Source: Companilactobacillus formosensis
GTDB taxonomy: Bacteria > Bacillota > Bacilli > Lactobacillales > Lactobacillaceae
Direction: 5' to 3'
DNA length: 64,000 nt
Assembly (NCBI RefSeq): GCF_005405305.1
Contig: NZ_BJDU01000005.1
Location: forward strand, 1-64,000
The position numbers were made by a program, and so were the translations under genes. Every line of letters starts with the position of its first letter. The stretch's first letter is position 1. A model generated the notes under the pieces. That model was given only the letters and a program-made list of their open reading frames with translations, did no database searches and was not told the origin of the DNA. Shown one piece after another: positions 1 through 64,000 of the stretch.

Positions 1-66
1 AATCGTGGTTATAAAGGATATTATATATGTCCTTTTTTAATTGGTATAAAAAAATCGCGCCAGTAG
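1..66 (+). CDS. 3' end of an unidentified plus-strand gene (partial)
   Basis: Frame 1 is open from the window edge to a TAG at 64-66 and would encode a 21-residue C-terminus ending in KKSRQ. A strong plus-strand terminator follows at 100-133, which fits a gene ending here. The visible residues match no family I can name. The open stretch is short enough to be chance, so this is only a plausible call. Confidence 0.3.
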   Translation, partial: NRGYKGYYICPFLIGIKKSRQ

Positions 67-99
67 AATTAATCTACCAACACGATAAAGTGTAGACCC

Positions 100-133
100 G
101 AGGATCGATTCTAAAAGAATCGACCCTCTTTTT
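100..133 (+). terminator. Rho-independent terminator
   Basis: A 13-bp stem (100-112 with 116-128, one A-C mismatch, loop AAA) is followed by TTTTT at 129-133. The T-run is on the plus strand only, so it ends a transcript entering from the left edge. Confidence 0.75.
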
Positions 134-161
134 GATTAGCGGAAATTAATAAATTTTTTAT

Positions 162-1019
162 TTAAAAGATATTCAAATGCATATCTTTCATTTTAATCTT
201 TAATTTTTCAAAAACTGTTTTGTTTTCACTGATACTTGAGATTACATATGCCTTGATGTAGTCCTCGTCAGTCTTTTGACCTTCACGAGTACCGGCATCT
301 GCCAAGTAACAATACATTTCATCGAGTTTGAACAAAGTTTGTTCTCTTCTAGCAATGAAAATACCTTCATTAGCATATTCCATAGCCTTTTGATTTTCTT
401 CAAGCTTCAATGACAAGTCTGCCATATTGCTGTAAATCAAAATACTGTCGTGGTAATTTTCATCACCAATCTTATCAAGACTTGATTTGATCAAATCTTT
501 GGCTTGATTGTAATAAACTCGAGCCTCGTCCATTGACTTCTTATTGATGTAGGCCTTAGCGGTAAAGACGTCGATCAAAATGTCATACATATCAACATTA
601 GCGATATTAACATTCATAGCCCGGTTGAAATCAAAAATAGCTTTGTCATAATTCTTGCTACTTACGTATTCAATCAATCCATTGAAGAAATGAATCAATT
701 TGATTTCTTGCTTGTTATTGACATTGATGTTTTTTAGTTTACCCAGTTTGTCACTGATGCCCTCGAAATCATCTTGATAAAATGATTTCTTAATGTCACT
801 AATGATGGAATATATTTGACTATCGTCATTGACGATTACAAGGTTCATTGTGATACCCAGTCTTTCACAAATGCGAACCAAAATTTCCATACTTGGAATC
901 TTGTCTTTTTTTTCAATCAGGCTGACAGTTGCCTGTGTACAAATACCATCAGCTAGCTCAGATTGAGAAATACCTCTGAGCTTTCTGTAGTGGCGAATCT
1001 TTTCACCTAAAATTTTCAT
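162..1019 (-). CDS. Rgg/PlcR-like HTH transcriptional regulator with TPR-type helices
   Basis: This is a 285-residue cytosolic regulator. An XRE-type helix-turn-helix occupies about residues 5-65, with the family pattern ISQSELADGICTQATVSLIE followed by an IPS turn. The rest is an all-helical region with spaced Tyr/Ala/Asn residues like the TPR repeats of RRNPP sensors (Rgg, PlcR, PrgX). Known members bind small secreted peptides and switch target promoters, but no cognate peptide gene is visible beside it. It is transcribed alone, after the gcvH-like gene and a weak terminator. A paralogue with the same layout lies at 25740-26564. Family call is firm; ligand and targets are unknown. Confidence 0.8.
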   Translation of the reverse strand: MKILGEKIRHYRKLRGISQSELADGICTQATVSLIEKKDKIPSMEILVRICERLGITMNLVIVNDDSQIYSIISDIKKSFYQDDFEGISDKLGKLKNINVNNKQEIKLIHFFNGLIEYVSSKNYDKAIFDFNRAMNVNIANVDMYDILIDVFTAKAYINKKSMDEARVYYNQAKDLIKSSLDKIGDENYHDSILIYSNMADLSLKLEENQKAMEYANEGIFIARREQTLFKLDEMYCYLADAGTREGQKTDEDYIKAYVISSISENKTVFEKLKIKMKDMHLNIF

Positions 1020-1072
1020 TCTAAACTATCCCCATTCATTTATTAATTCCATGGATAATTTAAACAGTTATT

Positions 1073-1102
1073 AAAAAATGTTGCAAGAAATAAGCAACGA
1101 TA
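1073..1102 (-). terminator. Weak terminator after the gcvH-like gene
   Basis: On the minus strand GTTGC and GCAAC form a 5-bp stem with a 9-nt loop, followed by ATTTTTT. The short stem suggests partial read-through into the regulator gene. Confidence 0.45.
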
Positions 1103-1122
1103 AAAAGATAAATTTTAAAAAT

Positions 1123-1419
1123 TTAATTATTTACTTCAAAGAACCATGCATCTTTTTCACTACCATTTAATAATTCAGGATTATCATTTAATTTATCGTT
1201 CACTTTAACGATTTTCCCGTCAACCGGTGATTCTAGCTCTATTACAGCCTTTTGGGCTTCAATTTCACCACTAGATTCGCCTTTTTTAATTTCAGAATCT
1301 AGATCAGGTAATTCAACATATTTGACATCCCCTAAAGCCTCTTGAGCCTCTTTAGTTAAGCCTATACGAGTTGTCTTGTCACCCTTTTTTATCCAGTAAT
1401 AATTTTTCTTTTCACTCAT
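1123..1419 (-). CDS. GcvH-like lipoyl-domain protein
   Basis: This 98-residue protein resembles the H protein of the glycine cleavage system. The lipoylation site is visible as EAQKAVIELESPVDG, with Lys57 as the expected acceptor. It is shorter than true GcvH (about 125-130 residues). No gcvT, gcvP or lipoate ligase is present nearby, so a role in glycine cleavage is unlikely. Known GcvH-like proteins in Firmicutes act as lipoyl carriers or relays, and that role is inferred here. It is the last gene of the mreB-rodA operon; its Shine-Dalgarno (AAAGGTAGGAA) contains the rodA stop codon, so translation is coupled. Confidence 0.75.
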   Translation of the reverse strand: MSEKKNYYWIKKGDKTTRIGLTKEAQEALGDVKYVELPDLDSEIKKGESSGEIEAQKAVIELESPVDGKIVKVNDKLNDNPELLNGSEKDAWFFEVNN

Positions 1420-1427
1420 AAAAATTC

Positions 1428-2630
1428 CTACCTTTGCTTAAAAGTACCATTTTCAAACATGTAACTCTTATGATGGAACCTCATCGACATCACTAATCCG
1501 ATACCGATCATATTACCTAACAGAGCTGACCCACCTTGCGAAATAAACGGCAGTGGAATACCCGTCAATGGCAATAATCCAACACTCATACCAATATTTT
1601 CGAAAACATGGAACAAAATCATCATAATTACACCAGTTGATACGTAAGCATAAAATTCATTCTTAGTATCAAAAGTAACTTGAACCATTTGATAAATTAA
1701 TAAGAAATAAAGCAAAATCAAAACACATGAACCGATAAAGCCAAAATTCTCACCGATAACGGAGAAAATCATATCGGACTCACGGACGGGAACATAAACG
1801 TTAGAAACGTTAAAACCTTTACCAAATAACTTACCAGACCCAATAGCTTTCATGTTCTGCCAAATCTGATAACCATTCTCTGACGTATCAGCCGAAGGAT
1901 TACGCCAACTATCAATACGGGCAAATTGGTAAGATCTGAAACCAAAATGTCCTAGGATCTGACGACCCCAATCAGTTGTAGCAAATAACAGAGCTGTTCC
2001 ACCGATAACGGCAACAATCAGAAAACCAGTTAAGAGGATTCGCCAATCGATTCCAGATACCAAAATCATTCCACCTAAGATGGCAACGAAAACCAAAATA
2101 GTACCGAAATCATTTTGTAATTTCAAAAGAACCATGACTGGTAAAGTCCACAAGAATAATTTGCCCAATAAGATAAAGTCGTTTTTTATGGTGTGAACTT
2201 GATATTCACTGTTATGATTCGTAATAACTTTCCCCAGCATCAATATATATGCCGGTTTCATTACTTCAGATGGCTGAAACGTAAACGATCCAACGGCAAA
2301 CCAACTCTTAGCACCAGTACTGGCAGCATACGAGCGGCTATAAAAAATCAAAACTAAAAACAGCAAAGCAATCCCGGCAAAATAAGCATAATTTGCCACC
2401 TGCCACAGTTGCTCCGCATCAAATTGCATGATGATTGCTATCCCAATTGCACCGATAACATACCATGCTAACTGTGAAACTACATTTCTTAATGGATTTT
2501 GTGAGTCTTGAATCGTAGCTACGTAAATAGACATTAGTCCAATCATCGCAAGCATCATTACAGAAAAAATAATTCCGTAATCGATTCGAGAATCCACATC
2601 ATTCTTTTTTCTATTTTCTCTTATTTGCAT
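1428..2630 (-). CDS. rodA: RodA, SEDS-family peptidoglycan glycosyltransferase
   Basis: This 400-residue polytopic membrane protein polymerises lipid II during side-wall growth, working with a class B PBP and the MreB cytoskeleton. SEDS signatures are visible: WFAVGSFTFQPSEVMKPAYI near residue 110, a GYQIWQNMKAIGSGKLFGKG loop, ESDMIFSVIGENFGFIG, and IPLPFISQGGSALLGNMIG near the C-terminus. Its place downstream of mreB/mbl and yidD favours RodA over FtsW. The ATG at 2630 has a good Shine-Dalgarno (GCAGGTG). Confidence in the family is very high, and in the RodA subtype high. Confidence 0.93.
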   Translation of the reverse strand: MQIRENRKKNDVDSRIDYGIIFSVMMLAMIGLMSIYVATIQDSQNPLRNVVSQLAWYVIGAIGIAIIMQFDAEQLWQVANYAYFAGIALLFLVLIFYSRSYAASTGAKSWFAVGSFTFQPSEVMKPAYILMLGKVITNHNSEYQVHTIKNDFILLGKLFLWTLPVMVLLKLQNDFGTILVFVAILGGMILVSGIDWRILLTGFLIVAVIGGTALLFATTDWGRQILGHFGFRSYQFARIDSWRNPSADTSENGYQIWQNMKAIGSGKLFGKGFNVSNVYVPVRESDMIFSVIGENFGFIGSCVLILLYFLLIYQMVQVTFDTKNEFYAYVSTGVIMMILFHVFENIGMSVGLLPLTGIPLPFISQGGSALLGNMIGIGLVMSMRFHHKSYMFENGTFKQR

Positions 2631-2641
2631 ATTTACACCTG

Positions 2642-2863
2642 CTAATGATTATGTAAATTATATTGCATTAACAATTCATTGATTGCATCGTCCAATTTTA
2701 CTGATTTGAATGGAGTATCATTACTTTCTACGAATGAAAGATAACGATCTCCATCTTTTTTGATGGTACCAATATATTTCTTACGATCCCAAAGTTCATA
2801 AGTCTCAGGGTCGCTACTGATATCTTTTAAGTTGATTTCAACTGTTTTTTTTCTATTAGACAT
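2642..2863 (-). CDS. DUF2969 family protein
   Basis: This is a 73-residue soluble protein of unknown function, found in lactobacilli next to rodA. I chose the internal ATG at 2863 (MSNRKKTVEINLKDIS) because AGGAAAG lies 6 nt upstream. The longer frame from 2917 would overlap yidD by 44 nt and has no ribosome site. The yidD stop TAG sits within this Shine-Dalgarno. The protein has a predicted short beta-rich body (WDRKKYIGTIKKDGDRYLSF) and no membrane segment. Its operon partners suggest a link to cell elongation, which is an inference. Confidence 0.8.
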   Translation of the reverse strand: MSNRKKTVEINLKDISSDPETYELWDRKKYIGTIKKDGDRYLSFVESNDTPFKSVKLDDAINELLMQYNLHNH

Positions 2864-2873
2864 TAAATCTTTC

Positions 2874-3167
2874 CTATTCTTTGTTATGAAATTTTTTGGC
2901 GATAATTTCATCTTCATATTTTTCCGGATGAGGATTTCTAAAAATAGTGAAATTATCAGGTACTGGGTCTACTCCACCACGAACAAAGGGATTGCAACGT
3001 AAAATACGTGCCAACCCCATAATCGTACCTAAAATTCCACCATGCTTTTTAACCGCATCAATAAAGTAAGTCGAACATGTTGGATAATAACGACAACTAG
3101 GTGGCAAAACTGGCGAAATAAATTTCTGATAAAAACGAACTATTCCAATTAAAAGTTTTCTTAGCAT
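2874..3167 (-). CDS. yidD: YidD membrane protein insertion efficiency factor
   Basis: This 97-residue protein has the DUF37/YidD signature: an amphipathic N-terminal helix ([15 protein letters not shown]), [11 protein letters not shown] with Cys25 and Cys31, and [15 protein letters not shown] with Cys58. YidD assists YidC-dependent insertion of inner-membrane proteins at the cytoplasmic face. It sits between epuA and the DUF2969 gene. Its AAGGTAA ribosome site overlaps the epuA stop codon, so translation is coupled. Confidence 0.93.
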
Positions 3168-3171
3168 CTAA

Positions 3172-3354
3172 TTACCTTAAAAATTCAAACATGTGCATCC
3201 AAGTTCCTGGCCACAATACAGCTAGTGGGTTGGAACCACCTAAAGCTGATCCAATCAACATGCCTAAAACCAAGAAAATGAGCATTAATAGTAATACCCA
3301 ACCAATTTTTTTAAAAATATCATGACGATATTCTTTGCCAAAGTCTCTTTTCAT
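3172..3354 (-). CDS. epuA: EpuA-family small membrane protein (often labelled RNA polymerase subunit beta)
   Basis: This 60-residue protein has one hydrophobic helix (about residues 18-40, WVLLLMLIFLVLGMLIGSALGG) followed by a conserved tail, NPLAVLWPGTWMHMFEFL. This is the EpuA family, frequently mis-annotated as a DNA-directed RNA polymerase beta subunit. Its function is not established. In streptococci it lies between murA and the endA nuclease. Here it follows mreB/mbl, and an EndA-like gene is far away at 35511-36314. The Shine-Dalgarno AGGGTG overlaps the mreB/mbl stop codon. Confidence 0.75.
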   Translation of the reverse strand: MKRDFGKEYRHDIFKKIGWVLLLMLIFLVLGMLIGSALGGSNPLAVLWPGTWMHMFEFLR

Positions 3355-3362
3355 TTTTCACC

Positions 3363-4352
3363 CTAGTATTTTTGATGTTTTTCAATATGATCCAATAATA
3401 CACCTGTACCTAAAGCAACGGAATCTAATGGACTATCAGTCAAAAGAACTGGTACTTGAAGTTTTTCAGACAACAATTTGTCTAAATTCTTCAACAATGC
3501 ACCACCACCGGTCAACATGATACCTCGATCAATGATATCACCTGATAGTTCAGGAGGTGTTTGTTCCAAAACATTCTTAGCAGCAGCAACGATTTGGTCA
3601 ACACCATCACGAAGAGCTTCTTGAATCTCTACTTCATTTGTAGTGATTTCTTTTGGCAAACCAGAAACGATATCGATTCCACTAGCTGAAAATGTCTTAC
3701 TTTCATCAGCATCCATTACACAACCAATTTCAATTTTGATTTGTTCGGCTGTTCTTTCACCGATAATCAAATTGTGGTGTTGCTTAATGTAAGCTTGAAT
3801 AGCACTAGTCATCTTATCACCAGCGAAGCGAAGCGATTGACTAGTTACAATATCACCCATTGAAATGACGGCAATATCACTTGTACCACCACCAATATCA
3901 ATGACCATATTACCTTGTGGCTTGAAAATATCCAAACCTGCTCCAACAGCAGCAACTTTTGGTTCCAATTGAAGATAAACTTTACCACCACCAGCTTGTT
4001 CGGCTGCTTCGATAATCGATTTTTGTTCAACTGGCGTTACATTTGTTGGTGCACAAATCATAATTGTTGGTTTCGAGAAACGTCCACCAACATTTAGCTT
4101 TTCAATAAAATATTGAAGCATTTTTTCAGTAATATCAAAGTCAGCAATTACACCGTCTTTTAAGGGACGTATAGCTTTAATGTTAGCTGGAGTTCTACCA
4201 ACCATCATATAAGCGTCTTTACCAACTGCTACTACATCATTATTATTTGTATTGATTGCCACAACTGAAGGTTCATTTAAGACGATTCCTTCACCTTTGA
4301 CATCAATCAGTACATTTGCTGTACCTAAATCAATTCCTAGATATTTCGACAT
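3363..4352 (-). CDS. mbl: MreB/Mbl rod-shape actin homologue
   Basis: This 329-residue bacterial actin forms membrane-associated filaments that guide lateral wall synthesis. Visible nucleotide-binding motifs are LGIDLGTANVLI (phosphate 1), VIDIGGGTSDIAVIS (phosphate 2) and TGGGALL (adenosine). The ATG at 4352 is preceded by GGAGGA and begins the usual MSKYLGIDLG; the longer frame from 4442 is rejected. A terminator separates it from murA upstream, so it probably has its own promoter (TTGGCA at 4412-4417 and TATGAT at 4387-4392, minus strand, 19-nt spacer, imperfect). It leads a coupled operon through rodA. Whether it is Mbl or MreB proper cannot be settled from one copy. Confidence 0.9.
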   Translation of the reverse strand: MSKYLGIDLGTANVLIDVKGEGIVLNEPSVVAINTNNNDVVAVGKDAYMMVGRTPANIKAIRPLKDGVIADFDITEKMLQYFIEKLNVGGRFSKPTIMICAPTNVTPVEQKSIIEAAEQAGGGKVYLQLEPKVAAVGAGLDIFKPQGNMVIDIGGGTSDIAVISMGDIVTSQSLRFAGDKMTSAIQAYIKQHHNLIIGERTAEQIKIEIGCVMDADESKTFSASGIDIVSGLPKEITTNEVEIQEALRDGVDQIVAAAKNVLEQTPPELSGDIIDRGIMLTGGGALLKNLDKLLSEKLQVPVLLTDSPLDSVALGTGVLLDHIEKHQKY

Positions 4353-4418
4353 ACTATATCCTCCAAAATCTGAACACAAAAAGTATATCATAACCAGCCT
4401 AATCATTAAATTGCCAAT

Positions 4419-4446
4419 AAAAAAAGAAAGTGGTTTTTCCACTTCC
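4419..4446 (-). terminator. Terminator between murA and mbl
   Basis: On the minus strand GGAAGTGG and CCACTTTC form an 8-bp stem with one G-U pair, followed by TTTTTTT. It separates the DUF1146-murA transcript from the mbl-rodA operon. Confidence 0.8.
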
Positions 4447-4457
4447 TTAAGCGAACT

Positions 4458-5780
4458 TTAAGCCAATTTTGTAACACTTGGTATTGTATTCAATACTAAT
4501 CTTTCTCTACCAGATTCATCGATTGAGACTCTTCTGATCTTAGCACCTAAATCTCTTAACTTTTCAGTGAAATGATAATATCCACGGTCCAAATATTGAA
4601 GGTTAGATACTCTAGTCTCACCTTCAGCGACTAATCCTGCTAATACTAGTGCTGCAGCAGCACGTAAATCAGTAGCAGCAACGTTAGCACCACTTAATTG
4701 CGCTGGACCAAACATAATAACTGAATTACCTTCAATCTTATAGTCGGCCTTCATTTTTCCAAATTCTGGGAAATGCATAAATCTATTTTCAAAGACTGTT
4801 TCTGTCATAACTGTAGTTCCCACGCTTAATAATTGAGCCAAAGTCATTTGAGCTTGCATATCAGTTGGGAAGCCAGGATGTGGCATTGTTTTAACATCAA
4901 CAGGTTTTAATTGATTAGTTCCGACAACATGAATTCCTTCGTCAGTTTCTTCAATTGAAACACCCATTTCAATCAATTTGGAAATCAAAGGACGATTGTG
5001 AGCACCAACAGCATCCTTAATAAAGATATCACCATTCGTTACAGCAGCAGCGACCATGAAAGTACCAGCTTCAATACGATCTTGCATAATTGAATGTTCA
5101 CATCCATGTAGAGCAGATACTCCTTTGATTCTTACGGTATTAGTACCAGCTCCTGTAACATCTGCACCCATCTTGCTCAAAACATTAGCAAGATCAACAA
5201 TCTCGGGTTCTCTAGCAGCATTGTCGATGATTGTTTCGCCATCAGCTAGTGTGGCTGCCATCATAATATTTTGTGTTGCACCAACACTTGGAAAGTCTAG
5301 ATAAATGTTAGCTCCGTGTAAACCATCAGTTTTTGCGTCAATGAAACCGCCTCTTTGACTGAATTGTGCACCCATTGCTTCTAGTCCCTTAAGATGCAAA
5401 TCTATCGGTCTAGAGCCAATTGCACAGCCACCAGGCATTGCAACATGTGCTTCCTTGTTACGAGCTAGGAGAGGTCCTAAGACGACGATTGAAGCACGCA
5501 TCTTATCAACTAGATCTTCTGGTGCAGTTGTAGCAGTTCCATTAGATGTATCAACAGTCAAAATCTCATCAGCCTCATCATAAGAAACTTCGGCATTTAG
5601 AGCTTTTAAAACTTTAGACATCGTTATAACGTCCGATAACGGAGGGATATTAGTCAAGAAGGTTTTACCTTTTGATGCTAAAATAGTCGCCGCTAAAATT
5701 GGTAAAGCGGCATTTTTTGCACCTTCAATTCTGACAGTTCCTTTTAATTGCGTAGGTCCATTAACGATTATTTGTTGCAC
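4458..5780 (-). CDS. murA: MurA, UDP-N-acetylglucosamine 1-carboxyvinyltransferase
   Basis: MurA transfers enolpyruvate from PEP to UDP-GlcNAc, the first committed step of peptidoglycan synthesis in the cytosol. Signatures are [18 protein letters not shown] at the N-terminus, [15 protein letters not shown] with the active-site Cys (about residue 119), and the repeated EPT-fold loops. The longest frame starts with TTG at 5795, but that codon lies inside the GGAGGAG ribosome site. The GTG at 5780, 6 nt after it, is the likely start, giving 440 residues. The Cys predicts the usual fosfomycin-sensitive type. It follows DUF1146 and precedes a terminator. Confidence 0.95.
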
Positions 5781-5808
5781 AATATTCTCCTCCAAAACCT
5801 GGGATCAT

Positions 5809-6039
5809 TTAAAAAAGTAAGGTTATATTTCGAGCTAAACTAAAAATACTCATGAAAAACGAACTAACTGTATAACCTAGAGCGATTGCGATAAACGCTA
5901 CAAGTAATTGTAACATTTTAGGGTTGGTTTTGTTATAAATCTTTTTCCAATCAACCACTTGCAACACGTTGAAGCTGATCCAAATAAATATAACATGACT
6001 TATAAGCGTTATTATGGCATTTATTCCGATATTTGTCAT
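5809..6039 (-). CDS. DUF1146 (YwzB-like) small membrane protein
   Basis: This 76-residue protein has two hydrophobic segments (about residues 5-27 and 43-65) separated by a basic loop with VDWKKIYNKTNPK. DUF1146 genes lie between the ATP synthase operon and murA in many bacilli and lactobacilli; function is unknown. The ribosome site is AGTGAGG. The gap upstream has a possible promoter with TTGACT (minus strand, 6096-6101), and the atp terminator precedes it, so it probably starts its own transcript with murA. Confidence 0.8.
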   Translation of the reverse strand: MTNIGINAIITLISHVIFIWISFNVLQVVDWKKIYNKTNPKMLQLLVAFIAIALGYTVSSFFMSIFSLARNITLLF

Positions 6040-6123
6040 TTTATAAACCTCACTTTTCTAGATAGTAACATTTTTACTTAATTTATTCTGCTTACAGTCA
6101 AATACTTTAAAATTATTTAAAAC

Positions 6124-6151
6124 AAAAAGGATTAGGTTTCCCTAATCCTTT
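6124..6151 (-). terminator. Terminator of the ATP synthase operon
   Basis: A perfect 11-bp stem (AAAGGATTAGG with CCTAATCCTTT, 4-nt loop) is followed on the minus strand by a T-run. It lies directly after atpC. Confidence 0.9.
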
Positions 6152-6154
6152 AAG

Positions 6155-6583
6155 TTAATTTCTATGCGAACTTACGTTAATTCTATTAATAGCCTTACGC
6201 AAGGATACTTGAGCACGAGCCAATTCATCAACGTTGTGTTTCTCTTCCGCAACTTTGATAGTATCTTCGGCCTTTTGCTTAGCATATTTTGCACGTCTTA
6301 AATCAATGTCTCTAGCTCTCTCAGCACTGTTGGCGACGATTGACACTAGATCATTGCTAAACTCCAAGAACCCGCCATTTACAGCGATTGAATCTTCATG
6401 ATGGGGCTTATCCACACGACGGACACGAACCTCATCAATAACCAAAGGAGCGATAATTGGAGCATGGTGAGCCATAACACCAATTTCACCATCAATGGTA
6501 CTTAAAACAACGAGTTTTGCATGATGATCATAAACAACACCATCGGGAGTAACAATATTGACCGTCATAATGTTTTCAGCCAT
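6155..6583 (-). CDS. atpC: ATP synthase epsilon subunit
   Basis: This 142-residue F1 central-stalk subunit couples rotation to catalysis and inhibits ATP hydrolysis. It has the expected N-terminal beta-sandwich (MTVNIVTPDGVVYDHHAKLVVLST, GEIGVMAHHAPIIAPL, NGGFLEFSNDLVSIVA) and a two-helix C-terminal region (RRAKYAKQKAEDTIKVAEE and onwards). It is the last gene of the operon, preceded by GAGGAG and followed by the operon terminator. Confidence 0.96.
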   Translation of the reverse strand: MAENIMTVNIVTPDGVVYDHHAKLVVLSTIDGEIGVMAHHAPIIAPLVIDEVRVRRVDKPHHEDSIAVNGGFLEFSNDLVSIVANSAERARDIDLRRAKYAKQKAEDTIKVAEEKHNVDELARAQVSLRKAINRINVSSHRN

Positions 6584-6600
6584 ATTATCTCCTCCTATCG

Positions 6601-8067
<1,467 letters not shown>

Positions 8068-8072
8068 CTAAA

Positions 8073-8990
8073 CTATTCAAGTGCAGCAGCACCACCGATA
8101 ATTTCGGTGATTTCTGTTGTAATTTGAGCCTGACGAGCACGGTTATAATGTAATGACAAACTTGAAATAAGATCGTCAGCATTATCACTGGCACTCTTCA
8201 TGGCTGTTACAGAAGCGGCATGCTCTGCTGTTTTTGCATCCATCATTGCTCCTAAAACTAAACACTCAATATATTGAGGCACAATTGCAGATAGAACTGC
8301 TTTAGGGTTTGGTTCTGTGATGTATTCAGTTGCAACTTGTTGTTCTTCTGGTGTAACGTCATCAGGATCTGCCAATGGCAAAAGTTTCTGATTTGTAAAC
8401 TCAGAAACCAACGAGTTAACGTGATGGTTATGACAAATATCAATTTCATCGAACAATTCTGCTTGATACATTTGTAGAATCGTCTTCATGATTGGAGTGA
8501 TATCTTTAACCGTTGGAATATCAGGTAAACCACGATATTCATACGATACGTCATATCCACGTGCCTTGAAGAATTCTGTTCCAGTAGCACCTAAGGAAAT
8601 GATAGTAAATTTACTTTGATCACCATGATACTTCTTTTCGAATAATTCCATCATAGCTTTCAAAATATTACTATTGTATCCACCAACAAGACCACGGTCA
8701 CTAGTAATAACGACATAAGCGGTCTTTTTGACTTCACGAACTTTTAGAAGACTGTTTAGACTCAATGGATCATCGGAGTCATCAGCGATTGACAATTCTT
8801 TGAAAACATCAGCTGCTTTCAAATGTCTAACAATATCTTCAACCTTTTTTTCATACAATTGATAAGCAATAGATTTCTTTTCAATACGAGAGAGTTTAGC
8901 ACCAGATACCATTTGCATGGCCTTTGTGATTTGACCGGTTTTCTTAGTAGAAGAAATTCTTCTTTTAATATCCATAAGGGACTCAGCCAT
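8073..8990 (-). CDS. atpG: ATP synthase gamma subunit
   Basis: This 305-residue rotor shaft of F1 has the conserved N-terminal helix (MDIKRRISSTKKTGQITKAMQMVSGAKL) and C-terminal helix (NADDLISSLSLHYNRARQAQITTEITEIIGGAAAL), which form the coiled coil inside the alpha/beta ring, and the SDRGLVGGYNSNI core motif. It is slightly longer than the E. coli protein because of an insertion near residues 80-95. AGGAGG precedes the ATG. Confidence 0.97.
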   Translation of the reverse strand: MAESLMDIKRRISSTKKTGQITKAMQMVSGAKLSRIEKKSIAYQLYEKKVEDIVRHLKAADVFKELSIADDSDDPLSLNSLLKVREVKKTAYVVITSDRGLVGGYNSNILKAMMELFEKKYHGDQSKFTIISLGATGTEFFKARGYDVSYEYRGLPDIPTVKDITPIMKTILQMYQAELFDEIDICHNHHVNSLVSEFTNQKLLPLADPDDVTPEEQQVATEYITEPNPKAVLSAIVPQYIECLVLGAMMDAKTAEHAASVTAMKSASDNADDLISSLSLHYNRARQAQITTEITEIIGGAAALE

Positions 8991-9007
8991 TATTTAAACC
9001 TCCTGTA

Positions 9008-10567
<1,560 letters not shown>

Positions 10568-11116
10568 TTAATTATTAACCAATAGTGTTCTCTTGATGTC
10601 ATTAAATCTCTTAACAACACTACCATCGATAACTTGATCTCCCACACGGATCACAACTCCACCGATAATAGTAGGATCGACTATTTTCGTTAAATTTACT
10701 TTATTTACTGAAAATCTCTCTTTAATTACGGATTCAAGATGACTGATTTGTGCTTCATCCAAGTCAATCGCTGTTTTAACTGTTGCTTCAACGATACCGT
10801 TAACTTCATCATATTTTTCAATGAATGCATCAGCAATATCAGTAACACAGTCCATACGATTGTTGTCAAAAACTAATCCCAAGAAATCTTGCATCAATTC
10901 ACCAAATTGGCTCTTCAATGTATCCAAAATTTTGATCTTTTCAGTGCGAGAAATAGAACGTCCCGCAAGAGCAAAGCTCAAGCTAGGATTTTCTTCATAG
11001 ACAGTTTTCAAAGACTTTAAATCTTCAAGTACTTCTTCTATGGAATTTTGTTCTTCGGCTACTTCAAAAAGTGCCTTACTGTATCGTTTTCCCACTTGAA
11101 ATTTACTTAGTTTCAT
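10568..11116 (-). CDS. atpH: ATP synthase delta subunit
   Basis: This 182-residue protein links the F1 crown to the b-subunit stalk. It has the helical N-terminal domain (VGKRYSKALFEVAEEQ) and the conserved C-terminal stretch DPTIIGGVVIRVGDQVIDGSVVKRFNDIKRTL. It overlaps atpF by 14 nt, which suggests translational coupling. Confidence 0.95.
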   Translation of the reverse strand: MKLSKFQVGKRYSKALFEVAEEQNSIEEVLEDLKSLKTVYEENPSLSFALAGRSISRTEKIKILDTLKSQFGELMQDFLGLVFDNNRMDCVTDIADAFIEKYDEVNGIVEATVKTAIDLDEAQISHLESVIKERFSVNKVNLTKIVDPTIIGGVVIRVGDQVIDGSVVKRFNDIKRTLLVNN

Positions 11117-11621
11117 TTACCGTCAACTCCTTAATATAAGAGTCGATTAGTGACTTTTGATCGTCTGCATTAAGTTCTTTAGAAATAACTTTTGAAGCAA
11201 TTTCCAAAGACAAGTTTGCAATGTCATTTTGAGCATCTGACAACGCATCTTGTTTAGCCTTAGCTGCATCAGATTTAGCTCTTTGTCTTAATTCTTCAGC
11301 TTCGCTATGAGCATCGGATACGATAGACTTCTTTTGAGTCTCACCGCTTTCCTTTGCTTTGTTAACAATTTCAACTGCTTCAGCACGTGAATTTTTAAGA
11401 GCATCTTCACGTTCTTCAGCCAACTTTTTAGCACGTGTGCGTTCCTGATCCGCATAATCAAGATCGCCAGTAATCTTTTCAGATCTGGCATCCATCATTT
11501 TTGTAACAGGACCCCAAGCAAAATGTTTTACTAAGAGTGCCAAAATGATGAAAGAAATAAGAATGAAAAGCATGTCACCCAAAGCTACTTGACCAGCTCC
11601 GAGAACTAATAAACCTGCCAA
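11103..11621 (-). CDS. atpF: ATP synthase b subunit
   Basis: This 172-residue peripheral-stalk subunit has one N-terminal membrane helix (about residues 12-32, LGDMLFILISFIILALLVKHF) and then a long charged coiled coil rich in Lys, Glu and Ala. The start is TTG at 11621, supported by AAGGAG about 9 nt upstream. It follows atpE after an 85-nt spacer that can fold into a hairpin. Confidence 0.95.
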   Translation of the reverse strand: MAGLLVLGAGQVALGDMLFILISFIILALLVKHFAWGPVTKMMDARSEKITGDLDYADQERTRAKKLAEEREDALKNSRAEAVEIVNKAKESGETQKKSIVSDAHSEAEELRQRAKSDAAKAKQDALSDAQNDIANLSLEIASKVISKELNADDQKSLIDSYIKELTVNETK

Positions 11622-11660
11622 TATTCTTCACTCCTTCCTTTCTAATAAATACATAGCATT

Positions 11661-11687
11661 AAAAGGCGATTATCTTTAGACATCGCC
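11661..11687 (-). promoter_or_regulatory. Intercistronic hairpin between atpE and atpF
   Basis: On the minus strand GGCGAT and ATCGCC can pair around an 11-nt loop and are followed by TTTT. This resembles a weak attenuator or mRNA stability element. It could raise atpE output relative to downstream genes, which suits the c-subunit's high copy number. The stem is only 6 bp, so the effect is uncertain. Confidence 0.45.
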
Positions 11688-11706
11688 AAATTTAAAATCG
11701 TATGTA

Positions 11707-12653
<947 letters not shown>

Positions 12654-12740
12654 TAATAACCCTCCTTTCTTCGCTTATTGAAAACAATTGATACCACAAA
12701 ATAATAACACTAAATTTTATATATTCAAACAATGAAATTC

Positions 12741-13370
12741 TTATTTTGTCCCAAATAATCTGTCTCCAGCATCACCTAAACCTGGGAAAATATAACCACT
12801 GTCTGTAATCTTTTCATCTAGTGAAGCAGCGTAAATATCAACGTCTGGATGTGCGTCTTGAACTGCCTTAACACCTTCTGGTGCAGCAACTAAGACAACT
12901 AAACGCATATGCTTTGCACCACGTTTCTTCAAAGCGTCGATAGCCATATTTGCAGAACCACCAGTAGCAAGCATTGGATCAACGATAAACAATTCACGTT
13001 GATCGATATCGCTAGGTAGCTTTACAAAATATTCATGTGGTTTCAATGTTTTTTCATCACGGTACATACCAATGTGACCAACCTTGGCAGCTGGGATCAA
13101 TTCTAGTACACCATCGACCATTCCTAAACCAGCACGCAAAATAGGAATAACAGCTAATTTCTTACCGGCAAGCACCTTTTGTGTAGATTTGCCCATTGGT
13201 GTTTCAACTTCAACATCCTTTAGTGGCAAGTCACGAGTAATTTCATAGACCATTAGTTCACCAATTTCGTTGGCAACTTCACGGAATACTTTTGTACCTG
13301 TGTGCTTGTTACGGATAATTGTAAGTTTATGTTGGATCAATGGGTGGTTCAATACTGTAAATTTAGACAT
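12741..13370 (-). CDS. upp: Uracil phosphoribosyltransferase
   Basis: This 209-residue pyrimidine salvage enzyme makes UMP from uracil and PRPP. The PRPP-binding loop is visible as [20 protein letters not shown], and the uracil-binding C-terminus as [19 protein letters not shown]. It is preceded by AAGGAG and follows sua5 closely, so it is probably transcribed with the tdk-prfA-prmC-sua5 cluster. Confidence 0.97.
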
Positions 13371-13381
13371 TTTAAATCTCC

Positions 13382-14392
13382 TTAGTTTTTGTAATGTGCA
13401 TTGCCTGCTGATTTATTCAAACGGTTGCTGTATGCAACTCCATGACCTTCATCAGGAAATCCTTGAGCCAAGATGTAATCCATATGGTCAACATCCAATT
13501 GACGCAATCCTGCAAATAATTCTTTGGAAGCGCTATAAACATCATCACCTAAAGAAAAAGTGGTGATGTTTTCAGGTACTTCTTTTAGAATTGCATCAGT
13601 TGCTAAAACTCCTAACGAAACATCCTTTTTGCTGTATTCAGCAATCGCTTCTGGAAAGTCTTTGACGTCATCAACAATAATGACTTGAGCGCTTGGTGCA
13701 TAGTGCTTGTACTTCATCCCTGGTGCCTTTGGAACTTCTGTTGCAGTTACTTTATGATGATCTGAATTGACATTGTCGATAACCTTCAATAGATCATCCG
13801 AGTCAATCATCCCTGGACGCAAAATCGTTGGTACATCAACAGATAAGTCAATGACCGTCGATTCTACCCCCAATTTAGTTGGACCATCATCCAAAATAGC
13901 TGCAATCTTGCCATGTAAATCGTGGTAAACATGTTTTGCTAAAGTTGGACTAGGCTTGCCACTTGTATTAGCAGATGGACCCACAATTGGTTTGCCAAAA
14001 GTTTTAATAAGATCCAAAGTTGCCTTATTGTTAGGCATTCTAAAAGCAGCAGTCGTCAGTCCCCCTGTAACTGCCTTAGAAAGTTTTCCAGGTTGTATTG
14101 GCATAATGATTGTCAATGGACCCGGCCAAAAAGCCTTCATCATCTTCTGGGCCAAAGGTTTGTAGCTGTTGTCGGCATATTCCCAGACCATTTCTGGACT
14201 AGCAACGTGGACGATCAAAGGATTGTCACTTGGACGTCCTTTAGCAGCATAGACATCTTTGACTACATCAGGTCTTGTCGCGTCAGCACCTAAGCCATAG
14301 ACAGTTTCAGTTGGAAAAGCAACTAATTGTCCTTTAGCTAGGAAATCTGCAGCTTCTTGAATCTGTGTATTCTCTAGTATCTCAGTTTCCAA
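13382..14392 (-). CDS. ywlC: Sua5/YwlC L-threonylcarbamoyladenylate synthase
   Basis: This 336-residue enzyme makes threonylcarbamoyl-AMP from threonine, bicarbonate and ATP, the first step of the t6A37 tRNA modification. The YrdC domain (about residues 10-200) has [13 protein letters not shown] and [19 protein letters not shown]-terminal Sua5 domain follows ([20 protein letters not shown] and onwards), so it is the two-domain type. The start is TTG at 14392. Its AAGGAG lies in the last codons of prmC, and the two genes are 2 nt apart, so they are coupled. Confidence 0.93.
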
Positions 14393-14394
14393 TA

Positions 14395-15243
14395 CTACAT
14401 CTCCTTTTTAGCTTTTAGATATCGGTAATTCCCACTTATATCTTTATGAAATTCTACAACATAATTAGGTAAATTATCACGAAAAATCGCTTTTATTGCG
14501 TTTTTTTGTCGAAAACCGAACTCCATGTACAAAATACCATCATCAGAAAGATAATTATCGATCTGTTGCGTAATATTCTCATAGAATTCTAACCCATTAT
14601 CCTTTCCATATAAAGCCAAATCCGGTTCAAATTTAATAACACTTGGATCCATGTCTTTTTTTTCGTCTTCAGCAATGTATGGTGGATTGGAAACAACAAT
14701 GTCAAATTTTTGCGGATCGATTGCTTTGAACAAATCGCTTTGCTTAAAGAAGACATTATTCGTTTGATAATTATCGGCATTCAACTGTGCCACTTGTAGA
14801 GCTTCTTTTGAAATATCAGTCGCCAAAATATCATCTTCGGGGAATTCAATTCCCAAAGTTATCGCAATTATTCCTGAACCTGTTCCAATATCACAAATTG
14901 TTAAATTCTTCTTTGGATGCTCATCAATAATTTGTTGGACCATTTCTTCAGTATCATTTCGTGGAATCAGTACGTTCTCATTAACAGAAAAGTTGCGATC
15001 CATAAAATATGCGTATCCTAAAATATATTGCACTGGCTCATCCATCCCTAGACGCACCAAACCATCACGAAATTTTCGCATAATGTCAGCTGGAACTTCA
15101 TCGTTACGATGTAATTGCAATTGGGTATAGTTAAAGCCACTTAACTCTTCCATTAAGTATTGTGCATCTTCAGGAAATTTATTTTGGCTCTTTAACACAG
15201 AAAAAGCCCTTTTCAGGGCGTTAGAATAGCTTAGCTTCTCCAC
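14395..15243 (-). CDS. prmC: PrmC, release factor glutamine methyltransferase
   Basis: PrmC methylates the glutamine of the GGQ motif in RF1 and RF2. The Rossmann SAM motif is [20 protein letters not shown] and the catalytic NPPY is in [15 protein letters not shown]. The longest frame starts at 15276, inside prfA, without a ribosome site. I prefer GTG at 15243 (282 residues), with GGAG about 10 nt upstream and a normal N-terminus, [14 protein letters not shown]; this still overlaps prfA by 23 nt. The start is uncertain. It lies next to its substrate gene prfA. Confidence 0.9.
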
Positions 15244-16318
15244 TTTGAATTTGCTCCAACTTTTGAGCTTGATCATGAACGATCAAAGCATCAATTATTT
15301 CTTCTAAATCACCATTCATAATACGGTCAAGTTTATTCAAAGATAGACCGATACGGTGATCGGTAACACGATTTTGTGGATAATTATAAGTTCTAATACG
15401 TTCAGAACGATCACCAGTACCAACAGCAGATTTACGTTGTTCATCGTATTCACTTTGATTTTGCGATTCATAGTAATCGTAAACACGAGACTTCAAAATT
15501 TGCATTGCTTTTTGACGGTTTTGTTGTTGTGAACGTTGATCTTGCATGGCAACAACGATACCTGTTGGCAAGTGGGTCATACGAACAGCAGATGAAGTTT
15601 TATTGATATGCTGACCACCGGCACCAGATGAACGATAAACATCAGTTCTAATGTCTTTTGGATCGATATCAATATCTACTTCATCGTATTCAGGCATAAC
15701 CGCTACAGTAGCAGTTGATGTGTGAACACGGCCTTGTGATTCAGTTGAAGGAATACGTTGTACACGGTGAGCACCATTTTCAAACTTCAGTTTTGAGTAA
15801 ACTTTCGTTCCGGTGATCATGACGGCAACATCCTTGTAACCACCAACTTCAGTGTCAGTTTCATCAATGATGTCAAAGTTCCAGCCTTGTTTTTCAGCGT
15901 ATTTACTGTACATAGTCAATAAATCTGCTGCAAACAAACTAGCTTCGTCACCACCAGCGGCACCACGAATTTCCATGATAATATTCTTATCGTCATTAGG
16001 ATCTTTAGGAAGCATCAACAAAGTAATTTGATGTTCAACTTCATCAATTTCTTTCTTGGAACTTTCTAATTCATCTTTGGCCATTGCTTCCATTTCTGGA
16101 TCATCAGTTTCACGAAGAATCTCGTCACTATCACTGATACTTTGTTTTAATTCTTTGTAATGCTTGAAAGCAGCGACAACTTCACGCATATCAGCTTCTT
16201 CTTTTGAATAAGCCATATAACGCTTTGTATCGTTGATAACTTCAGGGTCACTCATTAGTTCTTGAAGTTCTTGATATCTTTCAAGCAATGTTTCTAGTTG
16301 TTCAAATATTTTATCCAA
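15221..16318 (-). CDS. prfA: Peptide chain release factor 1
   Basis: This 365-residue RF1 ends translation at UAA and UAG. The GGQ catalytic loop is in [24 protein letters not shown], and the codon-recognition region is in the stretch around [25 protein letters not shown]. The start is TTG at 16318, with AAAGGA upstream. It overlaps prmC at its 3' end. Confidence 0.97.
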
Positions 16319-16339
16319 CTCAACTATCCTTTCTTATTA

Positions 16340-16921
16340 TTAATTTTCATCAAGCATTGGAGGATGGTTATAGTGACGACGGCAAACTGGGTAATACATT
16401 TCATTGCCACCAATCACAACCTGTTCACCATCATAAACTGGTTTACCATTAGCCATACGCATATTCATTGTAGCTTTTTTTGTACAGAACCAGCAAATTG
16501 TCTTCATTTCTTCCAATTTATCCGCGTACAACAAAAGATACTTTGTACCTTCAAATAACTCATTTTTGAAATCATTCTTCAAACCAAATGCCATAACGGG
16601 AATACCTAAGTCGTCAACAACTTGGGTTGCTTGTAAGACTTGGTCCTTAGTCATGAACTCACATTCATCAATCAAAACGCAAGATGCATTGGGATTTTCT
16701 TCTTTAACGATTTCATAAACGTTGGAATCATCTTTCAAAGCAATCGCATCACGATTTAAACCCATGCGACTTTCAATTTTTCCATGTCCAGAGCGAGTAT
16801 CCAAAATACTAGTCATTAAGATAACTGACTTACCTTGTTCTTCATAGTTATGGGCTACTTTCAAAATCTCAATCGATTTTCCACTATTCATAGCACCATA
16901 TTTAAAAAATAATTGAGCCAA
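16340..16921 (-). CDS. tdk: Thymidine kinase
   Basis: This 193-residue type II thymidine kinase makes dTMP from thymidine and ATP. The P-loop GAMNSGKS is at residues 9-16. Zinc ligands are in CWFCTKKA and the C-terminal YYPVCRRHY. The longest frame (from 16981) adds residues not found in the family; TTG at 16921, 6 nt after GGAGGC, gives the usual start [16 protein letters not shown]. It heads the prfA-prmC cluster and is divergent from murT. Confidence 0.93.
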
Positions 16922-17074
16922 ATTTACGCCTCCAAAAATATGTCCTTCAAGATTATAACGAAAAAAATGGCTCTTGAACACAGCAAAGATTTCCCATTTT
17001 CAATCAAAAACGGATAAAATATAGTTCAGGTATGATAATATATTTTTAATTAATTCAATTTGGGGTTTTTATTA

Positions 17075-18418
17075 ATGACATTTAAATCAAGTATAGCAAC
17101 AATTACAGGTAAAACATCATATTTTATTTTAAGCAAATTTTTTAATGGCGGTTCTTCATATCCGGGAAAAATTGCTTATAAAATCGATCCAGATATTTTG
17201 AAAAGTCTTGGTAAGGATTACGATTTGATTGTCGTTACGGGTACAAACGGGAAAACTTTGACGACATCTTTGATCAATAAAATGTTGATTCAAAAATATA
17301 ACGACGTCTTAACTAATCCAACTGGTTCCAATATGATTCAAGGAATCGTTACTAGTTTCGTTACACATCATAAAACAAGCAAGAAACCTTTAGCTGTTTT
17401 GGAAGTTGATGAGGCTAACGTCCCTATCATTTGTAAGTACATCAAGCCAAAATATTTCGTCTTAACTAACATTTTCCGTGATCAAATGGACCGTTATGGG
17501 GAAATCTACACTACTTATCAAAAAATTGTCGATGGTATCAAAATGGCGCCTGATGCCACAGTTATTGCCAATGGCGATGCTGCTATCTTCTCTTCAAAAG
17601 ATCTACCTAACAAGTTTATCTACTATGGTTTCAGCGACAAAGGGCATGAAAATGAAGACTTCAAAGCACCAACAAATACTGATGGTGTCTTGTGTCCTAA
17701 ATGTAATCACATCATTCACTACCACATGATCTCTTACGCTAACCTTGGTAGTTACTTCTGTCCTAACTGTGGTTTCAAACGTCACGAATTGAAATATCAA
17801 GTTACAAATATTTCAACTTTGCTTCCTAACAAAACTGAATTTGAAATCGATGGCAATAAATTCACTATGAACATCGGTGGAAAGTATAATGTTTATAATG
17901 CTTTAGCTGCCTATGCAGTTGCTTCAGAAATGGGCATCAGTGTTGAACAAATGCAAAAAGCCTTTACCTACGATGAAAAGGTCTTTGGTCGTCAAGAAAC
18001 TATCAACGTTGATGGCAAAGACGTCAATATCATCTTAGTTAAGAATCCCGTTGGCTTGAATCAAGTTATTGAGACTGTGCTCAGTGACAAAGAACCTTAT
18101 ACTTTAGCATTCTTGCTAAATGCTAACTATGCTGACGGAATCGATACTAGTTGGATCTGGGACGCCAATTTCGAAGATTTTGACTATGATAAATTGCCGC
18201 TAGTTATTACCGGTGGTAAACGTGTCAAAGATGTTACTTATCGTTTCAAGATTGCCGGTTTGGATATGAAGAAAAATAAAGAAACTGTTGAAATTGAAGA
18301 CTTCGTTAAAGAAATACCAAATATTCCAACAGATAAAATTTACGTCTTAGCAACTTATACAGCCATGCTCAGTCTACGTAAGAGTCTAATGGAAAAAGGA
18401 TATATCAAGCAAAAATAA
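17075..18418 (+). CDS. murT: MurT, Mur-ligase-like subunit of lipid II isoglutaminyl synthase
   Basis: This 447-residue protein has a Mur ligase ATP-binding motif, VVTGTNGKTLTTSL, the central-domain DQMDRYGEI, and a four-Cys zinc ribbon (CPKC ... CPNC) in the middle, typical of MurT. MurT with the amidotransferase GatD amidates the alpha-carboxyl of D-Glu in lipid II. A gatD gene normally follows immediately, but here a terminator and a convergent hydrolase come next. The ATG at 17075 is preferred over an in-frame TTG at 17060; GGGG lies 9 nt upstream. Confidence 0.88.
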   Translation: MTFKSSIATITGKTSYFILSKFFNGGSSYPGKIAYKIDPDILKSLGKDYDLIVVTGTNGKTLTTSLINKMLIQKYNDVLTNPTGSNMIQGIVTSFVTHHKTSKKPLAVLEVDEANVPIICKYIKPKYFVLTNIFRDQMDRYGEIYTTYQKIVDGIKMAPDATVIANGDAAIFSSKDLPNKFIYYGFSDKGHENEDFKAPTNTDGVLCPKCNHIIHYHMISYANLGSYFCPNCGFKRHELKYQVTNISTLLPNKTEFEIDGNKFTMNIGGKYNVYNALAAYAVASEMGISVEQMQKAFTYDEKVFGRQETINVDGKDVNIILVKNPVGLNQVIETVLSDKEPYTLAFLLNANYADGIDTSWIWDANFEDFDYDKLPLVITGGKRVKDVTYRFKIAGLDMKKNKETVEIEDFVKEIPNIPTDKIYVLATYTAMLSLRKSLMEKGYIKQK

Positions 18419-18442
18419 AAGCAGCCTAACGGCTGCTTTTTT
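18417..18442 (+). terminator. Bidirectional terminator
   Basis: AAAAGCAGCC pairs with GGCTGCTTTT around the loop TAAC. T-runs exist on both strands, so it serves murT (+) and the convergent hydrolase gene (-). Confidence 0.9.
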
Positions 18443-19409
18443 ATTTGCTCTCATTTAAAAAAGAATTCAAAATCGTTTCTCGACGTTCCAAAAAAATCTG
18501 ATTGTGTTCAATTGGGTGAACTCGATTCGTCAAAACGACCATTGCATTTTGGTGTTGATAATCTAAGGCAATGAAATGTCCTGTATATCCGGTGTGAAAT
18601 AAGACGTGTCCTGATCCATCAGGTTTAACATCCCATCCTAATGAACGTCCCGGATTTAACTCCGTAAAATTGTGATACAAAAATTTCTTATCCGGTTTCA
18701 ACATGTCTTTGGCAAATTTCATGACATCATCTAAACTTGCAAACATCCCAGCTGAACCACAACGTTTTCCTAATTGACGAGCTTTAGGATCATTGGGTAC
18801 ACCACAAAGCATTTGACCATTAACTTCATACGTTGGAATGCATTTTTGGGGATCAGGTTCAAAAGTAGCATCTTTTAAGCCCTTTGGTTCAATAATGTAT
18901 TTCATAATCGCATCTTGAACTGGCATATGATAAATTTGTTCAATTATCAAACCTAGAAATATCAAACCGGTATCAGTGTATACGACTTTTTTATTGAAGG
19001 TGTCAGTCACTGGCAACTTGATCAAGGCCTGGATCAACTGGTCGCTATCTAAAGAATCCCGATTAGGAATATAGCCATGGATTCCTGAGGTATGCGTCAA
19101 TAAGTGAAATAATTCAACCCGATCATCCGAAAAATTCGGCAAATATTTTTTAATTGGATCGTGCAAAGCAAGCTTTTTTTCATTTATTAATTTAATAATC
19201 AACGGAATTGTTCCCATAACCTTCGTTAAAGAGGCTAAATCGTGCAATTCTGTGCCTCTAAGCGATTTTATTTCAGGACGCCATTCCTTATCACCATAAA
19301 TATATTTATTCGTCTGAGAGGAGTTTATAAAGCCAAAACTGACTCCTGGAACGACTTGTTTATTAACTAAATCAATAATTTGAGCTTTGGTTTCTTCAAA
19401 ATTTGCCAT
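18441..19409 (-). CDS. Beta-lactamase-fold serine hydrolase
   Basis: This 322-residue protein belongs to the class C beta-lactamase/esterase (PF00144-type) family. The nucleophile motif is SLTK (Ser60, Lys63). The second motif appears as YTDTG in the position of YxN, and HTGYTGH takes the place of the KTG triad. No signal peptide is seen, so it is probably cytosolic and acts as an esterase or peptidase; substrate is unknown. It stands alone between terminators. Confidence 0.8.
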   Translation of the reverse strand: MANFEETKAQIIDLVNKQVVPGVSFGFINSSQTNKYIYGDKEWRPEIKSLRGTELHDLASLTKVMGTIPLIIKLINEKKLALHDPIKKYLPNFSDDRVELFHLLTHTSGIHGYIPNRDSLDSDQLIQALIKLPVTDTFNKKVVYTDTGLIFLGLIIEQIYHMPVQDAIMKYIIEPKGLKDATFEPDPQKCIPTYEVNGQMLCGVPNDPKARQLGKRCGSAGMFASLDDVMKFAKDMLKPDKKFLYHNFTELNPGRSLGWDVKPDGSGHVLFHTGYTGHFIALDYQHQNAMVVLTNRVHPIEHNQIFLERRETILNSFLNESK

Positions 19410-19425
19410 GGTTACCTCTCCTACT

Positions 19426-19456
19426 AAAAAAAGAACGTGTCATAAAAACACGTCCT
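19426..19456 (-). terminator. Terminator after the ABC exporter operon
   Basis: AGGACGTGT and ACACGTTCT form a 9-bp stem with one G-U pair, followed by TTTTTT on the minus strand. Confidence 0.8.
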
Positions 19457-19475
19457 AATTATAAAGCTTATATTT

Positions 19476-21356
19476 TTACATTGCGACATTTCCAGCAAAT
19501 TGTGAATTATAAAGATCAGCATAAAAACCATTCTTTGCCATAAGTTCTTTGTGATTACCAGTTTCAACAATTGAACCATGATTCATCACAATGATCTTAT
19601 CAGCATCTTGAATAGTTGAAAGTCTGTGAGCAACAACAAAACTTGTCCGATTCTTCAATAGACGTTCCATTGCATGTTGAATGTGCAATTCAGTTCTCGT
19701 ATCAACTGAACTAGTAGCCTCATCCAAAATCAAAATTTCTGGATCAGCAACAAAAGCACGAGCAATAGTGATCAACTGTCTTTGACCTTGAGAAATATTA
19801 GAAGCTTCCTCGTTAAGAACTGTGTCATAACCTTGTGGCAATTGACGAACAAAGTTATCCACGTGGGCAGCTTTAGCAGCTTCAATGATTTCTTCTTTAG
19901 TAGCATCTTCACGACTGTACTTCAAGTTGTCATAAATACTACCAGTAAAGAGCCAAGTATCTTGCAATACCATTGCATAGTGACTTCTAACTTCTTCACG
20001 AGTCATATTACGGACATCTCTACCATCTAGCTTGATCGAACCTCCGCTAACATCGTAGAAACGTTCTAGCAAGTTGATGATAGTAGTCTTACCAGCACCA
20101 GTAGGTCCAACAATGGCAACCATCTCACCTGGTTTGACTTCAAGATTGTAGTCTTTTAATAGGATTGGGCTACCTTCATAACCAAATTTAACATGATCCA
20201 AAGTAACCTTGTCATCAGTCTTCACGTCTGGTACATCAACTTTGGTGTCTTCCATTTCAGGTTCATCCAAAATTTCAAAAACACGTTCTGCTGAAGCAAT
20301 TGTTGCTTGAATCGTATTAGTCAAGTTAGCTAGTTGGGCAATTGGCTGTGAAAATTGATTCATGTATTGTAAGAAGGCTTGAATATTACCAAGAGAAATT
20401 CCACCATTGGCAACTTGAATACCACCATACATAGCCACGAAAACATAACCTAAGTTGTTCAAGAAGTTCATCATTGGCATAACGATACCAGAGATCAGTT
20501 GAGCTTTCCAAGAAGCCTTGTACAATTTAGTATTTTCTTTTTCAAATTCTTCAATTGATTCTTGTTCGTGATTAAAACTCTTAACAACAACGTGTCCAGA
20601 ATAATTTTCTTCAACCTGGTTGTTCAAAAGACCTAAGGAATTCTGTTGACGTTTAAAGAATTTTTGTGATTGTGGCGCAATAATTCCAACTACGATCAAA
20701 CTTAATGGAACAGTTGCTAAAGCAATCAGAGTCAATTTCCAACTAATCGTCAACATCATCCAAATGATACCAACAAAGGTAACTGAACTAGTTACTAATT
20801 GAGTCAAACTTTGTTGTAAAGTACCAGCAATATTATCCATATCGTTGATGGCACGAGACATGATATCACCATTAGAATGAGAGTCATAATAGCTAATTGG
20901 TAATCTTCTCATCTTACCCTTTAAATCACGTCTTAATTTGTAAACAGTCCGTTGAGAAATTCTCGTCATAACGAATTGTTGAATAAAGTTAAATAATGCT
21001 GAAGCCAAATACATCAAAATAACGATGAAAATGATGTGTTCAATCTTGTCAAAATTAATTGGCAAACCATTGATCTTAAAACCAGCTTTTTGCTGTGCTA
21101 TACCGGTCATTAAACCTTTATAAATCTCAGTAGTAGCTTCACCCAAAATCTTTGGAGTCTTAATCTGGAAAACAGCTGAAGCAATGGCCAAAGCCAAAAC
21201 AACAATGATTCCGACCACATAAGTCGACATGTATTTTGCTAAACGACCAGTAGTCTTCCAGAAATTCTTAGGTTTGACAACAATATTAGGCCCACGACCA
21301 GGACCATGACCGTGTCCTACTGAAGGTGATTGTGTTTCATTCTTCTTTTCAGCCAT
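19476..21356 (-). CDS. ABC exporter half-transporter, catalytically competent Walker B (LmrD/BmrD-like)
   Basis: This 626-residue protein has an N-terminal six-helix membrane domain (about residues 40-350) and a C-terminal ATPase domain with GPTGAGKTT (Walker A), the unusual signature ISQGQRQ in place of LSGGQ, and LILDEATSSVD (Walker B with catalytic Glu). It starts with a His/Gly-rich polar tail (VGHGHGPGRGP). The partner gene just upstream has the complementary defects, so the two should form a heterodimeric multidrug or lipid exporter. Substrate is unknown. The genes overlap by 1 nt (TAATG). Confidence 0.88.
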   Translation of the reverse strand: MAEKKNETQSPSVGHGHGPGRGPNIVVKPKNFWKTTGRLAKYMSTYVVGIIVVLALAIASAVFQIKTPKILGEATTEIYKGLMTGIAQQKAGFKINGLPINFDKIEHIIFIVILMYLASALFNFIQQFVMTRISQRTVYKLRRDLKGKMRRLPISYYDSHSNGDIMSRAINDMDNIAGTLQQSLTQLVTSSVTFVGIIWMMLTISWKLTLIALATVPLSLIVVGIIAPQSQKFFKRQQNSLGLLNNQVEENYSGHVVVKSFNHEQESIEEFEKENTKLYKASWKAQLISGIVMPMMNFLNNLGYVFVAMYGGIQVANGGISLGNIQAFLQYMNQFSQPIAQLANLTNTIQATIASAERVFEILDEPEMEDTKVDVPDVKTDDKVTLDHVKFGYEGSPILLKDYNLEVKPGEMVAIVGPTGAGKTTIINLLERFYDVSGGSIKLDGRDVRNMTREEVRSHYAMVLQDTWLFTGSIYDNLKYSREDATKEEIIEAAKAAHVDNFVRQLPQGYDTVLNEEASNISQGQRQLITIARAFVADPEILILDEATSSVDTRTELHIQHAMERLLKNRTSFVVAHRLSTIQDADKIIVMNHGSIVETGNHKELMAKNGFYADLYNSQFAGNVAM

Positions 21357-23077
21357 TACTTATCCTCCTTCAGTTGAGATTTAATAATTTCTTGATAAGT
21401 CTTATTATTCTCTTTCAATTCTTGATGAGTACCTAATCCGACCATCTCTCCGTTATCCAAAACAACGATCTGATCAGCATCAGCAACTGTTGAAATACGT
21501 TGTCCGACAATAACAACAACGGCTTGACTAATTTTTTCATCATTTTTCAAAGCTGTTCTTAAATTCAAATCAGTCTTGAAATCAAGCGCTGAGAAGGAAT
21601 CATCGAAGACATAGATTGAGGCATCTTTAACTAACGCACGCGCAATTGCCAGACGTTGTTTTTGACCACCAGAGAAATTATCTCCACCTTGTTCAACTTC
21701 ACCATCTAATTGTCCGTCTAATTCTTTAACGAAATCAGCGGCTTGGGCAATTTCTAGTGCATGCCAAATCTCATCATCAGTCGCATTTTCCTTACCATAG
21801 GCCATGTTTTCACGAATAGTTCCCTTGAAAAGAATTGCCTTTTGCGGAACCATTGAAACTTGGCTGTTGATATCTTCAGTACTCAAAGCCTTGACGTCAG
21901 TTCCATTGATACTTACGACACCTGTTTCAGCATCATAGAATCTAGGAATCAAGTTGATCAAAGTACTCTTACCAGAACCAGTACCACCGATAATAGCCAA
22001 AGTTTGACCTTTAGTAACTTTGAAATTCAAAGTATTCAAGGCTAGTCTTTCAGCACCATGGTATCTAAAGTTAACATCATTAAAGCTCAATGATGGTTCA
22101 TCCTTTAATTTGGCAGGTTTTGCAACGACATCGATCTTACTCTTAGTTTCAAAAACTTCTTGAATACGAGCAGCAGATGCAGAAGCACGTGGTACGAAAA
22201 CGAATACCATTGAAAGAATCATAAAACTCATTAAAATTTGCATAGCGTAAGTCATGAAAGCAATCATATTACCAATTTCCATTGATTGATTAGCAATATA
22301 ATGTGCTCCTAACCAAGTAATACCAACATTAGTTCCACTCATAACTAATGTAACAACTGGAAACATAACGGCAACGATACTAAATACTTTGACGGCATTG
22401 TTAGTATAATCTTCGTTAGCTTCCTTGAAACGATCTTGTTCGAATTGATCTTGTCTAAAAGCACGAATAACACGTACCCCAGTCAATCCTTCACGAAAGA
22501 CTAAGTTCAAACGATCAGTTTTCTTTTGCATAGCCTTAAACAATGGCACAGCAAAGAACATGACTAATCCAACGATAACGATTAAAACTGGAATTGAAAT
22601 CAAGAAGATTTTTGTCATTTCAGCATTTTTTTGGTAAGCCATGAAACTCGCACCAATCAACATAATCGGTGCCATGATCATCATTCTCAACATCATAATC
22701 ATTACGTTTTGAATTTGAATAACATCATTAGTTGTTCTAGTCGTTAACGATGATGTTTCGAACTTGTCGAATTCATCGTGCGTAAAGTATAATATTTTCT
22801 TAAATAAATCGGATCTTAACTTCCGACCCAAACCTTGTGAGGCTTGTGATGCCATCAAAACATTTCCAAAAGCGGCAATGGCTGTTATCAATGAAACGAC
22901 AACCATTTCAATACCGGTATGTATGATATAATCCGTATCACCAGTAATTACACCTTTATTGACAATGTCTGATGTAAGATTAGGAATATATAACGTTGCA
23001 ACGACTTGGAAAATCATAAAAATGACCGCAGCAAGTACTTGCCAGTTATTAATCCGACCTCTAGCAATCTTAAACAT
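21356..23077 (-). CDS. ABC exporter half-transporter, degenerate Walker B (LmrC/BmrC-like)
   Basis: This 573-residue half-transporter has an N-terminal membrane domain and an ATPase domain with GGTGSGKST (Walker A), a canonical FSGGQKQR signature, and Walker B IYVFDDSFSALD, where Asp replaces the catalytic Glu. This pairs with the ISQGQ signature of the downstream protein to make one degenerate nucleotide site, as in LmrCD and BmrCD. It is first in a two-gene operon, with GGGAGTG before the ATG. Confidence 0.88.
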   Translation of the reverse strand: MFKIARGRINNWQVLAAVIFMIFQVVATLYIPNLTSDIVNKGVITGDTDYIIHTGIEMVVVSLITAIAAFGNVLMASQASQGLGRKLRSDLFKKILYFTHDEFDKFETSSLTTRTTNDVIQIQNVMIMMLRMMIMAPIMLIGASFMAYQKNAEMTKIFLISIPVLIVIVGLVMFFAVPLFKAMQKKTDRLNLVFREGLTGVRVIRAFRQDQFEQDRFKEANEDYTNNAVKVFSIVAVMFPVVTLVMSGTNVGITWLGAHYIANQSMEIGNMIAFMTYAMQILMSFMILSMVFVFVPRASASAARIQEVFETKSKIDVVAKPAKLKDEPSLSFNDVNFRYHGAERLALNTLNFKVTKGQTLAIIGGTGSGKSTLINLIPRFYDAETGVVSINGTDVKALSTEDINSQVSMVPQKAILFKGTIRENMAYGKENATDDEIWHALEIAQAADFVKELDGQLDGEVEQGGDNFSGGQKQRLAIARALVKDASIYVFDDSFSALDFKTDLNLRTALKNDEKISQAVVVIVGQRISTVADADQIVVLDNGEMVGLGTHQELKENNKTYQEIIKSQLKEDK

Positions 23078-23174
23078 TTATTCACTCCCTTTAAAATTGA
23101 CTAATAGCATTATAGTATTAAAGCACTAATCATCAAAAAATTCTAATAATTATCCCAATAAAGGTGGTATTTTA

Positions 23175-23873
23175 ATGAACAATACAAAAAATACTTATCA
23201 TCCTATAAAAGTTATATTTCATATTATAGCCTTTTTGGCATTATTTTTAATGGAACAATTACCGTTAAGTGTTCTGACTTTGACCAAAAAAGAATTGGGC
23301 ACCAAATATTCATCCTACATTAAAATGGCTCCTTTGGTAACCTTAATTCTATTGATAATTGGCGCAACTGTCATTCTTTTGACCTTCAAAAAAGCCCAAA
23401 AGTTCCCCACTTCTAGCTTTACTAAGAGTACTTGGATTATCATAGTAATTGCAACCGTTTTAACTTTTATTATTAATATTGTAACGTTGCCCTTTATGAA
23501 AAGTAGCAATGAAAACGTTGAAGCATTACAACTAGTGGCTAATAATAGCATGATTATTTTAATAATATTTACTATTTTTGTAGCACCGATACTAGAGGAA
23601 ATTCTTTTTCGGGGAATTTTTATGAACTGGTTCTTCGTTGATCATCCCCTAATTTCTGTCATTGTCAGTGGCGTGATTTTTGGTTACGTTCATGCACCCT
23701 TTAGCAGCAACACTGATTGGTTTTACGCGCTATCAAAAATTTTACTGGGAATCGTCTTAGCTGGCGTTTACTATCGAACTAAAAATATTAAAGCTAATAT
23801 AACTGTTCACTTCTTGAATAACTTTCTAGCTATTTTGGCAGGGGCAATTGCTTCAGGGGTGATCCTTCTATGA
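23175..23873 (+). CDS. CPBP/Abi family intramembrane glutamic metalloprotease
   Basis: This 232-residue protein has six or more membrane segments. The three CPBP motifs are visible: EEILFRG (about residue 140), FGYVHAP (about 172) and HFLNNF near the C-terminus. Bacterial members process membrane proteins or protect against bacteriocins; no bacteriocin gene is near, so the role is open. The next gene starts within its stop codon (ATGA), so they form a coupled pair. Confidence 0.85.
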   Translation: MNNTKNTYHPIKVIFHIIAFLALFLMEQLPLSVLTLTKKELGTKYSSYIKMAPLVTLILLIIGATVILLTFKKAQKFPTSSFTKSTWIIIVIATVLTFIINIVTLPFMKSSNENVEALQLVANNSMIILIIFTIFVAPILEEILFRGIFMNWFFVDHPLISVIVSGVIFGYVHAPFSSNTDWFYALSKILLGIVLAGVYYRTKNIKANITVHFLNNFLAILAGAIASGVILL

Positions 23874-24100
23874 GAAACAATAAAAAGAAATTTAATGAAA
23901 TCTATCAAGATTTACTCCGCAAAGTTGTTATGTTTGGTGTTTTATCAATGCTCCTATTAGCTAGTGCACGAGTAACTGGTTGGATAATTATGGAATATGC
24001 TGGATTTGTTAGCGCCATTTATACAATTATTTTGATTGGTATGATGGTCTATGTCCTAATTATTAAGACTAAGGACGAGAATAATCGTAAAAAACGATAA
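23870..24100 (+). CDS. Small membrane protein of unknown function
   Basis: This 76-residue protein has a basic N-terminus (MRNNKKKF), two hydrophobic helices (about residues 18-38 and 44-66) and a basic tail (DENNRKKR). I do not recognise a family. It overlaps the CPBP protease gene by 4 nt, so the two proteins are probably made together. No terminator separates it from the tRNA-Glu promoter. Confidence 0.65.
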   Translation: MRNNKKKFNEIYQDLLRKVVMFGVLSMLLLASARVTGWIIMEYAGFVSAIYTIILIGMMVYVLIIKTKDENNRKKR

Positions 24101-24106
24101 TTCTTA

Positions 24107-24136
24107 TTGACAGATTTACCCAATTACGGGTAAAAT
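24107..24136 (+). promoter_or_regulatory. Promoter of tRNA-Glu
   Basis: TTGACA (24107-24112), an 18-nt spacer and TAAAAT (24131-24136) lie just upstream of the tRNA, leaving a leader of about 10 nt. Confidence 0.85.
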
Positions 24137-24153
24137 GATGAGTGTTGTTTAAT

Positions 24154-24226
24154 TGCCCGTTGGTCAAATGGTTTAAGACGCCACCCTCTCAAGGTGGAGT
24201 TATGGGTTCGATTCCCATACGGGTGA
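24154..24226 (+). tRNA. tRNA-Glu (anticodon CUC)
   Basis: The cloverleaf is complete: acceptor TGCCCGT/ACGGGTG, D-arm GTC/GAC with GG, anticodon stem CCACC/GGTGG with loop CTCTCAA (anticodon CTC at 24188-... 24190), T-arm ATGGG-TTCGATT-CCCAT and discriminator A. CCA is not encoded. It reads GAG. The outer two acceptor pairs are U1-G72 and G2-U71, which is unusual, since tRNA-Glu normally begins G1-C72. It has its own promoter and terminator. Confidence 0.88.
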
Positions 24227-24242
24227 TTTGAGAGATTTCGTT

Positions 24243-24284
24243 AGCTGTTATATCGGTTGAAAAGACTGATATAACAGCTTTTTT
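24243..24284 (+). terminator. Terminator of tRNA-Glu
   Basis: AGCTGTTATATC pairs perfectly with GATATAACAGCT (three further inner pairs possible), followed by TTTTTT. Confidence 0.92.
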
Positions 24285-24325
24285 GTTTTTTAATTCTATT
24301 TTTCATTCGACTAAATTCATAACTC

Positions 24326-24348
24326 AGCTTAGTCAAAAGCTTAGTCAA
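24326..24348 (+). repeat. Short direct repeat upstream of the PH-domain gene
   Basis: AGCTTAGTCAA occurs at 24326-24336 and again at 24338-24348 (period 12). An inverted GACTAA lies at 24309-24314. It may be a regulator site; nothing else in the sequence supports this. Confidence 0.4.
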
Positions 24349-24417
24349 TTTCTATTTGCTTTCAAGCCTACTTTTAGTGAATAATTATATTAACAAACAT
24401 TAAGGAGGCTACGAACT

Positions 24418-24798
24418 ATGAGTTTACTAGACGGACTACTCGGTAACGCAACTAATGTCGATCAAGACGCTATCAAGCAGGAATTAAAAGATGTTTTAAT
24501 CCCCAACGAAGAGGTGGACTTAGCCTTTAAATTAGTTCGCGATTTAGTAGTTTTCACTAACCACCGATTAATCGTTGTCGACAAACAAGGCGTCACGGGC
24601 AAAAAAGTTGATTACAAAACTTTTCCTTATAAAAGCATCTCCCGATTTTCTGTCGAAACTACTGGTCACTTCGATTTAGATGCCGAATTAAAAATTTGGA
24701 TTTCCGGTGCAGTTGAACCGGCTCAAGTACTTCAATTCCGAAAAGACAATAGTATCACTACAATTCAGAAGGCTTTGGCAACTGCAATTTTACTTTAA
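24418..24798 (+). CDS. Bacterial PH-domain protein (bPH_1, YvbH/YyaB-like)
   Basis: This 126-residue soluble protein matches the bacterial pleckstrin-homology fold: an N-terminal helix (QDAIKQELKDVLIPNEEV) followed by beta strands including AFKLVRDLVVFTNHRLIVVDKQGVTGKKVDYKTFPY split over two sheets and a C-terminal helix. Function in cells is unknown; known structures form oligomeric rings. AAGGAGG precedes the ATG. It is probably monocistronic. Confidence 0.85.
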   Translation: MSLLDGLLGNATNVDQDAIKQELKDVLIPNEEVDLAFKLVRDLVVFTNHRLIVVDKQGVTGKKVDYKTFPYKSISRFSVETTGHFDLDAELKIWISGAVEPAQVLQFRKDNSITTIQKALATAILL

Positions 24799-24851
24799 AG
24801 TGTTATGATACAAAAACAAGTAAAATTATTTTCAAAAAATGAGGGAACAAA

Positions 24852-25589
24852 ATGAACCAAACTATTGAAAACTTAATCAAACACGTATCAGTGCGGGATT
24901 TTAAAGATGAAACTATTAGTGAAAATACCAAAAAAGAATTAATTGAAGCTGCACAAAGTGGATCGACTTCTGAATTCGTCCAGGCTTTTTCAATTATTGA
25001 AATCACTGATCCTGATTTACGCAACCAATTGTCAGATATCACTATCAGTTCACCACACGTCAAAAAAGCTGATACTTTTTATATTTTTGTGGCTGATCTT
25101 AATCGCCAAGCTACAATGCTCAAACAACACAACCAAAGTTTAGATAGCATCAAGAATATGGAATCGTTACTAGTCGCTACCGTAGATACTACGATTGCAG
25201 CCCAAAATATGGCCGTTGCTGCAGAGTCCATGGGCTTGGGTATTTGTTATATTGGAAGCATTCGTAACAATATCAAACAAGTTGCTGAATTACTAAATCT
25301 TCCTAAATATACTTTCCCACTCTTCGGAATGACTATTGGAGTTCCTAAAGTACTTAACCAAACTAAACCTAGACTTCCAATGTCAAACCGAGTTTCCAAA
25401 AATACTTATGATAGTCAACTTTTCAATGATTTATCTACCTATGATAAAGAAGTAAAAGATTATTATTCCAATCGAAAGACTAATCCTCAAGATACAACTT
25501 GGACTGAAAAAAACTTAACCATTTTCAATCACGTCCACCGTCCAGAAGTTGCCGATTTTTTGTTGGAACAAGGCTTCTCACTTCATTAA
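24852..25589 (+). CDS. NfsA/Frp-type FMN-dependent nitroreductase
   Basis: This 245-residue protein has the nitroreductase N-terminus (HVSVRDFKDETISENTKKELIEAAQSGSTSEFVQ) that contacts FMN, the AAQNMAVAAESMGLGICYIGSIRN core, and GMTIGVPK. It should transfer hydride from NADPH to flavin, quinone or nitro substrates in the cytosol. The C-terminal region (about residue 200 onwards, DTTWTEKNLTIFNHVHRPE) is the extension typical of NfsA-type proteins. A terminator follows. Confidence 0.88.
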   Translation: MNQTIENLIKHVSVRDFKDETISENTKKELIEAAQSGSTSEFVQAFSIIEITDPDLRNQLSDITISSPHVKKADTFYIFVADLNRQATMLKQHNQSLDSIKNMESLLVATVDTTIAAQNMAVAAESMGLGICYIGSIRNNIKQVAELLNLPKYTFPLFGMTIGVPKVLNQTKPRLPMSNRVSKNTYDSQLFNDLSTYDKEVKDYYSNRKTNPQDTTWTEKNLTIFNHVHRPEVADFLLEQGFSLH

Positions 25590-25594
25590 ATTAT

Positions 25595-25634
25595 AAAAAG
25601 CTATTTCCGGATCATCACTGGAAATAGCTTTTTT
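25595..25634 (+). terminator. Terminator after the nitroreductase gene
   Basis: A 14-bp stem (AAAAAGCTATTTCC with GGAAATAGCTTTTT) is followed by more T residues. Confidence 0.9.
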
Positions 25635-25739
25635 CAAAATATTTACAAAAAAATTACACAACTTTACATTAATTGAACAGAAAATATACACTCTTTCTAT
25701 ATTATCTAATCATAGAAATAAATAGTGGGTGTTTATTAT

Positions 25740-26564
25740 ATGAATAATTTAGGTGATATCTTAAGAGAAACTCGACAACAACAACAATTATCGCAAAGTG
25801 AAATTTCCGAAGATATTTGTTCACAATCGACTCTCTCAGAAATTGAACACAACAAATATATTCCCAATACGCAACTACTGATTAATCTTTGCGAACGATT
25901 AGCAGTTGATTTTGACGATCTTTGTTTGGTAGGAAGTTTTCAAATTTGTCGCGAAAAATATTTCAACCAAAAAGCTGCTAGTTTTTACCACAAACGAAAT
26001 TATCAGCAATTACAAGCTTTTTTGAATCGCCCTACTGTTTTAGAAATGGTTCAAAACGACCAACAAACACAGGCCTATTACTTTTATTTGGCATTGTGTT
26101 CATTACATCTTGACCGAGGATTTGACAAAGCCAAGGAATATCTTAAATTATCTTTAGCATGTTCAACCAATGGTCGTAAACAATCAACCTTAACTAGGTT
26201 GGGCAATATCACTCTAGCTTATGTTTATGCTCAGCAAGGGCTCAAGACCTCGACTTTTGATCAAATTAAATTAGCATTCCGTCATCTTGAAAAATCAAAT
26301 TATGATGAGAATTTGATTTTGCTGTTTTATATCGCTGCATTATCCTATTTTCATATTTCTAAGTTTGATCTAGCTATTCAGACCTTAGAAGAAGGCATTA
26401 AATTCGCTCTTTCCAATAATTCGCATTCCATGATGATCAATAGTCTCTACTTAATGGCAAATATTGCCGAAATGGTTAAAGAAGAAAACGTCGGTCTAAC
26501 AATTAAAAGCTATAACATTTTCAATTCTTTTATCAGACAGCCGCTTTATGAAGAAGCTACTTAA
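25740..26564 (+). CDS. Rgg/PlcR-like HTH transcriptional regulator with TPR-type helices
   Basis: This 274-residue regulator has an XRE helix-turn-helix at residues 4-62 (LSQSEISEDICSQSTLSEIE, then IPN) and a helical C-terminal region with TPR-like repeats (YFYLALCSLHLDRGFDKAKEYL; YIAALSYFHISKFDLAIQTLEEGI). It shares the DICSQSTLSEIE-type recognition helix with the regulator at 162-1019. The ATG at 25740 is preferred over a GTG at 25725. No peptide gene is visible nearby. The upstream 90 nt are very AT-rich and hold a possible weak promoter (TTGAAC at 25673, TATATT at 25698). Confidence 0.8.
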   Translation: MNNLGDILRETRQQQQLSQSEISEDICSQSTLSEIEHNKYIPNTQLLINLCERLAVDFDDLCLVGSFQICREKYFNQKAASFYHKRNYQQLQAFLNRPTVLEMVQNDQQTQAYYFYLALCSLHLDRGFDKAKEYLKLSLACSTNGRKQSTLTRLGNITLAYVYAQQGLKTSTFDQIKLAFRHLEKSNYDENLILLFYIAALSYFHISKFDLAIQTLEEGIKFALSNNSHSMMINSLYLMANIAEMVKEENVGLTIKSYNIFNSFIRQPLYEEAT

Positions 26565-26625
26565 TGAAATCGATTTCTAAAGATTAGTCTTCTAATGATA
26601 TAATCCAATTAAAGGCGGTATAAAA

Positions 26626-27252
26626 ATGGATGATATTGAATTACTAATCGAAAAATTACAAGCAATTGCCCAAACTGGTAAACATTACAGCAAGGACGTC
26701 TTCGATCGTGAACGATATGACCAATTAGAAGATGTCTCAAAGCAATTAATTACTAAATTAATTAAGAACTCTTCTCAAAAACAGCTAGATATTTTCTTTG
26801 ATGCCGATACCGGTTACGTTACACCAAAAGTTGATATTCGAGCAGCAACATTTAAGGATAATAAAATATTACTTGTTCGTGAAAAAAGTAGCGGCGAGTG
26901 GTCAATTCCTGGTGGTTGGGGTGACATTGGCTATTCTGCAGCTGAAATTGCTGTCAAAGAAACATTTGAAGAAGCCGGAATCAAGGTCAAGCCTAAACGT
27001 ATGATTGCTATCAAAGATATGCAAAAAAACCACTATCCTAAGAAAAATCTCAATTACGTCTACAAATTATTTTTTGAGTGCATCCCTACAGAAGACGATA
27101 TTCACAGTGGCGTGGAAACTTCCGATGTTAAATATTTCACCTTAGATGAAGCATTAAAATTAAATCTATCTTTAGCTCGAAATATGCCTGATGATTTCAA
27201 ACGTGCTTTTCAATGTCATAAAGCTGATATTTGGGAAACTTACTTCGACTAA
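26626..27252 (+). CDS. Nudix hydrolase with N-terminal NUDIX_N-type domain
   Basis: This 208-residue protein has a helical N-terminal domain of about 60 residues and a Nudix domain. The Nudix box reads GWGDIGYSAAEIAVKETFEEAGI. The metal-binding KETFEE core is kept, while the Glu of the leading Gx5E is Tyr, which is common in this subfamily. It probably cleaves an X-linked nucleoside diphosphate such as ADP-ribose; the exact substrate cannot be read from sequence. Confidence 0.85.
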   Translation: MDDIELLIEKLQAIAQTGKHYSKDVFDRERYDQLEDVSKQLITKLIKNSSQKQLDIFFDADTGYVTPKVDIRAATFKDNKILLVREKSSGEWSIPGGWGDIGYSAAEIAVKETFEEAGIKVKPKRMIAIKDMQKNHYPKKNLNYVYKLFFECIPTEDDIHSGVETSDVKYFTLDEALKLNLSLARNMPDDFKRAFQCHKADIWETYFD

Positions 27253-27296
27253 AAAATGTCTAACTGAATTTTGATAATTTCAGTTAGACATTTTTT
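27251..27296 (+). terminator. Bidirectional terminator
   Basis: AAAAAATGTCTAACTGAA pairs with TTCAGTTAGACATTTTTT. It overlaps the stop codons of both convergent genes and has T-runs on both strands. Confidence 0.92.
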
Positions 27297-29559
27297 AGTC
27301 AATTAATTTTTTTAAAGCAACTCCAGTTCTTGAGTCTGGACACTTCATACTATCCTTTGGCGTGCCTTCAAAACAAACTTTACCACCATATTTACCAGCA
27401 TCAGGACCCATATCTATTAACCAATCAGCCTGAGAAATAAGAGATAAATTGTGTTCAATCAAAATTAAAGTGTTGCCATTATCAACTAATTTTTCAAATA
27501 GATCAATCAAGCGTTTCGTATCATTCAAATGCAAACCTGTAGTTGGTTCATCTAAGAAATATACGCTACCTTTGTGATCCAATTCCATAGCTAATTTAAC
27601 TCGTTGTACTTCCCCGCCAGATAGAGTTGTCATCGATTGACTTAGATTTAAATAACCTAAACCAACCTTCTCAAGCAAATCAACTTTTTTCAAAATATTG
27701 GGTACATCTTTAAAGAAGTCCAAGGTATCATCAATCGACATGTTCATCACTTCTGAAATATCTTTACCATGATACTTGTATTGTAGGGCTTCCTGACTGT
27801 ATCTTTTACCTCCGCACAATTCACAAGTTTGAATGACGGGATCCATAAAGGCCATTTCAGTTATCGTTACACCCTTGCCTTTACAACGAGGACAAGCGCC
27901 TTTGCCATTATAACTGAATAACTGTGTTGATACTTTATTTGCTTTGGCAAAAAGTTTTCTCAAAGGATTCAAAATATTCAAATACGTTGCAGGAGTTGAA
28001 CGAATATTTACCCCAACAGAATCTTGACTGAGATCAACGTAATCTATGCCTGACATCTGTTGCTTAAATGCATTAACTAAAGTACTTTTCCCTGAACCAG
28101 CTGGTCCAGATACAACCGTCAAAACTCCCTTAGGAATCTTAGCACTGACTTTATTTAAATTATGCGAAGTTACATTTTTTACATCGAGCCAATCAGTTGT
28201 CGTTCTAGGTCGACGGAATTTTATGGGAGTTCGTAACATCTGCCCGGTAATAGTATTAGATTTCAATAATTCAGAATAAGTTCCCTTAAAAGTAACTCTT
28301 CCGCCACCTTTACCAGCTTTAGGCCCAATCTCGACCACATAGTCAGCCGCCGAAATAATTGTTGGATTGTGGTCGACTAGAACAATCGTATTACCTTGAT
28401 CTTTTAGTTTTTCTAATGATTTAGTAATCAGCTGAATATCATGTGGATGCAATCCAACACTAGGTTCGTCTAAAACATAAACTAAATCTGACAAAGAACT
28501 AGTTAAATACTTAGCAATTTTGATCCGCTGTGCTTCACCACCAGATAATGTATCAGTTCCACGATTCAAAGAAAGATAACCTAAACCGATATCTACCAAC
28601 GATTGAACTTTACTGCGCAATTCACGGACCATTGTTTTAGCTTTAAAGTCGGTAATACTATCCAAGAATTTCAAAACGTTGACTAAATCCATCTCACCGA
28701 CTTCAGCGATATTCTTGCCTTCAATCTTAGCAGTTAAGGCTTTACTATTTAAACGAGTTCCATGACATACTGGACAAGTTTTTCTCGTGACAATTTTTTC
28801 TAGTGCAGCCTGATGATGCCGACCAGAAGCACTATGAATTACCGAACGTAGCATTCGTGGGACCAAGCCTTCATATTGAGCTGTTCGAGCCCAAGTTTTA
28901 GGAGGATTCTTCAATTTTTGTTTGGGAGCATGCATAAACATTTCATATTCTTCTTTGGAGTAATCTTTGATTTTCTTATCAAGATCAAACAATCCACTGT
29001 TGCCATACTCCTTCCAACGCCACGTTCCCGGTTGAAATCCAGTAAAAGTCATTGCCCCTTCATTCAAAGACTTGTTAGGATCAATTAACTGACTTTCATC
29101 GACCTCATCAACAAAACCCAATCCCTGACAATTAGGACACATTCCTTGAGGCAAATTAAAGGAAAACCATTCAGAATAACCCACCCAAGGCTGACCAATT
29201 CGGGAAAACATCAGTCGCAACACTGAATAAATTCCGGTATAAGTTGCCAAAGTGGATCGAGAATTACGTCCGATTGGCTTTTGCTCAACTACGATTGCTA
29301 CTGGCAAATGTTCAATACTGTCAAATTGTGGTTGACCATATTTAGGTAAATACTGCTGCGTAAAACTGGGAAAAGTTTCATTTAATTCCCTTCGAGAGAC
29401 CGCCGCCAAAGTATCAAAAACTAAGGAAGATTTACCTGAACCCGACAATCCAGCGAAAACAGTCATTTTATGTTTAGGAATATCTAAGTCAATATTCTTC
29501 AAATTATTTTCTCGTGCACCATGAATACTGATGGCACCATTTTTGAATAAATCAGTCAT
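27295..29559 (-). CDS. UvrA-like ABC ATPase (UvrA2/drug-resistance type)
   Basis: This 754-residue protein has two ABC ATPase halves, each with a Walker A (GLSGSGKSS; GPAGSGKST), a signature (TLSGGEAQR; TLSGGEVQR) and a Walker B (VYVLDEPSVGLH; VYFLDEPTTGLH). Zinc-finger cysteines are in CPNCQGLG, CPVCHGTR, CPRCKGKG and CELCGGKR. It is about 190 residues shorter than housekeeping UvrA (near 940), consistent with loss of the UvrB-binding region, as in UvrA2 and DrrC-like proteins linked to resistance against DNA-binding drugs. It is transcribed alone. A 12-bp motif upstream is shared with the oleate hydratase promoter. Confidence 0.88.
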   Translation of the reverse strand: MTDLFKNGAISIHGARENNLKNIDLDIPKHKMTVFAGLSGSGKSSLVFDTLAAVSRRELNETFPSFTQQYLPKYGQPQFDSIEHLPVAIVVEQKPIGRNSRSTLATYTGIYSVLRLMFSRIGQPWVGYSEWFSFNLPQGMCPNCQGLGFVDEVDESQLIDPNKSLNEGAMTFTGFQPGTWRWKEYGNSGLFDLDKKIKDYSKEEYEMFMHAPKQKLKNPPKTWARTAQYEGLVPRMLRSVIHSASGRHHQAALEKIVTRKTCPVCHGTRLNSKALTAKIEGKNIAEVGEMDLVNVLKFLDSITDFKAKTMVRELRSKVQSLVDIGLGYLSLNRGTDTLSGGEAQRIKIAKYLTSSLSDLVYVLDEPSVGLHPHDIQLITKSLEKLKDQGNTIVLVDHNPTIISAADYVVEIGPKAGKGGGRVTFKGTYSELLKSNTITGQMLRTPIKFRRPRTTTDWLDVKNVTSHNLNKVSAKIPKGVLTVVSGPAGSGKSTLVNAFKQQMSGIDYVDLSQDSVGVNIRSTPATYLNILNPLRKLFAKANKVSTQLFSYNGKGACPRCKGKGVTITEMAFMDPVIQTCELCGGKRYSQEALQYKYHGKDISEVMNMSIDDTLDFFKDVPNILKKVDLLEKVGLGYLNLSQSMTTLSGGEVQRVKLAMELDHKGSVYFLDEPTTGLHLNDTKRLIDLFEKLVDNGNTLILIEHNLSLISQADWLIDMGPDAGKYGGKVCFEGTPKDSMKCPDSRTGVALKKLID

Positions 29560-29585
29560 ATAAAACTCCTATTTTAAAAATATCA

Positions 29586-29597
29586 TTACAATAGTAA
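29586..29597 (-). promoter_or_regulatory. Candidate operator TTACAATAGTAA upstream of the UvrA-like gene
   Basis: An inverted repeat, TTAC-N4-GTAA on the minus strand, lies 27 nt before the start codon, near a possible -10. The identical 12 bp occurs at 31536-31547 over the oleate hydratase -35 box. Confidence 0.4.
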
Positions 29598-29641
29598 TTT
29601 TACTCCTCATTAACTTGACGGTATATTTATAGGCTTTATAC

Positions 29642-29677
29642 AAAAAAACTCATCAACGCGTAATTGCGCCAATGAGT
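29642..29677 (-). terminator. Terminator of the oleate hydratase gene
   Basis: On the minus strand ACTCATTGGCGC pairs with GCGTTGATGAGT (three G-U pairs), followed by TTTTTTT. Confidence 0.8.
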
Positions 29678-29688
29678 CCATTTACTAT

Positions 29689-31461
29689 CTATAACAAATG
29701 TGCATCTTTCATTAATTCTTCAATGTAAGTTCCATGGATCTTCTCCATAACTTTCTTTTCTACCATACGTTCTTTGAATGGCAACTTAATATCTTCCAAC
29801 TTCTTCTTGCCGTCTAAGTAATAAATTGCTCTCAACAATACTCTGACGTCATAAGCTGAACCAAAGACTTCTGGAACACCACGATCAACGTCAAGTAAAG
29901 TATAGACAGCTTCCATAGCCGTTCTGACTGAATATTCAGTTGTAAAGACTGTGTCACGTTCAGTTTCAGCAAAGTTTCCAATAAAAGCTAGATTCTTTGA
30001 GCCTTTTGGTACTACTAATGGACGATCGCCAACTTTTCTAGGCATGAAGTAAGAAGTGATATATGGCATATGAGCTGGAATCGTATTAGCATGATTCTTA
30101 GCGATATCTTCGATTTTATCAGTTGGAACGCCGATGTGATATAGCCATTCTTCACATAGCTCGTCACCACTGCATTCAGTAATCTTCTTGTGAACAAAAT
30201 TACCTGGTTTATCAGAGAACAATCCATAAACCCAAACAACTAATTCATTATCCTTTTGTCTCTTGAAATGTTTTTGACGACTGATTGAATATCCATACAA
30301 CCAATTTGAGTCCTTAATAGTTACTGGTCCACTTGTGACGATTGAACCACTATGAGGATCCTTTTTACTAATTTTTTCAATGTATGGAACTACTTGATCA
30401 TCAGTCAAAGTAATTGTTCCCGAAATTACCCAGTTTGCTTCGGGGATATTCTTACAAAAGACATCTGGATTACCAAAAGCTGGATCTTGTTTTGCCAAAT
30501 TCTCCCAAAGTGACCAACTGCTTCCTAATTCATGCTCGACTGATGCCGGGTGAGTCTTGTCACCATAAGTAGTGCTTTCAGTAATTGAACCGTTAGTAAC
30601 AAAGACTAGGTCATTTTCAGTCAATTTGATTGAATTATCCTTGCCATCTGTTGTCATATCAATTTCTGTCGCAACCTTACTATCACTAGAAGTGTCAACT
30701 TGGATATTTTCAACGTGAGTATTGTAAGTAAATTGCACACCCTTATCTTCCAAGAATTTGACCATTGGTTGAATAAGCGATTCATATTGATTGTATTTGG
30801 TAAATCTCAATGATGACAAATTGGATAATGAGTCAATATGGTGACAAAAGCGCATCAAATAACGTCTCATTTCCATTGCACTAGCCCATGGCTCAAAAGC
30901 AAACATTGTTGACCAATAGAGCCAGAAATTAGAATTCAAGAAATCTTCTGAAAATACTTCATTGATCTTTTTACCATCCAAATCTTTTTCTGGTGTCATA
31001 ACTAAATCGAGTAATTCTTGAACCGCCTTAGGAGTCAAAGTCAAATCTCCTTCAGTTGGTAATTCTTTTCCTTGCTCTTGAATGACACGTCCATGAGAAT
31101 AACTAGGATCTTTTTTATTCAACCAATAAAATTCATCCAGCACTGATGCATCTGGATTTTCCAAAGATGGAATTGATCTGAACAAATCCCAAAGAGTTTC
31201 AAAATGTGGTTCCATTTCTCTTCCACCACGAATAATATAACCTTTTTGTTCATTCCAAATACCATCCATACTACCACCGGGTAATCCTAATTCCTCTAGA
31301 ATATGGATTTTATTGGGTTTCATTTGACCATCGCGAATTAAGAACGTTGCGGCAGCTAAACCGGCTAAACCTGAACCAACAATATAAGCTGATTTATCAT
31401 CAACTCCAGCTGGTTTCATTGGTCTTGCAAATGCTTCATAATTTCCATTACTTCTATACAT
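29689..31461 (-). CDS. ohyA: Oleate hydratase (FAD-dependent fatty acid double-bond hydratase)
   Basis: This 590-residue flavoprotein adds water to the 9-cis double bond of oleate or linoleate to give 10-hydroxy fatty acids, detoxifying unsaturated fatty acids at the membrane. The N-terminus [21 protein letters not shown] is typical; the dinucleotide motif is [15 protein letters not shown], followed by the GGSMDG loop and [11 protein letters not shown]. Length matches the family. ATG 31461 has AGAGGCGG upstream; the longer frame is rejected. A canonical promoter and a short inverted repeat precede it. Confidence 0.93.
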
Positions 31462-31512
31462 AAGAACCGCCTCTTGTTGTATTAATTTATTTTTGTAATT
31501 GTTTACACATAG

Positions 31513-31541
31513 AATATAGTTCCATTGCTCAAATTTTACAA
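31513..31541 (-). promoter_or_regulatory. Promoter of the oleate hydratase gene
   Basis: Minus strand TTGTAA (31536-31541), 17-nt spacer, TATATT (31513-31518), about 50 nt upstream of the start codon. Confidence 0.7.
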
Positions 31542-31547
31542 TAGTAA
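31536..31547 (-). promoter_or_regulatory. Candidate operator TTACAATAGTAA over the ohyA -35 box
   Basis: Identical to the 12 bp at 29586-29597. It overlaps the -35 hexamer, a usual position for a repressor. Confidence 0.4.
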
Positions 31548-31572
31548 AGTTATGTATTTTGAGACAGAATAG

Positions 31573-31611
31573 AAAAAGAGTGTTATTTGCGATAAAAACA
31601 AATAACACTCT
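31573..31611 (-). terminator. Terminator after the aldo/keto reductase gene
   Basis: AGAGTGTTATTTG pairs with CAAATAACACTCT (13 bp), with TTTTT on the minus strand after it. Confidence 0.9.
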
Positions 31612-31616
31612 CATTT

Positions 31617-32441
31617 TTAAAATTCTTCATATACTGCAGGATCTTGATTCTTTGTTCGACCATCTGGTTTAGTTAAAGCATTGATTTGACGCATATCTTC
31701 AGCCGATATTTCAAAATCAAAGATATTCATATTTTCACGTTGACGAATTGGCGAAGCTGATTTTGGAATTGGAATTGTCTTCAATTGCAATTCCCATCTT
31801 AGTATCATTTGACCAACAGTTTTATTGTATTTTTTGCTTAATTTAATTAATACTTCATCTTGCAACACAGAACTAGCACGCCCAAGTGGACTCCAATCCA
31901 TCGTCACGATATCGTTATCCGCATCGAATTTACGCATTGATTCTTGATTGAAATATGGATGCAATTCAATCTGATTAACACTTGGCATAACGCCTGTTTC
32001 ATTTTTCAATTTATTCAAGTGATCTGGTAAAAAGTTGCAAACACCAATTGATTTTACTAAGCCAAATTTCTGAGCATCAATCAAAGCTTGCCAGGCTTCA
32101 ACATACATACCACGTTTAGGATTAGGCCAATGTAGTAAATACAAATCAAAATAATCCAAATGTGCTCGGTATAGTGATTCTTGTAATGCCGTTATAGCGT
32201 CATCATAAGCATAATAGCGGCCTGGCAACTTAGAAGTAACTGTTAAACGATCACGATTGATACCACTCTCCGCAATTGCTTTACCAACAGCACCTTCGTT
32301 CTCATAATTATAAGCTGTATCAAGCATCGTATAACCATTGTTAATAGCTGAAACAATACTTTGAACGCCACTACGACCATTTAACTTGTAAGTTCCGAAG
32401 CCAAAGCTAGGAATTTCTTGTCCATCATTTAATTTATACAT
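31617..32441 (-). CDS. Aldo/keto reductase
   Basis: This 274-residue TIM-barrel oxidoreductase uses NADPH to reduce carbonyls. The catalytic tetrad is recognisable: Asp and Tyr in [11 protein letters not shown], Lys in TVTSKLPG, and His in LYLLHWPNP. The NADPH-binding [19 protein letters not shown] region is present. The ATG at 32441 has GAGGAGGG 8 nt upstream; the longer frame starts with a TTG just ahead of this site. It is flanked by terminators, so it is a single-gene unit. The substrate is unknown. Confidence 0.9.
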
Positions 32442-32495
32442 GAATATAACCCTCCTCAATACTTACAAACTACAACAAATTGAGAAAATTGACAA

Positions 32496-32533
32496 AAGAA
32501 AAAGTCCTACATCAATCCGTGATGTAGGACTTT
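32496..32533 (-). terminator. Terminator after the secreted serine hydrolase gene
   Basis: A perfect 14-bp stem (AAAGTCCTACATCA with TGATGTAGGACTTT, 5-nt loop) is followed on the minus strand by TTCTTTT. Confidence 0.85.
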
Positions 32534-32584
32534 AGATTGCTTTACAGAAAACTTTGGAATGTGCAAAGCAATCATTTTAATTCA

Positions 32585-32599
32585 CAGGTAGGCTACCTG
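32585..32599. repeat. Perfect 15-bp palindrome CAGGTAGGCTACCTG
   Basis: Two 7-bp arms around one central G lie between the serine hydrolase stop codon and its terminator. No T-run is next to it, so it is not a terminator by itself. Confidence 0.5.
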
Positions 32600-32644
32600 C
32601 ATAGATAATCATACAGGCATTTATTAAAAATAGCTACCATTTTT

Positions 32645-33721
32645 TTATTTTTTATTAATCATTTGGTAAATCGTTTTAGCTGTTGGCTTAATATCAGCTG
32701 CTAATCTTGAATAATTTTCCAAAACGATCACTGCATTTTTACCATTATGAGAAATATGCATTACAGTTTGGAAACCGTAGCCCCAACCATTAGCAAAGTT
32801 GTCGTTTTCACGATGATACAATCCACCACCATAAGTACTACCACTGCCTGGTTTAAATAATTCTTTACGTGACTTCTTACTTAAATAAGAACCAGTCATA
32901 ATATACTTTTCTACTTTATATAAGTCACTAGCACTCATATAAATTTGTCCAGTACCTAATTCATCAAATTCGAACCACTTTCTCGTATAAAAAGCATTTT
33001 TATAATCAAGTCGTGATGATAATGGATCTATATTGTTATAGCCAGTAGCTTTAAGAATATTAGGATTATTGTCATATGCAAAAATCGTATTATTCAAATC
33101 AAGTTTCTTAATGAAAGTATCGGTAAATAATTGACGATAAGATTCACCCGTTAACTTTTCCAAAATACCACTTAATAAATTAAAATTAATCGCTTGATAA
33201 TCCCACTTACCATGCAAAAAATTGGAAAATTTAATATTTGCAATATCTTCATGAATAATATCCTCATCAGAAAGAACGCGACTAGGTCCAATATCGCCTT
33301 TCAAAATTAGTCCAGAAGTCATATCCAACATTTGTCTAATAGTTATTTTCTTACTACCAGGAATCTGTGGATAAAATTTAGCCAACTTATCGCTCAATTT
33401 CAATTTACCATTTTGAACTTGTTTCATGATCATGGCAGCAGTCATTGATTTTTGTACTGAATCAATTTCATAAGTCGTATCTTCATCGTTATTGACACCA
33501 TTAGCGTAGTTGGCAAAACCACGACTAGTTTGATAAATTGGTTTACCATCTTTAATGACCAATAACGTTCCAGAATAACCTTTTTGATCTAATAAACTAT
33601 CAACTTTCTGATTAAATTCACCACCGGCTGTTGAATCAGTCGACTCTGCTAAAGCAGTTTCAGGAAATGCTCCTAAAGCAATTGCCAAAAGCATAAAAAG
33701 AACTAAAATATTTTTTTTCAT
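32645..33721 (-). CDS. Secreted beta-lactamase-fold serine hydrolase
   Basis: This 358-residue protein has a signal peptide (MKKNILVLFMLLAIALGAFPETALA) and a PF00144-type domain with the SVQK nucleophile motif (Ser88, Lys91). Many such extracellular proteins in lactobacilli act on cell-wall peptides or esters; the substrate here is unknown. The ATG at 33721 gives a normal signal peptide; a GTG 9 nt upstream is less likely. AGGTG is about 10 nt before the start. A palindrome and a strong terminator follow. Confidence 0.82.
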   Translation of the reverse strand: MKKNILVLFMLLAIALGAFPETALAESTDSTAGGEFNQKVDSLLDQKGYSGTLLVIKDGKPIYQTSRGFANYANGVNNDEDTTYEIDSVQKSMTAAMIMKQVQNGKLKLSDKLAKFYPQIPGSKKITIRQMLDMTSGLILKGDIGPSRVLSDEDIIHEDIANIKFSNFLHGKWDYQAINFNLLSGILEKLTGESYRQLFTDTFIKKLDLNNTIFAYDNNPNILKATGYNNIDPLSSRLDYKNAFYTRKWFEFDELGTGQIYMSASDLYKVEKYIMTGSYLSKKSRKELFKPGSGSTYGGGLYHRENDNFANGWGYGFQTVMHISHNGKNAVIVLENYSRLAADIKPTAKTIYQMINKK

Positions 33722-33886
33722 AATATACACACACCTGTGAAACCTGCCTAGAAACCTTCCTCAATTCATAATTATAAAATACTTTCTGAAAAAGGAATAC
33801 TAATAAACTCATTAATGTTGCTTGTTAAAGACTAGAAAATATGCGATATGGTAAAATGGATTCAATAAGAAAAGAAGGAGATTTAA

Positions 33887-34435
33887 ATGAAAACTATAAT
33901 AATCATCGTTGTTATTATCCTATTGATTGCTATTTATGCTGGCATGTACAACAGCCTCGTTAAATATCGCAATCGTGCTCAGGAATTCAGTTCTCAAATC
34001 GATGTTCAATTAAAACGTCGGACTGATTTAATTCCTAACCTAGTTGAAACTGTCAAAGGTTACGCTAAGCATGAAAAGGAAACTTTAGCTAACGTTATTC
34101 AATTAAGAAACAACGTTAATACTGCTGACTCTTTGCAAGACAAAGTTGAAGCTGACAGTGCTTTGAGTGGTGCCTTGAGACAAGTCTTCGCTTTGGCAGA
34201 AAACTATCCTGATTTAAAAGCTAATCAAGAGTTCTCTCAATTAATGGAAGAACTATCTAATACTGAAAATAAAGTTTCATATGCACGTCAAGCTTACAAC
34301 AGTCAAGTCCAGGCTTACGATACAGCAATTCAAACTTTTCCACGTAATATCATTGCAGGAATTCACGGATTCAAGGAAATGAACTTCCTACAAATCCCTG
34401 ACGCTGATAAGGCCGCTCCTAAAGTTAAATTTTAG
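33887..34435 (+). CDS. lemA: LemA family protein
   Basis: This 182-residue protein has one N-terminal membrane helix (about residues 3-23) and a four-helix cytosolic or extracellular domain with the LemA pattern YNSLVKYRNRAQEFSSQIDVQLKRR, RTDLIPNLVETVKGYAKHE and YNSQVQAYDTAIQTFPRNI. Its function is uncertain. It is commonly paired with htpX, as here (12-nt gap), which points to membrane protein quality control. AAGGAG precedes the ATG. Confidence 0.92.
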   Translation: MKTIIIIVVIILLIAIYAGMYNSLVKYRNRAQEFSSQIDVQLKRRTDLIPNLVETVKGYAKHEKETLANVIQLRNNVNTADSLQDKVEADSALSGALRQVFALAENYPDLKANQEFSQLMEELSNTENKVSYARQAYNSQVQAYDTAIQTFPRNIIAGIHGFKEMNFLQIPDADKAAPKVKF

Positions 34436-34447
34436 TCGAGGACTATA

Positions 34448-35356
34448 ATGATTTACGAACAGATTGACCGTAATAAACGTAAAACCTACTTGATATTTTT
34501 TATCTTCTTTTTGATATTAGCCGCTCTAGGCAGCTTTATCGGTGCCTACTTCTTCGACAATATTTACTCAGGTATCGTTATAGCGGTAATTATTGCAGTC
34601 GTTTATACATTGATAACCTACTTTCAGTCAACTAGTATCGTGATGCAAATGAATGGTGCTAAAAAACTTAACTCAGCTAAAGATGCACCTGATCTTTGGC
34701 ACATTGTTGAAGACTTATCGATGGTTGCTGACATCCCATTACCGGAAATTTATATTATTGATGACCCCAGCCCGAATGCTTTTGCAACTGGACGTGATCC
34801 AGAACATTCAGCAGTTGCTGTAACCAGTGGCTTGTATAAGATGATGAATCGTGAAGAACTTGAGGGCGTCTTGGCACATGAAATATCTCACGTTAGAAAT
34901 TATGACATTCGTGTTTCGACCATTTCAGTTGCATTATCATCTGCTATCATCTTGATTTGTTCAATCATTGGTAATGCTTATCGCTGGTGGATTCCGATGA
35001 ATGATGACGATCGTGACAACAATAATTCCGGTGCCATTCGTCTAGTTCTTTGGTTGGTCGGCCTAATTTTTGCAATTATCGGACCAATGATAGCTACTCT
35101 AGTCCAGATGGCAATTTCTAGAAATCGTGAATATTTAGCTGACGTTTCTGGTGCTGAATTGACTAGAAACCCCCAGGGATTGATCAATGCTCTAGAGAAA
35201 TTAGAGCAAAGCACCAAACCAATGAAACGAGTTGATGATGCTTCAGCAGCTCTTTATATCGATGATCCTAATAAGAAGAAACATTTTGCAGGCTTGTTTG
35301 ATACTCATCCACCTTTGGATAAACGTATTGAAGCCTTAAAGAAAACTTTTCAGTAA
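34448..35356 (+). CDS. htpX: HtpX, membrane zinc metalloprotease (M48)
   Basis: This 302-residue protease degrades damaged membrane proteins. Two N-terminal membrane helices (about residues 14-38 and 41-60), the zinc motif HEISH (His144, Glu145, His148), two further helices (about 158-175 and 195-218), and a third ligand Glu in NREYLADVSGAEL are visible. It is co-transcribed with lemA and followed by a terminator. Length matches the family. Confidence 0.95.
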   Translation: MIYEQIDRNKRKTYLIFFIFFLILAALGSFIGAYFFDNIYSGIVIAVIIAVVYTLITYFQSTSIVMQMNGAKKLNSAKDAPDLWHIVEDLSMVADIPLPEIYIIDDPSPNAFATGRDPEHSAVAVTSGLYKMMNREELEGVLAHEISHVRNYDIRVSTISVALSSAIILICSIIGNAYRWWIPMNDDDRDNNNSGAIRLVLWLVGLIFAIIGPMIATLVQMAISRNREYLADVSGAELTRNPQGLINALEKLEQSTKPMKRVDDASAALYIDDPNKKKHFAGLFDTHPPLDKRIEALKKTFQ

Positions 35357-35385
35357 GAAGTTGATTGATTTCAACTTCTTTTTTA
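35357..35385 (+). terminator. Terminator of lemA-htpX
   Basis: AGAAGTTGA pairs with TCAACTTCT around a 5-nt loop, followed by TTTTTTA. Confidence 0.85.
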
Positions 35386-35510
35386 TTTTTTATCCTTTAT
35401 TTCCGAATTAAATTTGTTGTTAATGCAAATATTGTTCAATATTTCAGAAAATCTATGATAGAATCATATTTGGAGATTGAAGAGATCTTCATAGTGAGGG
35501 GAATTTTTTT

Positions 35511-36314
35511 ATGTATATGTTATTACTCATTGTCATAGGTTTGATCGTCTTGTTTACAGCTTTTATGATCAGACCTAAAAAACGAGTCCAAAAAAAGTTA
35601 GTATCTTTAGGAATAATCTTGGTTATTGCTGGAGGTTCAGGAGTTTACCAGACCTACCAGGGAAATCTAAACAGTGGTGACAATCCTAAACGAGTTGGAA
35701 AAACTACCACTGCCGATTCTGATTTAGCTAACTTGAATTACCAAGGCACTCAAGAAGTAGAAGTTAATAACAATACGCCTACTTTCACAAAATCCGAACT
35801 AACTGTTTCGAATGGTCCTTGGCAAAAGTTTGCTGATTTAGACAATCTAAACCGAGCCATCCAAGCAGATGCTTTATTAAGTAAAAGTCTGATGCCTACT
35901 GCTAAACGTGAAGCACTCTATGTTAACCCTACTGGTTGGCACAACAAACGGATCAAAGGTGGTTGGCTATATAATCGTTCACACTTAATCGGTTATCAAC
36001 TGACTGGACAAAACAACAATCCTAAGAATTTGATGACCGGTACTCGTTCTTTGAATTCACCCGAAATGCTTAAACATGAAAACGATATTGCTTATTATCT
36101 TAAACAAAATCCTAATAATTTTATTAGGTATCGTGTCAAACCGATATATCGTGGTAATGAATTAGTTGCTCGTGGCGTTCAAATGATGGCTGAATCCTTG
36201 AATAGCAATGGACAGCCAGATCATGAAGTTTCTTTTAACGAATACATTTTTAATGTTGAAACAGGTGTGAAGATTAATTATAGTGATGGTACCAGCGTAG
36301 TTAATAATAATTAA
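35511..36314 (+). CDS. Membrane-anchored DNA/RNA non-specific endonuclease (EndA-like)
   Basis: This 267-residue protein has two N-terminal hydrophobic segments (about residues 2-20 and 29-45), a polar linker, and a beta-beta-alpha metal nuclease domain. The active-site region is YNRSHLIGYQLTGQNNNPKNLMTG, with His158 as the general base (NRSH in place of DRGH) and Asn for metal binding. Related enzymes degrade extracellular DNA or one strand of incoming DNA during competence. It ends 19 nt before the glyA start; the two may be co-transcribed. Confidence 0.88.
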   Translation: MYMLLLIVIGLIVLFTAFMIRPKKRVQKKLVSLGIILVIAGGSGVYQTYQGNLNSGDNPKRVGKTTTADSDLANLNYQGTQEVEVNNNTPTFTKSELTVSNGPWQKFADLDNLNRAIQADALLSKSLMPTAKREALYVNPTGWHNKRIKGGWLYNRSHLIGYQLTGQNNNPKNLMTGTRSLNSPEMLKHENDIAYYLKQNPNNFIRYRVKPIYRGNELVARGVQMMAESLNSNGQPDHEVSFNEYIFNVETGVKINYSDGTSVVNNN

Positions 36315-36333
36315 TGATTAGGAGATGGTCGTA

Positions 36334-37563
36334 GTGCAATATAGTACAGGTGATAAAGAAGTATTCGATTTAATTAATAAGGAAGAACAACGACAAAATA
36401 GAAATATTGAGTTGATTGCTTCTGAAAATATCGTTTCTGACAATGTTAGAAAAGCTCAAGGATCAGTTTTGACTAATAAATATGCTGAAGGTTATCCAGG
36501 GCACCGTTACTATGGTGGTTGCGAATATATCGACGGTATCGAACAAATCGCAATTGATCGTGCTAAAAAACTTTTCAATGCTGAATACGTTAATGTTCAA
36601 CCTCATTCAGGTTCACAAGCTAATGCTGCTGCTTATCAAGCCGTGCTAAAACCAGGAGACCGCGTTTTAGGTATGGATCTTAATGCTGGTGGTCACTTGA
36701 CTCACGGTTCAAAAGTTAACTTTTCTGGTAAAATTTATGATTTCTTCTCATATGGCGTTAATGATGAAGGTTTGATCGATTACGATGACGTTCAAAGAAT
36801 CGCCGAAGAAGTTAACCCACACTTGATTGTTGCTGGTGCTTCTGCTTACAGTCGTATCATTGACTTCAAGAAATTCAGAGAAATTGCTGACTCTGTTGGT
36901 GCATATTTGATGGTCGACATGGCTCACATTGCTGGACTAGTTGCTGTTGGTTTACACCCTACTCCAGTTGGAGTTGCTGATATTGTTACTACTACTACTC
37001 ACAAAACTCTAAGAGGACCTCGTGGTGGTATGATCCTTGCTAATGCCGAATTAGGTAAGAAACTTAATTCAGCTGTCTTCCCAGGCACACAAGGTGGACC
37101 ACTAGAACACGTTATTGCTGGTAAAGCTGTTGCTTTTGGTGAAGATCTTCAACCAGAATTCAAAACTTATATGGAACAAGTTGTTAAGAATGCTGCCGCA
37201 ATGGCTAAAGTCATCGATGCTGCTGATAACCTTTCTGTTTTAACTGGTGGTACAGACAATCACTTGCTAAACGTTGTCTTAACAGATTGTGACTTGAATG
37301 GTATGGAAGTACAAAACTTACTCGATTCTATTCATATCACAACCAATAAGGAAGCTATTCCAAACGACCCATTGCCTCCAAAATATACTTCTGGTTTACG
37401 TCTAGGTTCTCCAGCTGTTACTTCAAGAGGCTTTGACGAAAAAGACTGTGAAGAAGTAGCTCACATTATCGTTGATGCTATCAAATACCACGACGATTCT
37501 GAAAAATTACAAGAATTAGATGCACGTACTAAAGCCTTGACTGACAAGCATCCTATCAAATAA
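36334..37563 (+). CDS. glyA: Serine hydroxymethyltransferase
   Basis: This 409-residue PLP enzyme interconverts serine and glycine and charges tetrahydrofolate with one-carbon units. The PLP lysine is in [15 protein letters not shown], and [23 protein letters not shown] and [12 protein letters not shown] are diagnostic. The in-frame ATG at 36325 touches the AGGAG ribosome site, so GTG at 36334, 9 nt after it, is the likely start. In many lactobacilli glyA lies between sua5 and upp; here it is elsewhere. Confidence 0.95.
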
Positions 37564-37575
37564 TAAATATTCGAG

Positions 37576-37599
37576 CAGAGCTTAGGCTCTGTTTTTTTT
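37576..37599 (+). terminator. Terminator of glyA
   Basis: CAGAGC pairs with GCTCTG around TTAG, followed by eight T residues. Confidence 0.85.
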
Positions 37600-37600
37600 G

Positions 37601-37629
37601 TTGACTTTTTTTCGAAGAGTTATTATTAT
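37601..37629 (+). promoter_or_regulatory. Promoter of the arsR-type gene
   Basis: TTGACT (37601-37606), 17-nt spacer, TATTAT (37624-37629). The -10 box overlaps the left end of the operator at 37626-37649. Confidence 0.75.
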
Positions 37630-37649
37630 AGGTTTAAACATTTAAACAT
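37626..37649 (+). promoter_or_regulatory. Operator copy 1 for the ArsR-family regulator
   Basis: The core GTTTAAACATTTAAAC is a perfect inverted repeat with a 2-nt centre. With its flanks, 23 of 24 positions match the reverse complement of 38001-38024. It overlaps the -10 box, which fits autorepression. Confidence 0.75.
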
Positions 37650-37666
37650 ATCAAAGGAGAACTATA

Positions 37667-37975
37667 ATGGCTGAAGAAACTATGAATCTTTTCAAAAAAG
37701 GTATGCCGATTTTTTCAATTTTTCAAGATGAGAATCGTCAAAAAATTATTTTACTACTGTGTAAAAACAAAGAATTAACGGTCAATCAAATCACTGATCA
37801 GTTAAATTTATCTCGCCCCGCCGTTTCACATCATCTCAAATTGATGCTAGATGCTAAGGTTATCGCAGTAAATAAAGTTGGCAAGGAAAGATTTTATCGT
37901 GTTTCATTAGACGATACTGTACAATTGTTAAAAGAATTGACAGTCTCTCTAGAAAAAAGTATTTCATCCAAATAA
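37667..37975 (+). CDS. ArsR-family winged-helix repressor
   Basis: This 102-residue regulator has the ArsR fold, with recognition helix in QITDQLNLSRPAVSHHLKLMLDAKV followed by the wing (VGKERFYRVSL). The classic metal-binding ELCVCDL motif is absent. Thus a redox, organic or other signal is as likely as metal. It is flanked by two near-identical operators and precedes an OYE/DJ-1 pair, which suggests it represses both itself and those genes. AAGGAG precedes the ATG. Confidence 0.88.
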   Translation: MAEETMNLFKKGMPIFSIFQDENRQKIILLLCKNKELTVNQITDQLNLSRPAVSHHLKLMLDAKVIAVNKVGKERFYRVSLDDTVQLLKELTVSLEKSISSK

Positions 37976-38000
37976 GATGAAATTTATTTTTTGCCCATTA

Positions 38001-38024
38001 TGTCTAAATGTTTAAACCTATAAT
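38001..38024 (-). promoter_or_regulatory. Operator copy 2, upstream of the OYE gene
   Basis: This is the reverse complement of operator 1 with one change (core GTCTAAATGTTTAAAC read on the plus strand). It ends 12 nt before the OYE start codon and overlaps a TATAAT and the region just before the ribosome site. Confidence 0.7.
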
Positions 38025-38036
38025 CAGGAGAATACT

Positions 38037-39251
38037 ATGACTACTATATTTGATTCCTTAACCTTAAAAACTAATACTACAATCAAGAATCGCTTCGTAA
38101 AGGCCGCTATGAGTGAGACCTTTGGCGATAAAAACTACCAACCAACTGAACAACTTATTTCACTTTATCAAGCTTGGGCTAATGGTGGCACTGGTTTACT
38201 TATTACTGGAAACGTGATGGTAGATCGTAACGCCCGCGGTGAATTTGGAAACATCGTTGTTGATCAAAACCAAGATTATCAACTATTAAAAAAATGGGCA
38301 CAAGCTGGAACTATCAATGACACCAAAATTTTTCTACAATTAAATCATCCTGGAAAACAATCCCCTAAGACTATTACTAAACAACCAGTCGCTCCTAGTG
38401 CTATTCCCATGACAGGTTCAAATAGTTTTGCTTTTAATTCACCTAGAGCTTTAAGCCATTCAGAGATAAAACAAATCATCGCTAAGTTTGTCGATGCCGC
38501 AGTAATTGCTCAACAAACTGGCTTTTCCGGAGTAGAAATTCACGCCGCCCATGGATATTTGCTCAATCAATTTCTTTCACCACATGATAATCAAAGAAAA
38601 GACGAATATGGTGGTTCTTTAGAAAATCGCATGCGCATCATCACAGAAATCTATTCGGGCATCCGAGAAAAAGTTGGTAATAACTTTCCTATAGCATTAA
38701 AAATCAATTCATCTGATTTTCGTCCCGATGGCTTTTCTGAAGAAGATTCACTCAAAGTAATCCAAAAAATGGATCAACTGGGTATCGACTTGATAGAAAT
38801 ATCTGGTGGTAATTATGAGAATCCAAAAATGCAAGGAATCGGCAAAGGTGCTTTCTTCATCGACTATGCCCAAAAAGTTAAACAGACAATCAAAACACCT
38901 ATCATCGTTACTGGTGGTTTTAATACAGCTAATGGTATGGAATCTGCCATCCAAAATAATGAGACTGACTTTATCGGACTTGCTCGCCCATTAGTCATGG
39001 TTCCAGACTTGCCCAACCAGCTCAAATGGGGTAACTTTACTTCTGTAAAACTAAATCATCTGACCACCGGTTCAAAAAAGTTGGATAAAAAAGTCGGTTC
39101 TTTGATTGGGTTAAGTTTCTATCAACAACAGATGTCACGAATTGCTGAAAACAAAAAAGTTCAACCTACCACAAATGCCTGGGGTGCTTTACTATTTTCT
39201 CTTAGACATCAAGGATTATCTGCTTTAATGCCACAACGGAATAAGGAGTAA
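38037..39251 (+). CDS. Old yellow enzyme family NADH:flavin oxidoreductase
   Basis: This 404-residue FMN enzyme has a TIM barrel with NRFVKAAMSE (FMN-binding N-terminus), FLQLNHPGKQS, VEIHAAHGYLLNQFLSPHDN, RKDEYGGSLENRMRI and a C-terminal FIGLARPLVMVPD phosphate site. Relatives reduce activated double bonds, nitro compounds or quinones. It lacks the C-terminal Fe-S/FAD half of 2,4-dienoyl-CoA reductase. The ribosome site is AGGAG. It is 3 nt upstream of the DJ-1-like gene, so they form an operon. Confidence 0.9.
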   Translation: MTTIFDSLTLKTNTTIKNRFVKAAMSETFGDKNYQPTEQLISLYQAWANGGTGLLITGNVMVDRNARGEFGNIVVDQNQDYQLLKKWAQAGTINDTKIFLQLNHPGKQSPKTITKQPVAPSAIPMTGSNSFAFNSPRALSHSEIKQIIAKFVDAAVIAQQTGFSGVEIHAAHGYLLNQFLSPHDNQRKDEYGGSLENRMRIITEIYSGIREKVGNNFPIALKINSSDFRPDGFSEEDSLKVIQKMDQLGIDLIEISGGNYENPKMQGIGKGAFFIDYAQKVKQTIKTPIIVTGGFNTANGMESAIQNNETDFIGLARPLVMVPDLPNQLKWGNFTSVKLNHLTTGSKKLDKKVGSLIGLSFYQQQMSRIAENKKVQPTTNAWGALLFSLRHQGLSALMPQRNKE

Positions 39252-39254
39252 TTT

Positions 39255-39932
39255 ATGAAAAAAATCTTAGTTGTTCTAACAAATACAATTAAATACTTAG
39301 GTACACAACAAGCTACCGGACTCTGGTTGGGTGAAGCTACCGAATTTGTCGACGAAGTTACCAAAGCAGGTTTTTCAGTTGATTACGTCAGTCCCAAAGG
39401 TGGTTTTGTCCCCTTAGATCCTCGCAGTTTCAAATATACTGACAAATCTACTATGGATATTTATAGTAGTTCTGATTTTCAACAACGAGCTCTAACTAAT
39501 TCATTAAAACCCGAAGAAATCAATCCCAAAGATTATCAAGCTATTTATTATACTGGCGGTCACGGTGTAATGTGGGACTTCCCTACCAATCAAAAATTAC
39601 AACAAATCACTAACGATATTTACCAACAAGGTGGCTTCGTAACTTCAGTCTGTCACGGTATTGCTGGATTACTAAATGTCAAAGATGATTCAGGAAATTA
39701 TTTGATTGCTGGTAAAAAAATTACTGGTTTCACAACTGCTGAAGAAATTCTCGCTGGTAAAAGAAAGGTTGTTCCTTTTTTGAATGAAGATGTTGCCAAA
39801 CTACATGGCGCTGATTTTCAAAAGAAACGAGCTTATAAAGAATTTGCTATCCAAGATGGACAATTGATCACTGGTCAAAATCCATTCTCTGCTCGTGCAG
39901 TTGCTAAGTTATTAATCAAAAACAAGAATTGA
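39255..39932 (+). CDS. DJ-1/PfpI family protein (Hsp31-like)
   Basis: This 225-residue protein has the nucleophile elbow VTSVCHGIAGLL (Cys133) and the partner Glu27 in WLGEATEF, with YYTGGHGVMWDF before it. Hsp31-type members detoxify methylglyoxal or act as redox-stress chaperones. Its pairing with an OYE under an ArsR regulator suggests a reactive electrophile response; this is an inference. A bidirectional terminator follows. Confidence 0.88.
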   Translation: MKKILVVLTNTIKYLGTQQATGLWLGEATEFVDEVTKAGFSVDYVSPKGGFVPLDPRSFKYTDKSTMDIYSSSDFQQRALTNSLKPEEINPKDYQAIYYTGGHGVMWDFPTNQKLQQITNDIYQQGGFVTSVCHGIAGLLNVKDDSGNYLIAGKKITGFTTAEEILAGKRKVVPFLNEDVAKLHGADFQKKRAYKEFAIQDGQLITGQNPFSARAVAKLLIKNKN

Positions 39933-39940
39933 GTGTATAC

Positions 39941-39988
39941 AAAAAAGATTCCCTACTGATTTAGAAAAATCAAAAGGGAATCTTTTTT
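39941..39988 (+). terminator. Bidirectional terminator
   Basis: AAAAAAGATTCCCT pairs with AGGGAATCTTTTTT, with an inner hairpin TGATTT/AAATCA. It serves the DJ-1 gene and the convergent SLAP gene. Confidence 0.9.
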
Positions 39989-39993
39989 CATAA

Positions 39994-40830
39994 TTATTGA
40001 ATATCGCTTGCTTTAACCCATTCATTTGTAGCAACACGATACATTTTTTCGCCATTAATTGTTGCACTTTGATCTGTATACCAAGGAGTGTTGGCAGCCA
40101 AGGCACGATTCGTTACCTTTTTACCATCTTTCGTATACAAGGAAGCTTGATTCTTTGTTGTAACAACATTAGGATTTGCTGCTTGTTCTGTTCCATCTCT
40201 CTTATCGACCCAAACATTATTACCTACACGATAATATGTTTCACCATACATAAACATCTTACGGTCTACTTTCCAAGATGAACCTGCAGGCAATTCTGAA
40301 AAGTCTCTTGTTCCAGTTACTTGATTTGGCAAACCAGTATCATCACAAGTTATTGCATCTGTTGTTAATGTAATAGTAGTTGAATAAGGAACCCCAAATG
40401 TTTTATTTTGTTCAGCGGTCGTTGAGTTCGTTGGTTCATAATTGAAACCACTATACAAATAAACATTTCCTTCTCCATCTAAGTCCAATTGATATGTATC
40501 ATTTGAACCATATGTGTATCCATCAAATGTTGGTGCTTTCAACGTTATTATACCTTCAGAATCAACTTTCATTCCTTCGAGTGAAATTGGTAAAGCATTT
40601 CCTGTTGGATGAGATTTATCCCCACCTGACCAAATATCGCCATTAAGAGTACCGTGCAAAGTATAAGTTCCATCACCATTGTCTGTATATGATGCATCTG
40701 GTTGAATAAAGTTTCCATCAACGTCTGTTGAAGCAGAAACTGATGTAGTACTCAATACTGGCGCAGCAATTGGTGCTACTGCCAATAAAGTAGCAGCGGT
40801 AATTCCCATAAATTTAACAAATTTTTTCAT
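39994..40830 (-). CDS. Secreted SLAP-domain surface protein
   Basis: This 278-residue protein has a signal peptide (MKKFVKFMGITAATLLAVAP, cleavage after VSAS), an unrecognised Gly/Asp/Thr-rich domain of about 150 residues (repeated DGxGT/YxL turns), and two C-terminal SLAP-type modules ending in YRVGNNVWV and YRVATNEWVKASDI. SLAP modules bind secondary wall polymers non-covalently. The ATG at 40830 follows GGGAGGAAG. A second in-frame ATG at 40869 has its own GGAGG and would add 13 residues. Confidence 0.85.
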   Translation of the reverse strand: MKKFVKFMGITAATLLAVAPIAAPVLSTTSVSASTDVDGNFIQPDASYTDNGDGTYTLHGTLNGDIWSGGDKSHPTGNALPISLEGMKVDSEGIITLKAPTFDGYTYGSNDTYQLDLDGEGNVYLYSGFNYEPTNSTTAEQNKTFGVPYSTTITLTTDAITCDDTGLPNQVTGTRDFSELPAGSSWKVDRKMFMYGETYYRVGNNVWVDKRDGTEQAANPNVVTTKNQASLYTKDGKKVTNRALAANTPWYTDQSATINGEKMYRVATNEWVKASDIQ

Positions 40831-40848
40831 AATAAATTCTTCCTCCCT

Positions 40849-40876
40849 GTAACATTTAATTACATCCATATGTTAC
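40849..40876 (-). promoter_or_regulatory. Leader hairpin with an alternative start in the SLAP gene
   Basis: On the minus strand GTAACAT and ATGTTAC can form a 7-bp stem whose arms include the end of one ribosome site and the upstream ATG (40867-40869). The downstream ribosome site lies just after it. Confidence 0.4.
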
Positions 40877-41003
40877 CTCCAAGGGGTGTCACCATATGAC
40901 ATTTTGCGAGCGTTAACAAAACTTTTTGAAAAAAGTTTAAATAATTTTGATTTTCCCATAATATACTTAAAAAATGGTTCGCAAGTCGACACAAGGTCGC
41001 TTG

Positions 41004-41210
41004 CATAACACACTCTAAGCGGCTTAGCCACACGACGGAATACGGAAGCTAAGGCTTCCCCATAACACACTCTAAGTGGCTTAGCCACACGACGGAATAC
41101 GGAAGCTAAGGCTTCCCCATAACACACTCTAAGTGGCCTAGCCACACGACGGAATACGGAAGCTAAGGCTTCCCCATAACACACTCTAAGCGGCTTAGCC
41201 GCTAAAAGTG
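41004..41210. repeat. 57-bp tandem repeat array (3 full units and a partial fourth)
   Basis: Units start at 41004, 41061, 41118 and 41175 with only single-base differences (C/T at the CGG/TGG site, one T/C). Each has the hairpin GGAAGC-TAAG-GCTTCC. The last partial unit ends in a larger imperfect hairpin (AGCGGC/GCCGCT inside ACACACT/AGTGTGT). The period of 57 keeps a minus-strand frame open (19-residue unit VCYGEALASVFRRVAKPLR), but there is no ribosome site or signal peptide, so I treat it as non-coding. The remaining 40877-41003 is AT-rich, holding possible promoter elements (TTGTTA, TATGGT, minus strand) for the SLAP gene. Confidence 0.85.
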
Positions 41211-41212
41211 TG

Positions 41213-41250
41213 TAAAAAAAATAGACCTTATCAAAATTGATAAGATCTAT
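41213..41250 (-). terminator. Terminator of the ybjQ-dipeptidase-permease operon
   Basis: ATAGATCTTATC pairs with GATAAGGTCTAT (one mismatch), followed by eight T residues on the minus strand. Confidence 0.9.
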
Positions 41251-41256
41251 TAATAA

Positions 41257-42783
41257 TTAATCTTCTGTATCCATAGAAAGGTTAGCTTTTTTAACTTTAT
41301 GTTCATAACGATAATAAAGCGTGAACCCAACTAATCCGAAGACTACTGGGCCAAGAACGGTCCAAAGAGCATCAGTATAAGTACCTTCCATTAATGGTTG
41401 TAGTAATGTAAAGATAATTGCAAAGGCCAATACTAAGAAGACAATTATCGAAACTGTCCACATAGCCTTCTTATTCTTATAGAACAAGTATGGCTTTTCG
41501 ATGTCTTTGTTCATGTTAAAGAATGGATATGCTCCTACTAAGAACAAGTATGGAACAGTCGTTGAAACGTTAGCCATCAATGTCAAAACATTGTATAGAG
41601 CTTTGGCATTCTTACCACCCATATCAACGATTAAGATCAATACGATAACAACGATTGCTTGCATCCACATTGCAAAAGCAGGCATACCATGTTTGTTTAA
41701 TTTAGTAACTTTTTCAGGCCAAAAGTCTTTTGGTGTACCCAAAACGAATGATTTCAATGGTGAATAAATCAAAACGAAGAAGGAACCCATGTAAAGGATA
41801 AACATATCAAAACCAGTGAAACGTGCAAGCCACTCACCTAAAGTAATAGCTGCAGCACTGCCCATTCCGGTATGAATCCCGAATTGATAACCAAGGTTAC
41901 TCATCATAACATAAGTAATATTTCCTAGGTTAACGTTACCTTTGGCAATAACTGAATTCCAGTTGGCACTCATAGCCCAAAAGAGAATTGTTAGTGAATA
42001 AAGTACTGTGATAACAATAGCCGAAATCAAAACACCACGTGGGAAATCACGCTTAGGATTCTTCATACTATCAGTAACACCACCGACAGATTCCATACCA
42101 CCGTAAGCAAAGATTGCATAAACGATGAAGGAAACCATCCCTAATGGTGAAGCGAAGGCTGGATTTGCCGAATGGATAAAGGTATCTAAGCCTTGAATTG
42201 GTTCAGCTGTGTGGAAGCCTGACATGAATAAAACTGCCAAACTTAACACAAAGAAGATAACTTGCAACAGAATCATCATGATACCACCAAAGTTTGAAAC
42301 CTTAGTGATTTTTTCAATACCTTGCGAAGCTGTGAATGTAACGAAAATGATCCATAAAACAGCTAAAACACCAATAACTTGTGTGGCACTCAAGCCAAAC
42401 ATTCCCCAAGTTTGAGTTGTATCATGTCCAGCAAAAGTCGTAGACAATGGAATCCAAACTTTTGAAGAAGTAGAGACTAGCCAAACTTCCCATGAAGCCA
42501 GCCACATAAAGGTACCGATGAAGGCCCATTTAGGTCCAACAGCCCCATCGATCCAAGAATAAATTCCACCTTTTGCTTCATTAAAAGCGGAACCATATTC
42601 TGCCATCATAAATCCTACTGGAAGGAAGAAGAAGACAGCCGCAAAAACATACCAAACAATACTTGCCAATCCCATCTGTTCATATGCAACAGTTGTATTA
42701 GCGAATCCAAAAATAGCCGTGAAAATCATCATTATTAAACTAAATAACGTGATTGTTTTCTTCGGCGAATTACCATCATTCAT
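41257..42783 (-). CDS. yjeM: APC-superfamily amino acid transporter (YjeM-like, glutamate/GABA family)
   Basis: This 508-residue permease has about 12 hydrophobic segments. APC signatures are the unwound first helix (MIFTAIFGFANT), AEYGSAFNEAKGGIYSW in helix 2, and IFAYGGMESVGGVTDSMKNPKRDFPRGV. The sequence most resembles YjeM of the glutamate/GABA antiporter family; the real substrate is not established. It is the last gene of a probable operon with a cytosolic dipeptidase, suggesting amino acid or peptide turnover. GAGGGG precedes the ATG. Confidence 0.85.
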   Translation of the reverse strand: MNDGNSPKKTITLFSLIMMIFTAIFGFANTTVAYEQMGLASIVWYVFAAVFFFLPVGFMMAEYGSAFNEAKGGIYSWIDGAVGPKWAFIGTFMWLASWEVWLVSTSSKVWIPLSTTFAGHDTTQTWGMFGLSATQVIGVLAVLWIIFVTFTASQGIEKITKVSNFGGIMMILLQVIFFVLSLAVLFMSGFHTAEPIQGLDTFIHSANPAFASPLGMVSFIVYAIFAYGGMESVGGVTDSMKNPKRDFPRGVLISAIVITVLYSLTILFWAMSANWNSVIAKGNVNLGNITYVMMSNLGYQFGIHTGMGSAAAITLGEWLARFTGFDMFILYMGSFFVLIYSPLKSFVLGTPKDFWPEKVTKLNKHGMPAFAMWMQAIVVIVLILIVDMGGKNAKALYNVLTLMANVSTTVPYLFLVGAYPFFNMNKDIEKPYLFYKNKKAMWTVSIIVFLVLAFAIIFTLLQPLMEGTYTDALWTVLGPVVFGLVGFTLYYRYEHKVKKANLSMDTED

Positions 42784-42821
42784 TTTTAAAACCCCTCATT
42801 TAATTTTCAATGTACAAATTT

Positions 42822-44252
42822 TTATAAATTCATATCTGTCTTGAAGTTTAGAGGTGAAAAATCAGTCGAGTCCGTAATTAATTGAGCAATTAGCTCTTTG
42901 TAGCCATCAAGTGAAACTTTAGCCATTTCAAATGAAGCTTTTGTTAAATAATTAGGTAATTTATCATCATCTTTGCTCAAGGCCTCTTTATCAAAATCAT
43001 GTAACTTCTTACGAAGCGTGATATTGATGTCCTTTTGCTTGGCTTGGAAGTCTTTTCCAAGTTCTTTGTAATGACCATCTAATAAAACTCCGGCCAATTT
43101 ATAAGTCCAATAAGCTGACTTGCTATCATATGGTAATTTCCCGAGTTTGTATTCTTCTGGAGTGTCAATGCTTCCCATATAAAATGGTACATAAACGCTT
43201 TGAGAAGCTACACCCATTGCTAACCATTGAACGCAAGCAATCTCAGGAGCCATATTAGGTCTAATCTGTAAGACGTGCGACTCTTGAGTTTTAGCTAAAC
43301 TAATTGGACGATATTTCTTATTATCAGTAGACTTATTCAACGGATCGAATGGAGTCTTTTGATAATGTGATGCCAAATAATCTTGAGCATCATCAACACT
43401 TAACAAACGATTTGCCTTTTTGATAAAAGCTAAATCTTCACTTTCTGGGCTTTCATTAGTTTTTCCCGAAAACTGTTGTTGCCCCCACCAGACACGAGGT
43501 GTGCTGTATATTTCATCAGACAAATCATGTGTTCCAAAAATTTCTCTAAAATTAAAACCATTGGGTTTAGTATTCAAGTGATTGTCTTCGACAAATTTTT
43601 TAATATCTTTACGATATAAGAAATTATCTGGATCATCGAAATCAATTTCTTGAATAGCTAGTTGATTGGCGACAACTGCATAACTATCGTCGGGGATACG
43701 TTGTGCAACCCAATAATGCCCTGATCCACTTTCAAAGTACCAAACTTCATCTTTATCTGAGAAAAGTACTCCGTTAGTTTCACAAGTTCCATAATCTTCA
43801 ATAATCTTACCTAGTCGTAAAACACCTTCCCGAGCGGTTTTGACATAGGGTAGAACTACTGTGATCATGGCCTCTTCACCAATACCATTTTTATCAAGAG
43901 GATCAACGCCTAAAACACGTTGGTTAGAATAAGCACTTTCTGTGGCACTCATTCCTACTCCGTATTCGTTAAATCCATCCTCTTCAAATAATCCTTCTTT
44001 AAAGGTCCATTCAGGAGTGGCAGAATATTTATAGCGAATTTTAGGTAGGTCCATTTGAAAGTCATTAGCTTTGGAGACAAATTTTTGATCATCAGTAAAT
44101 TCTTTATGTTCATGGATAACGAAATGCTTAGGCCATGAAGCCATCGCATCTTCGTTACGTCCGATGATAGTTGAACCATCAACGGTGGCTTTTTTACCAA
44201 TTAAAATACTAGTACAAGCCGATAAAGAACTTTTATTATAAACTAAAGCCAT
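42822..44252 (-). CDS. pepD: C69-family dipeptidase (PepD/PepDA-like)
   Basis: This 476-residue N-terminal nucleophile hydrolase has the expected catalytic Cys13 in SACTSILIGKKATVDGSTII and RNEDAM. Known lactobacillus PepD enzymes are cytosolic and release amino acids from many dipeptides after removal of the residues before the Cys. The ribosome site (AAGGTGA) overlaps the 3' end of ybjQ upstream. It probably forms an operon with ybjQ and the permease. Confidence 0.92.
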   Translation of the reverse strand: MALVYNKSSLSACTSILIGKKATVDGSTIIGRNEDAMASWPKHFVIHEHKEFTDDQKFVSKANDFQMDLPKIRYKYSATPEWTFKEGLFEEDGFNEYGVGMSATESAYSNQRVLGVDPLDKNGIGEEAMITVVLPYVKTAREGVLRLGKIIEDYGTCETNGVLFSDKDEVWYFESGSGHYWVAQRIPDDSYAVVANQLAIQEIDFDDPDNFLYRKDIKKFVEDNHLNTKPNGFNFREIFGTHDLSDEIYSTPRVWWGQQQFSGKTNESPESEDLAFIKKANRLLSVDDAQDYLASHYQKTPFDPLNKSTDNKKYRPISLAKTQESHVLQIRPNMAPEIACVQWLAMGVASQSVYVPFYMGSIDTPEEYKLGKLPYDSKSAYWTYKLAGVLLDGHYKELGKDFQAKQKDINITLRKKLHDFDKEALSKDDDKLPNYLTKASFEMAKVSLDGYKELIAQLITDSTDFSPLNFKTDMNL

Positions 44253-44261
44253 CTAATCACC

Positions 44262-44588
44262 TTACTTAAATTTTACTGCGGTACCATAAGCTGCAACAGT
44301 TTCCATGTCAGCACTGATCGAATCAGAATCAAAACGCATCATAACGACAGCATCAGCATCCATATCTAAAGCATTTTGACGCAAACGGTCAATCGCAATA
44401 TCACGTGCTTCTGTTAATAGTTCGGTATAGGCTTTGATCTCGCCACCGACGATGTTTTTGAATCCAGCTCCGATATTCTTTACGACGTTCTTTGATTGAG
44501 TAGTAAGTCCGAAAACTTCACCAATAATCTCGTAATCGTGACCTGGAATATGTTCAGTCGTAGTCACTAATATCTCGCTCTTCTCCAT
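44262..44588 (-). CDS. YbjQ/UPF0145 family protein
   Basis: This 108-residue soluble protein has the UPF0145 pattern: [23 protein letters not shown], a central helix ([34 protein letters not shown]) and YGTAVKF at the end. Family members form pentamers, with no settled function. It is first in the operon, with a promoter upstream. Confidence 0.92.
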
Positions 44589-44622
44589 TGATTCACCTCA
44601 CAAAAATAATTATTTCACTCCA

Positions 44623-44651
44623 TAAATAATGTAACACATAAATTGCGTCAA
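44623..44651 (-). promoter_or_regulatory. Promoter of the ybjQ-pepD-yjeM operon
   Basis: Minus strand TTGACG (44646-44651), 17-nt spacer, TATTTA (44623-44628), about 35 nt before the ATG. Confidence 0.6.
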
Positions 44652-44733
44652 ATGATTATATCTCAACAAATATTCCCGACAAAATGCAATTTTTGTTGGA
44701 TAAAAATATCATGAATATAAAAAAATTAAACGT

Positions 44734-44769
44734 AAAAAAAGAACCTTGCGAATTAACTCACAAAGTTCT
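44734..44769 (-). terminator. Terminator of the CsbD-family gene
   Basis: AGAACTTTG pairs with CAAGGTTCT (one G-U), followed by TTTTTT on the minus strand. Confidence 0.85.
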
Positions 44770-44781
44770 CTTCCTATACTA

Positions 44782-44961
44782 TTAATTTTTTTGATTGATT
44801 TTTTCGGCAACCTTGTCAACTGTCTCATCAACTCGTTCTTTTGCTTTGCCGATAGCTTCTTGGGCTTTACCTTTTAATTCCTGCTTATCATTGCCAGAAG
44901 CTTTGCCAACTGCTTGATTCGTTTTACCTTTAATCATATCTTCTTTACTTTCAATACTCAT
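44782..44961 (-). CDS. CsbD-family stress protein
   Basis: This 59-residue reading frame encodes a highly charged, Lys/Glu/Ala-rich, Cys-free protein. It begins MSIESKEDMIKGKTNQAVGK, has repeated GKxxxAxGKA patterns (KGKAQEAIGKAKERVDE) and ends KINQKN. This is the CsbD (YjbJ-like) family, often induced in general stress and probably intrinsically flexible. GAGAGGAG lies 9 nt before the ATG, and a terminator follows. Confidence 0.85.
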   Translation of the reverse strand: MSIESKEDMIKGKTNQAVGKASGNDKQELKGKAQEAIGKAKERVDETVDKVAEKINQKN

Positions 44962-45030
44962 ACCATAAAACTCCTCTCTGATTTATCTATAAACAAAGAA
45001 TAGCAAGTTTCTGGTAAATCAAGCAATATT

Positions 45031-45267
45031 TTAGTTCTTCAAAATATCTTTAAAGAAATCAACCGTAATGTCAAAAATTGGTTTCATAATTGCCAAAATC
45101 ATTAAAAATAGATCGACAAACAATAGTTTGATCATCCAGGCAACCGACATGCTAGTTGTAAAGTGGAAATATAGGGCAAATAGTCCTAAAAATATAGCCA
45201 CGAAAGCAAAAATATAAATTACAACCAGTCCTATTAAGTTTTCTGTTTCAGTTTCTTCATGTTTCAT
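45031..45267 (-). CDS. Small membrane protein of unknown function
   Basis: This 78-residue protein has an acidic N-terminus (MKHEETETENL) and two hydrophobic helices (about residues 12-34 and 42-62), then an amphipathic tail. The ATG at 45267 has GGGGG upstream; a longer frame from 45312 lacks this support. I recognise no family. It may be transcribed with the CsbD gene, which would place it in a stress unit. Confidence 0.6.
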   Translation of the reverse strand: MKHEETETENLIGLVVIYIFAFVAIFLGLFALYFHFTTSMSVAWMIKLLFVDLFLMILAIMKPIFDITVDFFKDILKN

Positions 45268-45385
45268 GGTAGTTTCCCCCTCATCTGGATCGATAAACAA
45301 TTTATTTATCAATCTTTGTTAACGCTTACATTATAACATCGTCAGGGTTTGCTTGATAAGTTTTTTGAAAATAATTGCTTATTAT

Positions 45386-45414
45386 TTGCTTATTGACATC
45401 TGAGCGTCTAATAT
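45386..45414 (+). promoter_or_regulatory. Promoter of the CAP/SLAP gene
   Basis: TTGCTT (45386-45391), 17-nt spacer, TAATAT (45409-45414). A second possible -35 (TTGACA) lies within the spacer but is badly spaced. Confidence 0.55.
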
Positions 45415-45429
45415 AAGTGTAGTTAAAAA

Positions 45430-45445
45430 TGATGAGATTAAATTA
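45430..45445 (+). repeat. 16-bp direct repeat, copy 1
   Basis: TGATGAGATTAAATTA, in the leader of the CAP/SLAP gene. It is identical to 46422-46437 downstream of that gene. Confidence 0.6.
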
Positions 45446-45480
45446 ACAGGAGTTCCTTTTTTATTTCGGGGGTCAATAAA

Positions 45481-46323
45481 ATGAAATTATCAAGACTTAT
45501 TACATTATCAGCTGTAGCCGTTATGGCTATGTCTAGTTCGTTTGCCGTTACACAAAAAAATGCCGATGCTTCAACTGTCGCAACCACAAATGCCAATGGT
45601 ATTGCCAAATTGTACACAAAAAATGGTAAACAAATTTCCAATCGTGCTTTAGCACCTAATACTAAATGGGCTGTTGGAAACGTTATTACAATTAATGGAG
45701 AAAAATTATATCAAGTTGCTTCTAATGAATATTTAAAAGCTAGTGCCTCTAGTCTTTCTGGAGACGCTCCTGTTGCTGTTGCCACAAAATCAGATGCTAC
45801 TACTGAGTCACAAAGCGATACTGACTATACTCCAAATTTGGCCAATATTAACAGTTACTTTGCCAAATACGTTAACGCTTTGCATCAAGCCAATGGTACT
45901 GGTTCTGTCAATGTTTCTAATGACGTCATCTCTTATGCTACACAAAGAGCTGATCAACAAAATGGCAATAACCTAGATCACAATACAGCTACTAAGAATA
46001 TGTCTGAAAACCTTTCTGGTGCTGGATATGATTATATAATAAAAAAAGCCGGAGCTAAGTCCGACAAAGATGTTGCTTATTTCTTATTAAAACAATGGTA
46101 TGACGAAGATAATTGTGTCGATCCATTGGGTACAGCCGGTCACTTTGGCCACCGTGCTGCTTTAATTTATGCTGGTCCTAACGTTGGTCTTGGAATCAAC
46201 GCTAAAAACTCTGCTTTTGAAGCCGATTGGAATGTTGATAACATCTCCGCTCAAAAACAACTTTACAATTATACTGGTACAAATCCTAATACTAAGTTTA
46301 TTTCTAAAGATGCTGTTCAATAA
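45481..46323 (+). CDS. Secreted SLAP plus SEC10/PgrA-type (CAP-like) surface protein
   Basis: This 280-residue protein has a signal peptide (about residues 1-30, ending NADA), one SLAP module (about 40-90, AKLYTKNGKQISNRALAPNTKW ... YQVASNEYLKAS), a Ser/Thr/Ala linker and a C-terminal CAP-like domain (about 120-265). The latter carries LDHNTATKNMSENLSGAGYDY, DKDVAYFLLKQWYDE and AGHFGHRAALIYAGPNVGLGI, as in SEC10/PgrA surface exclusion domains. A wall-bound, extracellular role is expected; activity is unknown. GGGGG precedes the ATG. Confidence 0.82.
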   Translation: MKLSRLITLSAVAVMAMSSSFAVTQKNADASTVATTNANGIAKLYTKNGKQISNRALAPNTKWAVGNVITINGEKLYQVASNEYLKASASSLSGDAPVAVATKSDATTESQSDTDYTPNLANINSYFAKYVNALHQANGTGSVNVSNDVISYATQRADQQNGNNLDHNTATKNMSENLSGAGYDYIIKKAGAKSDKDVAYFLLKQWYDEDNCVDPLGTAGHFGHRAALIYAGPNVGLGINAKNSAFEADWNVDNISAQKQLYNYTGTNPNTKFISKDAVQ

Positions 46324-46333
46324 ACTCAATCCT

Positions 46334-46377
46334 AATAAACTCGTTGTAGATAACTTCTACTTCGAGTTTATTTTTTT
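46334..46377 (+). terminator. Terminator of the CAP/SLAP gene
   Basis: AATAAACTCG pairs with CGAGTTTATT, with an inner GTAGA/TCTAC stem, followed by TTTTTT. Confidence 0.88.
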
Positions 46378-46421
46378 ATATATTTTTTTGAGATCATCAT
46401 CTGATCTAATTCTAAGAAAAT

Positions 46422-46437
46422 TGATGAGATTAAATTA
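46422..46437 (+). repeat. 16-bp direct repeat, copy 2
   Basis: Identical to 45430-45445. The two copies bracket the CAP/SLAP gene and its terminator, 992 bp apart. Confidence 0.6.
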
Positions 46438-46461
46438 GCTTTTAGAATCAAATGAAATTTA

Positions 46462-46678
46462 TTAAGCTCTTTCTTGATTACAAATAGAATTATACAATTC
46501 ATTAAATTGTAAGTGCATCCAAGTTTGAAAAAAATTGTTTTCCAAAAGTGAAATTTTCGTTAACAAATCAAATATGATGTGTTTTTTGAATTCAGGAATC
46601 ATTCCTTTATATATAAACCATTTTTGGTTTTCCACATAAAAATACTGACGTAGCAACGTTTTTAAGTCTTTTTGTCAT
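46462..46678 (-). pseudogene. Frameshifted small gene (probable decayed remnant)
   Basis: An ATG at 46678 has AAAGG 5 nt upstream and opens MTKRLK, then stops after 23 codons. Removing one base in the A5 run (46659-46663 on the plus strand) joins it to a downstream frame that continues to 46462 and gives a 71-residue protein rich in Phe, Leu and Lys (IPEFKKHIIFDLLTKISLLE). I do not recognise it. It may be a broken gene, a sequencing error in a homopolymer, or chance. Confidence 0.35.
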
Positions 46679-46744
46679 GTATACCTTTCAAATCAGAAAA
46701 TATTTTTTTATGTATTATGAACATTTTTGTGTCCAAATCGTACC

Positions 46745-46750
46745 TATAAT
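46745..46750 (+). promoter_or_regulatory. -10 box of the large SLAP gene
   Basis: A perfect TATAAT lies about 70 nt before the ATG. No good -35 box is seen at the usual distance, so an activator may be needed. The stretch 46438-46744 holds otherwise only the frameshifted small gene. Confidence 0.45.
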
Positions 46751-46821
46751 ACGAGTTGTAAAGCAAAAGACATAACAAAATATTTATAAACATACACATG
46801 CAGAACTGCGAGGGATATATT

Positions 46822-49119
46822 ATGACAACAAAAGAAAACGTAAATAAATTTAATAAGAAATTTATCGTTACTGCCCTTGGAGTAGCAGCCTTAGGTTTCC
46901 AATTAATGCAAACTAACAATGTTAAAGCTGACACTACTACAGATTCTAAAACTGGCGATGCCGCTTCTGAAGATACTGTTGAAACCAAAGATAGTTCTGT
47001 AGCTGACGATTCTAGTATTCAAAAAAATGCTGATTCTACTACTGATACTGATGGAACTGATAATACAGATTCAGATAGTAAAACAGATACTGATAATGAC
47101 CAACAACAAACTGACAATACCGATACTACTGGAGAAAATTCTGATACTCAAAACCAAGACGTTAACGAAAGCAATGACCAAATTCAAACTACTTCTCTTT
47201 CAGCCACTGATCCAACTACTGGAAATGAAGATAAAAGTTCCACTGATGATCAACTAGCAAATTCTGACGAACAAACAGATTCTCAGCAAAATGCTGTAGA
47301 GAATGATAGTTCAACAACCACCGATACAGAAACTAATACTGATCCAGCTATTATTGATGGAACTCCAGCTAACAGCCAACCTGCAGTTACTAATGGTGAC
47401 CCAATCCAAAGCACTATTGCTGTTTCAGCAACAAATTCTACCGGAACAATGACTTCTGTATCTACTGCTACCAATGGTGCATCTGCTTTAATTAATTCTG
47501 ATGCAACTTCAGCAAACATCATTGTAACTATTACTAATACTTCAGATGAAAAACAAGGAGACTACGGAGAAACTGTCAGACTTCCAAAAAATGTTCAAGA
47601 AGTTGAAGGTTCAGCGAATAGAACTTCTAATGTCGTATTATCTGATGATTTTGATAATACTGCATTTATTACGGGACTTCCTGAAGGAGCAGAAGTTGTT
47701 TACTCTACTTCAACACAAAATAACTGGCAAACTGCTGAAGAATTGACTGCAGACCCTAATTTCAAATGGTCTGATGTTAATGCGATTGAAATTAATTCAA
47801 ACATTTTCCATTGGAATATACCTACAGCTTATCTAGAACCTGGAAAATCCATCGTTATGACAATTCCTATTACAGCAAAGACAACCGATCAAACAAATAT
47901 TACAGGAGTCTCTGCAGTAACAACAGAATATAATAGAGCAAGTGGCGATTATCGCAGAAAATCTAGTGTATACAGTTTTAGATACGCATCAGTTGCTGGC
48001 GAAGCTTCATCTATTTTAAGTGGTCAGTATAAAGCTGTCCTTACAAATGGCGATGATGCACCTACAGAAATTCAAAACATTATTCCAAATTACAAAGATG
48101 GAGACGCAACAATTGATAATTTCTTCGGGTTTGACACCGTTAATATCGATAAGAATCTATTAGCAAATGGTGGATACGTCTACTTGAACTTAAACAATCT
48201 AGGAATTACTAAAGAACTGAATAGTTTAGGATATTCTTATCTACTTCAAGACGGTACTGGTTTTCAACAATCTTCATATACTTATCAAATTGGTGTTAAT
48301 CCAGTTCAACTTATTTTAAGACAAGTTATCAATGCCCAAAATAGTACTACTAAAGTCGGTCAAGATTGGACTGCCGAAGACAATCTAACTTCAGTTCAAG
48401 ATAACAACGACAATGTCCTAACGGGAAATGATGCAATCAGTGCCGTAACTACAACAATCAACGACCAAGATGGCGTTCTACAAGATGGCAAAGTTGTCAA
48501 AGCTGGTACTTTTGAAGTCACTTACACATACAACTTAAAAGATGGCACAGCTATTACTAAGACCGTCACAGTTACTGCTGATCCAGCAACAAATAATTCT
48601 AGTTCATCAAGTTCTAGTTCTTCTTCTAGCTCCAATACTTCATCAAATTCAAGTTCCAACAACAGCTCATCAACTACTGATCCAACAGATCCAGTAGTAT
48701 CCCCTGATTCACCTGACAATATCAATGATCAAGATCGTCTAGTTTCTACTCACCCTGCAGATGGCGTAGTTTCACTCTACAAACTAGACACAACTAAGAT
48801 TACTAACCGTAGTTTGAACACAGCTTCCGATTGGTACAGTGACAAAGATATGACCTTTGCCGGAGAAACTTATTATCGTGTTGCTACTAACGAATGGGTC
48901 AAAGCCTCAAACGTTTATGTTTACCAAAACAAGAGCCAAGTTATTCAAACAAACAACGATCAACAACTAGTTGATTCCAAAGGTAACACTGTAACAAATC
49001 GTTCATTGCTTGCTAATACAGCTTGGTACACAGACCGTATCGCAACCATCAATGGCAAGAGTTATTATCGTGTTGCTACTAATGAATTTGTTCCAGTTGA
49101 TGCAGTTACAGTTATGTAA
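46822..49119 (+). CDS. Large secreted SLAP-domain surface protein
   Basis: This 765-residue protein has a signal peptide (about 1-36, ending NVKAD), a Asp/Ser/Thr/Gln-rich low-complexity region (about 37-200), an adhesin-like beta domain (about 200-500), an Ig-like domain (about 520-600, GQDWTAEDN ... GTFEVTYTYNLKDG), a serine-rich linker (about 600-625) and two C-terminal SLAP modules (ending YRVATNEWVKASNV and YRVATNEFVPVDAV). There is no LPXTG motif; attachment to the wall is through the SLAP modules. The ATG at 46822 has GAGGG upstream. A role in adhesion is likely but not shown. Confidence 0.85.
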   Translation: MTTKENVNKFNKKFIVTALGVAALGFQLMQTNNVKADTTTDSKTGDAASEDTVETKDSSVADDSSIQKNADSTTDTDGTDNTDSDSKTDTDNDQQQTDNTDTTGENSDTQNQDVNESNDQIQTTSLSATDPTTGNEDKSSTDDQLANSDEQTDSQQNAVENDSSTTTDTETNTDPAIIDGTPANSQPAVTNGDPIQSTIAVSATNSTGTMTSVSTATNGASALINSDATSANIIVTITNTSDEKQGDYGETVRLPKNVQEVEGSANRTSNVVLSDDFDNTAFITGLPEGAEVVYSTSTQNNWQTAEELTADPNFKWSDVNAIEINSNIFHWNIPTAYLEPGKSIVMTIPITAKTTDQTNITGVSAVTTEYNRASGDYRRKSSVYSFRYASVAGEASSILSGQYKAVLTNGDDAPTEIQNIIPNYKDGDATIDNFFGFDTVNIDKNLLANGGYVYLNLNNLGITKELNSLGYSYLLQDGTGFQQSSYTYQIGVNPVQLILRQVINAQNSTTKVGQDWTAEDNLTSVQDNNDNVLTGNDAISAVTTTINDQDGVLQDGKVVKAGTFEVTYTYNLKDGTAITKTVTVTADPATNNSSSSSSSSSSSSNTSSNSSSNNSSSTTDPTDPVVSPDSPDNINDQDRLVSTHPADGVVSLYKLDTTKITNRSLNTASDWYSDKDMTFAGETYYRVATNEWVKASNVYVYQNKSQVIQTNNDQQLVDSKGNTVTNRSLLANTAWYTDRIATINGKSYYRVATNEFVPVDAVTVM

Positions 49120-49128
49120 TAAAGCTAT

Positions 49129-49168
49129 AAAAATAGAGTCTTCACTGAAGTGAGGGCCCTATTTTTTT
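49129..49168 (+). terminator. Bidirectional terminator
   Basis: AAAAATAG pairs with CTATTTTT, with an inner CACT/AGTG stem. It also covers the stop codon of the convergent jetD. Confidence 0.75.
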
Positions 49169-49956
49169 AACCATTGATCGATTAATATTTCATATTCTGC
49201 TATGAGCTGTTCTTGTTCAACAAATTTTCCTAAAGTATTAATAGATTCCATTTCTTGACTCAAAACTTGGTTATGAATACAAATTTTTCGTGTTCTTTTT
49301 TTATCAGTTTTACCAAATCTAATTAACCAGTTAAAAATTCTTGTTGGGGTTTGAATACTAAACAACTCAGTATTCAATACTGTAAAAAGATGATCAGCAA
49401 TTCTAATTCCATTACTATCTAAATCACCCAAATATGTTAATTTCAATCCATGCTCATCAACCAAATCTTTCAATAATTCATTATAAGATTCATTGAAATC
49501 ATTCCCGGATTGATTAATCAATGGCCATTTAGGATGCAATTTATGCAACCAAATAAAGACTCCATTATTCTCAATAACAACCGCTTTTTGAGTCATCAAT
49601 TTAAACTCGTGCATTTTATCAATTTGCCAAGGATTTAAAGTAATCGGTTGCGGCAGATTAGTTTCGAAAATATTAGCACTAACAAATGACATCCCTATCA
49701 GTTGCGAACCTAATTCGTTTATCGGTTTATTCTTAAAAAAATTCTTCAAAATCCATTGATAATAATTATAAATTTTGGGATTTTCACTAGAATCATTCAA
49801 AGCATGTGCCGTGAATCCTAAATCTACGGCTTGTTGACCTCGTGGAGGCAGTGCTTTATCACTTGAGATAGCATCAAACAAACTGTCTAATTTTTCAGCA
49901 TCTTTGGGAGCTTTTTTATCAGTCCTTTTTTCAAAAAAATCTATATAACAACTCAT
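49159..49956 (-). CDS. jetD: JetD/MksG-like Toprim nuclease of a Wadjet system
   Basis: This 265-residue protein has a C-terminal DUF2220-like Toprim domain: Glu129 in KAVVIENNGVFIW and the metal-binding pair Asp178/Asp180 in LTYLGDLDSNGIRIADHL. Known JetD cuts the DNA that the SMC complex has extruded. At 265 residues it is much shorter than type I JetD (near 400); the N-terminal arm of about 120 residues is reduced or different. It starts 1 nt after the jetC stop, so expression is coupled. The family call is from motifs and gene order. Confidence 0.82.
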   Translation of the reverse strand: MSCYIDFFEKRTDKKAPKDAEKLDSLFDAISSDKALPPRGQQAVDLGFTAHALNDSSENPKIYNYYQWILKNFFKNKPINELGSQLIGMSFVSANIFETNLPQPITLNPWQIDKMHEFKLMTQKAVVIENNGVFIWLHKLHPKWPLINQSGNDFNESYNELLKDLVDEHGLKLTYLGDLDSNGIRIADHLFTVLNTELFSIQTPTRIFNWLIRFGKTDKKRTRKICIHNQVLSQEMESINTLGKFVEQEQLIAEYEILIDQWLKK

Positions 49957-49957
49957 T

Positions 49958-52900
49958 TTACGCCTTCGTCCAAATCATCGCTGGTCGAACAATATTCTTA
50001 TGAAATTTTCCATCATCTTTTTTGGCCGGTGCAATCACATCATAAGCAATATTTTCTACTCCGTCAGCTAAAATTTTATTTTGTGCTCCACTAGGCATGG
50101 TAGCAATAAAATTAAATCCAAAATGATCAATAGTCCTAGCAAAAGATTTTGCAGTCTCTGGATCAAGTTTATCAGCAAATTCATCAAACATAACCATATG
50201 TGGTGTATCTGATCTATTGGAACGATGCAGTACCATTTTAGGAACTAACAATAATGGCAAGACCATTGCTTGGGCTTTTTCAGCACCAGATCCACCTGAT
50301 TGCACAAATTTATCGTCTACAAGTTCAAATTCTCCAGTTTCTGCTTGTTTTCGATGAATCCAAATTTGAAAATCGGACCATTGTCTAATATCCAATAACT
50401 GATGAGCTTCTTCTGTAAATAATTCATCATCATCTGCCACTTTAACATCATTGGCTAATCTTTCTAAACGATTCTGAACCTCTTTCAACAAGGCTGGTCG
50501 TTGTGTTAAATGTGTATTGCGAGCTTCCTTAATAACTTGCTCATCTATGTCTTTAGGAACCAATGAAACCTTTAACTGAATTCCTTGTGATGAATGTACT
50601 CCCCGTGCCAACATTTCATTGTAGCCATCAATTAAATCATATTGATCAGAAATTTGATGAACTGCGGCTTCTAAATAAGTCATTTGAGCCACTTCATTTC
50701 CCGAGTTTAATTGTTCAAGTGATTTTTCAACAGCATTTTTATCTTTGGCTATCAAATCTTGTGCCTGATTGATATCAAACGGTACAACTCGTAAATCACC
50801 TTGATCGACTGAACGTTCACGTCTCATTGCACTAGCAATCTTGGCATGACCACGGTCTTCAAAAATGGTATCCAAAGCATACGGATCAATTCCATTCTCA
50901 TTATTAGTATGAATAAGTCGGCCAATCTTGTCAGATAAATCCCCAAAACTATTATTTCTGATTTCACTACGATGCTGATTCAAAAAATTCATTGCTTCAG
51001 AAACTGTTTCAATTTTAAATCCTTCAATCATATAAGGATTTAAAATTTTCAAGTCTGTCTCTGTTTGCATTGTCAAATCATCAAGAGTTTGGGTAAGCTC
51101 TTTTATTTGACTATTAATATTTTTAATTTCTGTTTCTACTTTAGTTTTATTAATACCTAGATCTTCTTGTGATTTTTGATATTGATTTAAAGTCTCTTTA
51201 GCTTGCGCAACTTTAAACTTCAAATCTGGATCAATCACCAATTTGGCAATTTCTTGTCTTAATTTAATTATTTTGTCATTTTGTTCATCTAAATCAAAGT
51301 TTTTATAGTTTAATTCCAAAATTTCATTTGTTCCTGAAATTTCTTTTTCAATATTAGAAATATTATTGGTTTGACGTTCAATTTTATTATCTACGTCTTT
51401 CAAATCATCATTTAATTGTTGTAATTTATCAACAATATTTTCAATTTTTGACCATAAATCTTCGTGATTTAAAAATTCTTGCAAATCCGGATTCATTTCT
51501 AGTAAATCTAAACGTTTCTGTTCCAATTCGGCGTGGCGAGTATTCATTTTAGCTGCACCAGCATTATGAACATCTAAATTATCTTGATGCAATCCTTCTC
51601 GAATACGTCCAACAACTGGACCATTAGTTCGTAAATCAATTTTACCGTCCATATTTTCACGTATCTCTGAGACAATTTGAACATCCTCAGTCAAATGCTT
51701 TTGATTATTTAAAATATTGTCATAATCTTTTTGTAAATTTTTTATTTTTCTCAAATAGTGTTTTAGATCTTTTAACATAGAACTCAAATCCGATTGATCA
51801 ACGATATTTGTTAATTGTCCTAAATTAGTCGCTATTTCTGACAAAGTATTTTCTAAAGGTAATATCTCTTTATTTAAAGACATTCTATTATTTTTTAATT
51901 CATCAAACTTCTTTTGAGCTTCTAATAAACTTGATTTTTGTTGCGTTAGTTTTTGCTTAGTTAATTTATAACTGGCAATTTTACTTAACAAATTATCCAC
52001 CAAGTCTTGTTTATCCTTACGCTGATTCTCAATATTTTTTTGCTCAGCTTGACGTTGTTGCAACAGTTGAAATTGATTTTCAGCCTGCTCTAATTGTGGC
52101 TTCAATAACTCTAGTTGATGAATATAATCGGACAAACGATGTTGAGAACGTTCTTTGATACTTCGTTGATTATTTAATTTTTGATAATTATTACCATATG
52201 GATCTAATGTTAATTCCTTTAAACGATTCAAATTTCGCCAAAATATTTCTTTTTTTAATCGATATAATCGCTTTTGTGCTCGTGATAATCTTTCGAAGAT
52301 AGCCTTTTTACGATTAACCTCCCGTTGCGTATCGGCAACAAAGTCAATAACTTGACTATCGATACCTTCTTGAGCATTTTTCATAGCTTCCAAAATTGGT
52401 GTCAGACGAGCATTTCCTGCCGTCAAAATTGGTGAAGCTAATAATCTGTATGTTGCGGCCAATTGGTGCAAACTTCTGAGGTCATTAAACCCATAAATTT
52501 TATCCGAAACATAGTTTTGAAATTCACTAACTTGAGAAAATACTCTAAAATTAGTTCCCCAACTTTCATTAGCTTGAACAAATTCTTCTCTTTCTAAACT
52601 TTGTCCCTGATTATTAGCAGTTACTAAAGGCATCTCCTCATTAAGATTGGTACTAGACATAACAAACCACCAAGTAGGTTTCCTAGTTTCACCAACTGCT
52701 CGATGTGCGCCAATCCCTACTATTACTTGCCTTTTATTAGATTTCATTAGCATATAACTGTAGCCGGTTCTAACTTTCATACTTCCGCGGCCCCATCCTA
52801 GAAGCATCCCCTCAAAAGTACGAGTATCATTTTTAGAATTGCGAATCGTCGTCTTATCTAATTTGTCAGTCCCTTTGGCAGGATTAAAGGAAGGTGTTGC

Positions 52901-53077
52901 GATTGAACCATCAATGAGCATTGGAAAGAAACAATTAGCTAAGGTAGTTTTTCCAGCCGCATTTTCACCGATTAGTGTCAAATTACCATTTTGGGAAGCC
53001 AAAATATCTAGACTTGTATAGTTATTAAAATTTCTCAAATGAAAACTTACTGGTGTTAATATTTCTTTACTCATCAT
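49958..53077 (-). CDS. jetC: JetC/MksB-like SMC ATPase of a Wadjet system
   Basis: This 1039-residue protein has an SMC/Rad50 layout. The Walker A GENAAGKTT is at residues 37-45. Two long coiled coils (about 270-480 and 530-680) flank a hinge-like segment, and the C-terminal head has the signature QSGGSGAEKAQAM and Walker B HMVMFDEFADKLD. The signature is not a plain LSGGQ, and the N-terminal region PMLIDGSIATPSFNP with RTFEGMLLGWGRG and RTGYSYML resembles Wadjet JetC proteins. It should extrude DNA loops and sense plasmid topology with JetA, JetB and JetD. It overlaps jetB by 11 nt. Confidence 0.87.
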   Translation of the reverse strand: MMSKEILTPVSFHLRNFNNYTSLDILASQNGNLTLIGENAAGKTTLANCFFPMLIDGSIATPSFNPAKGTDKLDKTTIRNSKNDTRTFEGMLLGWGRGSMKVRTGYSYMLMKSNKRQVIVGIGAHRAVGETRKPTWWFVMSSTNLNEEMPLVTANNQGQSLEREEFVQANESWGTNFRVFSQVSEFQNYVSDKIYGFNDLRSLHQLAATYRLLASPILTAGNARLTPILEAMKNAQEGIDSQVIDFVADTQREVNRKKAIFERLSRAQKRLYRLKKEIFWRNLNRLKELTLDPYGNNYQKLNNQRSIKERSQHRLSDYIHQLELLKPQLEQAENQFQLLQQRQAEQKNIENQRKDKQDLVDNLLSKIASYKLTKQKLTQQKSSLLEAQKKFDELKNNRMSLNKEILPLENTLSEIATNLGQLTNIVDQSDLSSMLKDLKHYLRKIKNLQKDYDNILNNQKHLTEDVQIVSEIRENMDGKIDLRTNGPVVGRIREGLHQDNLDVHNAGAAKMNTRHAELEQKRLDLLEMNPDLQEFLNHEDLWSKIENIVDKLQQLNDDLKDVDNKIERQTNNISNIEKEISGTNEILELNYKNFDLDEQNDKIIKLRQEIAKLVIDPDLKFKVAQAKETLNQYQKSQEDLGINKTKVETEIKNINSQIKELTQTLDDLTMQTETDLKILNPYMIEGFKIETVSEAMNFLNQHRSEIRNNSFGDLSDKIGRLIHTNNENGIDPYALDTIFEDRGHAKIASAMRRERSVDQGDLRVVPFDINQAQDLIAKDKNAVEKSLEQLNSGNEVAQMTYLEAAVHQISDQYDLIDGYNEMLARGVHSSQGIQLKVSLVPKDIDEQVIKEARNTHLTQRPALLKEVQNRLERLANDVKVADDDELFTEEAHQLLDIRQWSDFQIWIHRKQAETGEFELVDDKFVQSGGSGAEKAQAMVLPLLLVPKMVLHRSNRSDTPHMVMFDEFADKLDPETAKSFARTIDHFGFNFIATMPSGAQNKILADGVENIAYDVIAPAKKDDGKFHKNIVRPAMIWTKA

Positions 53078-54077
53078 AAGTACTCCTATTTTTTTTACTT
53101 ACTGCAAATCTCTGAATTATAGGTGTAGGAAAAATAAAATCATCATGTATATTTATCAAGCCAAAATCAATCAACGATTCCTTAACTAGGCTTAAACCAA
53201 TATTATTATTAGGAAAAATTTCAGCGATTTTTTCCTTGATTACTTCATTCAAATCCACTTCGGAAATTCCGGTATGAATTGCCCGTGCAACAGCAATAGC
53301 TACAACTGCTGGTTTAGATTTTGCTTGCTGTCTTTTTTTATCTAGTAATAAAGCGTAATTATCACCAATTTCAATATCAAATCTATCTAAATTAGCCCAT
53401 TGCTCGGCAATTTTTTCCTTTTTATCTAACAAACTCTTCCATAGCTGTGGAGATTTTTTTGAGCTGATAAAACGTTGTAATAGCAACGCGCGATTAACTC
53501 TCTGCTCATCATTAAGAGTTACAGCATTTGAACTTGTCATTTGATTTACCATAGCTTGCGCTACCAAATTAAAATCAGGACTAATATTCCAGTATTCAGT
53601 GACCTCTTGATTTTGTTCACTTTGAATTAATTCTGGGTAATCCAATTTAAACAATTTGAATCGATCAACAAATAGTTCTGTTATTATTCGACGAATTTCT
53701 TTTTCATCTAAATCCACTACTTCACTATGAACTTGTCGAATAATCGTTTGTGCCAAAACAGACCGATCTGTTTGACTAGCTTGTAATTCAGGTAAATTTA
53801 TCACAGCTTTTAAAGTAGCCAATAAAACGTGAACAGTCTCACTAGATTCATAATCAGAACCAATCATTAACAAAAGATTTTCTTGGACATTTTCCGGGTA
53901 AACGCCAATTAGATTATTTATATAACTATTAATTCTTTGTTGACCACGCGGTCTCTTGAGAACATTGATGGCATTAACCATTTCTTGCGTTGGATGATTC
54001 GGATTACTAGTAAATAAACCATTATCAATCAATTGATTTATTATTAAACGTTCTGGATTGCTGAGTTTCGTTACCAT
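53067..54077 (-). CDS. jetB: JetB/MksE-like subunit of a Wadjet system
   Basis: This 336-residue, mostly helical protein contains alternating helical and short beta regions as in the winged-helix (kite) subunit that binds kleisin. I see EIRRIITELFVDRFKLFKLDYPE and a central EQRVNRALLLQRFISSKK stretch with DNYALLLDKKR. Sequence alone would not identify it; its place between the kleisin-like and SMC-like genes does. GGAGG precedes the ATG. Confidence 0.75.
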   Translation of the reverse strand: MVTKLSNPERLIINQLIDNGLFTSNPNHPTQEMVNAINVLKRPRGQQRINSYINNLIGVYPENVQENLLLMIGSDYESSETVHVLLATLKAVINLPELQASQTDRSVLAQTIIRQVHSEVVDLDEKEIRRIITELFVDRFKLFKLDYPELIQSEQNQEVTEYWNISPDFNLVAQAMVNQMTSSNAVTLNDEQRVNRALLLQRFISSKKSPQLWKSLLDKKEKIAEQWANLDRFDIEIGDNYALLLDKKRQQAKSKPAVVAIAVARAIHTGISEVDLNEVIKEKIAEIFPNNNIGLSLVKESLIDFGLINIHDDFIFPTPIIQRFAVSKKNRSTYDE

Positions 54078-54093
54078 CTAAAATCCTCCTTTT

Positions 54094-55584
54094 TTAGAAT
54101 TCAAACTTAAATCCACAAGGTAATTGAACACTATAACTTTCATTTTTACAGTGGAGCCAAATTGGTCCAGTTTCTTTTAATGCTGTCACCTTTTTTACTG
54201 GTCTCCCAAAAGGTGCAAAACTATCGTAATGATCATAATTTGTTGCACTGTACAGACGCATTATTTCATCACGTGCCATAATCGTTTGCAATTCTAAATT
54301 TCGATCCAAACATCCATTATTTTCATCAACCATGACTAACTTTTGAAATTCCGATAAAGCTTCAGAAATGTCTAAAGCTACTTCATCGTCTTCGGCAATC
54401 GTTGGATTATCTTCAACGGTAGCGACTTTCTTAGTAGTCATATCAGCTTGGTAAACAACCGGTCCTAAGACACCTGCCTCTAACAAATCATTAGGATCAG
54501 AAACTTGTCGGTCCTGTGCTAAATGACGCGGTATTTGTTTAGGTATAGAAATAGAATGATAGCTAGTCAATAATTCATCGATTTGGTTAGTCAATTGTTT
54601 AATATCAACAGTTTGCGAGTGAATATGATCATACTCTTTACTTAACAAATTAATGGAGTCCAAAATTGTTTGGAAAATCAAGTAAATAGAATCGTAACTA
54701 CTATCTATTGCAGATGATGTAGGTTCAAAACTAGTCGTTAATATCTGTAACTGCTCCTGCACATAAATTTTATCTTGATGCATTTGAGCGGATAATTTTA
54801 ACTGATTATTTATCGCTTGATCAATTTCTAAACTATCAGAACCCTGGCGACTACGAGCTACTTGATCAGAGAAACTTTCGCTTTTAGCCAAATTTTGTAT
54901 CAATGAACCTTGTTTGATTAATTTTGTATATGCCGGTAAAGCTTTCTTGTTCAACATCTGATTCAAATGTTCAGCTACTTTGCCTCCATGATTGAAAGCT
55001 AAATCATTAGAAACTTCATCCAAATCTTCGCCTAATTTATGCATTCCTTTCATAACATCTGAATATGCTGAAACCATGTTATGAAAATCATTGAATAATT
55101 TGGTACTAGTGGCATCTAAATGTGGTGAATTTAATTTAGCTATTAAATTGCAGTATTCTTCTATACGTGCCGTATTAGCAGTAACCGTACTCTCCGCATC
55201 TAAAACTTTCGGAATCATTGTTAAATATTCGATTCCTCGGCTGGTAATTCGATAAACCGGTGCCTGTTGCATATGATAAGCTCCACTAGCCATGCGAACC
55301 CGGATTTTACGTGGTGAAACCTCTACAAAACTGGCTTCTTCTTCTAAAACTTTTAAAACATTTTTTAAGACAGCGTCAGTAATCATTTTTTCATTAGCTT
55401 TACCATCTAAATAATTGATATTGTATTGTTCAACTATAAATCCTAAAGTACGAGGTATATCAGCGCTTGCTCGATTTCCATAGAGAATTGTCAAGATATT
55501 CCACCCCGCTAAAGGATGATCTCGACTACGTCCCAAATTAGTTGCTAAAAGCAAATTTCTTAAATCATCATTAATACCTAACAT
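54094..55584 (-). CDS. jetA: JetA/MksF-like kleisin subunit of a Wadjet system
   Basis: This 496-residue protein has an N-terminal helical/winged region (MLGINDDLRNLLLATNLG onwards), a middle of long helices (about residues 140-350) and a C-terminal beta-rich segment ending LPCGFKFEF. This fits a kleisin that bridges SMC heads. It is first in the operon jetA-B-C-D. The ATG at 55584 has GGAG 11 nt upstream; an in-frame ATG at 55608 lacks a ribosome site. The assignment depends on gene order and size. Confidence 0.75.
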   Translation of the reverse strand: MLGINDDLRNLLLATNLGRSRDHPLAGWNILTILYGNRASADIPRTLGFIVEQYNINYLDGKANEKMITDAVLKNVLKVLEEEASFVEVSPRKIRVRMASGAYHMQQAPVYRITSRGIEYLTMIPKVLDAESTVTANTARIEEYCNLIAKLNSPHLDATSTKLFNDFHNMVSAYSDVMKGMHKLGEDLDEVSNDLAFNHGGKVAEHLNQMLNKKALPAYTKLIKQGSLIQNLAKSESFSDQVARSRQGSDSLEIDQAINNQLKLSAQMHQDKIYVQEQLQILTTSFEPTSSAIDSSYDSIYLIFQTILDSINLLSKEYDHIHSQTVDIKQLTNQIDELLTSYHSISIPKQIPRHLAQDRQVSDPNDLLEAGVLGPVVYQADMTTKKVATVEDNPTIAEDDEVALDISEALSEFQKLVMVDENNGCLDRNLELQTIMARDEIMRLYSATNYDHYDSFAPFGRPVKKVTALKETGPIWLHCKNESYSVQLPCGFKFEF

Positions 55585-55644
55585 TATCCTGAATTCTCCA
55601 TTTTGCATTTAATTTAAATTATGAAGAAAAAAATTAACTTCTGC

Positions 55645-55674
55645 AACGATATACTCAAATAATAAAATATCGTT
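55645..55674. promoter_or_regulatory. 8-bp inverted repeat in the jet operon promoter region
   Basis: AACGATAT (55645-55652) and ATATCGTT (55667-55674) are perfect inverted arms with a 14-nt spacer. On the minus strand the region also holds TTGAGT and AT-rich -10 candidates. No T-run follows, so an operator is more likely than a terminator. Confidence 0.5.
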
Positions 55675-55697
55675 AATATAAACTACGTATTTTTAAT

Positions 55698-55728
55698 AAA
55701 AAAAACCGCTAATCAAATGATTAACGGT
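55698..55728 (-). terminator. Terminator of tRNA-Gln
   Basis: ACCGTTAATC pairs with GATTAGCGGT (one G-U, loop ATTT), followed by TTTTTTTT on the minus strand. Confidence 0.9.
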
Positions 55729-55760
55729 CAAAATATCATATTTAACTTTAAAATTTTTTA

Positions 55761-55832
55761 TTGGGCATATTGGGTTCGAACCAATAAATTGCGGATTCAG
55801 AGTCCGCTGCCTTACCATTTGGCGAATGCCCA
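55761..55832 (-). tRNA. tRNA-Gln (anticodon CUG)
   Basis: On the minus strand: acceptor TGGGCAT/ATGCCCA, D-arm region GCCAAATGGTAAGGC, anticodon stem GCGGA/TCCGC with loop CTCTGAA (anticodon CTG), T-arm ATTGG-TTCGAAC-CCAAT, discriminator A. CCA is not encoded. The U1-A72 pair is typical for tRNA-Gln. It reads CAG, is transcribed alone with its own promoter and terminator, and lies upstream of the Wadjet operon. Confidence 0.92.
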
Positions 55833-55855
55833 TTAATAATAAAACTAACAGTAAA

Positions 55856-55884
55856 ATGTTATAAAAAAAACACTTCAATGTCAA
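55856..55884 (-). promoter_or_regulatory. Promoter of tRNA-Gln
   Basis: Minus strand TTGACA (55879-55884), 17-nt spacer, TAACAT (55856-55861). Confidence 0.8.
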
Positions 55885-55915
55885 TAGTATTCCTGATATA
55901 ACCACTTTTAAACCG

Positions 55916-55956
55916 AAAAAAAAGACCATTCAGCTATACATTAGCCAAAATGATCT
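55916..55956 (-). terminator. Terminator of the gene at 55965-56288
   Basis: AGATCATT pairs with AATGGTCT (one G-U) with an inner GGCT/AGCT stem, followed by T residues on the minus strand. Confidence 0.7.
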
Positions 55957-55964
55957 CACTAATA

Positions 55965-56288
55965 CTATTTATTTTCAGCTACTTTAGTTACCTTGGCTTT
56001 AAAAGCAGGTTTCTTAACTTCTGCTTGTTCCATGCCATTTTCTAAAATATTAATGGCATGATCTAATGACTCGAAGGATTCGTTATTTAGTAGCTCAATT
56101 ATAGGACTTAATCGCTCAAATTCATTTGAGAAAAGTCCTTTGTTGATTTGTTCATTATTAATGCGTTTTAATTTTAAGTTAAAGTCCATCAATGCATTAA
56201 TGCGAATTTTTGTATTGTCCAATTCACATAATAAATCATCGATTTTATCCATATCATAAGTTCTGCTTAGTTTATCTGTATTATTCAT
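55965..56288 (-). CDS. Hypothetical protein, helical
   Basis: This 107-residue soluble protein is predicted to be helical and charged, with DKIDDLLCELDNTKIRINALMDFNLKLKRIN forming a likely long helix split by a short turn. The C-terminus is Lys-rich (KKPAFKAKVTKVAENK). I recognise no domain. AAGGAGTG precedes the ATG. It is divergent from the HPP-like gene, and the 300-bp gap between them (56289-56588) is very AT-rich with no other gene. Confidence 0.6.
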   Translation of the reverse strand: MNNTDKLSRTYDMDKIDDLLCELDNTKIRINALMDFNLKLKRINNEQINKGLFSNEFERLSPIIELLNNESFESLDHAINILENGMEQAEVKKPAFKAKVTKVAENK

Positions 56289-56588
56289 AACAATACACTC
56301 CTTGTTTTATTTCTTGTAACTGGTTATACCAAATCTCTCTGACAACTATCATTCTAGCGACTTTACTTAGAAAAGATAGTCTATTATCCAGAATGTACAT
56401 ATTATTTTTAGATAAAATGATACTGATTTTTTTGTACAATTAATTTGATTTTAATATAAATATTCTTATAATATATCAATTTGATATATTTTTTTATATC
56501 TAAATTATTTTCAGAAAGTATATAGATATGTTACACTAATTTAGTTTTGCGAGAGACTTTCACAAATAGAGGAGATATCAATTTTTAC

Positions 56589-57494
56589 ATGCACTTATCA
56601 ACTATCGAAAAAAGAAATTATTTAATTGGCTTTCTTTTTATTATTTTCATGGTTTCAATTGCGACATTCTTAAATGATTTAGAAATTATTCTGCCAGAAA
56701 TAGGTGCTTTGACTGCCGGTACTTGGATCTATCAAAACGATGGCTGGATCCACCAACCTGTCAAAATTTTCTTGGCACCTTCGGGAACAGCTATTATTGG
56801 CTTCTTAGTCAATCAACTATCTATCGGCTATGCCCAAAAGGTGCTGATTGGTTTGTTACTAATGCTAGTTTTATTAAAAATTCTTCGATCAAATTTAGCA
56901 CCTTCATTTGCAACCGGACTATTACCTATTATTATTAATGCAACCCATTGGTCCTTTATCGTCGCCATCTTACTGTTCACACTAGCTTTGATGTGCGGTG
57001 TTTTCCTTCAAGGAAGTTACAAAAAAACTATTCCTGACAAAGCTATTCAAAAACGTCACATGATGATTTTTACAATTATGGCAGTTATATGGGTCACAGC
57101 AGTGTGGTTCTTTGGCTTTTCACAAATGGCTGCTATTCCGCCAGTTATGGTCGTCTTCTTTGAAGTAATGCAAAAGCCAAATTATCAGTGGCGCATGGCC
57201 GCTAAACATTTCATTGCTTTAGTTGGAGCTGCTAGCATTGGTGTTTTCATTCATACTTTCATCGCCTCATGGATTGTTTCAACATTGATCGCTATGCCAC
57301 TAGTTTTCATACTATTACAAATACTGAGAATTAAATTGCCAGCTGCATTTGCCTTTCCGCTTTTGGCTTTAGTTTTGCCTAAATCAATGTTTCATATGTT
57401 ACCAATCACCGCAATTTTAGCATCGATTTTCTTCTTAGGCTCAATTGCAGTCTTGAAAAAAATAAAGCCAATTTTACAAACGAAAACCGAATAA
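56589..57494 (+). CDS. HPP-like polytopic membrane protein
   Basis: This 301-residue protein has about nine hydrophobic segments in two similar halves. The first half has PEIGALTAGTWIYQNDGWIHQP and APSFATGLLPIIINATHWSF, the second PPVMVVFFEVMQKPNYQWRM and LPAAFAFPLLALVLPKSMFHM, a pattern like HPP transporters. Function is unknown. The longest frame starts with TTG at 56547; ATG 56589 is preferred although AGGAG is 14 nt upstream, which is a long spacing. A terminator follows. Confidence 0.65.
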   Translation: MHLSTIEKRNYLIGFLFIIFMVSIATFLNDLEIILPEIGALTAGTWIYQNDGWIHQPVKIFLAPSGTAIIGFLVNQLSIGYAQKVLIGLLLMLVLLKILRSNLAPSFATGLLPIIINATHWSFIVAILLFTLALMCGVFLQGSYKKTIPDKAIQKRHMMIFTIMAVIWVTAVWFFGFSQMAAIPPVMVVFFEVMQKPNYQWRMAAKHFIALVGAASIGVFIHTFIASWIVSTLIAMPLVFILLQILRIKLPAAFAFPLLALVLPKSMFHMLPITAILASIFFLGSIAVLKKIKPILQTKTE

Positions 57495-57496
57495 TC

Positions 57497-57536
57497 AAAA
57501 AAAGCATCCCTGAACATACTCAGAGATGCATTTTTT
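57497..57536 (+). terminator. Bidirectional terminator
   Basis: GCATCCCTGA pairs with TCAGAGATGC (one mismatch), with A-runs before and T-runs after. Confidence 0.8.
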
Positions 57537-57843
57537 ATGCGTTTTCTAATAAGTTAATCAAACAATTAGTAATATATTGTGAGTCTTTTTTTACATCATT
57601 TAAAGGCAATTTATTTACTAATTCCTTAGTAGGATTAAAGAAAACAACTTCCTCATTTAAAGCTTTACCCACTGGAAGCTCCATATCTAAGCCCGTTTTC
57701 TTAACCCGACGATATTCAATATTTCGAACACGTAAGACAGTTTCTTTCAAAATATAATTTTGAACATTTTCAAAACTAACCTTATCACCATAATTTTGAT
57801 AAATTTTCTTCAATTTTTGTAATAAAACAATATTATTATTCAT
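57535..57843 (-). CDS. Hypothetical protein
   Basis: This 102-residue soluble protein has an N-terminal helical part (NIVLLQKLKKIYQNYGDKVSFENVQNYI split by a turn) and a middle with RVRNIEYRRVKKTGLDMELPVGKALNEEVVFF spread over predicted strands. I recognise no family. GGGAGAG lies upstream of the ATG. It shares a bidirectional terminator with the HPP-like gene. Confidence 0.55.
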   Translation of the reverse strand: MNNNIVLLQKLKKIYQNYGDKVSFENVQNYILKETVLRVRNIEYRRVKKTGLDMELPVGKALNEEVVFFNPTKELVNKLPLNDVKKDSQYITNCLINLLENA

Positions 57844-57921
57844 AGCTTCATCTCTCCCAATCTGTATATTACATTTTTAATTTTATACTATTGGGAGATT
57901 TATTCTGTGCCGTTACTGAAT

Positions 57922-57952
57922 AAAAAAACACCTAATTATAAAAATTAGATGT
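57922..57952 (-). terminator. Terminator of the first dus gene
   Basis: ACATCTAATT pairs with AATTAGGTGT (one G-U), followed by TTTTTTT on the minus strand. Confidence 0.88.
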
Positions 57953-57960
57953 CTTTAATC

Positions 57961-58956
57961 TTATTCGCCAGGATCGATACGATCAATAATCGCCCTAGCA
58001 TCATCAGTTGTTTTAGTTTGCATCAAATCATTTCGAATAGCAGAAGCACCCTTCATGCCACGAACGTAAATCTTAAAGAAACGTTGCAATGGAGCAAAAT
58101 GTCCCGGAATTCCTTTAGCGACAAATTGGTCATACAAATCAAGTTGATAACGTAGCAAATTCAACAATTCATGTTCAGAGTGATGTTGAGGAGTTTTTTC
58201 AAAGGCATACGGATTCATAAAAATCCCTCGTCCTATCATAATCCCATCAACACCTGGATGAGCATTAGCTAAATCAATCCCAGCTTGATAATCAGCAATA
58301 TCACCATTAATCTGTAACAAAGTATCAGGAGCATAAGTGTCACGCATTTGAACTAAATCATCGATCAATTCGTAGTGAGCTGGCACTTTACTCATTTCTT
58401 CTCGAGTTCGCATATGAACTGTTAAAACTGGAACTTGTTGTTTCAATAAGAATGGTATCCAAGTTTCATATTCGTGCACATCACTGTAACCAATCCGTGT
58501 TTTAACTGTCACAGGTAAATCGCTTTGACGAGCACCTTCAATGACCTCTTTAGCAGTATCAAAATGACGAATCAAATCACTACCACTGTGGTTTTTGATA
58601 ACGGCAATGTCTGGACACCCCATGTTGATGTCAATTGCTTCATAGCCTTGCTTTTCTACTTCTTTAGCAGCTTTGGCAAAGTCAATTTCTGAATTACCCC
58701 ACAATTGCACGATTGGCTTAGGATTTTCAGCTGGATCGATGTACAAACGACCCTTAGTAGTTTCTTTAGCTAACGGATGAGTAATACTCAACGCATTAGT
58801 AAATTCAGTATAAAAATTATCCGGAGCTGCAGCCTTCATCACAACTCGACGAAAAACTGAGCCGGTTACAGCTTCCATTGGTGCCAAACTAAAGAAAGGA
58901 CGATTCTCATCTTTAGCTTTTTTGGCGATGCGATTCCAGTATGCTGACTGGGTCAC
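57961..58956 (-). CDS. tRNA-dihydrouridine synthase (Dus family), copy 1
   Basis: This 331-residue FMN enzyme reduces uridine in tRNA D-loops. Motifs are FSLAPMEAVTGSVFRR, IDINMGCPDIAVIKNHSGSDL (with the catalytic Cys in NMGCPD), VKTRIGYSD and IMIGRGIFMNPYAF. The start is probably GTG at 58956, 7 nt after AGGAAG, which aligns with copy 2 (MTxSxxW). The longer frame begins with another GTG at 58974. It is about 45-50% identical by eye to copy 2 at 59934-60923, from which it is divergent. Confidence 0.9.
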   Translation of the reverse strand: MTQSAYWNRIAKKAKDENRPFFSLAPMEAVTGSVFRRVVMKAAAPDNFYTEFTNALSITHPLAKETTKGRLYIDPAENPKPIVQLWGNSEIDFAKAAKEVEKQGYEAIDINMGCPDIAVIKNHSGSDLIRHFDTAKEVIEGARQSDLPVTVKTRIGYSDVHEYETWIPFLLKQQVPVLTVHMRTREEMSKVPAHYELIDDLVQMRDTYAPDTLLQINGDIADYQAGIDLANAHPGVDGIMIGRGIFMNPYAFEKTPQHHSEHELLNLLRYQLDLYDQFVAKGIPGHFAPLQRFFKIYVRGMKGASAIRNDLMQTKTTDDARAIIDRIDPGE

Positions 58957-59096
58957 ATTCTCACTTCCTATCACAATAAATTACAATACTATCAACTATA
59001 CCGAGTTTGGTCAGTTCATTGCAAGCTTTAAGTTTTAATTTGCATTGTAAGCGTATTAATGAAATACTAAAAACATAATCTTTAAGGGGGCTAATT

Positions 59097-59705
59097 ATGG
59101 TCGAACTATATATCGTAAGACATGGTGAAACTGATACTAACTATACTGGTAAAATCAACGGTTCAGCAACCGACTTGAGTTTAAATGAAACTGGTAAAAA
59201 ACAAGTTGAACATTTAAAAGAACATCTCAACATCAACGACTTTGATGAAATTTATGCCAGTCCATTAAAACGTGCACAAGAAACTGCCGCTATCTTAAAT
59301 CAAGATACATTAGAGATTCAAACTGACAAACGTCTCAGAGAAATCAATTACGGCTCATGGGACGGTCTTTTGGCTGACGACGTTCACGAAAAGTATCCTA
59401 ATTGTTTCGACGAAAATGGCTATTTGACTAAGAATTATTCAGACTACTCGCAAAATGCTGAAACTTATCAATCCGTGTTAGATCGTTTACAATCATTCAT
59501 TAACGACATGAGTGATAAAGGTAACAAAAAGATTCTAGTTGTTTGCCACGGTTTCGTAACTCGTTCTTTCGTACAACTAGTTACCGAAACACCAGACATT
59601 GAAGATATTTTAGAACCAATCAATGCTTCAGTGACGCAAATTAAGATTTCCAACAAAACTGGTCGTACTTATTTAGGATATTACGGTCGACTAGAAAACA
59701 TCTAA
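59097..59705 (+). CDS. Histidine phosphatase family protein
   Basis: This 202-residue protein has the phosphoglycerate-mutase-like motif LYIVRHGETDTN, with catalytic His9, the EIYASPLKRAQETA segment, and ILVVCHGFVTRSF with the second His. It may be a broad phosphatase or phosphoglycerate mutase-like enzyme. It stands between two dus genes and is followed by a terminator. Confidence 0.9.
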   Translation: MVELYIVRHGETDTNYTGKINGSATDLSLNETGKKQVEHLKEHLNINDFDEIYASPLKRAQETAAILNQDTLEIQTDKRLREINYGSWDGLLADDVHEKYPNCFDENGYLTKNYSDYSQNAETYQSVLDRLQSFINDMSDKGNKKILVVCHGFVTRSFVQLVTETPDIEDILEPINASVTQIKISNKTGRTYLGYYGRLENI

Positions 59706-59724
59706 TCAAAAAAATGAAGACACA

Positions 59725-59760
59725 AAAAGAGCACTAGGTGACCACACCCAGTGCTTTTTT
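59725..59760 (+). terminator. Terminator of the histidine phosphatase gene
   Basis: AGCACT-A-GGTG pairs with CACC-C-AGTGCT (one mismatch, loop ACCA), followed by TTTTTT. The rest of the gap to 59933 is AT-rich, with a TATAAT at about 59886. Confidence 0.85.
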
Positions 59761-59933
59761 GGATACGGAATAACCGAGAATAGTCATCCCTTGTTTGATG
59801 TATCAAATATATTATAACAGTAAATAATAGTTATTACAGCATTTTTTAAACTAAACATTAGCCTAACATTTAAAAAACAAGTAATATATAATGATGTAGT
59901 TAATTTTTTCAAATAGTAAGGAAGTAATTAAAC

Positions 59934-60923
59934 GTGACAAAATCAACTTTCTGGCCGGATATTGCCGCCAAAGCCAAATCAGAACACCGTCCCTTTTTTA
60001 CGATGGCACCAATGGAAGCTGTCAGTAACACTGTTTTTCGCCAAGTAATCACTAAAGCCTATGCTCCAGATACCTTTTTCAGTGAATTCGTCTACGCTAA
60101 AGGTATCACCGATCCAACGACCAAATTTCCTGTTGATGGACGTTTGTACGTCGACAAAACTGAATCAAAGAAGCCTGTTGTTCAATTGTGGGGCAACGTC
60201 GCCGAAGACTTCGAATCTGCTGGCAAAGCTGTTCAATCACAAGGTTTCCCCGCAATCGACATTAACACTGGTTGTCCCGATAAAACTGTTATCAAGAATC
60301 ACGGTGGTAGCGACTTGATCAGACACCACGACGACTTAGTAAAAATTGTTGAAGCTGCCAAAAAGACCGACCTAGCCGTCAGCATCAAAACTCGTCTTGG
60401 TTACAGTAAGGCTGAAGAATTTAAAGAATGGATTCCTTTCTTGTTAGAACAACACGTTGATCTATTGACGGTTCACCTACGCAGCAAGATGGAGATGAGT
60501 AAAGTTCCAGCCCATTTTGAAGTTATTGATGATATTATCAAAATGCGCGACGAAATTGCTCCAGAAACTCTTATCCAAATCAATGGTGACGTCGAAGATT
60601 TCCAAGCAGGATTAAAACTAGCTCAAGAACATCCCGGACTAGATGGAATCATGATTGGCCGTGGCGTTTTCCACAATCCTTTTGCCTTCGAACCAGTACC
60701 TAAAGAACATTCATTAAATGAATTGTTGGGACTTTTGAGAATGCAACTAGACTTATTCGATAAGTTTGCCACTCATTACGACGTACCACGATTCCCAGCC
60801 TTGAAACGTTTCTTCAAAATCTATGCTCGCCCAGAATTAGGCGCCACGGATTTGCGAAACAAAATGTTACAAGCAAACTCAACTGACGAAGTTAGAAAGA
60901 TTTTGGATGATTTTCAAAAATAA
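59934..60923 (+). CDS. tRNA-dihydrouridine synthase (Dus family), copy 2
   Basis: This 329-residue paralogue has FTMAPMEAVSNTVFRQ, IDINTGCPDKTVIKNHGGSDL with the catalytic Cys, IKTRLGYSK and IMIGRGVFHNPFAFE. The start is GTG, with AAGGAAG upstream. Having two closely related copies about 1 kb apart suggests duplication and possible division of tRNA positions between them. I cannot tell which copy modifies which positions. Confidence 0.92.
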   Translation: MTKSTFWPDIAAKAKSEHRPFFTMAPMEAVSNTVFRQVITKAYAPDTFFSEFVYAKGITDPTTKFPVDGRLYVDKTESKKPVVQLWGNVAEDFESAGKAVQSQGFPAIDINTGCPDKTVIKNHGGSDLIRHHDDLVKIVEAAKKTDLAVSIKTRLGYSKAEEFKEWIPFLLEQHVDLLTVHLRSKMEMSKVPAHFEVIDDIIKMRDEIAPETLIQINGDVEDFQAGLKLAQEHPGLDGIMIGRGVFHNPFAFEPVPKEHSLNELLGLLRMQLDLFDKFATHYDVPRFPALKRFFKIYARPELGATDLRNKMLQANSTDEVRKILDDFQK

Positions 60924-60930
60924 TACCCCC

Positions 60931-60944
60931 TGTTTCATGAAACA
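60931..60944. promoter_or_regulatory. Perfect palindrome TGTTTCATGAAACA
   Basis: A 14-bp perfect palindrome 10 nt upstream of the SemiSWEET -35 box. No T-run follows; a regulator site is the simplest reading. Confidence 0.45.
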
Positions 60945-60953
60945 TCGCTTTAA

Positions 60954-60982
60954 TTGACTTGTATTTTTCCTTGATTTACATT
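60954..60982 (+). promoter_or_regulatory. Promoter of the SemiSWEET gene
   Basis: TTGACT (60954-60959), 17-nt spacer, TACATT (60977-60982), leaving a leader of about 70 nt. Confidence 0.6.
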
Positions 60983-61060
60983 GTGTATAGTTTAGAAATT
61001 GACTTCTGTCCAATGAACTGAAGACAAAAAAAGCTGTATATTGAAAGGAAGTCAATTTTA

Positions 61061-61339
61061 TTGCAGAGGGTAAGTTCAGAGAAAGTCGAAAAAATTGGGA
61101 CAATAGCCAGTGTGATGTCCGTGTTAATGTATGTTTCATACGTTCCACAAATTATATCAAATTTATCTGGAAGTAAAGGCAACCCTATCCAACCATTAGT
61201 TGCTTTTATAAACTGTACTATTTGGACGGCCTATGGCTTATTAAAGAAAAAAAAGGACTGGCCGATTATTTGGGCCAATGTTCCCGGAATTTTTCTAGGT
61301 GCTGCAACATTCATCACCGCAATTTTTAACTTTAATTAA
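61061..61339 (+). CDS. SemiSWEET sugar transporter
   Basis: This 92-residue protein has three membrane helices and the PQ-loop motif (MYVSYVPQIISNL), with NCTIWTAYGLLKKKKDWPI and NVPGIFLGAATFI. It should act as a dimer that moves a small sugar down its gradient. The start is TTG at 61061, with AAGGAAG about 9 nt upstream. It has its own promoter, upstream palindrome and terminator. Confidence 0.9.
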   Translation: MQRVSSEKVEKIGTIASVMSVLMYVSYVPQIISNLSGSKGNPIQPLVAFINCTIWTAYGLLKKKKDWPIIWANVPGIFLGAATFITAIFNFN

Positions 61340-61341
61340 AC

Positions 61342-61385
61342 AAAAACTCTATTAGATGTTTTAACGCATCTAATAGAGTTTTTTT
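61342..61385 (+). terminator. Bidirectional terminator
   Basis: AAAAACTCTATTAGATG pairs with CATCTAATAGAGTTTTT; T-runs exist on both strands. Confidence 0.92.
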
Positions 61386-62913
61386 AGTCTTTTAACAAAT
61401 TATGTTTAACTAAATAATCGTGAGCTACGACACTAGCTTTTTTATTCTTAACCGAAACTTGATAATTCATCTTCTGCATATCTTCAGCCGAAATCTTACC
61501 AGCCAATTTATTCAAACTCTTCACTACCTTAGGATTCTTCTTAGCAAAATCGCTATTCATCAGAGGTGCTCCTTGATATGGTGGGAAGAAATGCTTATCA
61601 TCTTTCAAAACAACTAAATGATACTGTTGAACCTGTGGATCAGTCGTATAACCATCGACCAAATTGACACGTTTGTGGGCAATCGCCTTATAACGCAAAC
61701 TTGGTTCCATACGATTAATTGAAGCAAAGTTTAGATTATACTTTTTCTTCAAGCCTAAATATCCATCTGGCTGATTAGAGAAGTCGGGATCAAAAGCTGC
61801 TTTAACTTTATCATTAACTCGCTCTAGATCACTTAATTTAGTAACGTTATACTTCTTAGAGAATTCTTTAGTAACGGCCAAATCATAGCCGTTTTCGTAT
61901 TCCATCGGTTTCAAGAAAGCCATATTTTCTTCCTTAGACAATTTATTTTTAGCCAGTTTGTAAGTTGTCTTCGGATTTTTTGGCGTTGGTTTGTCGTAAT
62001 TGACTAAAGCTTCCAAAACCGTTCCTGTAAATTCTGGATAAATATCGATTTGATTCTTCTTCAAGGCTTTAAATAAGAATGTTGTACCACCAAAATTAGG
62101 TTTTAGAGTAATGTTGGCATTTGGTTGGTCTTGTTTGATCAAATCTTTATACATATTCATCAGAATTTCTGGTTCGCTACCGAGTTTTCCGGCAATTGTA
62201 ATATTCACTGGTTGGGGCTTAACTGCTTGATATACTCGACTACCACCGATACCCAATAGAAATAGCAGAATAACGATTCCGCCACCATAAATACGTTTTT
62301 TGGATGAACCCATATACTTCAATAAACCACTGAAAATAAAGGCCAGTAGCGCTGATAAAACACCACCAATAACCAAATAGTAGTTATTGTTTTGTTGAAT
62401 ACCGAGCATGATGTAATCACCCAAGCCACCAGCACCAATGAAGGCGGCTAAAGTGGCAGTACCAATGATCATAACTAAAGCGATTCTAATTCCGGAGATT
62501 ATCATTGGTAAAGCTAACGGAAATTCTAGACGTTGCAGTCGTTTCCACTTAGATAGGCCAAAGGCTACTGCTGCTTCTTCTAGATTGGGATCAATATTAG
62601 TCAAACCGGAATAAGTATTTTGATACAACGGCATAATGGCATACATTGTCAAAGCCACTACTGCTGGTACTGTACCAATACCCACGATTGGAATTAGCAA
62701 ACCTAATAAGGCTAAGCTGGGAATCGTTTGAATAATTCCGGCGATTTGTAAACCAATTTCACCAAAGCGGCGATGATTTCGTAACAATATTGCCAATGGA
62801 ATCGCAATCAACATTGCAATTAATAAGGAAATAAACGAAATTTCAATATGTTGATACAAAGCTTTTAAAATTTCTCCTCGTTGATCAACAATCGTCTGCA
62901 TTAACACTTGCAT
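61384..62913 (-). CDS. OpuC-type ABC transporter permease fused to substrate-binding protein
   Basis: This 509-residue protein has an N-terminal permease of six helices (about 1-210), with the EAA-like loop EEAAVAFGLSKWKRLQRLEFPLALP split by a turn, and a C-terminal binding domain (about 235-505, VNITIAGKLGSEPEILMNMYKDLI and onwards). Such fusions import glycine betaine, carnitine or choline for osmoprotection. The substrate here is not certain; an aromatic cage is not evident by eye. It overlaps the ATPase gene by 1 nt (TAATG). Confidence 0.88.
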   Translation of the reverse strand: MQVLMQTIVDQRGEILKALYQHIEISFISLLIAMLIAIPLAILLRNHRRFGEIGLQIAGIIQTIPSLALLGLLIPIVGIGTVPAVVALTMYAIMPLYQNTYSGLTNIDPNLEEAAVAFGLSKWKRLQRLEFPLALPMIISGIRIALVMIIGTATLAAFIGAGGLGDYIMLGIQQNNNYYLVIGGVLSALLAFIFSGLLKYMGSSKKRIYGGGIVILLFLLGIGGSRVYQAVKPQPVNITIAGKLGSEPEILMNMYKDLIKQDQPNANITLKPNFGGTTFLFKALKKNQIDIYPEFTGTVLEALVNYDKPTPKNPKTTYKLAKNKLSKEENMAFLKPMEYENGYDLAVTKEFSKKYNVTKLSDLERVNDKVKAAFDPDFSNQPDGYLGLKKKYNLNFASINRMEPSLRYKAIAHKRVNLVDGYTTDPQVQQYHLVVLKDDKHFFPPYQGAPLMNSDFAKKNPKVVKSLNKLAGKISAEDMQKMNYQVSVKNKKASVVAHDYLVKHNLLKD

Positions 62914-63845
62914 TAGCGACTACCCCCTTCTTGACCCAAGTAGGCAATCAATTCTTGAGCAGTCATTGAATAACCTTTATTTTGATATTGAAAATCAAAC
63001 TTACTAACATCTTTAAGCTGATTCATCAATTGTTTAAATTCATTAACAACTGGTAATTTATCATCAAATGGAATTTCTCTTAGTAAACCTGACTCAATTA
63101 AAAAGTCCATATCCCACCAGTGCGGTGTTTTCGTATCAAAAAATTGACGAACAAAGTCAGTTGCCGGATTTTGCATAATATCGTGTGGCGTCCCAACTTG
63201 TTGAACAACACCCTTATTTAACACGGCAATTCGTTGTCCCATTCGCAAAGCTTCTTGCATATCGTGGGTAACAAATACAATTGTAGTTTGATATTGTTGA
63301 TGTAGTTTCAAAACTAAATCCTGTGATTTTCTTCTCAAAACCGGATCCAAGGCACTAAATGATTCATCCATCAAAATCAAACTTGGTTCCGTTGCCAAAG
63401 CTCGAATGATAGCGACACGTTGTTGTTGTCCACCAGACAATTCTGAAGGCATTCTTTTTGCGTACTTATTTGGATCTAATTCTACCGACTCCAATAATTC
63501 AGCAGCTCGTTGATGTCTTTTAGCTTTAGAAATCCCCTTTTGTTCCAATTGAATTGCAATGTTATCTTCAACGTTCAAATTTGGAAACAAACTACTATCC
63601 TGTAAAACATAGCCCATATCCAAACGTAATTTCTGAACGTCATAATCTTTTACTTTACGATTGGCAAAATAAACATCCCCGTCAGTTGGCACAGTCAATT
63701 GATTAAGCATTCTCAATAAAGTGGTTTTACCGCTACCACTAGGACCAACGAGAACAAACAGTTCACCATCATTGATTGTTAAATTGATATCATGCAAAAT
63801 CGTGTTTTGACCGTACTTCATCCCGACATTCTTATAAGTTATCAA
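62913..63845 (-). CDS. OpuC-type ABC transporter ATP-binding protein
   Basis: This 310-residue ATPase energises the permease next door. Motifs are GPSGSGKTT (Walker A), LSGGQQQR (signature) and LILMDESFSALD (Walker B). Family members such as OpuCA usually carry two CBS domains that sense ionic strength. Here the C-terminal 70 residues (about 235-310) are not recognisable as a CBS pair, so sensing may differ. It is first in a two-gene operon. Confidence 0.9.
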   Translation of the reverse strand: MITYKNVGMKYGQNTILHDINLTINDGELFVLVGPSGSGKTTLLRMLNQLTVPTDGDVYFANRKVKDYDVQKLRLDMGYVLQDSSLFPNLNVEDNIAIQLEQKGISKAKRHQRAAELLESVELDPNKYAKRMPSELSGGQQQRVAIIRALATEPSLILMDESFSALDPVLRRKSQDLVLKLHQQYQTTIVFVTHDMQEALRMGQRIAVLNKGVVQQVGTPHDIMQNPATDFVRQFFDTKTPHWWDMDFLIESGLLREIPFDDKLPVVNEFKQLMNQLKDVSKFDFQYQNKGYSMTAQELIAYLGQEGGSR

Positions 63846-63965
63846 TTTATTTCCCCTCTCTATTAACTTACTTTAATAATAATTATCTTCTGACTTTTAG
63901 ACAAAAAATTAGCACAGTAATATTTCTGTATTTGCTGCTACCACCTATTTATCAATAATTCATCA

Positions 63966-64000
63966 TATAATATAGTTATCTTAATGGAGGAACAACATGG
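63966..64000 (+). CDS. Start of a truncated plus-strand gene
   Basis: ATG at 63997 follows GGAGG by 6 nt, and a TATAAT lies at 63966-63971. Only the first codon is inside the window, so no product can be named. The coordinates given include the promoter element and ribosome site. Confidence 0.6.

Follow-up and report, generated by a model that had tools for sequence, protein, structure and literature searches.

A candidate Wadjet operon, divergent and closest to type II, in Companilactobacillus formosensis and other Lactobacillaceae

The window, that is, the whole stretch of DNA analyzed, comprises 64,000 nt of a Companilactobacillus formosensis contig (NZ_BJDU01000005.1, positions 1 to 64,000). 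Within it are four collinear minus-strand genes in the order A-B-C-D, encoding a probable kleisin, a KITE-type protein, an SMC ATPase, and a Toprim nuclease (Table 1). All four ORFs proposed by a first-pass annotation, made from the sequence before this analysis, were recovered at the sizes given there. The genes had also been described as overlapping, which is true of B and C (11 bp shared) but not of A and B (16 bp gap) or C and D (1 bp gap). As in Wadjet systems in general, the four-gene operon includes an SMC ATPase and a predicted Toprim JetD. The array is not a chance one, because the same order recurs, tightly spaced and with all four genes full-length by ORF size, at 41 of 48 named loci; six others are broken and one is at a contig end. 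Under a stricter criterion, stops inside the aligned genes, 40 of the 48 are intact; this check found a stop in JetC plus a contig end at L069, and an early termination of JetA at L111. JetC of a close relative, C. futsaii, is interrupted by a stop.

Table 1. Features of the operon and its surroundings (window coordinates).
Feature	Coordinates	Strand	Basis or remark
JetA-like probable kleisin, 496 aa	54094..55584	-	ORF; alternative start at 55608 gives 504 aa
JetB-like KITE protein, 336 aa	53067..54077	-	ORF and predicted fold
JetC-like SMC ATPase, 1039 aa	49958..53077	-	PADLOC JetC2 E 9.2e-26; 9qe0 JetC E 3.9e-19
JetC Walker A GENAAGKTT (residues 37-45)	52943..52969	-	G37, N39, G42, K43, T44 invariant in 24 sequences
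JetC central mini-hinge (~residues 461-540, limits by eye)	51458..51697	-	Conservation and P/G profile
JetC ABC signature SGGSGAEK (residues 927-934)	50276..50299	-	Family-specific
JetC Walker B MVMFDE (residues 961-966)	50180..50197	-	PF13558 E 9.2e-9
JetD-like Toprim nuclease, 265 aa	49159..49956	-	PF09664 E 6.8e-10; JetD_C E 9.7e-5; PADLOC JetD2 E 1.1e-14
JetD predicted catalytic residues E129, D178, D180 (span)	49417..49572	-	Aligned with type II JetD VVEN and GDFD
Acquired segment, ~6.6 kb	49147..55753		Two close relatives lack it, with 133 and 119 bp at this site
Terminator-like hairpin between tRNA-Gln and operon	55704..55729	-	Weak: 4 sites in region vs 3.0 expected
tRNA-Gln(CTG), 3' end borders acquired segment	55761..55832	-	

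The segment carrying the operon shows presence/absence polymorphism and lies at a tRNA 3' end, a common location of acquired defence genes. No exact direct repeats of at least 8 bp were found at the segment ends (two 120-bp stretches compared). In a close relative, an element with an integrase-like gene also uses the tRNA-Gln end. Association with tRNA-Gln as a trait of all relatives was considered and rejected: none of 38 relative regions includes this tRNA, and the association is therefore local to this genome and a near relative. A single scan of 84,980 species genomes found 48 relatives, all of them Lactobacillaceae. Distribution within the family is patchy, with 38 of 301 family genomes positive. 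Searches with the window's JetC, and with the alignment, found no JetC relatives among 72,556 plasmid and 50,697 phage records, nor in viral contigs; chromosomal residence alone may account for the absence from PLSDB. The viral and genome-contig scans were seeded by short exact peptide patterns, so that distant relatives could be overlooked.

The Walker A and signature motifs of JetC, like the Toprim residues of JetD, are where the first-pass annotation had placed them, and a Walker B motif, MVMFDEFADKLD, was also located. Across the JetC relatives the signature is SGG[S/F]GAEK. The arms flanking the mini-hinge are of low conservation and poor in P and G; residues 461-540 of the window's copy include no Cys, and there is therefore no zinc hook. 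The best solved relative is the JetC of the type II system 9qe0. In profile-profile comparison, type II (99.8%, E 9e-28) scores above type I (96.5%); the type II JetC model TIGR02680 matches with 38 bits (E 3.8e-10), short of its cut-off of 462.85 bits. Membership of the SbcC/Rad50 family, which would have told against the first-pass reading, might be suggested by the match to PF13558 ("SbcC_Walker_B") and by weak Rad50 matches over the coiled coil. An SbcCD/Rad50-type repair ATPase is nevertheless hardly tenable: PF13558 matches type I and type II control JetC too, Rad50 reaches just 22 bits, its cut-offs being 700 and 1000, and the Cys hook is missing, as is any SbcD/Mre11-like partner gene in the operon. 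Lamassu was likewise rejected, with LmuB matching weakly over the coiled coil (E 8.5e-5) and LmuA and LmuC unmatched.

For JetD, the first-pass reading hinged on a Toprim fold, and one is suggested by matches to the DUF2399 C-terminal domain (PF09664; 39.4 bits, cut-off 23.4) and, barely, to JetD_C (PF09983), at 22.2 bits against a cut-off of 22, where the type II control has 21.8. The three putative catalytic residues are invariant in all 23 aligned JetD sequences, the window's included. Profile-profile comparison again puts type II (98.6%, E 1e-15) ahead of type I (82.7%), in which the stretch before the Toprim domain is about twice as long as here. TIGR02679 gives 35.1 bits, missing its cut-off of 196. 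The DUF3323 N-terminal domain of type II, found in the type II control at E 4.8e-41, was not found in this JetD by Pfam search.

Full-length JetD is encoded at all 48 genome-collection loci and in 33 of the 38 regions, the rest comprising two that lack it, two cut by contig ends, and one broken. The two JetD-less genomes are from one genus (g9); JetD was not found anywhere in them, and their retained JetABC genes are under purifying selection (dN/dS 0.09-0.14, although with dS of 1.8-3.0, near saturation). JetABC can therefore be useful without the nuclease. There is a parallel in a different lineage, MksBEF, a proposed product of JetD loss according to a review (PMC10586767). By that precedent, and given the selection on A, B, and C, the main product of the operon could be a second condensin, acting on the chromosome or nucleoid and with JetD in an accessory role; this is unlikely in view of how generally JetD is kept, and both the patchy distribution and the site left empty in close relatives speak against a core role in the chromosome.

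The AlphaFold2 model of JetB (pLDDT 87.2) has two PDB matches with E ≤0.001 by Foldseek: N. vireti Wadjet-II chain 9qe0_D (E 1.8e-7; 384 residues, JetB by length) and E. coli JetABC chain 8as8_C (E 8.9e-4; 195 residues, again JetB by length). A Muk complex chain follows (E 0.013). JetB is thus predicted to have the KITE-type fold of Wadjet JetB and MukE, supplying the KITE subunit expected of a Wadjet. Sequence profiles barely detect it: DUF2398 (PF09661, Pfam) matches none of 47 JetB sequences, with the type II control at E 4e-108; the best-matched PADLOC JetB2 model matches five of the 47 at E ≤0.01 (best 4.6e-6); and some JetB1 models match faintly. The C-terminal half of JetB resembles the N-terminal half of type II JetB (E 6e-4), but the other half gives a non-significant E of 0.11, and a circular permutation was accordingly set aside, remaining a lead.

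JetA is modeled less well (pLDDT 75.6, pTM 0.49), and its best Foldseek match is a weak one, chain 3euh_B of the MukE-MukF complex (E 1.3e-3; 321 residues, MukF by length), from which it is probably a kleisin. None of the Pfam and PADLOC JetA models, including DUF2397 (PF09660) and PADLOC JetA2, matches any of 47 JetA sequences at E ≤0.01, while the type II control JetA hits its models at E 5e-146 and 1.5e-191. Type I features are also missing from JetA and JetB, as the first-pass annotation had observed: PF18982 and DUF4194 are unmatched here, and the type I control matches both.

The JetC and JetD profiles, the JetB fold, and the top fold match of JetA agree in pointing to the divergent, small Wadjet relative originally proposed. 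As judged from their sequences, JetC and JetD are detectably Wadjet and closest to type II. The operon had been called Wadjet/MksBEFG-type; the first half of this label stands, but type II, and not type I/MksBEFG, is its nearer neighbor, and it falls outside the type II sequences sampled. With type II (N. vireti nvJET, PDB 9qe0; DUF2397-DUF2398-TIGR02680-DUF2399) it has in common the A-B-C-D order, homologous JetC and JetD, and a large single-chain JetB, for which type II is nearest by predicted fold; the type II Pfam families, however, do not detect JetA or JetB. "Small" is apt relative to type II, with its JetC of ~1380 aa (~340 residues longer) and DUF3323-containing JetD of ~440 aa, but less so relative to sampled type I, whose JetC (~1150 aa) is just ~100 aa longer and has arms of similar length. 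The central domain of type II JetC is ~155 residues, compared with ~80 here, its arms are each ~140 residues longer (by eye), and its signature is SGGE[K/R]. Type I/MksBEFG (E. coli GF4-3, PDB 8as8) shares the gene order and a Toprim JetD, but mean JetC head identity to it is 17%, its hinge region is ~180 residues, and its JetB is ~230 aa. Type III likewise combines an SMC and a Toprim nuclease with two partners, but in the order D-A-B-C (one operon, L178, PADLOC), with a JetC of ~1470 aa and 13% head identity. The operon fits none of Wadjet types I, II, and III.

In the JetC head tree, the lineage is sister to type II and outside it (ultrafast bootstrap 97), and the 18 sampled type II JetC form a clade of their own that excludes it (ultrafast bootstrap 100, FastTree 0.77, in the tree with type III). 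A tree without type III gave this clade a FastTree support of 0.88. The stem of the lineage, 1.77, is the longest among the three ingroup clades. Mean head identity is 22% between the lineage and type II, 20% between types I and II, and 18% between types II and III. These could be the marks of a fast-evolving branch of type II, with arm and hinge shortened, and without separate standing: type II is the nearest neighbor by JetC and JetD profiles and JetB fold, gene order is identical, the position is a sister one, and exclusion from the type II clade is moderate in FastTree. Such a reading is possible but on the whole doubtful, given the bootstrap support for that exclusion, the long stem, a head identity near that between types I and II, and a JetA and JetB unmatched by the very Pfam families that the type II control hits. 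Somewhat short of an even chance, in our estimate, is a fourth Wadjet type, so far restricted to Lactobacillaceae, with a rudimentary hinge, an altered ATPase signature, and one nuclease-less lineage in which JetABC has been repurposed.

Correlation of operon state with plasmid content is mixed. The Rep_3 plasmid initiator is found in seven of nine genomes with a broken operon and 11 of 45 with an intact one (Fisher P 0.004), in an exploratory comparison: the split, by ORF lengths, was made before the Rep_3 search, but comparing broken with intact was unplanned. Left out are two genomes without JetD, two cut by contig ends, and a distant one. A stricter split by internal stops, made after the Rep_3 comparison and likewise exploratory, moves G229 and G185 to the broken class and leaves out two genomes without JetD, one cut by a contig end, and a distant one; the counts are then 8/11 and 11/44 (P 0.005). 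Intact carriers show no Rep_3 deficit relative to non-carriers overall (11/45 vs. 74/263, P 0.72). Within genera, a deficit appeared in the first sample (3/26, permutation P 0.042), weakening under the stricter split (3/25, P 0.088); a second genome set (8/19) showed no such deficit.

The reading we consider probable is of an SMC complex, chromosomally encoded and divergent from its sister, Wadjet type II, that restricts small circular DNA. It builds on the gene set and order and their conservation, the homology of JetC and JetD, the predicted fold of JetB, and the ATPase and Toprim motifs, which are intact. By analogy with type I and II biochemistry, the proteins would form a complex, extrude DNA, cleave it, and act against plasmids. 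JetC, whose arms are short and whose hinge is very small, would serve as the ATPase, bridged by the kleisin-like JetA and bound by the KITE-type JetB. JetABC would load on DNA and extrude it, driven by ATP; on a small circle the motors would exhaust the DNA and stall, and JetD, the short Toprim nuclease of the same operon, would then cut the circle through a metal site formed by E129, D178, and D180. With so small a hinge, extrusion and cutting might be retained and bypass of large DNA-bound obstacles be poor. The defence could conceivably be directed against phages, or against other DNA that is linear or replicating, instead of plasmids, in keeping with the use of the tRNA-Gln end in a close relative by an element with an integrase-like gene, but this seems quite improbable, as the targets of the Wadjets studied are small circles, linear DNA being spared (PMC10586767).

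The operon may bear on what SMC hinges are for. In a recent study (PMC12647877), the role argued for the hinge is obstacle bypass, the hinge being dispensable for extrusion, and channel-less hinges are tied to long arms, a few type III cases excepted. A naturally occurring Wadjet allied to type II, with short arms and a hinge of about half the usual size, would offer a direct test of this hinge/arm rule and, should it prove a fourth type, would be nature's equivalent of the Wadjet core engineered to lack a hinge. The JetD-less lineage is a test case for a defence SMC becoming a chromosome SMC. Since JetA is invisible to the PADLOC models used and JetB barely registers, the system probably escapes surveys of defence genes in food lactobacilli, where it may also account for poor transformability.

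The four minus-strand genes of the JetABCD-like operon encode JetA-, JetB-, JetC- and JetD-like proteins (A to D below) of 496, 336, 1039 and 265 aa. They are closely packed, with 16 bp between A and B, an 11 bp overlap of B and C, and 1 bp between C and D; a tRNA-Gln gene is directly upstream. The motifs listed for these proteins in the first-pass annotation were all found, and the three acidic Toprim residues of JetD are invariant in 23/23 aligned sequences. The operon's neighbor is a large secreted Ser/Thr/Asp-rich protein with SlpA domains, 773 aa here vs. 808 aa in a close relative. Elsewhere in the window, a phosphoglycerate-mutase-like gene lies between a pair of similar, oppositely oriented tRNA-dihydrouridine-synthase-like genes (all named by reading).

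Coordinates of features in the window and in operon regions of relatives (L numbers)
Feature	Region	Coordinates	Strand
JetABCD-like operon, four genes	window	55584-49159	minus
JetB	window	53067-54077	
Secreted SlpA-domain protein	window	46798-49119	plus
tRNA-dihydrouridine-synthase-like gene	window	57961-58974	minus
tRNA-dihydrouridine-synthase-like gene	window	59934-60923	plus
JetD-less operon	L041	5798-11404	
JetD-less operon	L047		reverse
Element with integrase-like gene	L206	6270-14619	

A tree of JetC head domains was built from 12 members of this operon family, 18 type II, 10 type I, and 10 type III sequences, the last as root. The operon family forms a clade (ultrafast bootstrap 100), sister to and outside the 18 type II sequences (ultrafast bootstrap 97); FastTree gives the sister pair a support of 0.99 but the type II clade itself only 0.77. 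On average, JetC heads of the family are 22% identical to those of type II, compared with 20% between types I and II. The JetC signature is SGG[S/F]GAEK in 23/24 aligned family members (a distant member has STGSGAER), unlike KSGGETQ in type I (10/10 sampled), SGGE[K/R] in type II (18/18), and SGGE in type III (9/10, no signature being detected in the tenth). Read from the conservation profile and Pro/Gly content, with limits set by eye, the window JetC has arms at ~262-460 and ~541-740 and a central domain of ~80 residues. Read likewise, the hinge region spans ~180 residues in type I JetC and ~155 in type II JetC, whose arms are each ~140 residues longer than those of the window JetC. JetD can be aligned with type II JetD over the C-terminal 180 residues only, and the window JetD is without the DUF3323 domain in a Pfam search.

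Profile searches with the window proteins matched D to DUF2399 and JetD_C, and C to SbcC_Walker_B, in Pfam, with no usable match for A or B; in PADLOC, C matched JetC2 (E 9e-26), D matched JetD2 (E 1e-14), B faintly matched JetB1, and A had no match. Among the window and its relatives, the JetD2 model matched 23/23 JetD sequences and PF13558 matched 24/24 JetC sequences; JetB models were weakly matched by a minority (8/47 at E <=0.01 for the best-matched model), Pfam MksE matched one of 47 JetB sequences, and JetA models matched none of 47. A control operon of type I and another of type II each scored strongly with the Jet models of its type in these libraries, so the lack of matches for A and B is genuine. 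Profile-profile comparison with 18 type II and 8-10 type I proteins (type III being covered by PADLOC models only) gave 99.8% to type II and 96.5% to type I for C, and 98.6% and 82.7% for D. For B against type II the probability was 15-17% (E ~0.002), a likeness that is suggestive only, and A had no significant match to type I or II proteins.

The predicted structure of JetB is good (pLDDT 87.2), and its fold has just two PDB matches at E <=0.001: chain D of 9qe0 (384 residues), from the N. vireti Wadjet-II JetABC dimer, and chain C of 8as8 (195 residues), from E. coli JetABC. The next is a chain of the MukBEF head module (E 0.013). The titles name complexes only; chain length was used to assign the chains to JetB and MukE. 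A paper on the SMC hinge (PMC12647877) gives one JetB per JetC dimer in type II and two in type I; the large single-chain JetB of the window would fit the type II stoichiometry. Its C-terminal half resembles the N-terminal half of the type II protein, a hint that the halves may be reordered. The JetA prediction is poorer (pLDDT 75.6, pTM 0.49). Its best match is 3euh_B of the MukE-MukF complex (E 1.3e-3), and further Muk chains, including MukF(1-287) 1t98, follow at E 0.02-0.2, interspersed with unrelated helical proteins; on this model it is a probable, not proven, kleisin.

Of 301 genomes of the window's taxonomic family, presumably Lactobacillaceae, 55 had JetC matches at E <=1e-3; judged from the match table, 38 belong to the operon family (two of them distant relatives) and the other 17 match over a short ATPase stretch. 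By ORF length, the 38 comprise 26 intact, 7 broken, 2 without D, 2 at contig ends, and 1 distant; with in-alignment stops counted there are 25 intact, 9 broken (G185 and G229 being added), and 1 at a contig end. Peptide patterns matched 139 stretches in 84,980 species genomes, 48 of them relatives, all with titles naming genera of Lactobacillaceae. ORF length sorts these into 41 intact, 6 broken, and 1 at a contig end; the stricter stop check gives 40 intact and 8 broken. Broken operons occur in eight species (L069, L070, L081, L093, L102, L107, L108, and L111), six of them broken in JetC; the operon has apparently been inactivated repeatedly. A distant version, with JetC 25-28% identical, is found at L064 (signature STGSGAER) and L065, where JetC is split. 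In 299 phylum genomes, the best JetC matches outside the window's genome were mostly long frames (~1365-1470 aa) similar only in the C-terminal ATPase part, those in G302 and G304 being TIGR02680 matches. Searches of plasmid, phage, and viral collections yielded no JetC relative.

Two same-genus genomes have both flanks of the operon (the main alignment blocks being 92-95% and 88-94% identical) around 133 and 119 bp, vs. ~6.6 kb in the window. One flank stops at most a few bases from the 3′ end of tRNA-Gln, and the first of these genomes (133 bp) has no JetC match genome-wide. In G229, another relative and a match to C. futsaii, an element carrying a gene that reads as integrase-like is located at that tRNA-Gln, and the operon follows right after a partial repeat of the tRNA end. 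The L206 region of a close relative shows this arrangement, with a partial copy of the tRNA 3′ end between the operon and an element with an integrase-like gene at the same tRNA-Gln. From this comparison across relatives, the whole operon was therefore acquired or lost in one piece at an integration site; in the window it has no integrase beside it.

Rep_3 initiators (PF01051), a stand-in for plasmid content, were found in 83/301 genomes: by the ORF-length split, in 3/26 with intact operons, 5/7 with broken ones, 1/5 set aside, and 74/263 non-carriers. A further 21 genomes, from named loci thought absent from the first set, gave 8/19 intact and 2/2 broken. Combined, broken exceeds intact (7/9 vs. 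11/45, P 0.004; 8/11 vs. 11/44, P 0.005, with the stricter split); intact carriers and non-carriers do not differ significantly (P 0.72). This exploratory count, from draft genomes of uneven quality and irrespective of replicon size, suggests that operon loss goes with plasmids.

The JetD-less operons are in two genomes of genus g9. B and C are full-length and the A frame is open throughout, in one genome with no usual start codon where one is expected. JetD was not found anywhere in either genome, in a search that detected three positive controls. JetABC is under purifying selection, with dN/dS between the two of 0.09-0.14 (approximate, dS being near saturation). MksBEF is proposed to have lost JetD (review PMC10586767), and this form is possibly a second, independent MksBEF-like repurposing.

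Among the papers listed for Wadjet (type II, Lactobacillus, subtypes, structure, the first 20 of 50 for type IV, and MksB/kleisin; mainly open-access journal papers), none has a title or abstract opening on this operon family. The system is real, conserved, Wadjet-like, and probably functional. It fits best as a new Wadjet variant and a sister of type II, and may merit a Wadjet type of its own.
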